NCBI GenBank assembly: GCA_002869535.1
Contig: PKUK01000005.1
Location: 1-50,206 of the forward strand
DNA: 50,206 bases
Source: Arcobacter sp.
GTDB taxonomy: Bacteria > Campylobacterota > Campylobacteria > Campylobacterales > Arcobacteraceae
Direction: 5' to 3'
Shown here one piece after another: positions 1 to 50,206 of the stretch (its first letter is position 1; every line of letters starts with the position of its first letter). Made by a program: the position numbers and the translations under genes. The notes below the pieces were generated by a model. It searched no databases and was not told the DNA's origin. It saw only the letters and a program-made list of their open reading frames with translations.

Positions 1-883
1 CATCTACATCTGACGCATTAAATGTTATTGTTGTACTTCCATCTTCTGCTACTGTTGCTGTACTTTGTACTTCTAATGTTGGCGCATCATTTGTTCCAGT
101 AATTGAGATAGTCAATACAGTAGTTGTTGTTGCTCCAACATCATCTGTTACAGTTAAAGGTATTGAAAAAGTTTCTTTTTCTCCTTCAGATAAATAGTCA
201 TATGAATTTGCATCAAAAGTATAAGTTCCGTCAGGATTAATTGTAAATCCTTCTGGTGCTACATTTCCAGCTGTTATTCCAATTGTTGCTGTTCCATCTA
301 TATCTGAAAATGCCACTTTTCCATTAACTATTTCATCTTCTAAAACAGCATCGCTTTTTGCTGTTGCTGTAGGTGCAAAATTACTACTATTTGTACTTGA
401 GAATGATTGTTCATCATCTCTTATTGATCTTTGTCTCTCATCATTATTTTCATTTTCATCATTAGGATTGATAGGTTCATCAGTTAGAGGTATTTCGTTT
501 CCAAGAATATTTAATGATGATGCTTTATTACCAGCAGCAGCTTCTTCAATTAAAGCTAAAAGTTGTTCAAAAAAGCTTACTTCTTCATACTCACCATCTT
601 CATTCATAAAGGCAATAGCTGTTATGTCTAATTTATCCATTAGTCCATTGCTTACATCACCACTATTATCACTTATTAAATCAACTATATTTTGAACTAC
701 TACATTATGCCCGTCAGGAAATGTAATTTTTAATGAACCATCAACTATTTCAAGATTTAGAGAAGTTGCCAATTCAGGAACAAATACATAATCACCTTTT
801 TGTACATTAATTAAATCTGTTTCACTTATTTGGTATGATGAACTTTCACCATTTGGACTTTTAACTGTAATTTGTGATGCCAT
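1..883 (-). CDS. VCBS-repeat giant adhesin, N-terminal part (C-terminus beyond window)
   Basis: The reading frame starts at the ATG at 881-883, with AAAGG about seven bases upstream, and runs off the left edge after about 294 codons. The N-terminal 110 residues (start MASQITVKSPNGESSSYQIS) look like the retention-type head of LapA/RTX adhesins. A low-complexity stretch rich in N, D, E and S follows. From about residue 170 come cadherin/VCBS-like repeats with typical pieces such as FAPTATAKSDAVLEDE, SFSDIDGT-like segments, NPDGTYTFD and ISITGTNDAPTLEV. Proteins of this type are secreted by a type I system and mediate surface attachment; that role is inferred from the family. There is no Sec signal peptide, as expected for type I export. 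The repeat number cannot be seen here. Confidence 0.85.
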   Translation of the reverse strand, partial: MASQITVKSPNGESSSYQISETDLINVQKGDYVFVPELATSLNLEIVDGSLKITFPDGHNVVVQNIVDLISDNSGDVSNGLMDKLDITAIAFMNEDGEYEEVSFFEQLLALIEEAAAGNKASSLNILGNEIPLTDEPINPNDENENNDERQRSIRDDEQSFSSTNSSNFAPTATAKSDAVLEDEIVNGKVAFSDIDGTATIGITAGNVAPEGFTINPDGTYTFDANSYDYLSEGEKETFSIPLTVTDDVGATTTTVLTISITGTNDAPTLEVQSTATVAEDGSTTITFNASDVD

Positions 884-987
884 AATCAATCCTTTAATTA
901 TCTTTATACATTAATTTTAATCTTTTTTGACAAGTATATTTCTTAAGTTAAACTTAAAGTAATGTTTTTTATAGCTTTTTTTGTAGG

Positions 988-1011
988 TAAGTATGTTTTA
1001 AAACATACTTA
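988..1011. terminator. 24-base perfect palindrome after the ATPase gene
   Basis: TAAGTATGTTTT is followed directly by its reverse complement AAAACATACTTA, with outer GTAG/CTAC at 983-986 and 1015-1018 extending the dyad into the stop codon of the minus-strand gene. It sits between that stop and the divergent end of the region. There is no T-run on the minus strand after it, so a rho-independent terminator is only one reading; an operator-like site is another. Confidence 0.4.
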
Positions 1012-1014
1012 TAA

Positions 1015-2310
1015 CTACTGTTTTGTAGGGGTTGTTTTTGAGAAGATTATGTATTGTTTATTTAGTGTAGTTTTAAACTCACAAGCTTTTTCTCTAAGTA
1101 TACTGTAGCTTTGTTCGAGCTTTTGAGAATCTCTCCATTTGGTATCTATAAAAATAATATTTTTAGAATCATATGCGATTATATCGATTTGAGTATCTTT
1201 ATTATTCCACCAGCTTCCAATATTAGTTGGAGTAAATCCTAAAAATTTATATGGGTCTTTTTTTACCAAGTTTAATATGTATGTTTTATATGCGCCTCGT
1301 TCTATACTTCTAGTAAAGTCATTTCTTATATAGCTAATCACACTGTATATATCATCTTTTTGTAAAGCAGAATAGTTTGGATAGATATAACAAAACCAAA
1401 ACTTTATAAAATTGTCCTCTATCTCATATCTTCCAAATTTACTTTTTTTGATATTTTCATTTAAAGGCACATGCTTTTTTATAATCATGATATCAATAAG
1501 TTTTTGCAAGTATCTAGTTAGATATGTAGATTTTAGATTTAAAAAGTTTGCTATGTCACCTATTTTATTATTACCTAAAGCTATAGCATAAAGTATTGAA
1601 GAGTATGTAGATATTTCATTTAAATCTTTTTTCAAGAAATCAATACCTTCACTAAAAAAGAGTCCTTCATAACTTAAAAAGTTCTCTTTTATATTTAAAA
1701 GAAAATCTTTTTTGGGATTATATAGCTTTAAGTATTCTGGGTTTGTCCCCAAGGCACTAAAGATATGAATTATATCTCCAGCTTCTATATCAGGAATAAA
1801 CTCTTTGATACTTGAATATGGTAGATTATTTAGTTTTATTATATTTGAAGATTTTTTATAAATATATTCATCATCTTTATCGCTTGAATATATTGAAGAT
1901 AAAAAAATTATTTGTATATTTATTGCAGATAGCTCTTTATTCCATGTTTTATAAAAAGTATTTAGTGCACCTTTTTCTACTTTTAATAGGTTTTGAAAAT
2001 CATCAAGAACTAAAACCAATTTTTCTTCTATTTTTTCTTTTGTTAATATTTGAAGAAAAGACTCAAAGTTATCAAATTTTTCTATTTTTTTATCAAAAAA
2101 GTTTTCTAGGCTTTTATGTATGTTTTGAAAAGCAATAGAATTAGTCATCTCTAAAAAAGAGATATAAAAAGCTTTTTTACTATTTATGTAGTTGTTTATA
2201 AAGGTAGTTTTACCTATCTTTCTTCTTCCAAACACAAAATTAAATGAAGAGTTTGGTATAGAGAAATCATTTTCTAATATTTCAAGCTCATTTTCTCTAT
2301 ATAAAAACAT
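1015..2310 (-). CDS. AAA ATPase, archaeal-ATPase/DUF234 family
   Basis: A 431-residue protein with a Walker A motif near residue 30 (FGRRKIGKTT) and a Walker B near residue 100 (LVLVLDDFQ). The C-terminal third carries a DUF234-like region (IEDNFIKFWFCYIYPN) ending in a nuclease-like segment with FIDTKWRD. This is the architecture of the archaeal ATPase (PF01637) plus DUF234 proteins, which occur sporadically in bacteria. Their cellular role is poorly known. Motifs and length support the family; no function is claimed. It stands alone between the adhesin and the Sua5-like gene and is probably monocistronic. Confidence 0.8.
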   Translation of the reverse strand: MFLYRENELEILENDFSIPNSSFNFVFGRRKIGKTTFINNYINSKKAFYISFLEMTNSIAFQNIHKSLENFFDKKIEKFDNFESFLQILTKEKIEEKLVLVLDDFQNLLKVEKGALNTFYKTWNKELSAINIQIIFLSSIYSSDKDDEYIYKKSSNIIKLNNLPYSSIKEFIPDIEAGDIIHIFSALGTNPEYLKLYNPKKDFLLNIKENFLSYEGLFFSEGIDFLKKDLNEISTYSSILYAIALGNNKIGDIANFLNLKSTYLTRYLQKLIDIMIIKKHVPLNENIKKSKFGRYEIEDNFIKFWFCYIYPNYSALQKDDIYSVISYIRNDFTRSIERGAYKTYILNLVKKDPYKFLGFTPTNIGSWWNNKDTQIDIIAYDSKNIIFIDTKWRDSQKLEQSYSILREKACEFKTTLNKQYIIFSKTTPTKQ

Positions 2311-2371
2311 TAATTGCCCTTTTTAAAATAATATTTTATTCTATGAACTTATTACTTAATAAAGTCTTAGA

Positions 2372-2815
2372 TTACCTTAGTTTTTTAAATTTAGTTTTAT
2401 TTAACTTAAATAATTTTGATGGAACATCTTCATAAAAGCCATTTTTATCTATTACTATAACATCTACTACACTCTTTGTATACTCTTCATCAAAGTTCTT
2501 TTTTGCTTCATTTGCTGAAGATGAATATAAGACTTTAAACTTCTTTATAAAGTTATAAAAATCAGAATCTTTTTGTATAAGCCTAAAAGACTCACCCTTT
2601 GGGTAGATAAAAGTACTATTTTTTGAGTTTCTAACTCTTTTTTTATGTTTATTGGGAATTCTTGTAAAGTTTTGTAGTGTTTTAAAAGAGTCTACTGTTC
2701 TAAGTATCTTTTGCTCTTTTGGTCTTTTTTTTATAACTGCTAGCTTTTCATTATCATTTGATGAAAAGCCAACAGTTGTATCTGTTTGTACTAAAAAAAC
2801 AGAATCTGGATTCAT
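2372..2815 (-). CDS. short Sua5/YciO/YrdC-family protein
   Basis: A 147-residue protein whose N-terminus (FLVQTDTTVGF, then IKKRPKEQ) matches the YrdC signature, where a T-D-T-x-x-G segment and a K-R-P motif bind the L-threonylcarbamoyl-adenylate reaction components. Full Sua5/YrdC proteins have about 190 or more residues, so this is a short version and its activity in making the t6A tRNA modification is unproven. The ATG overlaps the TAA of carB by one base (TAATG), so it is translationally coupled to carB. I recall a similar short protein next to carB in other Campylobacterota. Confidence 0.7.
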   Translation of the reverse strand: MNPDSVFLVQTDTTVGFSSNDNEKLAVIKKRPKEQKILRTVDSFKTLQNFTRIPNKHKKRVRNSKNSTFIYPKGESFRLIQKDSDFYNFIKKFKVLYSSSANEAKKNFDEEYTKSVVDVIVIDKNGFYEDVPSKLFKLNKTKFKKLR

Positions 2816-5800
2816 TAGCTGTTTAAAAACTCTTGGATAGATTTAGGTGACAATCCATCTTTCTTTTTGATTTCTCTCATGGCTTCAAGACAAGCTAAAG
2901 CAGCAGCAGCTGTTGTTACATATGGTATATTCATTTTAAGAACACTTCTTCTAATAGATTTACCATCTTCTTTTGATGACTCTTTTCCATCACTTGTATT
3001 AATAGCAAGGGCTATTTCACCATTTGTTATTGAGTCAGTGATATTTGGTCTACCTTCAGAAATTTTAAGAACCTTTTCACACTCAACTCCAGCATCAACA
3101 ATAGCTTTATGAGTTCCACCAGTAGCAACTACTGAGAAACCTTCTTCAACTAATCCACGAGCTATTTTAGGTGCAAACTCTTTATCTAAATCACAAAGAG
3201 AAATAAATACTTTCCCCTCTCTTGGAAGGTCATTTTTAGCTGCACTTTGAGCTTTTGCATATGATTCACCAAAGCTATCAGATATACCCATAACTTCACC
3301 CGTTGATTTCATCTCAGGAGTTAAAATCATATCTGAACCACTAAGTTTGTTGAATGGGAAAACTGCCTCTTTAATAGCTACGTGATTTTTAAGTATTGGT
3401 TTTAAAACACCATTATCTTCCCAAATAAGTTCACTATTATATGTGTCAAGGGCATTTCTTAAACTCTCTCCCCACATAACTCTAGTAGCCACTTTTGCAA
3501 GTGGCATACCTGTTGCTTTAGATACAAAAGGAACTGTTCTTGAAGCTCTTGGATTTACTTCGATTAGATAAATTTGTCCTTTATGAATAGCATATTGTGT
3601 ATTCATAAGTCCTACAACACCAAGACCTAGTGCCATATTTTTTGTTTTTGTTTCAAGCTCTTTGATTAACTCATCACTAATAGAAACAGGAGGTAAAGAA
3701 CAAGCAGAGTCACCTGAGTGAACACCAGCTTCTTCAATATGTTGCATGATACCACCAATATATACTTCTTTACCATCACAAATACAATCAACATCAAGCT
3801 CAATTGCTCTATCAAGGAATTTATCTATTAGTACAGGTGCATCATTTGAAACAGAAACTGCTTCGTCCATATATTGTTTTAACTCATTTGTAGAGTATAC
3901 GATTTTCATCCCTCTTCCACCAAGTACAAATGATGGTCTTACAAGTACTGGATAACCTATTCTTTCAGCGATTTCAATAGCTTCTTCAACTAAAACTGCT
4001 GTTCCATTTTCAGGTTGTAATAATCCCGCATCTTCAACGAATTTTGAGAATTTTTTTCTATCTTCTGCTAAATCAATAACTTCAGCAGTTGTTCCTATGA
4101 TTTTAGCTCCTGCTGCTGTTAGGGCATTTGCAAGTTTAAGTGGAGTTTGTCCCCCAAAGTGTACGATAACACCGTCTGGGTTCTCTTTTTCTACTACACT
4201 TCTAACATGTTAAAAATCAATAGGCTCAAAATATAAAATATCTGAAATATCATAATCAGTAGATACAGTTTCAGGGTTACAGTTGTACATAATAGTTTTG
4301 ATACCCATTTCAGCTAAAGCAAATGAAGCATGAACACAACAATAATCAAACTCAATACCCTGTCCGATTCTGTTTGGTCCACCACCTATAATCATAACTT
4401 TCTTTTCGTTTGTTATTTTATTAACTTGTGGGATTCTATTTACGTTTGTAGTTGAGTAAAGATAAGGAGTCAAGGCTTTAAACTCAGCAGAACAAGTATC
4501 AACTTCGTTGTACTCAAAATCTACTTCTAATACTTTTCTTGCTTGATAAACATCTTCTTCAGTTTTTCCAACAAGTCTTGCAATCATAGCATCAGAGAAA
4601 CCATTTGATTTGGCTATTCTCATATCTACTTCATTACTTAAAATTGATTCATCAATTGATTTTTCTATATTTATTATTTGTCTAAATTTAGTTAAAAACC
4701 ATGGATCTATTTTTGATAATTCAAAAATATCTTCATTGGTAAGACCTAGTCTCATACCATCCATTAGGTATTGAAGTCTTTTGTCATTTGGTCTTCTAAT
4801 CTCTTTTTTGATTAAGTCCATATCAGTAGAAATAGAATCAAAACCTATAAGTCCTGTTTCAAGTGAACAAAATGCTTTTTGAATAGACTCGTTAAATGTT
4901 CTACCCATAGCCATAACTTCACCAACTGATTTCATAGAAGTTGTAAGTGTAGAGTCTGCTTTTGGGAACTTTTCAAAAGTAAATCTTGGGATTTTTGTAA
5001 CAACATAATCAATTACTGGCTCAAAAGATGCAGTTGTTACTGTAATATCATTTTCAATCTCATCAAGTGTAAATCCAACAGCAAGTAGTGTTGCAACTTT
5101 TGCAATAGGATAACCAGTTGCCTTAGAAGCTAGTGCCGAAGAACGAGAAACTCTAGGATTCATCTCAATAACTATCATTCTTCCAGTTTTTGGACAAATA
5201 GAGAACTGTACATTTGAACCACCTGTATCAACTCCGATTTCTCTAAGAATTGCAAATGAAGCATTTCTCATATCTTGATACTCTTTATCTGTAAGAGTAA
5301 GTGCAGGAGCTACTGTAATACTATCTCCTGTATGAACACCCATTGGGTCTAAGTTTTCAATAGAACATACGATGATACAGTTATCTTTGTTATCTCTGAT
5401 AACTTCCATCTCATACTCTTTCCATCCAAGCATAGATTCCATTATCTCAATTTCATTGATAGGAGAGGCTTCAATTCCAGCTTCTGCAAGTAGTTTAAAC
5501 TCATCCATGTTGTAAGCAACACCACTTCCTCCACCTGCAAGGGTAAAAGATGCTCTAGATATAACTGGGAAACCAATCTCTTTTGCAAGTTTTATTGCTT
5601 CATCAACGCTATAAGCATTTGCACTTTTTGGTAAATCCATTCCGATTTTTATCATTGCTTCATTGAAAAGATGTCTATCTTCACCTTTTTTAATAGCATC
5701 TGGATGAGCTCCTAAAAAGTGTACACCTTCTAACATACCTTTGTCATACATAGAAGTAGCAACATTAAGTGCTGTTTGTCCACCCATTGTAGGTAAGATT

Positions 5801-6054
5801 GCATCGATGTTCTCTTTTTTGATTATTTTAGCAATCATATCTTCTGTAATTGGCTCGATATAAGTTCTGTCAGCAAACTCAGGATCTGTCATAATAGTGG
5901 CTGGATTTGAGTTGATTAAAACAACTCTATAACCTAACTCTTTCAATGTCTTAGTAGCTTGTGTTCCTGAATAATCAAATTCGCAGGCTTGCCCAATGAT
6001 AATAGGACCAGAACCGATTAATAATATAGATTTTATATCTTCTCTTTTTGGCAT
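2815..6054 (-). pseudogene. carB: carbamoyl-phosphate synthase large subunit interrupted by one in-frame TAA
   Basis: The frame is continuous over 1080 codons, the normal CarB length, except for a TAA at 4210-4212 (codon 615). Upstream are the first ATP-grasp half ([22 protein letters not shown]) and the oligomerization region. Downstream, in the same frame, are GGQTPLKLANAL, RPSFVLGGRGMKIVY, the second ATP-grasp domain and the allosteric MGS-like domain. The codon before the stop is the F of EPIDF and the next residues are HVRSVVEKENPDG. CarB homologues have an acidic residue (E. coli reads TLEDV) where the TAA lies, so GAA to TAA is the simplest event. The enzyme supplies carbamoyl phosphate for arginine and pyrimidine synthesis. 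The stop falls inside the second synthetase half, not between domains, so two working pieces are unlikely. Confidence 0.93.
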
Positions 6055-6179
6055 TTATTAGTTCCCCGTATATGTAGTAAAATTTGGAAATAATATCTAA
6101 AAAGTACTTAAAAAATGGTTATCTGAGAAAAATTATTTTGAAGTTTATTTTTTTTATAGAGCAAGAATTGCTCTATAAT

Positions 6180-6863
6180 TTATTCTGTAGGAAGTTTGAA
6201 GTTTTTGTAATTAATTACACCTTCTTCATCAAATGAAAGATAATATAAAACATCTTTTTTAACTGGCAATCCAGCAAGATATCTTAAGGCTAAATTTGCT
6301 TGAAGAGAACCCACATGCATCACAATAGGACAAGCGATACCATTTGGTTTTCTATCATTTACTTGAAAAACTGCTTCATAAGATGCTTTTTCGAAAAAGC
6401 AAACTTGACCATGAAACTCTTCAACACTACCATATATCCAAGCTTGATTGTTATTTATGCAGTATTCATTGATATCAGCTCTTGTAGGAAGATTGTCTGT
6501 TCCATCAATGATAAGGTCAAACTCTAAACCTCTTTTTGCAAAATCTTGAAAAGACTCTTTATAAGCAGTAACTTTTGTATAAGGACATCTAGCTTCAATA
6601 AGCTCTTTTAAAACCTCACACTTATATTTTCCATCATCACCAACTTTGAAACCAATTTGTCTATGGATATTGTGAACTCCCACAGTATCAAAATCCACTA
6701 AAGTAAACTCCCCTATTCCAGAAGCCCCAAGTGCGATACCAAGTGTACATCCTAGCCCTCCACTTCCTATGATAGCTACCTTTTTACCTTGAAGTGAGTC
6801 TTGAGTCTCTTGCCCCCAAAGTTTTATCTGTCTGTTAAAGTATTCGTTAAATTCTTCTTGCAT
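6180..6863 (-). CDS. ThiF/MoeB/HesA-family adenylyltransferase
   Basis: A 227-residue E1-like protein. GSGGLGC near residue 33 is the nucleotide-binding loop, VDFDTVGVHNIHRQ near residue 56 carries the conserved aspartate and arginine, and DGTDNLPTR near residue 120 is the second conserved block. Such enzymes adenylate the C-terminus of a ubiquitin-like sulfur carrier (ThiS or MoaD type). The zinc-binding CxxC pairs usual in MoeB/ThiF are not seen, so it belongs to a shorter branch and the carrier cannot be named. The start at 6861-6863 is preceded by AAGGA at a good distance. No thi or moa gene is adjacent. Confidence 0.8.
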   Translation of the reverse strand: MQEEFNEYFNRQIKLWGQETQDSLQGKKVAIIGSGGLGCTLGIALGASGIGEFTLVDFDTVGVHNIHRQIGFKVGDDGKYKCEVLKELIEARCPYTKVTAYKESFQDFAKRGLEFDLIIDGTDNLPTRADINEYCINNNQAWIYGSVEEFHGQVCFFEKASYEAVFQVNDRKPNGIACPIVMHVGSLQANLALRYLAGLPVKKDVLYYLSFDEEGVINYKNFKLPTE

Positions 6864-6970
6864 ATCAAATCCTTACTGTATAAGTATAGTTTATCTTTAT
6901 TATTTTATTTTTTAATCATAGCAAATTTAGTTTAAATTAGTTTGACTAGAGCCAATTATTTTATGTTTAA

Positions 6971-7210
6971 AATCTTTTCTCTTGAAAATCTGAGATTTCC
7001 GCTTCTTCACTTTTTGGTGGCAAAAAGTAAAACAAAAAGCCACCAACGGCTGCGAAGCCAAAGGTTCCCTCACTTATTATTTTTATCTTTTCTGCTTGGT
7101 AAAACTCGCTTATTAAAACTTCCATTTAGGAACTTTTAAACACTCAAACAGTTAGCAATCTTGTTTAGAAAAGAGAAAAATAAACGCTCAGCTTCTGTAG
7201 ATGTTGGGAT
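6971..7210 (+). repeat. dispersed repeat, copy A (inverted partner at 12508-12738)
   Basis: About 240 bases that recur in reverse orientation at 12508-12738. The first 110 bases are almost identical in the two copies (6978-7079, including GCCACCAACGGCTGCGAAGC). The far end (7166-7207, with AAACGCTC and GCTTCTGTAGATGTTGGG) is also shared. The middle differs but in both copies folds as a hairpin; here TTAAAACTTCC at 7113-7123 faces GGAACTTTTAA at 7129-7139 with one mismatch. The repeat fills the gene-free stretch 6864-7220. A 65-codon open frame inside it is not a credible gene. Confidence 0.85.
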
Positions 7211-7220
7211 TTTAAATAAA

Positions 7221-7373
7221 TTATCTTTTAGCTGATACTTTGATACCATATTTTTCTCTTAAAATTTTTGCTTCAGCAATAACTTCTTTTGAGGGCTCTT
7301 TATATCCTTCAATACTTTGAGTTGTTTTTATAACTTTTTTTAAATAATCTTTATCTAAAATTCTTTTAGTCAT
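7221..7373 (-). CDS. 50-residue basic protein downstream of hsdR
   Basis: A small open frame starting at the ATG at 7371-7373, with an excellent ribosome binding site AAAGGAG seven bases upstream, ending at the TAA at 7221-7223. The product starts MTKRILDKDYLKKV and contains SIEGYKEPSKEVIAEAKIL, a lysine-rich helical protein with no membrane segment. It lies 35 bases after the end of hsdR and on the same strand, inside the inverted repeats, so it probably belongs to the restriction module. I do not recognise a family; a small antitoxin-like or accessory factor is possible but unproven. Confidence 0.6.
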   Translation of the reverse strand: MTKRILDKDYLKKVIKTTQSIEGYKEPSKEVIAEAKILREKYGIKVSAKR

Positions 7374-7408
7374 CAATACTCCTTTAAAGCTATATTATAT
7401 CAAAAAAT

Positions 7409-9817
7409 TCAATTATACTCAGGTTTTGGTTGGGCGACTAATAAGTCATTATCATAAGTATTATTTACTATATCTTCATATAAATACTTTTGAAACCCTA
7501 TAAAAGTTTCTCGGATACTTTTTATATCACCTATACTTTTTTTTGCATCTTCTAGAGCATCATATTTTATAATTAATAAATCTTTTAATCTAGCATCATC
7601 AAGTTCATTTACACCATTCTCAACATACTGACTCAACACAAAGTTTAAAAACTCTTGTTTTCCTTCATCATATCCACTAATTTTCATCTTAGCTTTTGTT
7701 GCTCTTTCTAGTCTTGGAACTAAATCTTTATGATAAGCGATATATGACAACACATCAAAAAGGTCACTATCTTCACCATGTATTACTTCTTTTAAGTTTT
7801 CAAGTTGTTCTACACTATAACCCGCTTCGCTCAACTCTTCAATCAATCTTTTTCTTGTATCAGGTAAACTCCAAATTCTTCTTAGTTCTTCTTCATTTCC
7901 AAAAAACTCTGGTATTTTATCAAAAAGTTTACTCACAAACTCAGATGAAGAGATAGGTTTTCCCTCTGGTGAATAAAATAGTGTTTGAACCATAGAGTCA
8001 AGTTCTCGTGCTTTTCCATTTTAAAGTTTTACTCTTATCATTGTTCTTGGATTATCACAAACACAAGGTAAATTATCGCATATAGGACAAGGGACTGGTT
8101 CAGGTTTAGGACAAGTACAAGGTAACTGACCGCATAGTTTACAAGGCTCTTTTGGTGGCTTTGGAGTTGGTTCTTCTGGGTCTATTTGTTCACCATCCCA
8201 ATCAGGGTCATGAAAATGTGTATGATTTTTATAAAAATCAAAAATAGTAAAATAGTCTTTCCCATCAAAAAGTCGTGTTCCTCGACCAATGATTTGTTTG
8301 AACTCTACCATTGATTTTACTTTACGCATTAGTACAATATTTTTTATCTCAGGAGCATCTACACCAGTACTAAGTTTTCTCGATGTTGTGAGTACTGTTG
8401 GGATTGATTTTTCATTATCTTGAAATTGCAATAAAAACTTCTCTCCACGACTTCCCTCATCAGCTGTAACTCTATGACAATAATCTATGTTTTTACTTTT
8501 AGCTTTTTGATTTATAAGGTTTCTTATAGCAGAAGCGTGAGCTTGGGTTTCACAAAATACCAAAGTCTTTTGACTTTGATTCATCATCTCCATAAAAAGT
8601 TTTACTCTGTACTTCTCTATTCCCATGATTTCTATGATTTTATTTTGTTCATCTAGTGTGTATTCTTTTCCCTCTTCTATTTCACCTTCTAGTACTTCAT
8701 CATCTTTAGTAAAGATATAACTATCTCCTGTAGTTGAGATGTTTTTCACTTTAAAGGGGGTCAAGAAACCGTCATTTATCCCCTCTTTTAAGGAGTATTG
8801 ATAAACTGGCTCTCCAAAGTAATCATAAGTATCTCCGTTGACATCTCTTTTTGGAGTGGCTGTTAGTCCTAGCTGATAAGCTGGGCTAAAATACTCTAAG
8901 ATAGCTCTCCATTTACTCTCGTCATTTGCTCCACCTCTATGACACTCATCTATGATGATAAAATCAAAAAAGTCATTTGGATACTGTCCAAAATTTGGTG
9001 TGTCACTCTCTCCACTCATAAAAGTTTGAAATATAGTAAAAAATACATTTCCATTGGTTGTAACTTTATTCTTTTTTCGTATCTCACTTGGGTCGATTCT
9101 AACTAAAGTCTCTTCATCATCGAAAAAATTAAATTTATTGAAAGCTTGATTTGCCAATATATTTCTATCTGCTAAAAATAGAATTCGTGGAATTCTTGAA
9201 AAATCTTTTTGAATATTCCATTTTGCATGAAAAAGTTTCCATACTATTTGAAAAGCAATATCAGTTTTTCCTGTACCAGTTGCAAGGGTGAGTAAGATTT
9301 TTTTCTTATCTTGTGCTATTGCTTCAAGAGTTTTATTTATTGCGTTGTTTTGGTAATATCTTGGATACCAAGTTCCACCTTTATCGTTTAGTGGTATATC
9401 GTAAAACTTGTCTTGGAGAGTATCTTCTTTTGGGAAAGTCATATTCCACAATTCATCTGGTGTTGGAAAATGTGCTACATCACCCTCTAGGCTTTCATCC
9501 ATATCTATTTGGTAGATAGCTTTTCCATTGGTTGAGTAGGTAAATCTTATCTTTAAGCGCTCGGCATAATCTTTGGCTTGTGTTACACCATCGCTGTAGT
9601 GCAGGTCTCTTTTTTTAGCTTCTACTACTGCTAAATTTCTATTTTTGTAAACAAGAACATAGTCAGCACTCAAAGGTTGTGCTCGTCTTCCATTTCCAAG
9701 AAGTCTCCCTTTTGAGATAGGAAACTCTCTTCTGATACGACTATTTTCCACTACTCCCCAACCAGCTTTTACTAGCTGTGGGTCTATGAGTTCGGCTCTT
9801 GTTTCTGTTTCATTCAT
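7409..9817 (-). pseudogene. hsdR: type I restriction enzyme subunit R, interrupted by one in-frame TAA
   Basis: The frame spans 803 codons with one TAA at 8021-8023 (codon 599). The upstream part has the endonuclease core (DYVLVYKNRNLAVVEAKK, a D...ExK arrangement), the helicase Walker A ATGTGKT, the DECH box and IGRGTR, then a cysteine-rich linker of CxxC pairs as in EcoEI-type HsdR. Reading on in the same frame gives NGKARELDSMVQTLFYSPEG and the EcoEI-type C-terminal domain to 7409. HsdR cuts DNA after ATP-driven translocation. If translation stops at codon 599, nuclease and motor remain but the domain expected to dock on the methylase core is lost, so methylation without cleavage is likely. 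Its start overlaps the hsdS stop by four bases (ATGA). Confidence 0.9.
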
Positions 9818-10941
9818 GGTATAAGTTCTCCACTAAATGCTTTTTGTAAGATTGATTTTTTTAGTTCTTCTAGATTTTCTAGCTTTTGTTTATAATGTTC
9901 TTTTAGTTGTTTTGTTTGTTCATTTAATTTATCAATATTATTAATTAAAATTGTTTGAATATCTATATTCGGATAAGGGACAGGAATTAAATTTAATTTA
10001 GTTTGATTTAATTTTGGTTGAGCCATTCCACTTATATAATCATCAAGTTTAATAGAATTCAAATAATACTCAACAAATTTTTGATTTATCTTATTTTCAA
10101 ATTTCAATATATGTGCATGATTATTTACCCAACATTTGCCACTAACTGAAAAAGCAATAGGATAAGTTCTAGCTAGTAGATTTGCACCATCTTCAGAAAC
10201 CAATAATAAATCTTCATCAAATATATAATCTTCAACATAATCAACAATACCTGATGCACCGTAATAAGGAATTTTTCCTTCAGTTCTTTTACTCTTAGTA
10301 ATAGGTATTCTTTTATTATCAAGATTTAAACTAATCTGATTTAATTTTTTTTCTTCCCAACCATCACCTTTTTGAGAAAATATTTCATTTAATCTACTTT
10401 GAAAAAGCTCTTTAGTATTTTGTATATTTTTTTCAATGTTTGTTTTTGCTTGTTCTATAGATTCAAAAGCTTTATCTAAAATCTCTACAATTTGTTTTTG
10501 CTCTTCAATTTTAGGAAATGCTATTTTTATTCTTCTTAAATCATCATTGTAGAGCCTCGAAATTGTAGCACCTCTTGAAGGATTCCAATCGCAAAAACCA
10601 TAAAATTTATATAAATATTCATTCAATACTTTTTTTCCATCATTATCAATCCAAACTATATTTGAATCTTGAAAATAAGCGGGTTCTCCATCATATATTA
10701 CTCTTCTACCAATAGTTCCTGAAGCAGATAAAAGAATATCTCCTTTTTTAGGAAAAGAATATTTTTTTTTAAATTCATTATAAATTTCTTCAGATATAAA
10801 GGCATTTGCATGTTTTCCAAATGTTCCGATTTTATAAAATGGAATTCCACTTACAGCATTTGTTTGTTTTTTCAAAATTCGCTTACACATAGAAACTTTA
10901 CCTATTTCACCTAAAGTTTCTTCTCTCCAACCTTGTTTCAT
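9814..10941 (-). CDS. hsdS: type I restriction-modification specificity subunit S
   Basis: A 375-residue protein with the two-target-recognition-domain layout of HsdS. The first TRD covers about residues 1-150 (start MKQGWREETLGEIGKV, with SASGTIGRR). A central conserved helix follows (IEEQKQIVEILDKAFESIEQ). The second TRD covers about 185-330 (GWEEKKLNQISLN, GMAQPKLNQTKL), and a second helix closes the protein (LEELKKSILQKAFSGELIP). Each TRD reads one half of a bipartite DNA target. It overlaps hsdM and hsdR by four bases on each side, so the three genes form one tightly coupled operon in the order M-S-R. Both TRDs look intact; the target sequence cannot be predicted from here. Confidence 0.93.
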   Translation of the reverse strand: MKQGWREETLGEIGKVSMCKRILKKQTNAVSGIPFYKIGTFGKHANAFISEEIYNEFKKKYSFPKKGDILLSASGTIGRRVIYDGEPAYFQDSNIVWIDNDGKKVLNEYLYKFYGFCDWNPSRGATISRLYNDDLRRIKIAFPKIEEQKQIVEILDKAFESIEQAKTNIEKNIQNTKELFQSRLNEIFSQKGDGWEEKKLNQISLNLDNKRIPITKSKRTEGKIPYYGASGIVDYVEDYIFDEDLLLVSEDGANLLARTYPIAFSVSGKCWVNNHAHILKFENKINQKFVEYYLNSIKLDDYISGMAQPKLNQTKLNLIPVPYPNIDIQTILINNIDKLNEQTKQLKEHYKQKLENLEELKKSILQKAFSGELIP

Positions 10942-12389
10942 ACCAACTCTTTAATAGAAGCTAAAATTTTATTTGTCTCTTTATCTAAAGTTTCCATCTC
11001 TTCTAAAATCTGTCGAGGAGTTCTTAGTTCAGCTTCATCAGGAGTATTCGCATTTTTTACACTTAAGTCATAAGTGGTTTCATCTATATTGTGAATATCT
11101 ACACTCCAAGAGTTTTCACTCTCTTGTTTACTTTTTTGTAAAGTTTTAAAGTCCAACATATCCTTATCATTTAAAGGATTTGTTTTCCCCATATTTCGCC
11201 CAGCATTGAGTGAGTAGTACCAGATTTTTTTAGTAGATTCACCTTTTGTGAAAAACAGTACCACTGTTTTCACTCCAGCCCCAGTAAAAGTACCTGCTGG
11301 CATATCTAAGATGGTATGAAGATTACAACTCTCTAAAAGATGTTTTCTCAAAGTTATAGAAGCATTGTCACTATTACTTAAAATAGTATTTTTGATTACA
11401 ATTGCTGCGCGACCGCCAGCTTTGAGTGACTTAATAAAGTGTTGCATAAATAAAAAGGCTGTTTCACCTGTCTTTATATCGAAGTTTTGTTGTACCTCTT
11501 TCCTCTCTTTTCCACCAAAAGGGGGATTTGCTAGGATTACATGGTATCTGTCTTTTTCTTGTATATCACGGATAGGCTCACCCAAAGTGTTTGTATGTTT
11601 GATATTTGGTGCTTCTATACCGTGCAGAATCATATTCATAATACCTATGACATAAGCTAAGTTTTTCTTCTCTTTTCCAAAAAAAGTTCGCTCTTGTAGG
11701 ATTTTTAGATTATCTACATTTTTATTCATTCTCTCATACATATAATCATACGCTTCACATAAAAACCCAGCACTTCCAACTGCACCATCATAAACTTTTT
11801 CACCAATTTGAGGGTTTATTATATCTATCATAGCTCGAATAAGTGGTCTTGGAGTATAGTACTGACCTCCATTTCTTCCTGCATTTCCCATGTTTTTAAT
11901 TTTGGTTTCATAAAGGTGGCTTAGCTCGTGTTTATCTTTTGATGAGCGAAAAGGGAGTTGGTCGGCATACTCTAAGATTTCTCGTAAGTTGTATCCACTT
12001 TGGATTTTGTTTTTCAGCTCAGAGAATATCTCACCGATTTTGTACTCAATAGTTTGAGCATGTTCAGCAGTTTGTTTAAACTTTGCTAGATAAGGGAAAA
12101 GTTTACCATCTACAAATTGAACTAAATCAACCCCAGTCATAGCTTTATGATGGTCAATCTTTCCATCAACTTTTGGCATAGCCCAAGAGTTCCAACGAAA
12201 CTCTTCATCTAAAATATAAGTATATTCTTTGCCTTCAAGTTCTGCTATTTCTGCTTTTTCATTTTCAAGTTCATCAAGATATCGTAAAAACATTATCCAA
12301 GAGGTTTGCCCTATATAATCGAGCTCACTATCAGCACCAGAGTCTTTCCATAAAATGTCGTCTATATTTTTAAAAGTTTGTTCAAACAT
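10938..12389 (-). CDS. hsdM: type I restriction-modification DNA methyltransferase subunit M
   Basis: A 483-residue N6-adenine methyltransferase. The HsdM N-terminal helical domain covers about residues 1-140. Next come the SAM-binding region (GQYYTPRPLIRAMID, then GAVGSAGFL in place of the usual DPACGSGGFL) and the catalytic NPPFGG near residue 287. The protein modifies the host target and is the structural core of the M2S and R2M2S complexes. The change of the usual P-A-C-G-S-G to G-A-V-G-S-A in the SAM motif is notable but occurs in EcoEI-like subunits as far as I recall. It is the first gene of the hsd operon; a TATAAT with extended -10 TGC lies about 45 bases upstream. Confidence 0.93.
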   Translation of the reverse strand: MFEQTFKNIDDILWKDSGADSELDYIGQTSWIMFLRYLDELENEKAEIAELEGKEYTYILDEEFRWNSWAMPKVDGKIDHHKAMTGVDLVQFVDGKLFPYLAKFKQTAEHAQTIEYKIGEIFSELKNKIQSGYNLREILEYADQLPFRSSKDKHELSHLYETKIKNMGNAGRNGGQYYTPRPLIRAMIDIINPQIGEKVYDGAVGSAGFLCEAYDYMYERMNKNVDNLKILQERTFFGKEKKNLAYVIGIMNMILHGIEAPNIKHTNTLGEPIRDIQEKDRYHVILANPPFGGKERKEVQQNFDIKTGETAFLFMQHFIKSLKAGGRAAIVIKNTILSNSDNASITLRKHLLESCNLHTILDMPAGTFTGAGVKTVVLFFTKGESTKKIWYYSLNAGRNMGKTNPLNDKDMLDFKTLQKSKQESENSWSVDIHNIDETTYDLSVKNANTPDEAELRTPRQILEEMETLDKETNKILASIKELV

Positions 12390-12429
12390 TCATTTCCATT
12401 TATATATTATTTAATTTTGTAAGATAGAT

Positions 12430-12435
12430 ATTATA
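12430..12435 (-). promoter_or_regulatory. -10 element of the hsdMSR operon promoter
   Basis: Read on the minus strand this is TGCTATAAT, an extended -10 element, about 45 bases before the hsdM start codon. A clear -35 is not seen, which is common in Campylobacterota. It lies inside the inverted repeats, so an inversion of the module would carry its promoter along. Confidence 0.5.
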
Positions 12436-12507
12436 GCAATATTATATTTATTTCTTGTTAGAGTTTGTAAAAGAGAACTTTTAAATCAAAAAATTTCAAT
12501 ATCCCAG

Positions 12508-12738
12508 CCCAACATCTACAGAAGCCGAGCGTTTATTTCTCTTTTCGGAAAAGACTTGCAACTGTTTGAATATACAAATATGCTAGAGAGCATATTTGTA
12601 TATGAGTTTTGTAAGGCAGGAAAGATAAATAATAAGTGAGGGAACCTTTGGCTTCGCAGCCGTTGGTGGCTTTTTGTTTTACTTTTTGCCACCAAAAAGT
12701 GAAGAAGCGAAAATCTCAGATTTTCAAGAGAAAAGTTT
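12508..12738 (-). repeat. dispersed repeat, copy B (inverted partner of 6971-7210)
   Basis: Reverse-complement copy of the element at 6971-7210, flanking the hsd operon on its upstream side. The near-identical core is 12632-12730 (GCTTCGCAGCCGTTGGTGGC and neighbours). The far end 12510-12546 matches 7166-7207. Its middle holds a perfect 14-base-pair hairpin, TATACAAATATGCT at 12571-12584 facing AGCATATTTGTATA at 12589-12602 around an AGAG loop, which is not the sequence found at this place in copy A. No gene is visible between 12390 and 12810. Confidence 0.85.
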
Positions 12739-12810
12739 AAAAAGTCTAAGACGGTTAAAGAAGAGTAAAAGCGGAGATATTTATATCTTCAAGAGCAAAT
12801 TTCAAGCATA

Positions 12811-12881
12811 AAAAAAGGGCACCTTTTCAGTACCCCTGCCATCGGCGAGCCCGCCACAAATGTGACCGCCCAAATTCTTTA
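12811..12881 (-). ncRNA. candidate small structured RNA with intrinsic terminator
   Basis: On the minus strand a GC-rich island (36 G or C in the 55 bases 12817-12871) stands out in AT-rich surroundings. It can fold into a hairpin GUCAC-AUUU-GUGGC, an enclosing GGCG/CGCC stem and a terminal stem GGGUAC...GUGCCC followed by a run of U residues, the form of a rho-independent terminator. A TATAAT at 12888-12893 and a TTGATT at 12911-12916 with 17 bases between them give a transcript start near 12881 and a product of about 70 bases. No reading frame of note lies within it. I do not recognise it as 4.5S, 6S, tmRNA or RNase P RNA. It could instead be an elaborate terminator of the gene ending at 12913. 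Confidence 0.6.
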
Positions 12882-12887
12882 TGTGAT

Positions 12888-12916
12888 ATTATATAAGAAT
12901 TAAGAAAAAAAATCAA
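12888..12916 (-). promoter_or_regulatory. sigma70-type promoter of the candidate small RNA
   Basis: Minus strand: TTGATT (-35, four of six consensus bases) at 12911-12916, 17-base spacer, TATAAT (perfect -10) at 12888-12893. The -35 overlaps the last codons of the MazF-like gene. The match and ideal spacing argue that the GC-rich element downstream is transcribed on its own. Confidence 0.6.
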
Positions 12917-13364
12917 CCATAATGAAATACCTCTTGAACTTTTTTTAATATTAAATTTTTTAATGTTTTATTGATATACTTTTTCTCAACTTTTAAAACT
13001 CTTGATTTATCTATAAATCTAAGTTGGTCAAGTTTTATAGTACTCTTTTTAATCAAATTTAAACCAAAATCCTTTTTTTCTAAAACTATATTTACATCAG
13101 GATAGTCATTGTCTCTATCTTTATATTCTGTTATAGGTACAACAGCAACAACTTTATTAACCTTATTAGTTAATAAAAATGCCATATGATAATACGAAAA
13201 CTCATGCAAAAGGTTTAGCCCATGAGGGTAATCTTCTAAAGAGAAACATTCTTCTTTTAATTGTCTTTGCATTTGTTTTAAAAATATATGTTTAGTTTCC
13301 CCAAATTCTACCCAAACTATGAACCTATTTCTATATCATAAAGTTTTATTCTTTTATTAAACAT
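12913..13364 (-). pseudogene. MazF/PemK-like toxin gene with a one-base frameshift
   Basis: The main frame (12913-13272, 119 residues) has a MazF-like body, notably YYHMAFLLTNKVNKVVAVVP and STIKLDQLRFIDKSRVL, where MazF/PemK proteins have the L-x-Q-I-R-x-I-D-K-S-R block. It lacks the expected N-terminus. Upstream in the same frame the DNA encodes FIVWVEFGETKHIFLKQ, a typical MazF start region, but there is no start codon. The ATG at 13362-13364, two bases after the radC stop, opens MFNKRIKLYDIEIGS in another frame and meets a TAG. Adding one base near 13322-13327 joins the two into one protein of about 150 residues. The family cleaves mRNA as a toxin; no antitoxin gene is adjacent. It was probably co-transcribed with radC. 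Confidence 0.65.
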
Positions 13365-13366
13365 CT

Positions 13367-14029
13367 TCACAATACGCCCTCTTCTTGTAAACTAACAAAG
13401 CCCTCATTTGTAAATATCACATGATCAAGAAGTTCTATACCTAGAATCTTTCCTGACTCTTTTAGTCTTTGTGTTACATTTATATCTTCAGTACTTGGTT
13501 TTAATATTCCACTTGGGTGATTGTGAGCTACTATTATGCTGGCACAGCGTTTTTCTATAGCATGGCTAAATACTTCTCTTGGGTGAACTAGGCTTTGATT
13601 TAGAGTTCCTATTGTGATGATTTTAGTTTCTAGTAGATTGTTTGCTCCGTCTAAATATAGAGTTAGGAAGTATTCTTGGCGTTTGTTTTTGTAGGGTTTT
13701 AGCTCTTCGTATACATCATTTGCGCAGTTTATTTTGTAGTTTTGTGTATCTATTAAATATCTTTTTGATAGTTCTATTGCGGATATTATTTGACTAGCTT
13801 TTGCAGTTCCTAGTCCGTGTATTTTAAGTAGGGTTTTTAAATCTATATTTTCAAAGTTTGAGTCAAAGAATTTTTCTATTTCGTGGGATAGTTTTATGAC
13901 ATCTTTGCCTTTTACTCCACTTCCAAGTAATACAGCTATAAGCTCATAGTTTTTTAAAGAACTAAGACCATACTTTAGTAGTCTTTCTCTTGGTTTATCT
14001 ATACTTTGTAATTGATTTATTGTCTTCAT
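13367..14029 (-). CDS. radC: RadC-family JAB-domain protein
   Basis: A 220-residue protein. The N-terminus has the usual R-E-R-L-L-x-x-G region (PRERLLKYGLSSLKNYELIA) and a helix-hairpin-helix (IHGLGTAKASQI). The C-terminal JAB/MPN domain has a complete metal site, AHNHPSGILKPSTEDINV, i.e. H-x-H-x7-S-x2-D. The cellular role of RadC is unclear in spite of its name. It is followed after two bases by the MazF-like frame, so the two were likely one transcript. Confidence 0.92.
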   Translation of the reverse strand: MKTINQLQSIDKPRERLLKYGLSSLKNYELIAVLLGSGVKGKDVIKLSHEIEKFFDSNFENIDLKTLLKIHGLGTAKASQIISAIELSKRYLIDTQNYKINCANDVYEELKPYKNKRQEYFLTLYLDGANNLLETKIITIGTLNQSLVHPREVFSHAIEKRCASIIVAHNHPSGILKPSTEDINVTQRLKESGKILGIELLDHVIFTNEGFVSLQEEGVL

Positions 14030-14106
14030 AAACTCCTCCTAACCCTTAAGAAAAGTTTATCAAATATTTTTAATAGTTACAAAAAATATATCAAATTGTT
14101 ATATTT

Positions 14107-14307
14107 TTACTTGTCAGATAGTTCTTCGAATTTTAATTTTGCAGTTTCCAGTAGTTTTTGAGCATCTTCTATCTCTTTCATACCATTTTTGTATATTTCA
14201 ACAGAAGAACTTAAAGTAATATCTGGGTTTGATAACTTTTCTAACAACTCTTTAGCACTTTCTATTTTTTCTTCGAAGCTTAACTCTTCTTTTGTCTCTT
14301 CACTCAT
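14107..14307 (-). CDS. xseB: exodeoxyribonuclease VII small subunit
   Basis: A 66-residue acidic helical protein with the family signature LSFEEKIESAKELLEKLSNP and YKNGMKEIEDAQKLLETAKL. XseB binds the large subunit XseA in a nuclease that degrades single-stranded DNA. Its ATG overlaps the metX stop by four bases, so it is co-translated with metX. Normal length. Confidence 0.9.
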   Translation of the reverse strand: MSEETKEELSFEEKIESAKELLEKLSNPDITLSSSVEIYKNGMKEIEDAQKLLETAKLKFEELSDK

Positions 14308-15410
14308 ATTTTTCCTTCTAATATATCAACTACATAGTCTTTAAATTTATCAAGTTCCACTAAAAATGAATCATGTCCATGAGATGATTCTACCATTTTA
14401 TAGGTTACATTTTCCATATTCATATCTTTCATCGTTGTATATATCTCTTCCATCTCTTTTGGAAAAAACAAAACATCATCAGAAAATGAGATAAGATGAA
14501 GAGTAGATTTTATCTTTGCTAGGGCATCAGGTAACTTGTCTGTACCCCTTGCTGCATCAAAGATATTCATAGTTTTACAAACATATAAATATGATAAGGG
14601 GTCAAAGATTTTTGGGAAATTGTAGGCGTTATATTCTAAATATCTCTCCACCTCAAACCTTCCAAAAAGTTCATAAAGTCCATCTGTTTCTACATAATTT
14701 CTACCAAACTTATTTTCCATAGATGTAGTACCTACATAAGCTATAAGTCCTGCCATTCTTCCAATAGCAAGTCCTGGTAAACCGTTTGCTATAAGGTCAT
14801 CTTTTGTATAGTTTCCATCTTTGAAAGCTGGGTCGTTTCTTATGGTTTCCATTGCTATTTTATTTACAGCAATAGCCCAAGGTCTTGTATATGCCGTTGT
14901 TGCCATAGCGATAATTGTATCTGCAAAGTTTGGATACTCTATTGAGTAACAAAGAGCTTGCATCCCACCCATACTTCCACCAATGACAGCTTTTACATGA
15001 TGTATTCCAAGTGAGTCAAAAAGTATTTTTTGGGCTTTTACAATATCACTTACTACTAAAACTGGAAACTTAAATCTGTAAGGTTCATCTGAGGGTAACA
15101 TAGGACTCATAGGTGATGTTGAACCAAAAGATGAGCCTATATTGTTTGTACATATTACAAAGTATTTGTTTGTATCTACTGTTTTTCCATCGCCAATAAA
15201 ATTATCCCACCAGCCAGGCTTTGCTTCATTTTCATAACGTCCTGCTGCGTGGTGCGAGCCACTTAGGGCATGGCAGATTACTATTACATTTGATTTGTCT
15301 TCGTTTAGTTCACCATAAGTTTCATATTTTATTTCATAAGGTTGGAGTATTCTTCCACTTTCAAGGTATAAGGGGCTTGTAAATTTAGCTGTTTTTGTCT
15401 CTATTTTCAA
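14304..15410 (-). CDS. metX: homoserine O-acetyltransferase
   Basis: A 368-residue alpha/beta hydrolase of the MetX family. The N-terminus has the ICHALSGSHHAAG block, the nucleophile elbow is GGSMGGMQAL, the aspartate lies in FSDDVLFFP near residue 308 and the histidine in SSHGHDSFL near residue 341. It acetylates homoserine from acetyl-CoA in methionine synthesis, in the cytoplasm. It heads a two-gene operon with xseB. No riboswitch or SAM box is seen in the 150 bases upstream, which are AT-rich and shared with the divergent hydrolase gene. Confidence 0.93.
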   Translation of the reverse strand: MKIETKTAKFTSPLYLESGRILQPYEIKYETYGELNEDKSNVIVICHALSGSHHAAGRYENEAKPGWWDNFIGDGKTVDTNKYFVICTNNIGSSFGSTSPMSPMLPSDEPYRFKFPVLVVSDIVKAQKILFDSLGIHHVKAVIGGSMGGMQALCYSIEYPNFADTIIAMATTAYTRPWAIAVNKIAMETIRNDPAFKDGNYTKDDLIANGLPGLAIGRMAGLIAYVGTTSMENKFGRNYVETDGLYELFGRFEVERYLEYNAYNFPKIFDPLSYLYVCKTMNIFDAARGTDKLPDALAKIKSTLHLISFSDDVLFFPKEMEEIYTTMKDMNMENVTYKMVESSHGHDSFLVELDKFKDYVVDILEGKI

Positions 15411-15560
15411 AAAAATCCATTTTATTTAATTGTTATATTCTAACAAAAGAATTCTAAAACAATTATTTCAATAAAAAGCTTGTTTAAAATTAATAAAATT
15501 TATTAAGTTTTATATATTGAAAAAAGATGTAAGATTTTTTAAATATACAAGGAGAATAAA

Positions 15561-16295
15561 ATGAAAAAATTTATATTAATATTTTTATTTTCTACTATTT
15601 TTGCCTTTGCAAATGGTAGTTTTGTAAGTTATGAAGTTGATGGGAAAGAGTATGAAGGGTATTATAGTTCACCTTCAAAAGATGCTCCTCTTATTTTTAT
15701 GGTTCATGATTGGGATGGGCTTACAGATTATGAAGTAAAAAGAGCAAAAATGCTTTATGATATGGGCTATGCAACCTTTGCAGTTGATTTGTTTGGAAAA
15801 GGTATTAGACCAAATGAAACTGCTGAAAAGAAAAAGTTAACAGGTGAGCTTTATCAAAATAGAGCAAAAATGAAAAGACTACTTTATGCTGGTTTAAACA
15901 AAGCAAAAGAACTAAAAGCCAATGTATCAAATGCAGTGGGTATTGGATACTGTTTTGGAGGGTCTGCAATTTTGGAACTTGCAAGAAGTGGTTCTGATTT
16001 AAAATCATATATTCCTTTCCATGGAGGATTAACAACACCTGAGGGTGAAGACTATAGTAAAACAAAAGGTTCAATTGTTGTCTTTCATGGTAGTGCAGAT
16101 AAATCTGTTAGTATGCAAGATTTTGCAAATCTAACTATGGAGTTAGAAAAAGCAGGAGTAAGTCATGAAATGATAACTTATAGTGGTGCACCTCATGCTT
16201 TTAGTGTTTTTGGCTCAAATAGATACCATAAAAAAGCAGATGAAAGTTCTTGGAAAAGATTTACAGAAATATTAGAATCAACACTTAAAAAATAA
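15561..16295 (+). CDS. exported dienelactone hydrolase family protein
   Basis: A 244-residue protein with a Sec signal peptide (MKKFILIFLFSTIFAFA, cleavage after about residue 17) and a DLH fold. The nucleophile is a cysteine in GYCFGGSAIL, the aspartate is in HGSADKSV and the histidine in APHAFSVFG, the Cys-Asp-His triad of dienelactone hydrolases. The natural substrate is unknown; the family hydrolyses esters and lactones. The start has AAGGAG upstream. It is monocistronic, ending in a terminator shared with the convergent phosphatase-like gene. Confidence 0.88.
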   Translation: MKKFILIFLFSTIFAFANGSFVSYEVDGKEYEGYYSSPSKDAPLIFMVHDWDGLTDYEVKRAKMLYDMGYATFAVDLFGKGIRPNETAEKKKLTGELYQNRAKMKRLLYAGLNKAKELKANVSNAVGIGYCFGGSAILELARSGSDLKSYIPFHGGLTTPEGEDYSKTKGSIVVFHGSADKSVSMQDFANLTMELEKAGVSHEMITYSGAPHAFSVFGSNRYHKKADESSWKRFTEILESTLKK

Positions 16296-16319
16296 AAAGA
16301 GAATCTCTCTTTTTATTTT
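16289..16319. terminator. bidirectional terminator
   Basis: AAAATAAAAAGAGA, loop ATC, TCTCTTTTTATTTT: a 14-base-pair stem with A and T runs that serves both convergent genes (hydrolase on plus, phosphatase-like on minus). Confidence 0.75.
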
Positions 16320-16767
16320 AGCTAAGTTCCTCAAAGCTTGTTTTCATAAGCTCTTGCCATTTTTTATCAGGAGACCACTCTTGCATCATTGATAAATCAA
16401 TTTTATCAAAAGGTGTTTGTAAAAAATATTTGTGATATACATACATAAAAGCACTGGCTCTATAGTTTAAAGCACAATGTACAAGTACTTTTTTATCCTC
16501 AAGTGAAGATAATAAAGTTAAAAAGAGTTTTAAATTCTCAATTGTAGGATTTTCAAAATCCACAGGAATATGAATATACGTCATACCTAAAGTTGAAACT
16601 ATTTTATCTTCATTATCTAAAGCATTTGTTGCAGTTGATAAAGCTAGATTAATAACAACATCAAAATCATCTTTTAAGATAGTCTCAAACTGCTCTTTTG
16701 TAGGCTGACCAGAAGTTGATATCATGTCATTGATTTTAATATAGTTTAAAATAGTTTCAGAATTCAT
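16318..16767 (-). CDS. protein tyrosine phosphatase-like protein (BLH/DUF442 type)
   Basis: A 149-residue protein resembling the phosphatase-like domain seen in the beta-lactamase-hydrolase-like family: ISTSGQPTKEQFETI near the N-terminus and the P-loop HCALNYRAS near residue 97. The loop has four residues between cysteine and arginine, one fewer than the classical C-x5-R, as in other members of this branch that I recall. Phosphatase activity is therefore uncertain. The start codon comes just after a remnant of the ABC-F gene end (16768-16845). Confidence 0.7.
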   Translation of the reverse strand: MNSETILNYIKINDMISTSGQPTKEQFETILKDDFDVVINLALSTATNALDNEDKIVSTLGMTYIHIPVDFENPTIENLKLFLTLLSSLEDKKVLVHCALNYRASAFMYVYHKYFLQTPFDKIDLSMMQEWSPDKKWQELMKTSFEELS

Positions 16768-16845
16768 ATTACATTAACTCTTCTAATTTGATTTTATCCT
16801 TAATAATATCGCTTTTAGTTTGAAAAACATCTAAAAATAATAAAC
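16768..16845 (-). pseudogene. remnant copy of the 3' end of the ABC-F gene
   Basis: On the minus strand this stretch reads in frame FQTKSDIIKDKIKLEELM and stop, against SQTKLDTINDEYQIKLEELM and stop at the end of the ABC-F gene at 17816. The DNA around the stop (ACATTAACTCTTCTAATTTG) is identical in both places. The match fades after about 20 codons. The two copies flank the SDR gene as direct repeats, which suggests that the SDR gene entered at this point or that a tandem duplication decayed. Confidence 0.6.
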
Positions 16846-16906
16846 TTGGGCTTAATTGTTTTCCCAAATTTATTATCTTTTTTATAAAGTTTTTGATTTA
16901 ACTTTC

Positions 16907-17728
16907 TTATATTCCAAAGGTATCTTTAATTTTTTGTTCAAAATCTTTATCACTTAACTCTTTTCTCAATGGAACAAATGTTTCAGCTTCAACTCCAACT
17001 GGAATCGAAATATAACTTTTTTCATCTTCAATAATATTTTTTATTGCATCTGCAATTGGTTGTGGACGTGGACCTTCATTTATCGCTTTTCCTACTATTG
17101 GAACAAAATGAGCTACTAAATCTTTATATGGTGAATTTTCATTTGTAGTTTGAGGATTTGCTACTAAACCATTTTTTACAAAATTTGTACCAAATAATCC
17201 AGATTGAATAGAATGCACTCTAATGTTAAATGGTGCTACTTCAAACCTCAAAGAATCAACAATACCTTCAACTGCATATTTAGAAGCGTTGTAATGTGCA
17301 AGTAGAGGTAGTCCCATTTTTCCTAAAAAAGAGCTAATATTGATAATTATACCCTCTTTTGCTTTTCTCATATATGGTAGAACTTCTCTTGTTGTTTTAA
17401 TCAATCCAAAAACATTTACATCAAATTGATTAAATATCTCTTCGTCTGTTCCTTCTTCAACTGTAGCTAATAACCCGTATCCTGCATTATTAACTAAAAT
17501 ATCAATTTTACCTTCATTTTGAATGACTGTATTAACCGCACTTTTAATTGAATCTGTTTTTGTCACATCTAAATAAACGTAATTGATATTTTGAATTTCT
17601 GATTTTGCTTGGTTTTTATTTCTAGTGCCTGCGTAAACTGTGTATCCATTTTGAGCTAAATAACTAGCTGTTATTTCACCCATTCCTGAAGTCGCTCCTG
17701 TGATTAAAACTACTTTACTTTTTGACAT
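16907..17728 (-). CDS. short-chain dehydrogenase/reductase
   Basis: A 273-residue classical SDR. TGATSGMGE binds the nicotinamide cofactor, NNAGYG is the structural motif, and the catalytic serine and YNASK (Y-x3-K) follow at the expected spacing (ISSFLGKMG... YNASKYAVEG). I chose the start MSKSKVVLITG at 17726-17728, preceded by AAAGGA, rather than an upstream ATG that would add a hydrophobic 21-residue tail without a good ribosome binding site. Substrate unknown. It is flanked by direct repeats of the ABC-F 3' end. Confidence 0.88.
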   Translation of the reverse strand: MSKSKVVLITGATSGMGEITASYLAQNGYTVYAGTRNKNQAKSEIQNINYVYLDVTKTDSIKSAVNTVIQNEGKIDILVNNAGYGLLATVEEGTDEEIFNQFDVNVFGLIKTTREVLPYMRKAKEGIIINISSFLGKMGLPLLAHYNASKYAVEGIVDSLRFEVAPFNIRVHSIQSGLFGTNFVKNGLVANPQTTNENSPYKDLVAHFVPIVGKAINEGPRPQPIADAIKNIIEDEKSYISIPVGVEAETFVPLRKELSDKDFEQKIKDTFGI

Positions 17729-17815
17729 ATCTTTTCCTTTTTTATTTTGATAGTAACAGAATAAAAAAGTAAAAAAATTGTCAAAAATCAATTTTTACAG
17801 TTATTTAAAATATTT

Positions 17816-19648
17816 TTACATTAACTCTTCTAATTTGATTTGATATTCGTCATTTATAGTATCAAGTTTTGTTTGAGAGATTTCTAAAGATTCAAATTTA
17901 GTTTCTGCTTCTTTTTCTAAAGTGGCTATCTCTTTTGATAGTTCCATTACTTTACTATTGTCACCTTTGTTTGTGAAATCTGCCAACTCCTCTTTTTTTG
18001 TATCTACTAAAGCCTCTATAGATATGATTTTTTTCTCTAGGGCTGAAATCTCTTTTTTTATAGGAGTTGCTATTTTACTTTTTTCTTGTACAAGTAAGGC
18101 TCTAAGTCTTTTGCTCTCTTTTTTATTTACTTTTGGTTTAGATTTTTTCTTTGGTCCTTCATCTTCATCTTCCCAACCTATTTTTTCTAAGAACTCATCA
18201 TAAGTTCCATCAAAATAATCAGCACTCCCATTTGAGAAGATAATCAATCTATCACAAACTTCTCTTAAAAGTTCTTCACTATGCGTTACAATAATAGAAG
18301 AACCTTCAAAGTTCTTAATAGCTTGGGTTAAAGCTTCTATTGAACTCATATCAAGGTGGTTGGTAGGCTCATCTAAGAAAAGAACGTTAACTTCTTTTGC
18401 TAAGATTTTACCTAGCATTACCCTACTTTTTTCACCACCTGAAAGAAGTGAAACTTTTTTCTTAGCATCATCCCCTGAAAACATCATACCACCACAAATA
18501 CGTCTAACTGTTCCTTCACCTAATTTGTTATTTGAAAGGTAAACTTCATCCATAACTGTATTATCTGGGTTTAGGTGTGAAATATTTGTTTGACCAAAGT
18601 GTCCAAAGGTTGTACTTGTATGTAGTTCTGTAACTCCATGTAAAGCTTTTAATTCACCTGCAATAGTATTTAGAAGTGTAGATTTACCTTTTCCATTTTT
18701 CCCTATGATTCCAAGTGTTTCACCCTTTTGTAGAGTAAATGAAATATCTTTAAAAAGTATTTTGTCTTTTTTGTATCCAAAGCTTAAATATTTTACGTCA
18801 AGTAATACTTTTGCAGGAGTATCTTTATAATTGAAATCAAAACTTAGTGTTGAATCAAAATTCAAATCATCTAAAATATCCATCTTTTCTAGCTGTTTTA
18901 CTTTTGATTGTGCTAAGTTTGCTGTTGATGCTCTTGCTTTATTTTTGGCAATAAACTCTTCTAGCTGTTTTACTTTTTTATCTTGTGAAGCTTTTTGTTT
19001 CTCGTGGTGTTCATCTTCTTCTTTTAACTTGTCATAAAACTTATGGGTATCACCTTTTACTACTTTTAAGTTACGTCTAACTAATCCCATAGTGTGAGTT
19101 GTAACTGCATCCATGAAGTCTCTATCATGGGTGATAATAATAACTTCACCATCAAAGTTTTTTAAAAATATTTTTAACCATCTTAATGAAACAATATCCA
19201 AGTAGTTTGTTGGCTCATCAAGAAGTAACAGATTTGGCTCTGTTAAAAGTAGTTTTGCTAGGTTTATTCTGATTTGGTATCCACCTGAAAAAGACAGAGG
19301 ATCTTTCAATAAATCCTCTTGTGAAAATCCAAGTCCAAAAAGTATCTTTTCTACTTTATAAATATCATATTTATGCTCTTCACTAAGAGCAAGTGCTGCT
19401 TCATCAGTGATAGTTTTTTCTGTAAAAACAAGATGCTGTTTTAAAGCACCTATTCTATAGTTTTTTGGTTTTAATACTTCTCCAGCATCTGGGTGCTCTT
19501 CATCTAAAATCAATTTGAAAAGAGTAGATTTTCCACTACCATTTCTTCCTACTAATCCAATCTTATCTCCAGAGTTTAATCTAAAGGTTACTTCATCGAA
19601 TAGTGTTTGTTTACCAAAGCTCTTTGACACGTTTGAAAGTTCTATCAT
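17816..19648 (-). CDS. ABC-F family ATPase
   Basis: A 610-residue cytosolic protein with two ABC cassettes and no membrane segment. First cassette: Walker A GRNGSGKST, signature FSGGYQIRINLAK, Walker B LLLLDEPTNYLD. A charged linker follows (about residues 210-260). Second cassette: GKNGKGKST, LSGGEKSRVMLGK, VLFLDEPTNHLD. The C-terminal 110 residues are a lysine/glutamate-rich coiled coil as in Uup-type proteins. ABC-F proteins act on the ribosome or in DNA repair depending on subtype; this one cannot be assigned further. Length is normal. Confidence 0.9.
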   Translation of the reverse strand: MIELSNVSKSFGKQTLFDEVTFRLNSGDKIGLVGRNGSGKSTLFKLILDEEHPDAGEVLKPKNYRIGALKQHLVFTEKTITDEAALALSEEHKYDIYKVEKILFGLGFSQEDLLKDPLSFSGGYQIRINLAKLLLTEPNLLLLDEPTNYLDIVSLRWLKIFLKNFDGEVIIITHDRDFMDAVTTHTMGLVRRNLKVVKGDTHKFYDKLKEEDEHHEKQKASQDKKVKQLEEFIAKNKARASTANLAQSKVKQLEKMDILDDLNFDSTLSFDFNYKDTPAKVLLDVKYLSFGYKKDKILFKDISFTLQKGETLGIIGKNGKGKSTLLNTIAGELKALHGVTELHTSTTFGHFGQTNISHLNPDNTVMDEVYLSNNKLGEGTVRRICGGMMFSGDDAKKKVSLLSGGEKSRVMLGKILAKEVNVLFLDEPTNHLDMSSIEALTQAIKNFEGSSIIVTHSEELLREVCDRLIIFSNGSADYFDGTYDEFLEKIGWEDEDEGPKKKSKPKVNKKESKRLRALLVQEKSKIATPIKKEISALEKKIISIEALVDTKKEELADFTNKGDNSKVMELSKEIATLEKEAETKFESLEISQTKLDTINDEYQIKLEELM

Positions 19649-19765
19649 ATATTCTTCTTTTTTATTAATTGAAAGGGGATTATACGCAAGGGGAGTTTAT
19701 AAGCTTATTAGAAGAGAACTTTTGTGTATAATTACGGATTAATTTTACTGCTAAAAGGGAAAAAA

Positions 19766-20827
19766 ATGAGAAATATAAAAAATATAACAATACTTATTGT
19801 TTCACTATTTTTAACAACACAGCTAATAGCAAAAGATAAAGTGTATAAGCTAAAGATGGCTACAACATGGGGTCCAACACTATCTCCACTAATTGATGCT
19901 GCACAAAATATGGCAAAATATGCAAATGAAATGTCAAATGGTAGATTACAAATAAAAGTTGATAGTGCAAATAAACACAAATCACCTTTTGGTATTTTAG
20001 ATATGGTAAAAGCTGGGCAATATGACATGGGACATAGTGCTTCATACTACTTTAAGGGTAAAGATATAAATACTTTGCCATTTACTTCTATGCCTTTTGG
20101 TTTAACTGCACCTGAACAATATGCTTGGTTTTATGAAGGTGGTGGATTAGAACTTATGCAAAAAGTTTATGCAAAACATAATGTTTTATCATTTCCAGGG
20201 GGAAGTACTGGTGTTCAAATGGGTGGTTGGTTTAGAAAAGAGATAAAATCACTTGATGATTTACAAGGTCTTAAAATGAGAATCCCAGGTTTTGCAGGTG
20301 AGATTATGGCAAGAGTTGGAGTTCAAGTTACAAATATAGCTCCAGGTGAGCTTTATACTGCACTTGATAGAAACTCGATTGATGCTTTAGAGTGGGTGGG
20401 ACCATCAATGGATATAAAAATGGGCTTTCATAAAATAGCACCTTTTTATTATACAGGTTGGCATGAACCAGCAAGTGAAATGAACTTTATGGTAAATAAA
20501 AGAGTATTTAATAAGCTACCAAAAGATTTACAGAAAATATTAACTATCTCTATGAGAGTGGCTGCTTATGATATGTATATTCAAAATTATGATATGAATG
20601 CAACAGCTTGGCAAAAGATGAAAAGTGAATATCCAAACATAAAAGTAACAACTCTACCAAGTGATGTTATGAAAGCACTTAAAAAAGCAAATAGTGAACT
20701 TAGAGTTGAACTTGGTGCACAAAGCCCTCTTTTAAAAGAAGTTTTAGATTCACAAGATAACTATATAAAAAGAGTTAGAGAATGGACAAAAATGTCTGAC
20801 TTCTTGTACTTAAAAGATAATATATAA
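19766..20827 (+). CDS. TRAP transporter substrate-binding protein (DctP family)
   Basis: A 353-residue periplasmic binding protein with a signal peptide (MRNIKNITILIVSLFLTT, cleaved about residue 22). The mature part has ATTWGPTLSPL, which resembles the TakP-type keto-acid binders, and LKMRIPGFAGEIM, where the conserved arginine of TRAP binding proteins contacts the carboxylate of the ligand. The start MRNIKN has AAAGGGA upstream; an extended -10 (TGTGTATAAT) lies at 19723-19732. No DctQ or DctM membrane gene is next to it, so it must use a transporter encoded elsewhere or act as a sensor partner. Confidence 0.87.
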   Translation: MRNIKNITILIVSLFLTTQLIAKDKVYKLKMATTWGPTLSPLIDAAQNMAKYANEMSNGRLQIKVDSANKHKSPFGILDMVKAGQYDMGHSASYYFKGKDINTLPFTSMPFGLTAPEQYAWFYEGGGLELMQKVYAKHNVLSFPGGSTGVQMGGWFRKEIKSLDDLQGLKMRIPGFAGEIMARVGVQVTNIAPGELYTALDRNSIDALEWVGPSMDIKMGFHKIAPFYYTGWHEPASEMNFMVNKRVFNKLPKDLQKILTISMRVAAYDMYIQNYDMNATAWQKMKSEYPNIKVTTLPSDVMKALKKANSELRVELGAQSPLLKEVLDSQDNYIKRVREWTKMSDFLYLKDNI

Positions 20828-20837
20828 GGAGAATAAA

Positions 20838-21101
20838 GTGGATTATATAAAAAATTTAGAAAAACTACTAAAAGATGATGTTTTAGTAGAGATAAATGAA
20901 ACTATCAATGGTATAAAAAGTGCATTGGATAAAAAGAAAAATGATAAGGCTTTAAAAGATGAGTTAAAGTATATGAATGATGTAAAAAAATACTTTGATG
21001 AAGTCTTAATTGATATAGAGAAACAAACCATCACTCAAGAGGAAGCGTTAGATATTCTTGAGGGATTGGAAGATATGAGAGTAGAAAACCAAGAGGTCTA
21101 A
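20838..21101 (+). CDS. small acidic helical protein coupled to the TRAP gene
   Basis: An 87-residue protein with a GTG start at 20838-20840. Its ribosome binding site AAGGAG overlaps the stop of the binding-protein gene, so the two are co-translated. The sequence is charged and helical (KKKNDKALKDELKYMNDVKK) with no membrane segment or known motif. I do not recognise a family. Its fixed position after the binding protein suggests a linked function, but this is inference. Confidence 0.7.
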   Translation: MDYIKNLEKLLKDDVLVEINETINGIKSALDKKKNDKALKDELKYMNDVKKYFDEVLIDIEKQTITQEEALDILEGLEDMRVENQEV

Positions 21102-21220
21102 TTTTAAATAATCACACCATAAAATAATTTAATTTTTTTAACTAACTTATTTTATAGTTTTTATTTAATATAATCCCTTTTTATTACAATAATAAATTAT
21201 AATTATAAGTTAGTAAAAAT

Positions 21221-22300
21221 ATGTTTGAATTAGAAATTTACGAAACTATAAATATCTTAGGTCTAATACTTGGAATGGTATTTGGAATGATTGCCCAAAA
21301 AAATCAATTCTGCTTTAGTGGCTCTATTAAAGATTATATCTTAACAAAATCTACAAAAAGAGGTGCTTCTGTTGTCGTAGCAATGATTGTAGCTATAATT
21401 GCTACAACATTAGTGAGTTCATATTTTGAATTGGATTTAACAAAAACAGTCTATTATAAACAAGATGTAAACTACTTTATTATCATATTTGGTGGACTTC
21501 TATTTGGTACTGGTATGATGATTGCTGATGGATGTAGCAATAGACACCTTATAAAATTTGGACAAGGTGATTCAAGATCACTTATTACATTGGTTTTTAT
21601 AGCTATATTTGGTTTTGCAACTGCAAAAGGGCTTATTCAAGGTTATCTAAGCCCAATAACTAATAATGAAACATTATTGGAAATATCATCTATGATTGAA
21701 AATAGCACTATGAATATTTATGTAGTTTTAGCTGTTTTATTTGTGATTTTGTTTTTATTGACTAAAAGTATCAAAAGAATTTTTACTTTAGTAGATGGTT
21801 TTTTAATAGGTTTACTAATAGCAGCTGCTTGGGCAATAACTGGTGTTATGGGTGAAGAGAGTATGGAAAGACTAATTGAGCTTTCTGGTGTCTCTTTTAT
21901 ATATCCAACTGCCAAAAGTTTAGAACTGTTTATGTTCTACCAAGTAAATGAATTCACTTTTCCTATTGCTTTAGTATGCGGTATGATACTTGGTGCTTTT
22001 ACCATGTCATATTTTAACAAAAAATATAGCTTTGGATGTACTGCAACTCAAAAAGTAAATAGAGTAACATACAATATGATTGGTGGAGCTTTAATGGGAA
22101 CTGGTGGTATTTTATCTATTGGTTGTACAGTTGGACAAGGGTTAACAGGTATGTCAACTTTAGCTTTTGCTTCATTTTTAGCTATTAGTTCAATCTTTAT
22201 TTCAGGAGTAATTACTGCAAAGATTTTAAACAAATCTGGCAAACTTCCTATGTGTTTTCTTTTTGAATGGAATGACACGCCACCTGATTATACTATATAA
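21221..22300 (+). CDS. YeeE/YedE family membrane transporter
   Basis: A 359-residue protein with about ten hydrophobic segments. The family's conserved cysteines are present in KNQFCFSG, IADGCSNRHL, FGCTATQK and SIGCTVGQGLTG. In TsuA-type YeeE/YedE proteins such cysteines line the path for thiosulfate. Transport of a sulfur compound is thus likely, the exact substrate open. No TusA or YedF gene is adjacent. TATAAT at 21169-21174 is a probable -10. A strong terminator follows at 22315-22345. Confidence 0.85.
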   Translation: MFELEIYETINILGLILGMVFGMIAQKNQFCFSGSIKDYILTKSTKRGASVVVAMIVAIIATTLVSSYFELDLTKTVYYKQDVNYFIIIFGGLLFGTGMMIADGCSNRHLIKFGQGDSRSLITLVFIAIFGFATAKGLIQGYLSPITNNETLLEISSMIENSTMNIYVVLAVLFVILFLLTKSIKRIFTLVDGFLIGLLIAAAWAITGVMGEESMERLIELSGVSFIYPTAKSLELFMFYQVNEFTFPIALVCGMILGAFTMSYFNKKYSFGCTATQKVNRVTYNMIGGALMGTGGILSIGCTVGQGLTGMSTLAFASFLAISSIFISGVITAKILNKSGKLPMCFLFEWNDTPPDYTI

Positions 22301-22314
22301 AAAACTCTAGTTAT

Positions 22315-22345
22315 AAAAGTTTACTTCTTATTAAAGTAAACTTTT
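22315..22345 (+). terminator. rho-independent terminator after the YeeE/YedE gene
   Basis: AAAAGTTTACTT, seven-base loop, AAGTAAACTTTT: a 12-base-pair stem ending in T residues. Its position also argues for the ATG at 22359 rather than a TTG at 22344 as start of the next gene. Confidence 0.7.
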
Positions 22346-22358
22346 GTACTTTAAACTT

Positions 22359-22973
22359 ATGAATTGGCTTGCACATATATTTTTATCAGAACATAATATA
22401 GATTTTCAAATAGGCAACTATTTAGCTGATCCCTTAAAAGCAAAAGCTTGGATGGGAGCAAATGAAAATATAAAAGATGGAATGAAAATACATAAACTAA
22501 TAGACTCCTATACTGATAAGCACCCTACTTTCAAACAAAGTAAAAATAGACTTGGAAACACTGGCTTACTTAAAGCTGTTGTTATTGACTTGACATATGA
22601 TTATTTACTTACAAAAAATTGGCATAGATACTCAAATATAACTCTTGATAAGTTTTTAGAAGACTTTTATATAAAAGCAAATGCAAATATGCATACTCTG
22701 CCAAATGAAGCAAAACAAAAACTACAAAAGCTAATAGAGTTTGACTTATTAAATAAATATAAAAACTTAGAGCACTTAAATCAATCATTTAATAGAGTTG
22801 ATAAAAGAATCTCTAATAGAGTGTTAAAAAGAGATAATGTTAGTAGATATTATGAGATAGTATGCGAAAATATCGATAAAATTGAAGATGATTTTTTACT
22901 ATTTTTTCCACAACTTTGCAATAAAGTTAAAGAAAATGTAAATAGTAGTAAATTGAGGCATTGGAAGATTTAA
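22359..22973 (+). CDS. acpH: acyl carrier protein phosphodiesterase
   Basis: A 204-residue protein that opens with MNWLAHIFLSEHNIDFQIGN and YLADPLKAK, the signature of AcpH, which removes the phosphopantetheine group from holo-ACP. An H-x-x-I-D-x-Y-T-D segment (HKLIDSYTDKHP) and VIDLTYDYLLTKNWHRYS further support it, being metal-site elements of this HD-like family. Length is slightly above the E. coli protein. The start ATG was chosen because the alternative TTG lies inside the terminator of the preceding gene. The ribosome binding site is weak. Confidence 0.85.
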   Translation: MNWLAHIFLSEHNIDFQIGNYLADPLKAKAWMGANENIKDGMKIHKLIDSYTDKHPTFKQSKNRLGNTGLLKAVVIDLTYDYLLTKNWHRYSNITLDKFLEDFYIKANANMHTLPNEAKQKLQKLIEFDLLNKYKNLEHLNQSFNRVDKRISNRVLKRDNVSRYYEIVCENIDKIEDDFLLFFPQLCNKVKENVNSSKLRHWKI

Positions 22974-23029
22974 TATCTTTATGTTTTATTTTGTATACTT
23001 CGATAATTAAATAAAAGGAATGTTCAAAT

Positions 23030-23518
23030 ATGGATATGACAAAAGTAGCAAATGTAATTTTATATATGTTACACAAGCAAGTAAAACTGTTAAACGATAA
23101 AAAGCTTTCAATACTTCTTTTTTTGATGGATTATAACCATCTTAAATATTGTGGTAAAAAGATATTTGGTGATGAGTATATAAAAGGTGCAAGAAGTCCT
23201 GAACCAAAACTACTATCAGAACTTTTTGATGTGATTATAAGTGAAGAGATTTTAGAAGATGATGATGAAAGAGTTTTCTTCATCCAAGAGATACTTGACA
23301 ATGTAGATATTGATATTATTGAAAGAGAAACTTTCACTGAGATAAAATTTATAGAGATTGGTATAGAGTATGATGAAGATTTATTTGATGATGACGAGTT
23401 AAAAACAATCAATAAATTAGTAAATCAATACAAAGACTCAACACAAAGAGTTATTGCAAATGACACCTTTAAAATAGATGAATATAGAGCAAAAGAAAAA
23501 GGTGAAGTTATTATTTAA
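23030..23518 (+). CDS. SocA/DUF4065 (Panacea)-like antitoxin-domain protein
   Basis: A 162-residue acidic protein. The N-terminal half (VANVILYMLHKQVKLLNDKK, LLFLMDYNHLKYCGKKIFGD, YIKGARSPEPKLLSELFD) matches the DUF4065 pattern: a helix, L-x-K-L-x-x-L-L-Y-F-x-D-x-x-x-L, then an I-x-G-x-x-Y-x-x-x-x-x-G-P-x-P motif. Here the last part reads ARSPEPK. Members of this domain act as antitoxins or proteolytic adaptors in several systems. No toxin gene is next to it, so it may be an orphan. The C-terminal half is rich in D and E. Start has AAAGGA upstream. Confidence 0.7.
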   Translation: MDMTKVANVILYMLHKQVKLLNDKKLSILLFLMDYNHLKYCGKKIFGDEYIKGARSPEPKLLSELFDVIISEEILEDDDERVFFIQEILDNVDIDIIERETFTEIKFIEIGIEYDEDLFDDDELKTINKLVNQYKDSTQRVIANDTFKIDEYRAKEKGEVII

Positions 23519-23546
23519 AGTGTAGAACTTAGGTTCTATACTTTAT
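23517..23546. terminator. bidirectional terminator
   Basis: AAAGTGTAGAAC, loop TTA, GGTTCTATACTTT with one mismatch and flanking A and T runs, between convergent genes. Confidence 0.65.
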
Positions 23547-23770
23547 TTTTTATTTTTCTTTTTAGAAGCCTTTGCCATTTTTGCTTTTTTCTTTGCTTTT
23601 TCTTTTGCTAGGGCTAAATTTGCAGCTTTTCTAGCATTTACTTTTTGTTCGTTTTCATATCTTTCTTGAGAAAATCCAACTTTTACTGCATTTTTATTTT
23701 GGTTTGCAGTTGCAGCTATTTTTTCTGATTTTACACTTTTTACACTATTTGTATTTAAACTTTTTGACAT
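23543..23770 (-). CDS. small lysine/alanine-rich basic protein
   Basis: A 75-residue protein of very biased composition. It starts MSKSLNTNSVKSVKSEKIAA and ends in a lysine tract with KKKAKMAKASKKKNKK. It has no membrane segment and no cysteine. The composition suggests nucleic-acid binding, like histone-H1-like tails, but no family is recognised and the role is open. Its ATG has AGGTCAAAGT upstream, a modest ribosome binding site. It is monocistronic. Confidence 0.55.
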   Translation of the reverse strand: MSKSLNTNSVKSVKSEKIAATANQNKNAVKVGFSQERYENEQKVNARKAANLALAKEKAKKKAKMAKASKKKNKK

Positions 23771-23832
23771 ACTTTGACCTATTTTGAAATTATTGTATTA
23801 TATTTAAAAGTTGGTAAGAAAATGATTACTTT

Positions 23833-24228
23833 TTATAGTAAGAAGCTATCTATGAGTGATTTTATTTTTATTTTATCCCTATCACATATTATAAAATGTC
23901 CTTGAATAGATAAATCTGAAATATCCCCCAATAATATCTTATCCTCACTATTTGTAAATAGATGAACATTTGTTCCAGAGATACCACCAATTGATATTTT
24001 TAGTGAACTTTTATCTAACTTATTTAAATAACGTGAACCCCTTGAAAAACCAATATAGACCTTTGCTTTAGGTATCTTAACACCTGACAAGTTTTTCTCT
24101 TGAGAATCAATGACTTCATATGAATATGATTTGATAAGTTCGATTACTGAGTTATTGATTTGATCATGTTGTAGGAGTGTTCCAGAAGATGGATTTCCTT
24201 TGATATAGACGATGTCGTAATTTTGCAT
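23833..24228 (-). CDS. small alpha/beta-hydrolase-like protein
   Basis: A 131-residue protein starting MQNYDIVYIKGNPSSGT; I took this ATG because AAAGAG precedes it, whereas an ATG 11 codons earlier has no such site. YIGFSRGSRYL resembles the G-x-S-x-G nucleophile elbow of alpha/beta hydrolases, and GHFIICDRDKIK near the end could supply a histidine, but the protein is much shorter than a full hydrolase fold. Function unknown. Confidence 0.6.
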   Translation of the reverse strand: MQNYDIVYIKGNPSSGTLLQHDQINNSVIELIKSYSYEVIDSQEKNLSGVKIPKAKVYIGFSRGSRYLNKLDKSSLKISIGGISGTNVHLFTNSEDKILLGDISDLSIQGHFIICDRDKIKIKSLIDSFLL

Positions 24229-24299
24229 AAATACTCTTTGTTTATAAAATACTATAAACAAATAAAGAATCTATAGAGTGAAACTATATCCAAATAATA

Positions 24300-25049
24300 T
24301 TAAGAAGGGAGTATTTTACCTGTTCTTAATGTATATGCCCAGTCATCTCTTCCATGACTTTGAGCTTTTAGGGCTGCATTTTCAAAATCATATGCAACTT
24401 TTACTAACTCAATATTATATTGGCTTGAATCAACATCTAAAATTATATATGTGGCATCAGGAGAATTATTTTCTATAATATGTGGATTGGGTAACTCTTC
24501 TTTGAAGGCTTGAAGACCTACAGAGCCAGGATTTAGTACAACTTGACCTGTGCTAAGGTTTGCACATCTAGGAGTATGTGAATGACCACAAACTACAAAC
24601 TTAGACTCTACATCATCAAGAAGCTCTATAATCTTTTTTTCATCCCTTAAAACAGCTTTTCCACTACTAATATCTTCAAGTAAATAAACACTATCATCAT
24701 GTTGTGTACCATGGGTTACGTACAAATCAGCCCCTAAAAACTTCTCAAAAGGCAAATCCTGTATCCAATATAAAACCTCTTCTCTTAGGTCTTCATATGC
24801 ATATTTTAAAATATAATCTTCTTCTAACTGTGCTAATGAGGCTTCAAGTATCTTTCTATCTTCATTTCCACAGATATTAAAAAAGTTGTTATCTCTTAGT
24901 AACTCATAAGTAGCTCTAGGCTCAATAGGACCATAAAAAGCATCCCCCGCATTTATCATCATATCAACTTTTTTGCTCTTAGCATCAGCAATAACAGCTT
25001 TTAGGGCATAAACATTTGAGCAGATATCAGATAAAATCGCTATTTTCAT
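24300..25049 (-). CDS. calcineurin-like metallophosphoesterase with altered metal motif
   Basis: A 249-residue protein of the YfcE/MJ0936-type branch. Metal-binding blocks are recognisable: ILSDICSNVYAL (normally S-D-I-H-x-N), NAGDAFYGP (G-D), ICGNEDRKI (normally G-N-H-D/E), YVTHGT and VVCGHSHTP (G-H-x-H). The first block has Cys where the metal-binding His is expected and the third lacks the usual His, so the metal centre is changed or only partly formed. Start MKIAILSD is preceded by AGGAACACCC; a longer frame exists but is not needed. Confidence 0.8.
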   Translation of the reverse strand: MKIAILSDICSNVYALKAVIADAKSKKVDMMINAGDAFYGPIEPRATYELLRDNNFFNICGNEDRKILEASLAQLEEDYILKYAYEDLREEVLYWIQDLPFEKFLGADLYVTHGTQHDDSVYLLEDISSGKAVLRDEKKIIELLDDVESKFVVCGHSHTPRCANLSTGQVVLNPGSVGLQAFKEELPNPHIIENNSPDATYIILDVDSSQYNIELVKVAYDFENAALKAQSHGRDDWAYTLRTGKILPS

Positions 25050-25291
25050 TTTGGGTGTTCCTATTTTGTTCAATTTTTGAAAGTATAACAAAAAAGATTT
25101 TACTTTTCATTTATCTTTATTTCAAAAAAATATTTTTTTGTAAAAGTAGTGTAATCATAAATTTTCAAAAAGAGAAAATCGTAATAAAATATTTAAGCTT
25201 AAAAGAATTCTATTTTTATACAATAATTGTAATAACTTAATTTAAAAATAAATTTTAATAAAGAATTTGTAGTTAAAAAGGAGTTTTTCAG

Positions 25292-26491
25292 ATGGAAAAA
25301 GTAGTAATAATTGGTGGAGGTTATGCTGGGTTATATGCCCTAAGAGAACTGGTAAAAGATAAAAATATCAAGATAACACTTATAGATAGCAATACCTTTC
25401 ATAATCTACAACCTGAAGTATATGACTTAATAGCAAACAAAGTAGAGATTTCTGATGTAGCAGTTGACTTGGCAACCTTATGTGTAGGACTTGATCACAG
25501 CTATTTAGAGTATAAAAACTTAAAAGTTACACAGATTGATTATGAAAAAAAAGTAATAAATACAGCCGAAGAAGAGATTATTGAGTTTGATTATTTAATT
25601 ATTGCAGCTGGAACAAGAACCTCCTTTCCCCCATCTATTTCTGGCATAAATACTGCCCATGATATTAAAAAACTCAACTGGGCAATCTACTTTAAACAGT
25701 GTTTTGAAAATAGGCTTTTTAAGAAAATCCAATATGAAGTAAAAGAGTCTAATAACATCGAAATAATAGTTGTGGGAGCAGGTTTATCTGGTGTTGAAAT
25801 TGCAGCTGAAATGGCATACAACTCTAAGAAGTTTTTTAAAAGGGGTAATTTTACTTGTGATAATCTAAAAATATCTCTTATTAGTAGTGCAGATACAATT
25901 TTACCAGGCTTAGATTCTGAGTTGATAAGACTATCTCAAAAAAGACTTAAATCTCTTGGTATCGAAGTTATTACAAATACAAAACTTAAAAAATGTGAAG
26001 ATGAAATAGCTTACTTTACCAATGGCACAAAAAAAGAGTATTCTTTTTTAATCTTTGCAGGTGGGATAGAAGCATCTAAGCTTACAGAGGAACTTGATGT
26101 ACAGAAAAATAAAAAAGGTCAAATTATTGTAAATGAATATATGCAAACTAGCAAATATGAAAATATTTTTGCCATTGGAGATGTGGCAGAAATTAAGAAT
26201 GAAAAAGATGAAATAATGCCTCCAAATGTAACTATTGCTAAAATTAGCGGTATAAATGCAGGACAAAATATCCTCAATATAATAAATAACAAACAACTTA
26301 TTAAATCTAAGCCAAAACTAGATGGTATCCTAATTGCTCTTGGTGGGAAATATGCAGTGGGGAGTATTTATGGACTCTTTCATGTAAAGGGTCGTATAGC
26401 ATATGAAATCAAAAAATTTGTATTTTATTCATATAAAAAGCCACTGTTGAGGCTAATAAGTGAAGGATATAATAAACTAAGAAATATATAA
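25292..26491 (+). CDS. FAD-dependent NADH dehydrogenase-like protein (NDH-2 type)
   Basis: A 399-residue flavoprotein with two Rossmann folds: VVIIGGGYAGLYAL at the N-terminus for FAD and IIVVGAGLSGVEIAAEM near residue 157 for NAD(P)H. IIAAGTRTSFPP and FAIGDVAEI are the other pyridine-nucleotide disulfide reductase blocks. There is no redox-active CxxC, and the C-terminus (RIAYEIKKFVFYSYKKPLLR) is amphipathic, as in NDH-2 enzymes that sit on the membrane and reduce quinone. Its start has AAAAGGAG upstream. Related sulfide:quinone reductases have conserved cysteines that are not seen here. Confidence 0.82.
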   Translation: MEKVVIIGGGYAGLYALRELVKDKNIKITLIDSNTFHNLQPEVYDLIANKVEISDVAVDLATLCVGLDHSYLEYKNLKVTQIDYEKKVINTAEEEIIEFDYLIIAAGTRTSFPPSISGINTAHDIKKLNWAIYFKQCFENRLFKKIQYEVKESNNIEIIVVGAGLSGVEIAAEMAYNSKKFFKRGNFTCDNLKISLISSADTILPGLDSELIRLSQKRLKSLGIEVITNTKLKKCEDEIAYFTNGTKKEYSFLIFAGGIEASKLTEELDVQKNKKGQIIVNEYMQTSKYENIFAIGDVAEIKNEKDEIMPPNVTIAKISGINAGQNILNIINNKQLIKSKPKLDGILIALGGKYAVGSIYGLFHVKGRIAYEIKKFVFYSYKKPLLRLISEGYNKLRNI

Positions 26492-26538
26492 ACTCATAAG
26501 TTAGATTTAAATATAATTGGAAAAAGTTAGGATATACA

Positions 26539-26820
26539 ATGGCTGAAAACAACAATGGATTTTTAAAAAGAGCAGATGAGCATATAGCACTTGCAAATGA
26601 GCAAATGAATGATACGACAACACAAGGTGATGTAAGTGCCTCATTTATGTATGCAGCAGCGAGATTTAATGCTTGGATGGCAGCAACCTCATTTGAAAAA
26701 GCAGAAGATATGACTAAAGAAAAAGATAAAATAGTAGAGTACTTCTTAGGTCAATATGAACTAGCACTAAAAGAACATATAGATTTTCATGTTCAAAATT
26801 ATGATTTTGGTGAAAAATAA
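26539..26820 (+). CDS. DUF3144 family protein
   Basis: A 93-residue soluble protein: DEHIALANEQ, then DVSASFMYAAARFNAWMAAT, then EKDKIVEYFLGQYELALKEH. This matches the DUF3144 pattern of small helical proteins of unknown function. It follows the NADH dehydrogenase gene by 47 bases and may be its operon partner. Confidence 0.75.
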   Translation: MAENNNGFLKRADEHIALANEQMNDTTTQGDVSASFMYAAARFNAWMAATSFEKAEDMTKEKDKIVEYFLGQYELALKEHIDFHVQNYDFGEK

Positions 26821-26865
26821 TAAAAAATAAAATCTTTATCAGGTAGTGAAAAAAGAACTATAGTT

Positions 26866-26991
26866 TTATTTGTTTTCTTGCTGTTCTATTTGTGTATTTG
26901 TTGCTTTTATTGATTCGTATTTATTTACCAAGACCACAAACATATAAGCAACTGCAGCTACAATTATTGCTATTATAAAAATATTTCTCAT
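26866..26991 (-). CDS. 41-residue single-pass membrane protein
   Basis: A short frame with ATG at 26989-26991, AGGATTAAGA just upstream, and TAA at 26866-26868. MRNIFIIAIIVAAVAYMFVV is one transmembrane helix, followed by a polar tail NKYESIKATNTQIEQQ. Small membrane proteins of this kind are often missed; no family is recognised. The good ribosome binding site and the clean hydrophobic-polar division support it. Confidence 0.55.
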   Translation of the reverse strand: MRNIFIIAIIVAAVAYMFVVLVNKYESIKATNTQIEQQENK

Positions 26992-27115
26992 TCTTAATCC
27001 TATAAAAAATTCAAAATATAATAGCAGTTTATAATTTAGGATTAGATTGCGTATGTCTAAAAGTAGGAGAATTTCACCCTATTTTAGTATTTATGAAAAG
27101 TTCATTTAAAAGCTT

Positions 27116-27556
27116 CTACTCATGTGGCTCAACTAACCTATACACCCAAACTGATTTGCCATCTTGCAAGAGTAGTTCTATACGCTCATAGCGCACACCC
27201 AAACGTTCATATCTATCAAGTGCTCTCAACTCATCGGCATTTACTTTTATAACTTCCCCTTTAGTTACCATCTTAGGACCTGTTTTAATGTTTAATTTAT
27301 CTTTACGAAAGCCAACTAATGCTGAGGGCTCACTCTCTCCTGCCCTACCCATTACTAGCCAGCGAACCCAAGGTTTTGTTAATGTTCCATATACAAAAAC
27401 TGAATAAGTAGTGTTTTCATCAATGGGAGGTAAATTCTCAGGAGGATTATATAAAAAAGGGCTAGAGAAGGTAAGCCAAAGATATGCAATAGCTAAAATA
27501 AGTAGGCAGAATAAGCTTACGAAGAGATATTTTATTGCTTTTTTTAAAGAGTTCAT
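27116..27556 (-). CDS. membrane-anchored gamma-glutamylcyclotransferase-like protein
   Basis: A 146-residue protein with an N-terminal membrane anchor (residues 8-30, YLFVSLFCLLILAIAYLWLT) and a GGCT/AIG2-like domain. The substrate loop is VFVYGTLTKPWVRW and the middle has ALDRYERLGVRYERIELLL. The family cyclises gamma-glutamyl groups or related amides. The anchored form and the extra tryptophans suggest a periplasm-facing branch of unknown substrate. Confidence 0.75.
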   Translation of the reverse strand: MNSLKKAIKYLFVSLFCLLILAIAYLWLTFSSPFLYNPPENLPPIDENTTYSVFVYGTLTKPWVRWLVMGRAGESEPSALVGFRKDKLNIKTGPKMVTKGEVIKVNADELRALDRYERLGVRYERIELLLQDGKSVWVYRLVEPHE

Positions 27557-27585
27557 CTGTTTTATCTACACTAAACTCTTTTATT

Positions 27586-27613
27586 AAAGAAAGTGTTATT
27601 TAACACTTTCTTT
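27586..27613 (-). terminator. terminator overlapping the end of the lipoprotein gene
   Basis: On the minus strand GAAAGTGTT, loop AAAT, AACACTTTC, then TTTAAT: a nine-base-pair stem that includes the last codons and stop of the lipoprotein gene. Confidence 0.6.
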
Positions 27614-27943
27614 TACATTTTCATAGCTATTTTCAACTTCATCTTTAACTTTCTCTAAAGTCTCTTCTGTTTTATCACTAGCATCATTTAATGCATCTTC
27701 TGCATTTTCACCAGCCTCTTCTAATGCAGCTTTTGTTTCATTGGCAGCATTTTCAATAGAGTCTTCACCATTATCAATAATATCTTCAGTTTTATCAGCA
27801 ACATCTTCTGCTTTATCAGAAACATCTTCACTTTTATCTTGAATTGTCTCTTTGACATTATCCATTTTGTCTTCAACGCTATTGTCAGTACAACCTTGTA
27901 GTATAAAAAATAAGAAAGGCACTAGTAGTAATAATTTTTTCAT
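27596..27943 (-). CDS. small lipoprotein with LEA/YtxH-like amphipathic repeats
   Basis: A 115-residue protein with a lipoprotein signal peptide ending in the lipobox LQGC (cysteine at about residue 18). The mature part is one long charged helix built of roughly 11-residue units such as DKAEDVADKTEDI and TEETLEKVKDEVE, as in LEA-like or apolipoprotein-like stress proteins. It is probably anchored in a membrane and lies along lipid or cell wall. No enzymatic motif. Confidence 0.75.
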   Translation of the reverse strand: MKKLLLLVPFLFFILQGCTDNSVEDKMDNVKETIQDKSEDVSDKAEDVADKTEDIIDNGEDSIENAANETKAALEEAGENAEDALNDASDKTEETLEKVKDEVENSYENVKESVK

Positions 27944-28113
27944 TTTAAATCCTTTTAATGCTAATAAAATTAGTAAAAAACAATAATTTTAATATATATA
28001 AATACTGTTTTATTACTTTTTAGCACTAAATAAGAATAACATTTTAAGCTTATTTTTTTCTTAAAAAAATTATTTTAACTTAAAAAAGATTATTCTTTTT
28101 ATATATAATTTTA

Positions 28114-28572
28114 TTATTTATTCCATTTTGGCTCAAAAGCTACTCTCTCTCCATCATCTGTAGTGTACTCTTCCAATGAGTTTTCTTTTGATTGAATTAC
28201 TATGTATATCATTGTCTCATCAGAATCATTTCTAATACCTCTTATGCCAGAAGGTGCTACACGAATAACAGAGCCTTCTTTTATTTCAAAGACTTCTTTA
28301 TCAACTTGAAAAAAGCCAAATCCTTTTAAGATAATATATGTCTCTTCATTTTTATAATGTATATGAAAATAAGGTTGTTCTGTCTTTGCTGCTAATGAAT
28401 TTAATGAAATCTCAGTACCAGTTGATTTTGTAGCCTCTTTTAAAAAAACTTTTCCCTCTATTTTGTTTTTATTTACTTTATGAATAAGTGAGTATTCCAT
28501 TAATTCATCTAAGTTACCTAAGTCAACTGCTGTGTAGTTTTTATCTTCTTTTATTGTTTCAATATTTTTCAT
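28114..28572 (-). CDS. cupin domain protein
   Basis: A 152-residue single-domain cupin. The first metal-binding block is PYFHIHYKNEETYIILKGFG (H-x-H-x-E region) and the second is GSVIRVAPSGIRGIRND, which lacks the usual second-motif histidine. Function unknown. Its promoter (TATAAT at 28620-28625) is followed by a perfect inverted repeat covering the predicted transcript start, so it is likely repressed by a dimeric regulator. Confidence 0.8.
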   Translation of the reverse strand: MKNIETIKEDKNYTAVDLGNLDELMEYSLIHKVNKNKIEGKVFLKEATKSTGTEISLNSLAAKTEQPYFHIHYKNEETYIILKGFGFFQVDKEVFEIKEGSVIRVAPSGIRGIRNDSDETMIYIVIQSKENSLEEYTTDDGERVAFEPKWNK

Positions 28573-28583
28573 GGCTTATCCTT

Positions 28584-28615
28584 TTTTATACTTGACCATA
28601 TAGTCAAGTATAAAA
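28584..28615. promoter_or_regulatory. perfect inverted repeat, probable operator of the cupin gene
   Basis: TTTTATACTTGAC, six-base centre CATATA, GTCAAGTATAAAA. The arms are 13 bases and perfectly complementary. The cupin promoter -10 TATAAT lies at 28620-28625, so the predicted start of transcription falls in the right arm. It resembles sites of winged-helix dimers such as MarR or HxlR types; the regulator is not in the immediate neighbourhood. Confidence 0.65.
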
Positions 28616-28673
28616 GTCTATTATATTAAAACTGAAGTATAAATAAATATAAAAATAATAAGTATAAATTATG

Positions 28674-30824
28674 CTACTTTAAATGTAGCACAACTTTATT
28701 TCTACCTGTCTCTTTTGCTTCATAAAGTGCACTATCTGCTCTTTTAATCATAGACTCAATTGTATCACCGTCTTTAAATATAGAGATACCAAAACTTACA
28801 GTTTTTCTTCCAACTATATCAAAATCATGGTTTTGTATATCTACTCTAATGTTTTCAATTATTTTTATTATCTCTTCTTTTTGTGCTTCAAAACAAACAA
28901 TAATAAACTCTTCCCCACCATATCTTCCTGCAAAATCAGTTTTTCTAATACTATTTCTTAATATGTTTGCAATCTCAATGAGTACTTTATCTCCAATTTG
29001 ATGACCATAGGTATCATTAACTTCTTTGAAGTGGTCTATATCTAACATAGTAAGACTAAAGTTGCAATTGAATCTTTCACATCTATTTATTTCAAGTTTT
29101 AATAACTCTTCTAGTTTTCTTCTGTTATATAAATTTGTAAGATTATCTATGGTTGCTAGTTTTTCTAACTTCTTGTTTTTTTCTTCAATATCTTTTTGTG
29201 CTTGTTTTAATAAATCATTGGCTTTTGTGATTTTTCTATTCCAATAAATAATAAGGAAAAATATAAAAATAGCCCCTGCAATAACTTTCCACACTAAACT
29301 ATAATCAATACCTCTTTCATACTTGATTGAACTCCATTTATTTAAAATTTCACTGTACATTTCAGCAGGGATACTATTGACTGCTTTTTGCATCACGTTT
29401 AGTAAAACTTCATCGTCATTTCTTACTGCAATTCTGAACTCTAATTTTTCTGATAATTGACCTGCAATTTTTAGCTCTCCAAAATATTTAGTTTGGAATT
29501 CATGTCCTATTGCAGCCAAAGCATCAATATATGCAAAAATTTTGCCCTCTTTGACTTGATCTAATCCTTCATCAATATTGTTAATTTCCACAATATTCAA
29601 ATATTGATATTTTTCTTTTAATGTCTCAACAAATCCATAACCTTTTGTAATACCAATCTTTTTGCCCTTTAAATCTTTCATTTCATTGATAAATGAATCA
29701 TCTATTTTATTTGCTATAACTAATGGTATTTCCAAGTAAGAATCTGTAAAATTTATGTATTTTTTTCTCTGTGGCGTTTCCATACTAAGAGCTAACATAT
29801 CACATTTTTTTTGTTTTAAATAATCTAAAGATTGACTCCAGCTTGAGGTTTTGACAAGATTAAACTTAGCAGAAAGGATTTTTTCAAAGAGTTTATAATA
29901 ATCTGAACTCATCCCCGTATGTTCACCTTTTTCATTTAATCCTTCAAAGGGTAACCAAATTGGGTCTATACAGTATTTTATGACATTACGGTCTATGTAT
30001 GCTGTTTCCTTTTCACTTAACTGGATATGTTGAGTGCCATACTCCCTAATAGTTCCAATCCATTTATTTGCCAGTTTATTTCTTTCATCTTTAGTAAAAG
30101 AGTCTAAAGATTTTTGTAAAATAGACTTAAGTAGTGGATACTTGGGTTGTACTCCAAACCGCAAATCTTCTACAGTTTTATTTGCAACAGTAAATTCATC
30201 AGCTAATATAATATTTGTGTAACCATGTTTTTTTATTAAATAATTTATAGCTGTTAGATTCTCAATAACTGCATCAATTCTATGGAGGGATAAATCTCTT
30301 GTTAATTCCAATAAACTTGTATAAGGTTTTATCTCAAAAGTTCCTAAACTTTCTAATTCTTCTTGATAAAATATATCTTTTGTAATACCAACTTTTTTAT
30401 CTTTTAAACTTTCAGGACCATTATATACTCCAAAATCATCCCTTAAAAATATCATAATAGGTATATCATAATAAGAAGTTGTAAAAAGTGTAAAAGCTTC
30501 TCTGTCTTTTGTATATGAAACACTTGATATCATATGGACTTTTTTGTCTTTAAATGCGTTAAAAGCCATACTCCAAGAACCTATGACTTTTTCAAAAGTA
30601 AGTCCCGATTTTTTTGAGATAATTTAAAGTAAATCGTGTTCAAACCCTACAGGTTGACCCTCTTCAATAAAGGTAAAAGGTGTGTAATCTTGCATCATAG
30701 AGATTGTAATTTTAGGATGTGTTGATATAAAGTCTTTTTCCTCTTTTGTAAGATTAAGAGGTTGAGCTATAGCTTGAATAGTTAAATAAGAAATTATAAT
30801 TAAATGTACTAGTATTGTTTTCAA
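28674..30824 (-). pseudogene. two-SBP, membrane, GGDEF diguanylate cyclase interrupted by one in-frame TAA
   Basis: The frame runs 717 codons with one TAA at 30624-30626 (codon 67). Before it are a signal peptide and the start of a first solute-binding domain (SMMQDYTPFTFIEEG, GFEHDLL). After it, in the same frame, IISKKSGLTFEKVIGSWSMA continues that domain. A second SBP_bac_3 domain follows (YCIDPIWLPFEGLN, KGKKIGITKGYG), then one membrane helix near residue 525 and a GGDEF domain with RYGGEEF and the inhibitory-site R-x-x-D (RKTD) five residues before it. An intact protein would sense a ligand in the periplasm and make cyclic di-GMP. A downstream ATG (30567-30569) could restart translation, but without the signal peptide. 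Confidence 0.88.
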
Positions 30825-30911
30825 CTTAAATATCCTTAGTAATATTTTAATATTAGCTAATCTTATGTTAAAACATATAATTTATTTATCTTTTATTCTA
30901 CTCTTTTTATA

Positions 30912-31160
30912 TCAACGATTTTCTATTAGTTCAAGTTTTTTTATTCTTGTAAGTTTTTTAATTGCATACTCACGCTTTGATGCACTACTTCTATCAATTG
31001 CCGACTCTTCATAAAGCAACTTTACTGGACGTCTAGCTTTTGTATATTTTGCACCCTTATCAGATAAGTTATGCTCATCCAATCGTTTTGCTACATCTGT
31101 TGTAATTCCCGTATATAAACTTCCATCACAACACTCAAGAATATAAACAAAATAGGACAT
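30912..31160 (-). CDS. GIY-YIG nuclease-domain protein
   Basis: An 82-residue single-domain protein of the UPF0213/YhbQ-like group. The motif reads YFVYILECCDGSLYTGITTD (Y-V-Y then Y-T-G), followed by RLDEHN and KYTKARRPVKLLYEE. These compact proteins are predicted nucleases; the biological role is unclear. The ATG overlaps the stop of the preceding membrane-protein gene by one base (TAATG), so the two are coupled. Confidence 0.85.
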   Translation of the reverse strand: MSYFVYILECCDGSLYTGITTDVAKRLDEHNLSDKGAKYTKARRPVKLLYEESAIDRSSASKREYAIKKLTRIKKLELIENR

Positions 31161-31423
31161 TAGTCTTTACCACTTTTCTTTTTGGGTGGTGGTAATAACT
31201 TATTAAAATCATAAGGAACAATATTATTCTCTATTCTTTCAGTAAAATCATATAACTTTATACAAACACCCAATAAGATAGGCCATACAAATATTTGATT
31301 TATTATTGGTACATCAAAGGATAAACCAATAATAACACCTAATATACCTATTAAGATCAAGTATTTATCTATTTTTTTTGCTTTTAATAATTTATAATAT
31401 TCTATTATTTTGTTTTTAAACAT
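31160..31423 (-). CDS. small membrane protein
   Basis: An 87-residue protein with two hydrophobic segments (YLILIGILGVIIGLSF and IFVWPILLGVCIKL) and a basic, proline-rich tail LLPPPKKKSGKD. No family recognised. It is coupled to the GIY-YIG gene by overlap of stop and start. Confidence 0.55.
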   Translation of the reverse strand: MFKNKIIEYYKLLKAKKIDKYLILIGILGVIIGLSFDVPIINQIFVWPILLGVCIKLYDFTERIENNIVPYDFNKLLPPPKKKSGKD

Positions 31424-31453
31424 AATATTTTCCTTCTCATCAATGCCAATATA

Positions 31454-31807
31454 TCATTTACTATTTTCCATATTGTTCTTTGATTTTTCAATATATAAAA
31501 TAAGAGATTTTTTAAAATGCATAATATATAATAATATCAAAATAACTAATACAACTGTCACAACTAAAAGATAAGTAGTATTTAAAACAGCTAAGCCAAT
31601 ACCTGATACTACACCTAAACCAGCTAATGATATAATAAAAAAGAACAATACCCTACCATATATACTAAAAGTATTTGAAGCAAAAATCAATAACTTTATA
31701 GTTGAATAAATACTACTATTCATATAATCCAAAAGTTTATCATGACCTTCAAGTGTTTTAATACCAGATGCAAATTCATCCATCTCTTTATCAATTTTTT
31801 TAAGCAT
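31454..31807 (-). CDS. two-helix membrane protein of unknown function
   Basis: A 117-residue protein with a polar N-terminal helix (KKIDKEMDEFASGIKTLEGH) and two membrane helices (about residues 50-72 and 77-98, VLVILILLYIMHF). No motif that I recognise. It lies 30 bases before the next small membrane gene on the same strand, so the three genes down to GIY-YIG may share a transcript. Confidence 0.55.
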   Translation of the reverse strand: MLKKIDKEMDEFASGIKTLEGHDKLLDYMNSSIYSTIKLLIFASNTFSIYGRVLFFFIISLAGLGVVSGIGLAVLNTTYLLVVTVVLVILILLYIMHFKKSLILYIEKSKNNMENSK

Positions 31808-31918
31808 CCAAGTTCCTAAATTATCTAATTATTTTGAAAATAGTTTACTTGAATTTTATTTTGTTTATAATTAAGTATTCTTTTCCCATAATTTCTATCA
31901 TCTATACTTAATAATAAA

Positions 31919-32515
31919 TCAAAATAACATCCAAAATGCAACACATATCAACATAGTTCCAAAAATATATCCTTGAAATTTAACAGATTTTTTAGACATA
32001 AACTTCTGAGATAAACTAGCCCCAACAAAAGCCCAAGAAATAGTGGCACATGTAGTCAAAATACAAATACCAAAGGAAAGAATACTTACTTGGAGTATTT
32101 GATTTGAATTAATATCTAAAAATTGAGAAAACATCACAAATATCACTGTCATGACTTTTATGTTTAAAAGTTGTAGAATAACTCCATCAAAAAAACTAGG
32201 TGGGTTTAGTTTTGACTCTTTACTATTAGCTTGTGATAAATAAAATAATTTATATGCTAAGTAGATTAAATATAATGAACCTGCATATTTTATATATTTA
32301 AACAACACTGGATAGTTTTTTATAAAGTCACCTACCCCTAAACCAATTGCAAAAGCTTCTAAAAGAACCATTAAATTTATACCTAAGATAAAAGGCATAG
32401 ACTTAACAAGTCCAAATTGACCTCCCAAAGAAGCCATTGCAATATTTGCAGGTCCGGCTGAAAATACCAAAGGAAATAGCATACCTAACCAAAGAAAAAA
32501 TTTACTTTCAAACAT
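31919..32515 (-). CDS. LysE/RhtB family exporter
   Basis: A 198-residue inner-membrane protein with about six helices and the family's N-terminal GPANIAMASLGGQFGLV motif. The family exports amino acids. It is divergent from the LysR gene at 32628 with 112 bases between, the common arrangement in which the LysR protein controls the exporter. Substrate not deducible. Confidence 0.87.
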   Translation of the reverse strand: MFESKFFLWLGMLFPLVFSAGPANIAMASLGGQFGLVKSMPFILGINLMVLLEAFAIGLGVGDFIKNYPVLFKYIKYAGSLYLIYLAYKLFYLSQANSKESKLNPPSFFDGVILQLLNIKVMTVIFVMFSQFLDINSNQILQVSILSFGICILTTCATISWAFVGASLSQKFMSKKSVKFQGYIFGTMLICVAFWMLF

Positions 32516-32627
32516 TTTATAATCCTCATAAAATTTATACTTTATATTATTTTATCAGAGAAAAATCTATTCATATATCAAATATGTTATAATTAACAAT
32601 TCGATTTTTTAGATATAAAGGTTTATT

Positions 32628-33509
32628 TTGGATTTAAAATATATTAAAACTTTTAAAACAATTATTGATGTAGGTAGTTTTTCTAATGCCTCTTATACAT
32701 TAGGGTGTACTCAATCTACAGTAACTTTTCATATACAACAATTAGAAAAAGAATTAAATTTAAAACTGTTTGAAAAAGTTGGCAGAAAAATGCTTTTAAC
32801 TCAAGAAGCAAAAGAAATAATGCCATATTTTGACACTATTACTAACTCTATCGATGAACTAATAAACTATCATAAAAGTACCAGTGAAATACAAGGTATA
32901 TTAAGAATTGCAATGCCTGAAACACTTTTAATTTATAAAATGCAAAATATATTGATAGAATTTAAAAAAAAGGCTCCAAATGTACAATTATCATTTCAAG
33001 GAACAAATTGTTATGATGTAAAAAAACAATTAATTAATGGAAACATTGATTTAGGAATCCATTATAATATAAGTAGCTATACAGACTCCATAATAACTCA
33101 CAATATAAAAGATTTTAATCTTACTCTTGTAGCATCAAGTTCTTTAGAAAAGAAATATTTAAATTTTTTAGAAGATAAACAATTAAAACCTTTTTCAATT
33201 GCAAGTAACCATCCTCAAGCACCTTATAAAAAATATTTGACTAAATACTTACAAAATAAAAATATTACTATGAGAAAAACTCTAGAATTAGGAAGTATAG
33301 AAGCTGCAAAAAAATGTGTAATCTCAAACTTAGGAATTGCATATCTTCCTAAATTTACAGTTGAAGAAGAGATAAAAGATGGAAAAGTAATTGAGTTGAA
33401 TCATAACATTGAAAAAAGAAAAATAAAAGCAATATATGCCTATCATAAAAATAAACATATTACAAAAGCTATGAGCTTATTTATTCAATTGTTAAATGAA
33501 ATGTTATAA
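32628..33509 (+). CDS. LysR-type transcriptional regulator
   Basis: A 293-residue regulator with an N-terminal winged helix (YIKTFKTIIDVGSFSNASYT then LGCTQSTVTFHIQQLEKEL) and a C-terminal co-inducer domain. The start is a TTG at 32628-32630, supported by AAAGG seven bases upstream and by the position of the conserved helix; a -10 TATAAT lies at about 32588. It is divergent from one LysE exporter gene and convergent with another (33546-34178), so either or both may be its targets. Confidence 0.87.
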   Translation: MDLKYIKTFKTIIDVGSFSNASYTLGCTQSTVTFHIQQLEKELNLKLFEKVGRKMLLTQEAKEIMPYFDTITNSIDELINYHKSTSEIQGILRIAMPETLLIYKMQNILIEFKKKAPNVQLSFQGTNCYDVKKQLINGNIDLGIHYNISSYTDSIITHNIKDFNLTLVASSSLEKKYLNFLEDKQLKPFSIASNHPQAPYKKYLTKYLQNKNITMRKTLELGSIEAAKKCVISNLGIAYLPKFTVEEEIKDGKVIELNHNIEKRKIKAIYAYHKNKHITKAMSLFIQLLNEML

Positions 33510-33545
33510 AACACTAACAACTTATCTTTGTTAATAATGATAGTC

Positions 33546-34178
33546 TTACTTTTCACTTCCAAAAATTAGCTTTAACCCAACAGCAGCAAAAATAGTTCCA
33601 ACTATTCTATCAATATATTTTTTAAAATCAAAATACTTATGTACTACAGATTTACTTGAAAATATAAAGGCATATCCTACAAAAACTAAAATACCAAAAG
33701 GAAGGCATACAATAACTGGTAAAAATATAGAAGTGTTTTGAGCATTATTTGGTAAAGCGATTGCAATAATTGCAATCCATACTGCAATAGCTTTTGGGTT
33801 TAATAGATGCATTAATAAGCCAGATAAAAAATAACTAATATTAGACCCAGCTTTTAATGTAAAATCAGTCTTCTTATTGTTTACATCAAATGAAAACTTA
33901 AAAGACTTATATGCCAAATATAAGAAGTAAACTCCACCTAAAATCTTTAATATATAAAGAAAATTTGCATACTCATTTAAAATAGGTTGTAATCCACTTG
34001 TCGCTAAAAATCCCCAAAAAAATGACCCTGTAGTTATTCCCAAAGCTAAAAAAACACCTGCTTTTCTACCAGAGTAAATTGAGGTATGAGCTATGGCTAA
34101 ATTACTAGGACCTGGACTTGCAATTCCTAAAAGATAAACTATCAAAGCTAAAAAAATACTAGAAAAAATATCCATCAT
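33546..34178 (-). CDS. LysE/RhtB family exporter (second copy)
   Basis: A 210-residue six-helix protein with the signature YLLGIASPGPSNLAIAHTSI and LMHLLNPKAIAVWIAI. It is only distantly similar to the exporter at 31919-32515, so it is not a recent duplicate. The family exports amino acids or related solutes. It is convergent with the LysR gene and marks the last ordinary gene before the integron array. Confidence 0.87.
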   Translation of the reverse strand: MMDIFSSIFLALIVYLLGIASPGPSNLAIAHTSIYSGRKAGVFLALGITTGSFFWGFLATSGLQPILNEYANFLYILKILGGVYFLYLAYKSFKFSFDVNNKKTDFTLKAGSNISYFLSGLLMHLLNPKAIAVWIAIIAIALPNNAQNTSIFLPVIVCLPFGILVFVGYAFIFSSKSVVHKYFDFKKYIDRIVGTIFAAVGLKLIFGSEK

Positions 34179-34367
34179 AAAATCCTTAAAAATAAATAGA
34201 TAATGAATTAATAAACTTATAGGTCTATTATAACATATTGTAAAAAAGTAAGCTAAAAGCCAATGAAGAGTTTGAATAAAGTATTGGGAATAACTTAGAG
34301 TATTATATTTTAAGAATCAGCAATTACCCAAGAAGTGGAGATTCAACCCCTGGGATGTAATTGTAAT

Positions 34368-34661
34368 TTATTCTCCATAATGTGACCACATTCTATGGAT
34401 TCTTACTACCTTGTCAGTTTCTTTTACTTCATAAACCAGTCTATGTTGAATATTTATTCTTCTAGAATATGTACCACTTAAATTACCAACTAGTTTTTGT
34501 CCTCGTGCCTGCGGGGTTACACCATAAGGGGGTGGATTTTGAAATGGATTTTTTCTAATAATCTCAATTAACTCTTTAGCATTTGGGCTTAAGTTAGCAC
34601 TCGATAGTTTTTTAGCATCTTTTAATGCTAGTTTACTATAGAGTATTTTATATTTTACCAT
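34368..34661 (-). CDS. Txe/YoeB family mRNA-cleaving toxin
   Basis: A 97-residue RelE-fold toxin: ILYSKLALKDAKKL, then ELIEIIRKNPFQNPP, then LSGTYSRRINIQHRLVYEV and the C-terminal HRMWSHYGE, where the conserved H-Y matches the YoeB active-site end. It overlaps the antitoxin gene by seven bases. Between NPPPY and KLVG lies the segment GVTPQARGQ, encoded by an unusually GC-rich stretch (34497-34521); as I recall, relatives have only E or a few residues there. Length is therefore above the usual 84-90. Confidence 0.85.
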   Translation of the reverse strand: MVKYKILYSKLALKDAKKLSSANLSPNAKELIEIIRKNPFQNPPPYGVTPQARGQKLVGNLSGTYSRRINIQHRLVYEVKETDKVVRIHRMWSHYGE

Positions 34662-34900
34662 TCAATTTCTTCACTAAACTCACTATCTGGTTCATTCATC
34701 GAGTCTTGTATCGAAGATACCATATTTGGTATATTATTTAAATACAATGTCTCCTCTATAGCATTCCAATCTTCTTGGGAAAGCATAACCACATTATTTC
34801 TTTTCCCTGTTATAAGTATCGGTTCATGTGTTTGTGCCGTTTCATCCATCACATTATATATATCTGCTCTAACTTGACTTACTGACATAGTTCTTGTCAT
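34655..34900 (-). CDS. YefM/Phd family antitoxin
   Basis: An 81-residue protein with the Phd/YefM DNA-binding N-terminus (MSVSQVRADIYNVMDETAQT, ILITGKRNNVVMLSQEDW) and an acidic C-terminal tail that would wrap the toxin. It is upstream of the YoeB gene and overlaps it, the standard order. TATTAAGGACAGAT upstream gives a good ribosome binding site. It lies in the distal, probable cassette 6. Confidence 0.87.
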   Translation of the reverse strand: MTRTMSVSQVRADIYNVMDETAQTHEPILITGKRNNVVMLSQEDWNAIEETLYLNNIPNMVSSIQDSMNEPDSEFSEEIEW

Positions 34901-34972
34901 ATCTGTCCTTAATAGTTAATTTTCAATATTGTACTTAATATCGTACGCTTTCTCAAGAGGTGTAAATTTTAT

Positions 34973-35051
34973 GATAACAACCATAAAAATTAAATCTGGG
35001 AAGAGTATAATTTTTTTATTAATAGGTATTCTGTCCCCGGATTTTGTTATT
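34973..35051 (-). other. probable degenerate attC site (between TA cassettes)
   Basis: Plus strand: GATAACAACC at the left and GGATTTTGTTAT at the right, 79 bases apart, the same outer cores as the clear attC sites. An inner stem AAATCTGGG (34992-35000) faces CCCCGGATTT (35035-35044) with a bulge. The core complementarity to the start of its cassette (TTATCAAAA) holds except for one base. Weaker than the others. Confidence 0.5.
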
Positions 35052-35055
35052 ATAT

Positions 35056-35322
35056 CTACATATTTAAATGTATTTTATTTGATGCAAATTGATGTATTAA
35101 AACTTGGATAAGGTTTTGGTAAGGTACACCATTTTCTAAAGCTTTCTTCTTAAGTTCATAAATATCATTTTCATTAACTCTTATAGATATAGCTTTTTTC
35201 TTTTGGTGTTTTACATAAGACTGTAGTTCTAATAATCTTTTATCAATATTTTTTTTACTTTCCCATTCACCATTTTCAACACTTTGTAAAATGTCTTGTT
35301 CATATTCATCTAAATTAGTCAT
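35056..35322 (-). CDS. CopG-like antitoxin of a BrnT-like pair
   Basis: An 88-residue protein with an acidic, tyrosine-containing N-terminus (MTNLDEYEQDILQSVENGEW) and a ribbon-helix-helix-like C-terminus (KKKAISIRVNENDIYELKKK, ALENGVPYQNLIQVLIHQF). This is the pattern of BrnA/CopG antitoxins. It is downstream of and overlaps the toxin by four bases (ATGA), toxin first, as in brnTA operons. Confidence 0.75.
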   Translation of the reverse strand: MTNLDEYEQDILQSVENGEWESKKNIDKRLLELQSYVKHQKKKAISIRVNENDIYELKKKALENGVPYQNLIQVLIHQFASNKIHLNM

Positions 35323-35615
35323 TTTGAGACTCCTTTATTATATTTCTTGTTCATTTGTCTTGAAGGAATAATTGTTTTTAAAAATATCGAAGTATCATCT
35401 TCAACATACGGGACTAAATAAACATAATTTTTTATTTCAATCAAAAGAATAAAGATATTTTGATTAGGATATTTTTCTTTATTTGGATGCTCAATATCAT
35501 CCAACAAATTACCACTTTCAAGTGCCAATACCACATCTTCAAAACTTATATCTCTTTGTTCTTTTAAGAGTTCGTTTTTTTCAAGACTATATCGTATGCT
35601 TTTATTTTTAATCAC
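35319..35615 (-). CDS. BrnT-like toxin
   Basis: A 98-residue protein: SIRYSLEKNELLKEQRDISF, EDVVLALESGNLLDDIEHPN, a central beta region (IFILLIEIKNYVYLVPYVED) and TIIPSRQMNKKY. It shares with BrnT the early I-S-F-E-D block and the C-terminal S-R motif of a RelE-like fold, and it precedes a ribbon-helix-helix antitoxin. Ribonuclease toxicity is inferred from family. It forms cassette 5 with the antitoxin gene. Confidence 0.65.
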   Translation of the reverse strand: MIKNKSIRYSLEKNELLKEQRDISFEDVVLALESGNLLDDIEHPNKEKYPNQNIFILLIEIKNYVYLVPYVEDDTSIFLKTIIPSRQMNKKYNKGVSK

Positions 35616-35685
35616 TATTGATCACCTTTTTATATATACAATGTATTTTATTGTAATTAGAGAGAGATGTCAAGTTTATTTTTTT

Positions 35686-35754
35686 GATAACGGTTAAGGA
35701 GAGCAATATTTGACCCGCCCTTGGGTCAAATATTGGTTCCTGCGTTTTGTTATC
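35686..35754 (-). other. attC site of cassette 4
   Basis: Outer cores GATAACGG (plus, 35686) and TTTTGTTATC (to 35754). Inner stem CAATATTTGACCC (35704-35716) faces GGGTCAAATATTG (35723-35735), 13 perfect pairs, loop GCCCTT. Between them lie unpaired short segments as in attC. The 5' core overlaps the stop of the cassette 4 gene. Confidence 0.85.
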
Positions 35755-36052
35755 TAATAATATATTTGATGTGCGTACCAATTTTATTATTTTTAATAAT
35801 ATCTATAAATTGTTTTATCGAAACTTCTTGTTCAGATTTTATATAATCTCCATTCCATATTGAAGTAAATGTTATTCCATTTTTTGAATAATTGAAAATT
35901 TTATTTAATTCATTAGATATATGAGCCAACTTACTTTCTTCAAAAATCCAAAATTCATCATTCCAATCAGCTTCATCTGAAAGAAAATCATGTAAATTAA
36001 TATGCATCTTTTCGTAAGTATCCATTAAAATAATTTCAGTAATTAAACTCAT
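35750..36052 (-). CDS. cassette 4 protein of unknown function
   Basis: A 100-residue acidic protein starting MSLITEIILMDTYEKMHINL. I chose this ATG (36050-36052) because AAAGGA precedes it and because the longer frame would begin inside the attC site of cassette 3, beyond the cassette boundary at 36074. It contains DEADWNDEFWIFEE and ITFTSIWNGDYIKSE; no known motif. Similar stand-alone small proteins of unknown role are typical of integron cassettes. Confidence 0.7.
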   Translation of the reverse strand: MSLITEIILMDTYEKMHINLHDFLSDEADWNDEFWIFEESKLAHISNELNKIFNYSKNGITFTSIWNGDYIKSEQEVSIKQFIDIIKNNKIGTHIKYIIR

Positions 36053-36069
36053 GGTAATTTTTCCTTTTA

Positions 36070-36135
36070 GATAACGGTTGACTCTAGCCAATAAATGACC
36101 GCTAGGTCATTTATTGGTTACGAGGTTTTGTTATG
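36070..36135 (-). other. attC site of cassette 3
   Basis: Outer cores GATAACGG (36070) and TTTTGTTATG (to 36135). Inner stem CCAATAAATGACC (36088-36100) faces GGTCATTTATTGG (36105-36117), 13 perfect pairs, loop GCTA. The core TGACATAAC on the minus strand complements the start TTATGTCA of cassette 3. Confidence 0.87.
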
Positions 36136-37149
36136 TCATTTTATATGTTGCTCATAGCTTTTTAATTCTCCATTAGTAAAGTCTTGACCTACTCCATTCA
36201 TACTTGTTTGTTCTATATATTCACACATTTTAGTACAAGAAAAAGTATCAATTTTATCTTCATGATGTGCTTTAGCAAATGAAACTACAAAGTCTGACAA
36301 TTGTATTCCAAGACTGTTTTTTGAATCAATAAACTGAATACCATTTGAAAATATATTGTTTTTTGTCATATGAGCAAAGCTACCAAAAGCATCATCATTC
36401 ATCTTATAGTTACAAGCTATATCTATGATATGATTCATTCCTTTGAAGATTTTACTATTGTAATCATGTTTAAATATTGCTTTCTTATTTGGATATGTTT
36501 TAATAGTATGCTCCATAATTAGTGGCAAGACAAAAAAATTAGGTAATAATTCTTTTTTATTAAAGTTGGATAAACACTCTTGAGGTTTTTGTTTAGCAAA
36601 TTCAAAAATTGGATTCAATATATTAGTTAACTCTTCTGATTCATTTTGAATTACTTTTTTTTGTATTTTATTGATAAAATTTGATATTTCAATATAATCT
36701 TCATCTTCTATTAATGAATAAAAAGTTTTAGCATCACTATCTGTAAAATCTTCTAAAACTATGGCTAAGGCAATAAATCTATGCATTCTTTGTTGATACA
36801 TATTTGACGGAACTTTAGGGTTTAGTCCAGAGTCAAAAAAAGTATTAAAAAAATGAATTTTTGGTAAATATTTTTTTTCAATAATTGTCAAAAGGCTAGT
36901 GATATTATAATGCTCAAAAAGTTGAAGTATTTGTTCTGAAATTATAGTTAAATTATTTTTATCTAAATCATTAAAATGTAATTCATTTTCATTATTTAAA
37001 ATATTCATGAAATCATTTTTAAATTGTTCATTTTTATCAATATCAATTGGTGAAAATAAAGTAGCCATATAAAAATAAGGTTGGCTATTATCAAATAAAT
37101 TTGTACCAGTATTTCCAGACTCATCTGCATATAGGTATATATTACTCAT
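36136..37149 (-). CDS. DUF3800 domain protein (cassette 3)
   Basis: A 337-residue protein with the DUF3800 start YLYADESGNTG and a later acidic block (GIQFIDSKNSLGIQLSDFVV), where this RNase-H-like family has conserved acidic residues. Members occur in defence islands and near toxin genes, but a function is not established. Fills a 1.1 kb cassette alone; the stop overlaps the attC core and the start lies 24 bases inside the cassette. Confidence 0.78.
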   Translation of the reverse strand: MSNIYLYADESGNTGTNLFDNSQPYFYMATLFSPIDIDKNEQFKNDFMNILNNENELHFNDLDKNNLTIISEQILQLFEHYNITSLLTIIEKKYLPKIHFFNTFFDSGLNPKVPSNMYQQRMHRFIALAIVLEDFTDSDAKTFYSLIEDEDYIEISNFINKIQKKVIQNESEELTNILNPIFEFAKQKPQECLSNFNKKELLPNFFVLPLIMEHTIKTYPNKKAIFKHDYNSKIFKGMNHIIDIACNYKMNDDAFGSFAHMTKNNIFSNGIQFIDSKNSLGIQLSDFVVSFAKAHHEDKIDTFSCTKMCEYIEQTSMNGVGQDFTNGELKSYEQHIK

Positions 37150-37168
37150 GTATTAATATTTCCTTTGA

Positions 37169-37235
37169 CATAACGTTTAAAATGAGCTAATAAATTTCCC
37201 GCAGGGTAATTTATTAGCTCCTCTGATTTGTTAGA
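37169..37235 (-). other. attC site of cassette 2
   Basis: Outer cores CATAACG (37169) and TTGTTAGA (to 37235). Inner stem GAGCTAATAAATTTCCC (37184-37200) faces GGGTAATTTATTAGCTC (37204-37220), 17 positions with one mismatch, loop GCA. TCTAAC on the minus strand complements the start TTAGA of cassette 2. Confidence 0.87.
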
Positions 37236-37246
37236 TTTTTTTAATT

Positions 37247-37735
37247 TCATGGTTTACAGTTATTGTAAAATTGAATTTCTTTTTTTTGAGCTCTTCGTAA
37301 TGAAATAATCCGATATCGCATTTTCCCAACTTCATCTCTGAATGTATAAATGGCAGTATAGATTTTTCCATCTATTGACCCAGTTAGTTTTGCTCTAATA
37401 GGATCAAGATTACCTTCATTCCTTTCAACACTTTCATCTAGATTACTCAGATCTTCCCATTTGTTAGGTTGCTCGACCTGTTGAACCATATGTTGATCTG
37501 CAAACAAATCGTAAATTCGATTAAATGAAATTCCATGTTTCTCTATATTCTTTTGGTTTTTGTTTTCATCCCATTCAAATTGATTGTCTTGGAATTCAAC
37601 ATAGTGCTCACAAAAGTATGAATCCTTTATTACCATAAAATCACCCGATTTTGGACTATTTATTTTGTTCATACATCTCAAGCCCAAATTGAAAAAAGTT
37701 AAATCTCTATAATATTGGCATGATGTACAATCCAT
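37247..37735 (-). CDS. BrnT-like domain fused to a cysteine-rich N-terminus (cassette 2)
   Basis: A 162-residue protein in two parts. Residues 1-45 carry four cysteines (CTSCQYYRD, LRCMNK, FCEHYVEF), a possible small metal site. From about residue 50 comes a BrnT-like domain: FEWDENKNQKNIEKHGISFN then IYDLFADQH, and RYRIISLRRAQKKEIQFY, which holds the R-I-I-S-x-R motif. There is an insertion of about 30 residues in the middle (VEQPNKWEDLSNLDESVERN). No antitoxin gene shares the cassette, so it may be an orphan or may have another role. Confidence 0.75.
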   Translation of the reverse strand: MDCTSCQYYRDLTFFNLGLRCMNKINSPKSGDFMVIKDSYFCEHYVEFQDNQFEWDENKNQKNIEKHGISFNRIYDLFADQHMVQQVEQPNKWEDLSNLDESVERNEGNLDPIRAKLTGSIDGKIYTAIYTFRDEVGKMRYRIISLRRAQKKEIQFYNNCKP

Positions 37736-37758
37736 CTTTATCCTTCTACTTCTGTTAA

Positions 37759-37817
37759 TCTAACGCTTAGCTAAGCGGCGCGCGTTAGCGCGTCCTTGCT
37801 TGAGCGCCTTGTTATGT
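37759..37817 (-). other. attC site of cassette 1 (GC-rich, classical type)
   Basis: On the minus strand CACATAACAAGGCGCTCAAG at the 5' end and GCTTAGCTAAGCGTTAGA at the 3' end, with GGACGCGC facing GCGCGCC in the middle. This is like the classical attC sites of proteobacterial mobile integrons, unlike the AT-rich sites of the other cassettes. CACATAAC complements the cassette start TTATGTG. Confidence 0.9.
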
Positions 37818-38477
37818 GCTTTTTGGTCGAGGGGGTGTGGCACTAGATATTTCCTCAATCCTTTTTTCTAATATTGTTGCATTTAACAGATGTTCAATTA
37901 TGTCCGCAATCGATTGAAGTGTTTGTTCAGATGGGCTGTATCCGCGGTGCGAGGATGCATTTCCGGCATCTACTGCCACGTCAAGCAGTTTCTTTTGAGT
38001 TGAGCTAATCAGGCCCTGTTGTTCCAAAGCCTTTAGTTTAGAAACAAAGCTTCCTTTATCTCCTACTTTCTCTACTAAGTACATGTCAATAACAGTTCTA
38101 AAGCCCATTAGGGTCAACCGAAATAGGCCTCTATTAAAAGCCGAGTAGACTTCCGCAAGTATTTCAATGTACTTTCTATCGAGGCCAAATATCCAAGATG
38201 GTACTTTCCGAATAGAGCCTCCAGGGATTTTCTGGGTCCCGGTGTTTTTGTTTCCAACGTGAATAGTTTCAATATCAAGGTTCAAATAGTCACACCCTAA
38301 GCATTTTGTGATCTCCCACTCACGTTGTTCTACAACCCACCTAGGTTCGCCTTTTAGGCTTTCGAAGAAGACCTCTTGAGTATCGAACTCTGTCTCTTTG
38401 AAAACAATTTCCTGATTTGTATCACCATCGCAGTGATGGCAAAAAGCTTTTTTTCTTTCGTCTTTCAAGATTGACAC
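37812..38477 (-). CDS. DUF4145 domain protein (cassette 1, foreign base composition)
   Basis: A 221-residue protein with an N-terminal zinc-finger-like region (KKAFCHHCDGDTNQ, later CLGCDYLNLD) and a DUF4145 region (FRTVIDMYLVEKVGDKGSF, VDAGNASSHRGYSPSEQT). The domain is common in defence-associated proteins and often fused to restriction subunits, but its role is unknown. The start is a GTG at 38475-38477 with a poor ribosome binding site. Base composition is unlike the window: 34 of 60 bases in 37921-37980 are G or C. It was probably acquired recently, from a higher-GC donor. Confidence 0.8.
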   Translation of the reverse strand: MSILKDERKKAFCHHCDGDTNQEIVFKETEFDTQEVFFESLKGEPRWVVEQREWEITKCLGCDYLNLDIETIHVGNKNTGTQKIPGGSIRKVPSWIFGLDRKYIEILAEVYSAFNRGLFRLTLMGFRTVIDMYLVEKVGDKGSFVSKLKALEQQGLISSTQKKLLDVAVDAGNASSHRGYSPSEQTLQSIADIIEHLLNATILEKRIEEISSATPPRPKST

Positions 38478-38499
38478 CTAGGTTTGATTTTAGGACAGC

Positions 38500-38530
38500 A
38501 CATAACTATTTATTGAATGTACATTATATA
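38500..38530 (-). other. attI-cassette junction
   Basis: The first cassette begins at the point G|TTATGTG on the minus strand, between 38506 and 38505, after the attI-side sequence ATTCAATAAATAG. The attI site should extend from here toward intI. No second simple core can be named with confidence. The stretch 38506-38758 holds no gene and should carry the intI promoter; TTATAAT at about 38647 is a candidate -10. Confidence 0.6.
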
Positions 38531-38758
38531 AATAAAGTACTTAAATCCACTAGTTTAGTATATATTGATATAAAGAGCATATTTTAGTATGTTTATAAAT
38601 AAATATTACAAAATGCAATACTTTTTTAAGAATATTATTGTTTTAGTTATAATTTTTATGTAATTTTATATCGATATTTAGAACTTTAATATACATAATG
38701 TATGTTAAAAGTAAAAAATCCAACTTTAAATAACATTTTTTATAATATAGGAGTTATT

Positions 38759-39211
38759 ATGGGTAAAAAGTTACTTGATATAATGAGGGATAAAATAAGA
38801 GTGAAGCATTATAGTATAAAAACAGAAAATGTATATATTTATTGGGCAAAGAAATATATATTATTTCATAATAAACGACATCCAAAAGATATGGGGAAAT
38901 TAGAAATCGAACAGTTTCTTACCCATCTTGCTACGAAGTTAAATGTATCTCCAACAACACAGAACCAAGCATTTAAGGCAATATTATTTTTATACGAACA
39001 AGTTTTAAATATATCATTAAAAAATGAAAATATACAAGCTTTAAGAGCTAAAGAGAGAAAACATATTCCAGTTGTTCTAACTATAGAGGAAGTAAAAAGT
39101 ATCATTCTTAATATGAAAGGCATCTATCAACTTATGGTCAAACTTATGTACGGGTGTGGACTTATTTGGGGGGGGTCTGACCCCAAATTATCCTTTTTAA
39201 TTCAATACTAA
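38759..39211 (+). pseudogene. intI: integron integrase, truncated before the catalytic core
   Basis: The start MGKKLLDIMRDKIRVKHYSI at 38759 has TAGGAG upstream. The N-terminal region follows IntI proteins closely: YIYWAKKYILFHNKRHPKDM, LEIEQFLTHLATKLNVSPTT, QNQAFKAILFLYEQVL, IPVVLTIEEVKSIILNM, YQLMVKLMYGCGL. At this point an intact protein continues R-L-x-E, the first catalytic arginine, but here it reads IWGGSDPKLSFLIQY and stops. About half of the usual 320 residues are gone, with the H-x-x-R box and the catalytic tyrosine. The missing part is not found downstream, where another gene follows on the other strand. Confidence 0.9.
39164..39188. repeat. GGGGTCTGACCCC palindrome at the intI breakpoint
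   Basis: ATTTGGGG, an extra GGGG, TCTGA, CCCCAAAT. The junction where IntI homology ends lies at or next to this palindrome. Similar GGGGTC...GACCCC motifs accompany some REP-associated or IS200-like transposase genes, from memory, but no transposase gene is present. Confidence 0.6.
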
Positions 39212-39888
39212 AGTGTAGGTACAAAAATAATAAATGGACTTCCATTAGTTTGAAAAGCTCCTAAATTAAACTTTTTTTCTTCAACTAAAACTTTTATATT
39301 TTCTTTTTTAAATGAATCAATTTTATATTTATTCTTAAAATAATTAAAATCCCTATCTAATTGATTTGAAATAATACAATTAGTACTAACAATATTTTTT
39401 TTATTATCATATAAAGGATGTGTTCTTAATATTGGCTCAAATTTAATATCTCCAATATATACAATATCTCCTGCTTTTACTGAAACTTTTTGCTCATAAT
39501 TACCTATAAATCCACCTGAACCTTTTCCTGCAAGATAATTTGTAATGTAATAAGTCCCTTCTGGAATCATTGTTGAGAATATAGAACCTTGAGAAGTTTC
39601 ATATACGAAATCATTTTCAAAAGAATATGGATTATTTGCTAAACTTAGAGTTTCACCTGCAGCATCAAATACTCGTTTAACAAAATCATGATTTAGTGTA
39701 ACAATATCAAAACTAGTTTTATGTATATAATTATTACCCAAGTTTCTGCTAAAACTACCTATGATTAATGCTTCATTTGTCATTTTTGACTTATCAATAA
39801 GTGCAAATTCACTTTTACTACTAGCACAACCCGATATAAATAGCATTACTATTGATATTAAAACACATATTTTAAAACTTTTCATCAT
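39208..39888 (-). CDS. lipoprotein of unknown function
   Basis: A 226-residue protein with a lipoprotein signal peptide and lipobox ISGC (cysteine at residue 21). The mature domain is beta-rich (FVYETSQGSIFSTMIPEGTY, YEQKVSVKAGDIVYIGDIKF) and resembles carboxypeptidase-regulatory-like or DUF2846-like lipoproteins, in which a stretch about a gift of Y-Y-I-x-x-Y is followed by V-x-A-G-x-x-Y-x-G. The role is unknown. Its stop overlaps the 3' end of the truncated intI frame on the other strand. Confidence 0.7.
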   Translation of the reverse strand: MMKSFKICVLISIVMLFISGCASSKSEFALIDKSKMTNEALIIGSFSRNLGNNYIHKTSFDIVTLNHDFVKRVFDAAGETLSLANNPYSFENDFVYETSQGSIFSTMIPEGTYYITNYLAGKGSGGFIGNYEQKVSVKAGDIVYIGDIKFEPILRTHPLYDNKKNIVSTNCIISNQLDRDFNYFKNKYKIDSFKKENIKVLVEEKKFNLGAFQTNGSPFIIFVPTL

Positions 39889-39971
39889 AACCCTTTTAGT
39901 AATAAATTCAAAATTGTATCAAAAAAGAATTAAAAAAGTGATGTTATAAATATTAGATTTTAGTTTTAATC

Positions 39972-40056
39972 AAGGCGAAGTGAAAATTTTAAGCGGAGCG
40001 TACACACAAGTACGTGAGCATTAAAATTTTCAATTCAACGCAGAGTAAGGCGAAAA
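39972..40056. repeat. intergenic palindromic repeat element
   Basis: Nested dyad: GAAAATTTTAA (39982-39992) faces TTAAAATTTTC (40021-40031), and inside it CGTAC (39999-40003) faces GTACG (40010-40014). AAGGCGAAG and AAGGCGAAAAG flank it as short direct repeats. The layout suggests a dispersed extragenic element or a structured RNA; I see only one copy in the window. Confidence 0.55.
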
Positions 40057-40086
40057 GATGATGTTTAGAACATCACTTTTCTTTTT

Positions 40087-40087
<1 letters not shown>
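40053..40087. terminator. terminator after guaB
   Basis: GATGTT, loop TAG, AACATC, extended outward by AAAAG and CTTTT. It has A and T runs on both sides, so it can act for guaB (minus) and for transcripts coming from the left. Confidence 0.65.
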
Positions 40088-41541
<1,454 letters not shown>

Positions 41542-41551
41542 CTATATTTTG

Positions 41552-42913
41552 TTATTTCGTATAATTTACTGCTTTTTCTAAAGATAAAGCGCCATCAAAT
41601 AGTGTCTGTTCATCATATGCTTTTGCTATAAGTTGTAATCCAACTGGCATATTATCCTCATCATTACAAACTGGTAATGAAATTGCAGGTAATCCTGCTA
41701 AGTTTACTGATATTGTATAAATATCACTTAAATACATCTCTAAAGAAGTTTTAAAACTTCCAAACTCAGGAGCAGTTGTTGGAGCAACTGGAGATAATAT
41801 TAAATCTGCTTCATTAAAAATCTCTTCATATTCATCTTTTATCAAATGTCTAACTTTTTGTGCTTTTATATAATATGCATCATAATACCCTGAACTTAAA
41901 ACAAAAGAACCAAGCATAATTCTCTTTTGTACTTCATCCCCAAAACCTTGTGATTTTGTTTTGATATACATATCTTTAAGTCCTGCATCACCTTGTCTAT
42001 TTCCAAATCGCACACCATCAAATCTAGCTAAGTTTGCACTTGCTTCTGCTGTTGCAACAATATAGTAAGATGAAAGAATCTTATCAGTATCTAACATATT
42101 TTTATGAATTATCTTATGTCCAGCCTCTTCTAAAACTTTTACAGCTTTACCAAAAGCCTCTTGTATAGCAGGACTTGCTTGTGAAACAAAGTTATCTATT
42201 ACTGCAATTGTAAGTTTTCTATCGCTGTTAAGTTTTGGAGCTACTGCTTCATATTCAACATCAGCAGATGTTGAATCCATAGGATCATGTCCTGAAATAA
42301 TATCATATAATATTGCAGCATCTTCAACATTTTGAGTGATAGGTCCACATTGATCAAGGGAAGAAGAGTATGCAGTAATTCCATATCGTGAAACTCTTCC
42401 ATAAGTTGGTTTCATACCTACAACACCACAATATGCTGCTGGTTGTCGCACTGATCCACCCGTATCTGTTCCAAGTGCTGCAACAGCTATTCCAGCTGCA
42501 ACTGCAGCTGCACTACCACCTGAGCTTCCACCAGCTGTTCTACTATGATTGTGAGGATTTAAAGTTTTTCCATAACAAGAAGTATCAGTTGAACTTCCCA
42601 TGGCAAACTCATCCATATTTGCTCTACCAAAAGGGCTCAATCCTGCTTCTCTTAAGTTTTTAATTACTGTAGCATCATAAGGACTTATATATCCTTTTAA
42701 AATATTACTACAGCAAGTTACACTCCAATCTTTAACATTTATAATGTCTTTTATCGCTATTGGTATGCCAGAACCTGAAATATTTATATCTGTATTAGTT
42801 AGTTGTTCAACATAAGCACCAATGTTATTATTTTTAATTTTTTCTGTTAGTTCGTTTCTTATATTTTTTATTTCGTCACTTGTTAATAAAAGTGCTTCTT
42901 TCAATGTTATCAA
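41552..42913 (-). CDS. gatA: Asp-tRNA(Asn)/Glu-tRNA(Gln) amidotransferase subunit A
   Basis: A 453-residue amidase-signature enzyme. The catalytic lysine is in PIAIKDIINVKD, the cis-serine and nucleophile lie in AGGSSGGSAAA and TDTGGSVRQPAAYCG. With GatB and GatC, which are not in this window, it converts Glu-tRNA(Gln) or Asp-tRNA(Asn) to the amidated form. It heads the gatA-guaB operon. No other subunit is adjacent, the usual case in this phylum. Confidence 0.95.
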   Translation of the reverse strand: MITLKEALLLTSDEIKNIRNELTEKIKNNNIGAYVEQLTNTDINISGSGIPIAIKDIINVKDWSVTCCSNILKGYISPYDATVIKNLREAGLSPFGRANMDEFAMGSSTDTSCYGKTLNPHNHSRTAGGSSGGSAAAVAAGIAVAALGTDTGGSVRQPAAYCGVVGMKPTYGRVSRYGITAYSSSLDQCGPITQNVEDAAILYDIISGHDPMDSTSADVEYEAVAPKLNSDRKLTIAVIDNFVSQASPAIQEAFGKAVKVLEEAGHKIIHKNMLDTDKILSSYYIVATAEASANLARFDGVRFGNRQGDAGLKDMYIKTKSQGFGDEVQKRIMLGSFVLSSGYYDAYYIKAQKVRHLIKDEYEEIFNEADLILSPVAPTTAPEFGSFKTSLEMYLSDIYTISVNLAGLPAISLPVCNDEDNMPVGLQLIAKAYDEQTLFDGALSLEKAVNYTK

Positions 42914-42999
42914 TTATAACTCCTAATCATTATAAAATATCGTGATTATACAAAAAATTTGATTAAATTCTAAAAATAATTTTTAATTATATTTATATA

Positions 43000-43038
43000 A
43001 AAAAAGGGAAGGAGAGCTTTGCTCTCCTTCCCTTTTAG
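43000..43038. terminator. strong terminator after rplQ
   Basis: GGGAAGGAGAGC (43006-43017), loop TTT, GCTCTCCTTCCC (43021-43032), flanked by A and T runs. A 12-base-pair GC-rich stem that ends the ribosomal protein operon and can also act in the opposite direction. Confidence 0.9.
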
Positions 43039-43058
43039 ACAAACATATATATTAGTAA

Positions 43059-43409
43059 TTATACTAATGAAATGAATGCCATAGGTGTAGCATCACCTCT
43101 TCTAATTCTTGTTTTAACTATTGAAGTATATCCACCGTTTCTACCTACGTATTTTGGTGCAATTTCGTTAATTAATTTTTTTGTAGCTTCTTTATCTTGT
43201 AATGAAGCAAATACAAATCTATGAGTATTTAAATCAGCTTCTCTTGAAACTGTAATTAATTTCTCAATATATCTACTAAGTTCTTTTGCTTTAGGAACTG
43301 TAGTTTCGATTTTTTCTCTCTCTATTAAAGCTATTGCCATGTTTTTTAACAATGCTTTTCTATGAGAAGAAGTTCTATTTAACTTTCTATATCCGTGCTT
43401 ATGTCTCAT
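43059..43409 (-). CDS. rplQ: 50S ribosomal protein L17
   Basis: A 116-residue protein starting [20 protein letters not shown], the invariant L17 start, followed by [20 protein letters not shown]. Last gene of the operon rpmJ-rpsM-rpsK-rpsD-rpoA-rplQ, directly before a strong terminator. Confidence 0.97.
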
Positions 43410-43421
43410 AATTTACCTTTT

Positions 43422-44420
43422 TTATGCTTTAAACTGCTCTAGCTTTCTTCTTAAAGCTGATGCAATATTTTCTGGAAGTGTATTTTCAACAGGGAATCCT
43501 AAAGATGCTAATTTATCAGCAATCTCATCATAAGATTTTTTTCCTAAGTTTTTAATATTCTTAACTTCTACTTCACTCATAAGTACCAATTCACCTAAGT
43601 ATTTTAACCCTGCTCTATCAAGAGAGTTAAAACTTCTAGCACTTAAATTTAAATCGTCAATTTTAACAATTAAATCTTTTAATTCTACAGGTTCTTCAGT
43701 TGAATCACTAACTGTTACTTCTGATAAATCGAATACTTTATTGAATACTGACATTTGAGAATACATTACAGAAACCGCTTCTTTAAAAGCATTGATTGGT
43801 GTAATTTGTCCATTTGTTTGAACTGTAAATACAGCTTTTTCAAAGTTTGGATTATCCTCAACTAGCATTTTTTCAATATCATAAACAACTTTTTTTACAG
43901 GAGTAAAGAAAGCGTCAAGTGGAATATAATCACTAGCAACCATATCTCTAATATCTTCAGAAGGCATATAACCAATACCTTTTTGAATAATTACAGAAAA
44001 AGTTAAGTTACAATCAGCATTGATTGTAGCTAAGTGAGCTTCTGGGCTCACTACTTCAACATCAGAGTTAACTAAGTCAGAACCTTTAATTTCTTTTGGT
44101 CCGTTGAAAGAATATTCAACTTCAACTTGACTTTCATCACCTACTATTTTAAATTTAATATTTTTAAGATTGATAATAAAAATAGCAATATCTTCTAACA
44201 TACCTCTTAAAGAATCAAACTCATGGCTTGCACCTTCTATTTTAACTGCAATTGGAGAGTATCCAACTGAGCTAGATAGAAGAAGTCTTCTTAAAGGGTG
44301 CGCTAATGTAATTGCAAAACCACTTTCAAATGGATATGCAGAAATCTTAGCTTCAGTTTCACTTATAGCTTCGATCTCAACTTCTGTTGGTAAAAATGGA
44401 GTGTCTGCAAATTTCTTCAT
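43422..44420 (-). CDS. rpoA: RNA polymerase alpha subunit
   Basis: A 332-residue protein with the alpha N-terminal dimerisation domain (FAITLAHPLRRLLLSSSVGY, VKIEGASHEFDSLRGMLEDI) and a C-terminal domain (LNLSARSFNSLDRAGLKYLG, LGKKSYDEIADKLASLGF) that contacts promoter DNA and activators. Normal length. Lies between rpsD and rplQ as in most bacteria. Confidence 0.97.
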   Translation of the reverse strand: MKKFADTPFLPTEVEIEAISETEAKISAYPFESGFAITLAHPLRRLLLSSSVGYSPIAVKIEGASHEFDSLRGMLEDIAIFIINLKNIKFKIVGDESQVEVEYSFNGPKEIKGSDLVNSDVEVVSPEAHLATINADCNLTFSVIIQKGIGYMPSEDIRDMVASDYIPLDAFFTPVKKVVYDIEKMLVEDNPNFEKAVFTVQTNGQITPINAFKEAVSVMYSQMSVFNKVFDLSEVTVSDSTEEPVELKDLIVKIDDLNLSARSFNSLDRAGLKYLGELVLMSEVEVKNIKNLGKKSYDEIADKLASLGFPVENTLPENIASALRRKLEQFKA

Positions 44421-44439
44421 ACTCTGCTACCTTTATTTA

Positions 44440-45066
44440 TTATTTAGAATATAACTCTACGATTAATCTTTCTTCAACAGGAATAACTACTTCTTCTCTA
44501 GTAGGAATTCTAGTAAAAATACCAAATGCTTTGTCTTTATCAACATCAACCCACTCAACAATACCTGTTTGGTTAGTTAATTCTAAAGCTCTTACAACTT
44601 GAGGATTAGTTTTAGATTTCTCTTTAATCTCAATTTTTTGCCCTGGTTTTACTACGAAAGAAGGAATATCTACTTTTTTCCCATCAACTAAGATATGACC
44701 ATGAGTTGTAAATTGTCTAGCATTTGCTCTAGTTGTAGCAAATCCCATTCTATAAACAACATTGTCTAATCTTTGTTCGATTAAAGTAATTAAGTTAGAT
44801 CCTGTATTACCTTCTCTTCTTGCTGCTTCTTTAAAGTATTTTCTGAATTGTTTTTCAGAAACACCGTACATAAATTTAGCTTTTTGTTTCTCTCTTAATT
44901 GTAAACCGTACTCAGAAACTTTTGTTCTTCTTTGTCCGTGTTGTCCAGGAGCGAATGGTCTTTTTTCTAACGCAGATTTTCCGTTAAGTCTTCTCTCACC
45001 TTTTAATCCAAGGTCTGCATCAAGTCTTCTCTCGATTTTTTCTACTGGTCCTCTATATCTTGCCAT
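44440..45066 (-). CDS. rpsD: 30S ribosomal protein S4
   Basis: A 208-residue protein starting [20 protein letters not shown], with the S4 RNA-binding domain ([35 protein letters not shown]). It binds 16S rRNA early in 30S assembly and in many bacteria represses its own operon; no such site is claimed here. Ten bases after rpsK. Confidence 0.97.
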
Positions 45067-45076
45067 GTACTACTCC

Positions 45077-45469
45077 TTACACTCTTCTTCTCTTAGGAGC
45101 TCTACAACCATTATGTGGTAACGGTGTAACGTCCTTTAACCATGAAACTCTAATGCCTTCCATAGCTCCTACAGCTTTAACAGCTGTATCTCTTCCTGAA
45201 CCTGGTCCTTGAATTTTGATACCAACATTTTTGACACCATGTTCAATTGCTTTTGCCATTGCATCTTCAACTGCAGCTTGAGCAGCAAAAGGAGTAGATT
45301 TTTTACTACCTTTGAAACCTAAGTTTCCAGCAGAACTCCATGCGATTGCATTTCCAGCTCTATCAGTTATTGTTACCATTGTATTATTGAATGATGCCGC
45401 AATATGAACGATACCATCAGCAATATTCTTTTTTACTACTTTTTTTCTAGTTACTTTTCTTTTTGCCAT
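45077..45469 (-). CDS. rpsK: 30S ribosomal protein S11
   Basis: A 130-residue protein. [40 protein letters not shown] and the C-terminal [18 protein letters not shown] are invariant S11 blocks. It lies nine bases after rpsM in the operon. Confidence 0.97.
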
Positions 45470-45478
45470 TGTTTATCC

Positions 45479-45841
45479 TTACGCTGCACCAACAGTTCTT
45501 TTTTTACCTTTTCTAGTTCGAGCATTAGTTTTAGTCTTTTGCCCTCTACATGGTAAACCTTTTCTATGTCTTAAACCTCTATATGAACCTAAATCCATAA
45601 GTGCTTTAATATCCATAGCTACTTTTTTTCTAAGATCCCCTTCAACTTGGTAGTTTTTTTGAATCTCTAGTCTGATAGCTGCTGCTTCATCTTCTGTTAA
45701 CTCATGAGCTCTTTTGTCATAAGATATACCAGTAGCATCAAGGATTAATCTTGAGTTATACAACCCAATTCCAAAAATATACGTTAATGCGTATTCCATT
45801 CTTTTCTTGTTTGGTAAATCAACACCCGCAATTCTTGCCAT
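45479..45841 (-). CDS. rpsM: 30S ribosomal protein S13
   Basis: A 120-residue protein starting [20 protein letters not shown] at 45839-45841, with AAGGA upstream inside the end of rpmJ. An in-frame ATG 13 codons earlier exists but overlaps rpmJ and adds residues foreign to S13. Ends in a basic tail ([20 protein letters not shown]) that contacts tRNA. Confidence 0.97.
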
Positions 45842-45843
45842 GG

Positions 45844-45957
45844 TTATCCTTGTCTTTGTTTGTGTTTTTTGTTCTCGCAAATTACTCTTACGATCCCTCT
45901 TCTTTTGACAACTTTACATTTGTCACACATTTTTTTTACCGAAGCTCTAACTTTCAT
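45844..45957 (-). CDS. rpmJ: 50S ribosomal protein L36
   Basis: A 37-residue protein: [20 protein letters not shown] then [17 protein letters not shown]. The zinc-binding pattern C-x2-C-x12-C-x4-H is complete. It is short and easily missed. It ends two bases before rpsM and is the first gene of the operon seen here; infA and secY are not upstream. Confidence 0.95.
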
Positions 45958-46225
45958 AGTTGCTTTCCTTTGTGTTTATTATCCACTTTCAACAGGCAAG
46001 AAGCGTGAATAAAAAGTAAACTGCTTCACTTATATTAATTCATACTGTACACTTGCGCTCTTCCTACCAACTCTTTATAAAACACAAAATTTTTATAAAA
46101 AACTCTTTTGTGGTTGAAAAATGGAATTGGATTATATTTAAAGTTTACTTAAGACTTCATTAATTAAATTTCCCTTACTTATGTATATAAATCACAAAAA
46201 GAAAATTATTTTAAAAATTATTTGC

Positions 46226-46231
46226 TATAAT
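46226..46231 (+). promoter_or_regulatory. -10 element upstream of the MBL-GAF-HD-GYP gene
   Basis: TGCTATAAT, an extended -10, places the transcript start near 46238. That is after an earlier in-frame ATG at 46181, so translation should begin at 46253 or 46256 where GGAGA precedes. The 298-base gap 45958-46255 otherwise holds the divergent promoter of the ribosomal operon and no visible gene. Confidence 0.55.
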
Positions 46232-46255
46232 CTTTTAACGACATTGGAGAATATG

Positions 46256-48670
46256 ATGAAAGTAATGAAAAATTCAATTAAAATATTAGGTGCCTATGGT
46301 GGAAAAGGACTTAAGTCAAGTACCACCTGTATTCAGATAAACCCAAACACAGTTATTGACGCAGGGAACATTTTAAGGGGTTTAGATGAAAATGCACAAT
46401 ATGTTGATAATATATTTTTAACACATTCTCATTTAGACCATATAAATGATATTCCATTTTTAATTGATGCATTTTTTGAAAAAAGAACAAAGCCAATAAA
46501 AATATATGGTATAGAAAAGACTATAAATGATTTGGAAAAACATATTTTTAATTGGGAGATTTGGCCTGATTTTTGTGAGATTGATTTAATATATCAAAAT
46601 TTCAAAGCAATAGAGTTAATCCCAATAAAACTTAATGAAACTATTACCTTAGAAGATGATACAAAATTAACTCCAATAGAAAATAACCACACAAAATCAA
46701 GTTGTGGTTATATTATTAGTAAAAATAACAACGCCACTCTTTTTACTTCAGATACATATATATGTGACTCTATTTGGGAAAATATAAATAAAGACTTGAC
46801 TATACACTCTGTAATTATTGATGTCTCTTTCCCTTCAAAGTTTGAAAAGCTTGCTTTTGATAGTAAACATTTAACTCCTGCTTTATTAAAAGAGGAACTT
46901 AAAAAATTAAAAAGAGATGATGTAAGAGTTTATATTGACCATATTAAACCTAGCTATGAAAAAATATTAAGAGAAGAGATTCACCATGAAAAGCTACTTT
47001 TAAATGAAGGTAAAATATTAGATGATGGAGATGTGATTTCTTTATCAAATGAGTATTTAGCCTACAATACTAAAAGATCAAATATTAGAAAAAAAGAGGT
47101 AAAAAACTTAATCGATATTGGTAAGTCTCTTACTACTGAAAAGAATTTTGATGTTCTTATGGAAAAGATACTTCTTGGAGCAAAAGAGTTTTCAGATGCA
47201 GATGCAGGAACACTATATTTAGTAACTGAAGATGAAAAAAGATTAAGATTTCAAGTTGTGCAAACTGATTCACTAAGTATAAAAATGGGTGGAACTGAGG
47301 GGAAAATTACTTGGCCTGAACTTCCTTTATACCTAGAAGATGGAAAACCAAATGAACAAATGGTTGCTGCACTTTGTGCACTTGAGGGAAAAATGATTAA
47401 TATACCTGATGTTTATGAAACAAAAGATTTCAACTTTGAAGGTACTAAAAAGTTTGATAAATCAACAGGATATAGAACCAAGTCAATGCTTGTCATTCCT
47501 ATGAAAAATCATGAAGATACTGTTATTGGAGTAGTACAACTATTAAATAAAATGGATTCTGAAGGACATCCAATAACATTTACCAATGATGATAAGCAAC
47601 TTATTGAATCTATGGCTTCTCAAGCTGCTGTTTCTATTACAAACAATAGATTAATTGCAGAATTAGAAAACTTATTGGATTCTTTCATTAAGTCAATTGC
47701 AACTGCTATTGGTGAAAAGTCAGAGTATACAGGTGGACATATTAATAGAGTAGCTGAAATTGCAGAGACTCTCACAAATGCTATAAATGAGGATACAACA
47801 GTATTTAGTCATATTAATTTTAATAAAGATGAAGTAAAGCAGATGAGTAGAGCTGCGTGGCTTCATGATATTGGTAAAATTGTAATCCCAGAATATGTAG
47901 TAGATAAAGGTAAAAAACTTGAAACTATCTATGACAGAATAAATACAGTAAAAGCAAAGTTTGAGATTGTTAGAAAAGATTATGAATTGGAATATTTTAA
48001 AAATAGTTCAAAAGCAACATCTTTAAAAGAAAAAGAAGAACTAACTAAAAAATATGAAGATAAAGTTGTATCATTAAATGAAGATTTAGATTTTGTTATT
48101 GCTTGCAATACTGGTGGTGAATTTATGGAAGATGATAAAATCGAAAGAATAAAAGAAATTGCAAAAGAGAAACTTACAATTGATGGGGAAGAGACAAACT
48201 TACTAAGTGAAAATGAAGTATATAATCTATGTATCAAAAAAGGTACATTAACAAATGAAGAGAGAGATGTAATAAATAATCATGTTACAGTATCATATAA
48301 AATGTTAGAGACTATGCCTTTCCCTAAAAAACTAAAAAGGGTTCCTGTTATTGCTGGGTCTCATCATAAAATGGTTAAAGGTGGAGGTTATTCAGCTCCT
48401 GAAATTCTTGATTTACCTATGACAATCGAAGATAAAATACTTGCAGTTGCTGATGTATTTGAAGCCCTTACTGCAAATGATAGACCATATAAAAAAGCAA
48501 ATTCACTTAATACTTCACTTAGAATTTTATCTTTTATGGTTAAAGATGAACATTTAGATAGAGATATAGTTAAATTTTTCGTTGATAATAATTTACACCT
48601 TGATTATGCGAACAAATATTTAAGTGAAGAACAGATGGATGAAATCACGGTTGATTTTAATAATATATAG
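46256..48670 (+). CDS. metallo-beta-lactamase, GAF and HD-GYP-like fusion protein
   Basis: About 804 residues. Residues 1-275: a metallo-beta-lactamase fold with THSHLDHIND (H-x-H-x-D-H), close to class II cyclic nucleotide phosphodiesterases (IENNHTKSSCGYII, FTSDTYICDS). Residues 290-465: a GAF domain (EFSDADAGTLYLVTEDEKRL, SMLVIPMKNHEDTVIGVVQL). Residues 475-800: an HD domain of the HD-GYP type with YTGGHINRVAEIAE, AAWLHDIGKIVIP, GSHHKMVKGGGYSAPE and LTANDRPYK; the GYP motif is degenerate (G-Y-S). About 100 charged residues are inserted after HDIGK. This suggests hydrolysis of cyclic nucleotides by two domains under control of a ligand-binding GAF. A HIT gene follows by eight bases. Confidence 0.85.
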   Translation: MKVMKNSIKILGAYGGKGLKSSTTCIQINPNTVIDAGNILRGLDENAQYVDNIFLTHSHLDHINDIPFLIDAFFEKRTKPIKIYGIEKTINDLEKHIFNWEIWPDFCEIDLIYQNFKAIELIPIKLNETITLEDDTKLTPIENNHTKSSCGYIISKNNNATLFTSDTYICDSIWENINKDLTIHSVIIDVSFPSKFEKLAFDSKHLTPALLKEELKKLKRDDVRVYIDHIKPSYEKILREEIHHEKLLLNEGKILDDGDVISLSNEYLAYNTKRSNIRKKEVKNLIDIGKSLTTEKNFDVLMEKILLGAKEFSDADAGTLYLVTEDEKRLRFQVVQTDSLSIKMGGTEGKITWPELPLYLEDGKPNEQMVAALCALEGKMINIPDVYETKDFNFEGTKKFDKSTGYRTKSMLVIPMKNHEDTVIGVVQLLNKMDSEGHPITFTNDDKQLIESMASQAAVSITNNRLIAELENLLDSFIKSIATAIGEKSEYTGGHINRVAEIAETLTNAINEDTTVFSHINFNKDEVKQMSRAAWLHDIGKIVIPEYVVDKGKKLETIYDRINTVKAKFEIVRKDYELEYFKNSSKATSLKEKEELTKKYEDKVVSLNEDLDFVIACNTGGEFMEDDKIERIKEIAKEKLTIDGEETNLLSENEVYNLCIKKGTLTNEERDVINNHVTVSYKMLETMPFPKKLKRVPVIAGSHHKMVKGGGYSAPEILDLPMTIEDKILAVADVFEALTANDRPYKKANSLNTSLRILSFMVKDEHLDRDIVKFFVDNNLHLDYANKYLSEEQMDEITVDFNNI

Positions 48671-48678
48671 GGATATAA

Positions 48679-49047
48679 ATGATTTATGAAAATAGTTTAA
48701 TAAAAGTAGAGATTGAAGAAAGTGAAATTCCTTGGCTAAAAATCTTTACTCAAAAAGATATAAAAGAGTTTTCCCAATGTAATAATGAAACAAAAATAGA
48801 AATTTTAAGAGCTTTAGATATCATAGAAAAAGAGATGTTAAGTTATTTTAACCCTGAGAAGATAAATATTGCATCTTTTGGAAACTATGTTCCCCATGTA
48901 CATTTTCATATAATGGCAAGATTTAAGGAAGATTCTTATTTTCCTGAGCCTATGTGGGGTAAAAAACAAAGAGAAAGTGATTTGGCCTTAGCAGATATTA
49001 CTGAGTTTTATAAAATAGTTTATGAAAAATTAAATCAACCATCTTGA
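48679..49047 (+). CDS. HIT family protein
   Basis: A 122-residue protein with the H-x-H-x-H motif in VPHVHFHIMARFKED near residue 75. HIT proteins hydrolyse dinucleoside polyphosphates or nucleotide conjugates. The gene is eight bases after the MBL-GAF-HD-GYP gene and overlaps the convergent DHH gene by 13 bases at the 3' end. A link with signalling nucleotides is plausible but inferred. Confidence 0.87.
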   Translation: MIYENSLIKVEIEESEIPWLKIFTQKDIKEFSQCNNETKIEILRALDIIEKEMLSYFNPEKINIASFGNYVPHVHFHIMARFKEDSYFPEPMWGKKQRESDLALADITEFYKIVYEKLNQPS

Positions 49048-49964
49048 TTTAATTTTGCTATTATATCTTCTAATACTTGGTCAGCTTGGGCTAATGGGAT
49101 TTGACATCCACCTGCAGCTTTGTGACCACCACCACCATGTTTAAGCATAAGTTCACCAATATTAGTATTTGATGTTTTATTTATAATTGACTTACCAGTT
49201 GAAAAAACCAATTTATCCCTATCAAAAGTATAACTTATATGAATAGAAACATTTACTTCTGGATACATTGCATATACTAAAAATCTATTTCCTGGATAAA
49301 TTATCTCTTCATCTTTGTAATCAACTACAACTACATTTCCATAAATTTTTGTACACTTTTTAAGTTGCTCTTGAAACTCTTTTTCATATTTGAAGTAAAG
49401 GTCAACTCTCTCTTTTACCTCTTTTATTTCAAGAATTTCATCAATATTATGCTTAGCACAATAGTCAATTAAGTTTCTCATTAACTGTTTATTTGAAACT
49501 TCAAAATCTTTGAATCTTCCAAGACCTGTTCTTGAATCCATAATAAAACTCAATAATGCCCATGCACGTGGCTCTAGAATATCTTCTTGTGTAAAATCTG
49601 CACTATCAGCTTTGTTGGCACCATTCATCATACCAATAAATCTCATAGGAAACTCTTCATCACCACCATAAAAGTCATATACTACTTGTGCAGCACTAGG
49701 AGCATCAGGATTTATAATATGGTTATCTCTTTTTTCATTTCTTAAAGTTTCACTAAAGTGATGATCAAAAGCTAAATGTACACCTTCAACATATGGTACA
49801 TTTGTAGTTATATCATTGGATGATACTTCTATAAGTCCATCTTGCATATCTTTTGGGTGAACAAAAAGAATATCATCAATCAAATCAAGATAGCTCAATA
49901 GTGTACCACACACTAGTCCATCCATATCACTTCTTGTGATTAATCTATATTTTTTTTCACCCAT
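49035..49964 (-). CDS. DHH family phosphoesterase
   Basis: A 309-residue protein with the DHH motifs SDMDGLVCG (D-x-D), LAFDHHFSE (DHH) and the DHHA1 end LKHGGGGHKAAGG. Family members act on nanoRNA, cyclic di-AMP/pApA or polyphosphate; the branch is not decided here. Start MGEKKYRLITRSDMDG has AAAGGTGTC upstream. Convergent overlap of 13 bases with the HIT gene. Confidence 0.87.
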   Translation of the reverse strand: MGEKKYRLITRSDMDGLVCGTLLSYLDLIDDILFVHPKDMQDGLIEVSSNDITTNVPYVEGVHLAFDHHFSETLRNEKRDNHIINPDAPSAAQVVYDFYGGDEEFPMRFIGMMNGANKADSADFTQEDILEPRAWALLSFIMDSRTGLGRFKDFEVSNKQLMRNLIDYCAKHNIDEILEIKEVKERVDLYFKYEKEFQEQLKKCTKIYGNVVVVDYKDEEIIYPGNRFLVYAMYPEVNVSIHISYTFDRDKLVFSTGKSIINKTSNTNIGELMLKHGGGGHKAAGGCQIPLAQADQVLEDIIAKLNQDG

Positions 49965-50034
49965 TAAGACACCTTTAAAAAATTATTATTTTTAATTCTA
50001 ACATTTTAATTATAAATAAGAAATAGTTTAATTA

Positions 50035-50206
50035 CTATTTTCTTAAATTATTTGCAATAATGTCACCCATTTCAGAAGTAGTAACCACTTCTTTAGCATC
50101 ATAAGCGGCTAAATCTTTTGTTCTAAAACCATCTTTTAATGCTTTTTTAATAGCTGAATCAATTAAATCAGCAGCTTCTGTTTCTCCTAAAGAGTATCTA
50201 AGCATC
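50035..50206 (-). CDS. leuB: 3-isopropylmalate dehydrogenase, C-terminal end
   Basis: The last 56 codons of a minus-strand gene that enters from the right edge, ending in TAG at 50035-50037. The residues MLRYSLGETEAADLIDSAIK, DGFRTKDL and VVTTSEMGDIIANNL match the C-terminal end of LeuB, where an R-T-x-D-L and a G-T-x-E-M-G-D block are conserved. Oxidative decarboxylation in leucine synthesis. Only the end is visible, so an isocitrate dehydrogenase relative is not strictly excluded. Confidence 0.8.
   Translation of the reverse strand, partial: MLRYSLGETEAADLIDSAIKKALKDGFRTKDLAAYDAKEVVTTSEMGDIIANNLRK

Follow-up and report, generated by a model that had tools for sequence, protein, structure and literature searches.

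The DNA that we analysed, referred to here as the window, is a stretch of 50,206 nucleotides from Arcobacter sp. that makes up the whole of contig C6 in a genome of 2.68 Mb. It contains an integron array flanked by guaB and by LysE/LysR-type genes; the names guaB and LysR rest on the protein sequences, and LysE was named by Pfam. Four cassettes in the array keep complete attC sites, all on the minus strand. The array and its surroundings consist of the following features, in which R1 and R2 are covariance models described below.

40087-41532, minus strand: guaB, one border of the integron
39172-39184, plus strand: palindrome GGGGTCTGACCCC, at the intI break, present once in the genome
38759-39211, plus strand: intI, truncated integron integrase gene, TIGR02249 positions 1-130 of 315
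38504-38530, plus strand: attI, motif AACTATTTATTGAATATACATTATATA with 1 mismatch; the AAC at 38504-38506 is the joint with cassette 1
37764-38505, minus strand: cassette 1, 742 bp, from the R'-box cut of its own attC to the attI cut
37812-38477, minus strand: DUF4145 gene, Pfam PF13643 (E 9.8e-14), 221 aa read from GTG
37758-37818, minus strand: attC of cassette 1 (attC 1), 61 bp, assigned to a gammaproteobacterial type from its hairpin, model R2 and BLAST counts
37174-37763, minus strand: cassette 2, with a BrnT-like gene at 37247-37735, Pfam BrnT_toxin (E 1.2e-16)
37168-37236, minus strand: attC 2, host type, R1 89.4 bits
36075-37173, minus strand: cassette 3, with a DUF3800 gene at 36136-37149, Pfam DUF3800 (E 9.5e-13)
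36069-36136, minus strand: attC 3, host type, R1 66.0 bits
35691-36074, minus strand: cassette 4, with a gene at 35750-36091 from TTG, or 35750-36052 from an inner ATG
35685-35755, minus strand: attC 4, host type, R1 55.5 bits
35056-35615, minus strand: former cassette 5, a BrnT-like/CopG-like pair whose attC is gone beyond the R'' box

The stop codon TAA of the DUF4145 gene falls inside the R'' box of attC 1, and a TTG at 38468, which stands behind AGGTG, may be the true start of that gene. The preliminary description of this DNA had given cassette 1 the span 37759-38505; the right end does lie at attI, but the left limit is 37764. No Pfam family matched the cassette 4 gene, PADLOC returned nothing for three cassette proteins and Rfam returned nothing at gathering scores for the window.

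Junctions of cassette 1 and history of the locus

The R'' box of attC 1, GCACATAAC, is the exact complement of the 5' end of cassette 1 itself, GTTATGTGC. Of 22 arrays, 18 carry close to intI a copy of the attI motif AACTATTTATTGAATATACATTATATA that differs from it at 0 to 6 positions; L083 and L090 were accepted with 6 mismatches, L082, L086, L094 and L101 were left out as having no attI match beside intI, and the only, far-off match of L101 was ignored, as were far-off second matches in L084 and L095. The rule that a cassette's 5' end complements its R'' delimited the first cassette in 17 of these 18 arrays, the first R'' of L097 not being found. Aligned with the DNA of G391 and G122, the window agrees closely from the attI AAC (38504) onward and diverges before it. 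The R''-complementary 5' end and the exact attI joint point to insertion by attI x attC recombination, and we take cassette 1 to have entered in this way. The folded bottom strand of an attC is the substrate of this recombination, and attC 1 has both R'' and R' core sites around a foldable imperfect palindrome; these core sites, together with insertion at attI and a 5' end complementary to the own R'', are the features by which we recognise a cassette. A search with the strict motif RYYYAAC...GTTRRRY missed every attC site, attC 1 because its R'' ACATAAC departs from RYYYAAC. The looser rule used instead also flagged places outside the array near 2731, 12556 and 16276, which we take for chance palindromes rather than attC sites.

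The locus itself is native to the host: integrases of the family share up to 90% identity with the intI fragment (the best pieces of 20 loci, L082-L101, range from 59 to 90%), and some family loci also have guaB nearby. As in the window, guaB is at most about 1.3 kb from intI in three of 21 family loci (L084, L098 and L101), the guaB-side DNA being short in most of the 21 loci compared, and this suggests an old chromosomal position. Former cassette 5 shares 97% DNA identity over 357 bases and 92% over 87 bases with a cassette of G452 (L082, contig C10), which belongs to another genus of the same family; the shared pair spans positions 35056-35440 of the window and the likeness ends at ATAACAA. 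Behind the G452 copy (L082:2174-2230) R1 gives a match of 35.2 bits, and at former cassette 5 of the window it gives none. Former cassette 5 is a case of exchange within the family, and since it is 97% identical to a cassette from another genus, the older cassettes of the array are also mobile.

Base composition and attC type

The DUF4145 gene has a GC content of 41.3% and a GC3 of 38.3%. A recount of positions 37921-37980 gave exactly the 34 G+C in 60 bases that had been reported, and the accompanying claim that the gene is far richer in G+C than its neighbours agrees with a wider comparison, in which none of 325 ORFs of the same genome (mechanically called, at least 150 aa, from 400 kb at twenty places) is as high in GC and none is as high in GC3. 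The GC3 of these ORFs has a mean of 0.166, a standard deviation of 0.036 and a maximum of 0.345, so that the gene stands about 6 standard deviations off the mean of its own genome. When a frame of 666 bases is moved over the whole window, the GC of the gene is equalled solely within 37662-38496, and in eleven other genes of the neighbourhood GC3 runs from 0.09 to 0.26. The older cassettes had been said to match the host. This describes cassettes 3 and 4, whose composition is ordinary against the 325 ORFs, and the attC sites of cassettes 2 to 4, which are of the host-family type, but cassette 2 is mildly raised (GC3 0.245, matched by 12 of the 325 ORFs). A composition so strongly unlike that of the host might also be the mark of an assembly artefact or of contamination; the stretch lies inside the contig between host sequences, and each of its ends coincides with a recombination point at single-base precision, which is rare for a chance chimera, so we consider this explanation extremely improbable.

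The attC types were compared by BLAST and by covariance models, and the search for sites like attC 1 covered Campylobacterota, a single gammaproteobacterial order, plasmids and E. coli genomes. With a query of 78 bases, E <= 1e-3 and at most two candidates scored per genome, attC 1 matched 44 of 394 genomes of the order to which the genome behind locus L052 (Enterobacter sp.) belongs, here called the Enterobacter order. Among 397 Campylobacterota genomes it matched only itself (0 of the 396 others). The match extends over at least 50 bases in 15 of the 394 genomes, the best being 92% over 52 bases; in the remaining 29 of the 44 no match is as long as 50 bases, and several cover just a 22-base hairpin stretch. 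For 15 genomes the matches were retrieved as loci; an integron integrase above the cut-off is present in 11 of these genomes and absent from 4, among them G846 and also G642, which has one of the two best matches. The control in the other direction, with attC 2 as the query, matched 41 of 104 host-family genomes but none of 177 from the Enterobacter order. Plasmids (72,556 records) gave one match to attC 1, in Vibrio campbellii (82%), and four to attC 2, in Aliarcobacter (three) and Sulfurospirillum (one), and attC 1 had no match in the E. coli genomes. Because a related gammaproteobacterial site used as the query found plasmid matches in Citrobacter and Pseudomonas besides Vibrio, the type of attC 1 appears to be wider than Vibrio. 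The 16 loci around gammaproteobacterial attC matches (L102-L117) have a GC of 0.37-0.46.

Model R1 was built from 20 host-family attC sites with those of the window excluded, and model R2 from 12 gammaproteobacterial sites picked for their likeness to attC 1. R1 reports attC 2, 3 and 4 with the scores listed above, leaves attC 1 unreported at E <= 0.05 and has 0 matches in 9 gammaproteobacterial loci. R2 gives attC 1 a score of 76.2 bits (E 6e-20), with a next best of 26.8 bits in 400,722 bases, and 16 matches in the gammaproteobacterial loci, some of them sites from which it was built; its score on attC 1 is partly built in and thus illustrative, and the genome counts, which are free of such bias, are the actual test. 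When an Arcobacteraceae-type attC is defined as one that R1 matches, attC 2 to 4 are of this type and attC 1 is not. By its likeness to the sites of the gammaproteobacterial group and its unlikeness to those of the host group, attC 1 can be assigned to a gammaproteobacterial type.

These counts also bear on the possibility that the donor was a higher-GC member of the Campylobacterota with an attC type of its own, in which case the transfer would have stayed within the phylum. Genomes of Campylobacterota do differ in GC, which would allow for such a donor, and the host-type attC in a Sulfurospirillum plasmid indicates that cassettes move within the phylum, where plasmids of Aliarcobacter and Sulfurospirillum may be their carriers. 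Against it, both attC 1 and the protein are absent from the 396 other Campylobacterota genomes, which represent 68 genera, while attC 1 recurs in the 44 genomes of one gammaproteobacterial order, and we therefore hold a donor from within the phylum to be improbable.

The DUF4145 protein and its relatives

Among the 397 Campylobacterota genomes the DUF4145 protein was found in one, its own; closest homologues of the same composition in Campylobacterota chromosomes outside integrons had been named as the finding that would speak against a foreign origin, and the 396 other genomes have no homologue. A scan of 84,980 species genomes by peptide patterns found 47 homologous loci with 25-43% identity in the best segment, of which 37 are Alphaproteobacteria by record title and none is titled Campylobacterota. 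Twenty of the 47 were aligned and have 25-42% identity, the nearest alphaproteobacterial homologues reaching 36-42% in the aligned parts. Homologues occur in 22 of the 72,556 plasmid records with at most 35.7% protein identity, and a DNA search of the same records gave no match; in the Enterobacter order 4 of 394 genomes have matches to the protein, at most 35% identical. A first scan of species genome contigs with peptide patterns found no DUF4145 protein, the phages scanned had none, and viral contigs had none in a first scan and 20 loci, with at most 35% identity, in a later one. The contig scans use short peptide patterns, which relatives lacking those patterns would escape, and records very near the genome of the window may be missing from the collections searched.

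These results change part of the earlier picture. Its view that cassette 1 is foreign agrees with the composition, with the attC type and with the protein, the last two having 0 of 396 other Campylobacterota genomes each, and as far as the phylum was sampled, the DUF4145 gene comes from outside it. The near-identical cassette that was expected in Vibrio, Shewanella or similar bacteria was not found in the 84,980 species genomes, the 72,556 plasmid records or the 394 genomes of the Enterobacter order, which takes away the basis for speaking of direct evidence; a recent capture is not supported either, the protein relatives found being just 25-43% identical. Because these relatives are so distant and mostly alphaproteobacterial, we name no donor, and the gene and the attC do not point to the same named one.

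The protein relatives are also what favours another origin, that the cassette was made elsewhere, for example in an alphaproteobacterial or unsampled lineage, and that its attC is gamma-like by convergence or through a common environment. Ghaly et al. (PMC8352920) report that environment, and not host phylogeny, is what groups attC sites, so convergence of attC 1 with the gammaproteobacterial type is conceivable, and the 37 of 47 loci with alphaproteobacterial titles would fit such a source. The likeness of attC 1, however, lies in the base sequence of both arms, where it reaches 92% over 52 bases and seems closer than folding alone would demand, and it recurs within one order; we consider an origin elsewhere unlikely, though less so than a donor from within the phylum. 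In more general terms the cassette may come from an unsampled source, as the DUF4145 protein has no close relative and the gene and the attC do not agree on a named donor.

A sequence search of solved structures with the DUF4145 protein gave nothing useful. In its predicted model (mean pLDDT 84.0, pTM 0.60) the N-terminal part is rich in strands and the C-terminal domain is helical. HEPN proteins lead the structural matches of the helical domain (2hsb, with a Z of 11.2 and an rmsd of 3.1 A over 111 residues), although helical bundles can reach such a Z by chance, and Foldseek gives 2hsb a probability of 1.00, yet no match at E <= 0.001. The N-terminal part of the model aligns with NrdR chains at a Z of about 5, and NrdR contains a zinc ribbon. 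The cargo would thus be a DUF4145 protein whose N-terminal part resembles a zinc ribbon and whose helical domain resembles HEPN, and it probably acts as an accessory protein in conflict or stress. PMC3710099 places DUF4145 in the HEPN superfamily and puts forward the hypothesis that HEPN domains in some integron cassettes are stress-related RNases. The protein of the window shares with this superfamily the Pfam DUF4145 match, and HEPN chains align best with the helical domain of its predicted model, but it differs in that the Rx4-6H motif typical of active HEPN RNases is missing: D-A-G stands at positions 170-172 before His177, with no Arg there. The 20 other aligned sequences, which were selected through a pattern covering those residues, have D/N-A-G, also without Arg. 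As Rx4-6H is absent, RNase activity should not be assumed.

Integrase loss and the origin of cassette 1

The intI gene keeps only positions 1-130 of the 315 of the model and hence does not encode a full-length catalytic integrase, a truncation that the preliminary description does not mention. Likeness to its relatives stops near 39160, right before the arginine of their GLR motif; in the alignment the DNA agrees with theirs as far as 'GL' and diverges where they have 'R', which is presumably the first catalytic residue of tyrosine recombinases. The best match to another integron integrase in the genome reaches 52.6 bits against a cut-off of 265. A tyrosine recombinase fragment (L004, model positions 257-301) was considered as the missing part of intI and rejected, its surroundings being unlike as judged by eye. 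The end of intI (39163-39190) is a run of G followed by GGGGTCTGACCCC, which may mark the end of an element or a scar. Two other species of the genus were in the search, of which G411 has an intact integrase and G122 only a remnant.

As the integrase is cut off before what is presumably its first catalytic arginine, its own enzyme can no longer be expected to change the array. The capture of cassette 1 preceded the loss of the enzyme, unless an integrase acted in trans, and the picture of a fresh capture by an active integron therefore needs correcting. That cassette 1 is the newest by position, as had been proposed, is reasonable given its intact attI junction, but an integrase without its C-terminal part should recruit no more cassettes.

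The reading that we prefer, and consider highly probable, brings together the junctions, the composition, the attC type, the absence from relatives and the truncation of intI: cassette 1 would have been transferred into an Arcobacteraceae chromosomal integron from or through a gammaproteobacterial integron, before the integrase was lost. The capture across phyla is well supported, and we infer the direction of the transfer, the order of events and the function of the cargo. The recipient would have been a Campylobacterota species (Arcobacteraceae) whose sedentary chromosomal integron still had a whole integrase, and the cassette would have been built in, or passed through, the integron of a gammaproteobacterium. 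The incoming attC, with its bottom strand folded, would have recombined with attI to leave the exact joint at 38504-38506. The integrase would then have lost its catalytic part, after which the array was no longer changed by its own enzyme; because of this later loss, cassette 1 would be the last one kept at attI.

Other arrays of the family were compared by the composition of the first cassette, which could be delimited in 17. In 14 of them the cassette GC is 0.227-0.341 and the attC GC 0.27-0.43; the other three, which belong to two genera, have a GC-rich first cassette with a GC-rich attC. These are the window (GC 0.414, attC 0.596), G122 of the same genus (L142 14578-14971; GC 0.417, attC 0.641; an ABM-domain gene) and G292 of another genus, with an intact integrase (reverse complement of L087 16238-16836; GC 0.402, attC 0.607, the R' end used being perhaps 9 bases short). 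An E. coli plasmid has a site that matches the first attC of G122 with 89.5% identity over 76 bases, the gene of that G122 cassette has no DNA match in the plasmids, and the first attC of G292 has no match there. Foreign-looking attC sites, among which we count these two, also lie deeper in arrays (L095, L096 and L097), and we claim no excess of foreign cassettes at attI, the difference between about 3 of 17 first and about 3 of 51 other cassettes (Fisher p = 0.16) coming from a rough hand count of covariance-model matches. We are evenly divided on whether the integrons of the family are an open entry gate for proteobacterial cassettes, with integrases that accept foreign attC sites, GC-rich cassettes that repeatedly land at attI, and integrase loss that freezes snapshots of the process.

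Ghaly et al. (2021, PMC8352920) describe taxon-specific attC models by which cassettes are traced between taxa; eleven taxa were modelled, and Campylobacterota is absent from the passage that names them. A passage of a review (PMC8618304) lists Campylobacterota among the phyla with integrons. Like the sedentary chromosomal integrons of PMC8352920, the window has intI next to attI, cassettes that all point the same way, an attC type of the host and one attC of a foreign type; unlike them it comes from a Campylobacterota host, outside the eleven taxa named, and its integrase is truncated. It resembles a CALIN (a cluster of attC sites lacking an integrase) in having no working integrase beside the array, but attI and the N-terminal part of intI remain, so that it is an integron minus its enzyme and not an isolated cluster. 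The case is a well-supported fresh instance of a known process, gene transfer by integron cassette, and the two-way attC control shows that a cassette very probably moved between phyla. Among the papers listed on the integrons of Arcobacter, Epsilonproteobacteria and Campylobacterota, titles and abstract openings do not describe the attC type of Arcobacteraceae, and a recurrent attC type and a conserved attI are now described for an integron family that such titles and openings cover little. Its intact integrases, with host and foreign attC sites, offer material on how attC preference limits gene exchange.

Three further attC sites were noted. In L103 (G848:C41:2953-3004), one of the two best gammaproteobacterial matches to attC 1, the match stops before R' and the sequence turns into GTGTGTGCCGGGCATGG, which we take to resemble the start of an attC-targeting group II intron. 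A host-type attC (R1 85 bits) lies on another contig of the genome of the window (L143 4836-4905, G000:C5) between two large ORFs, with no second attC in the surrounding 10 kb. Another host-type attC is carried by the Aliarcobacter cryaerophilus plasmid pM830MA (L172, 3001-3070), near genes annotated as DUF4917 and TIR-domain.
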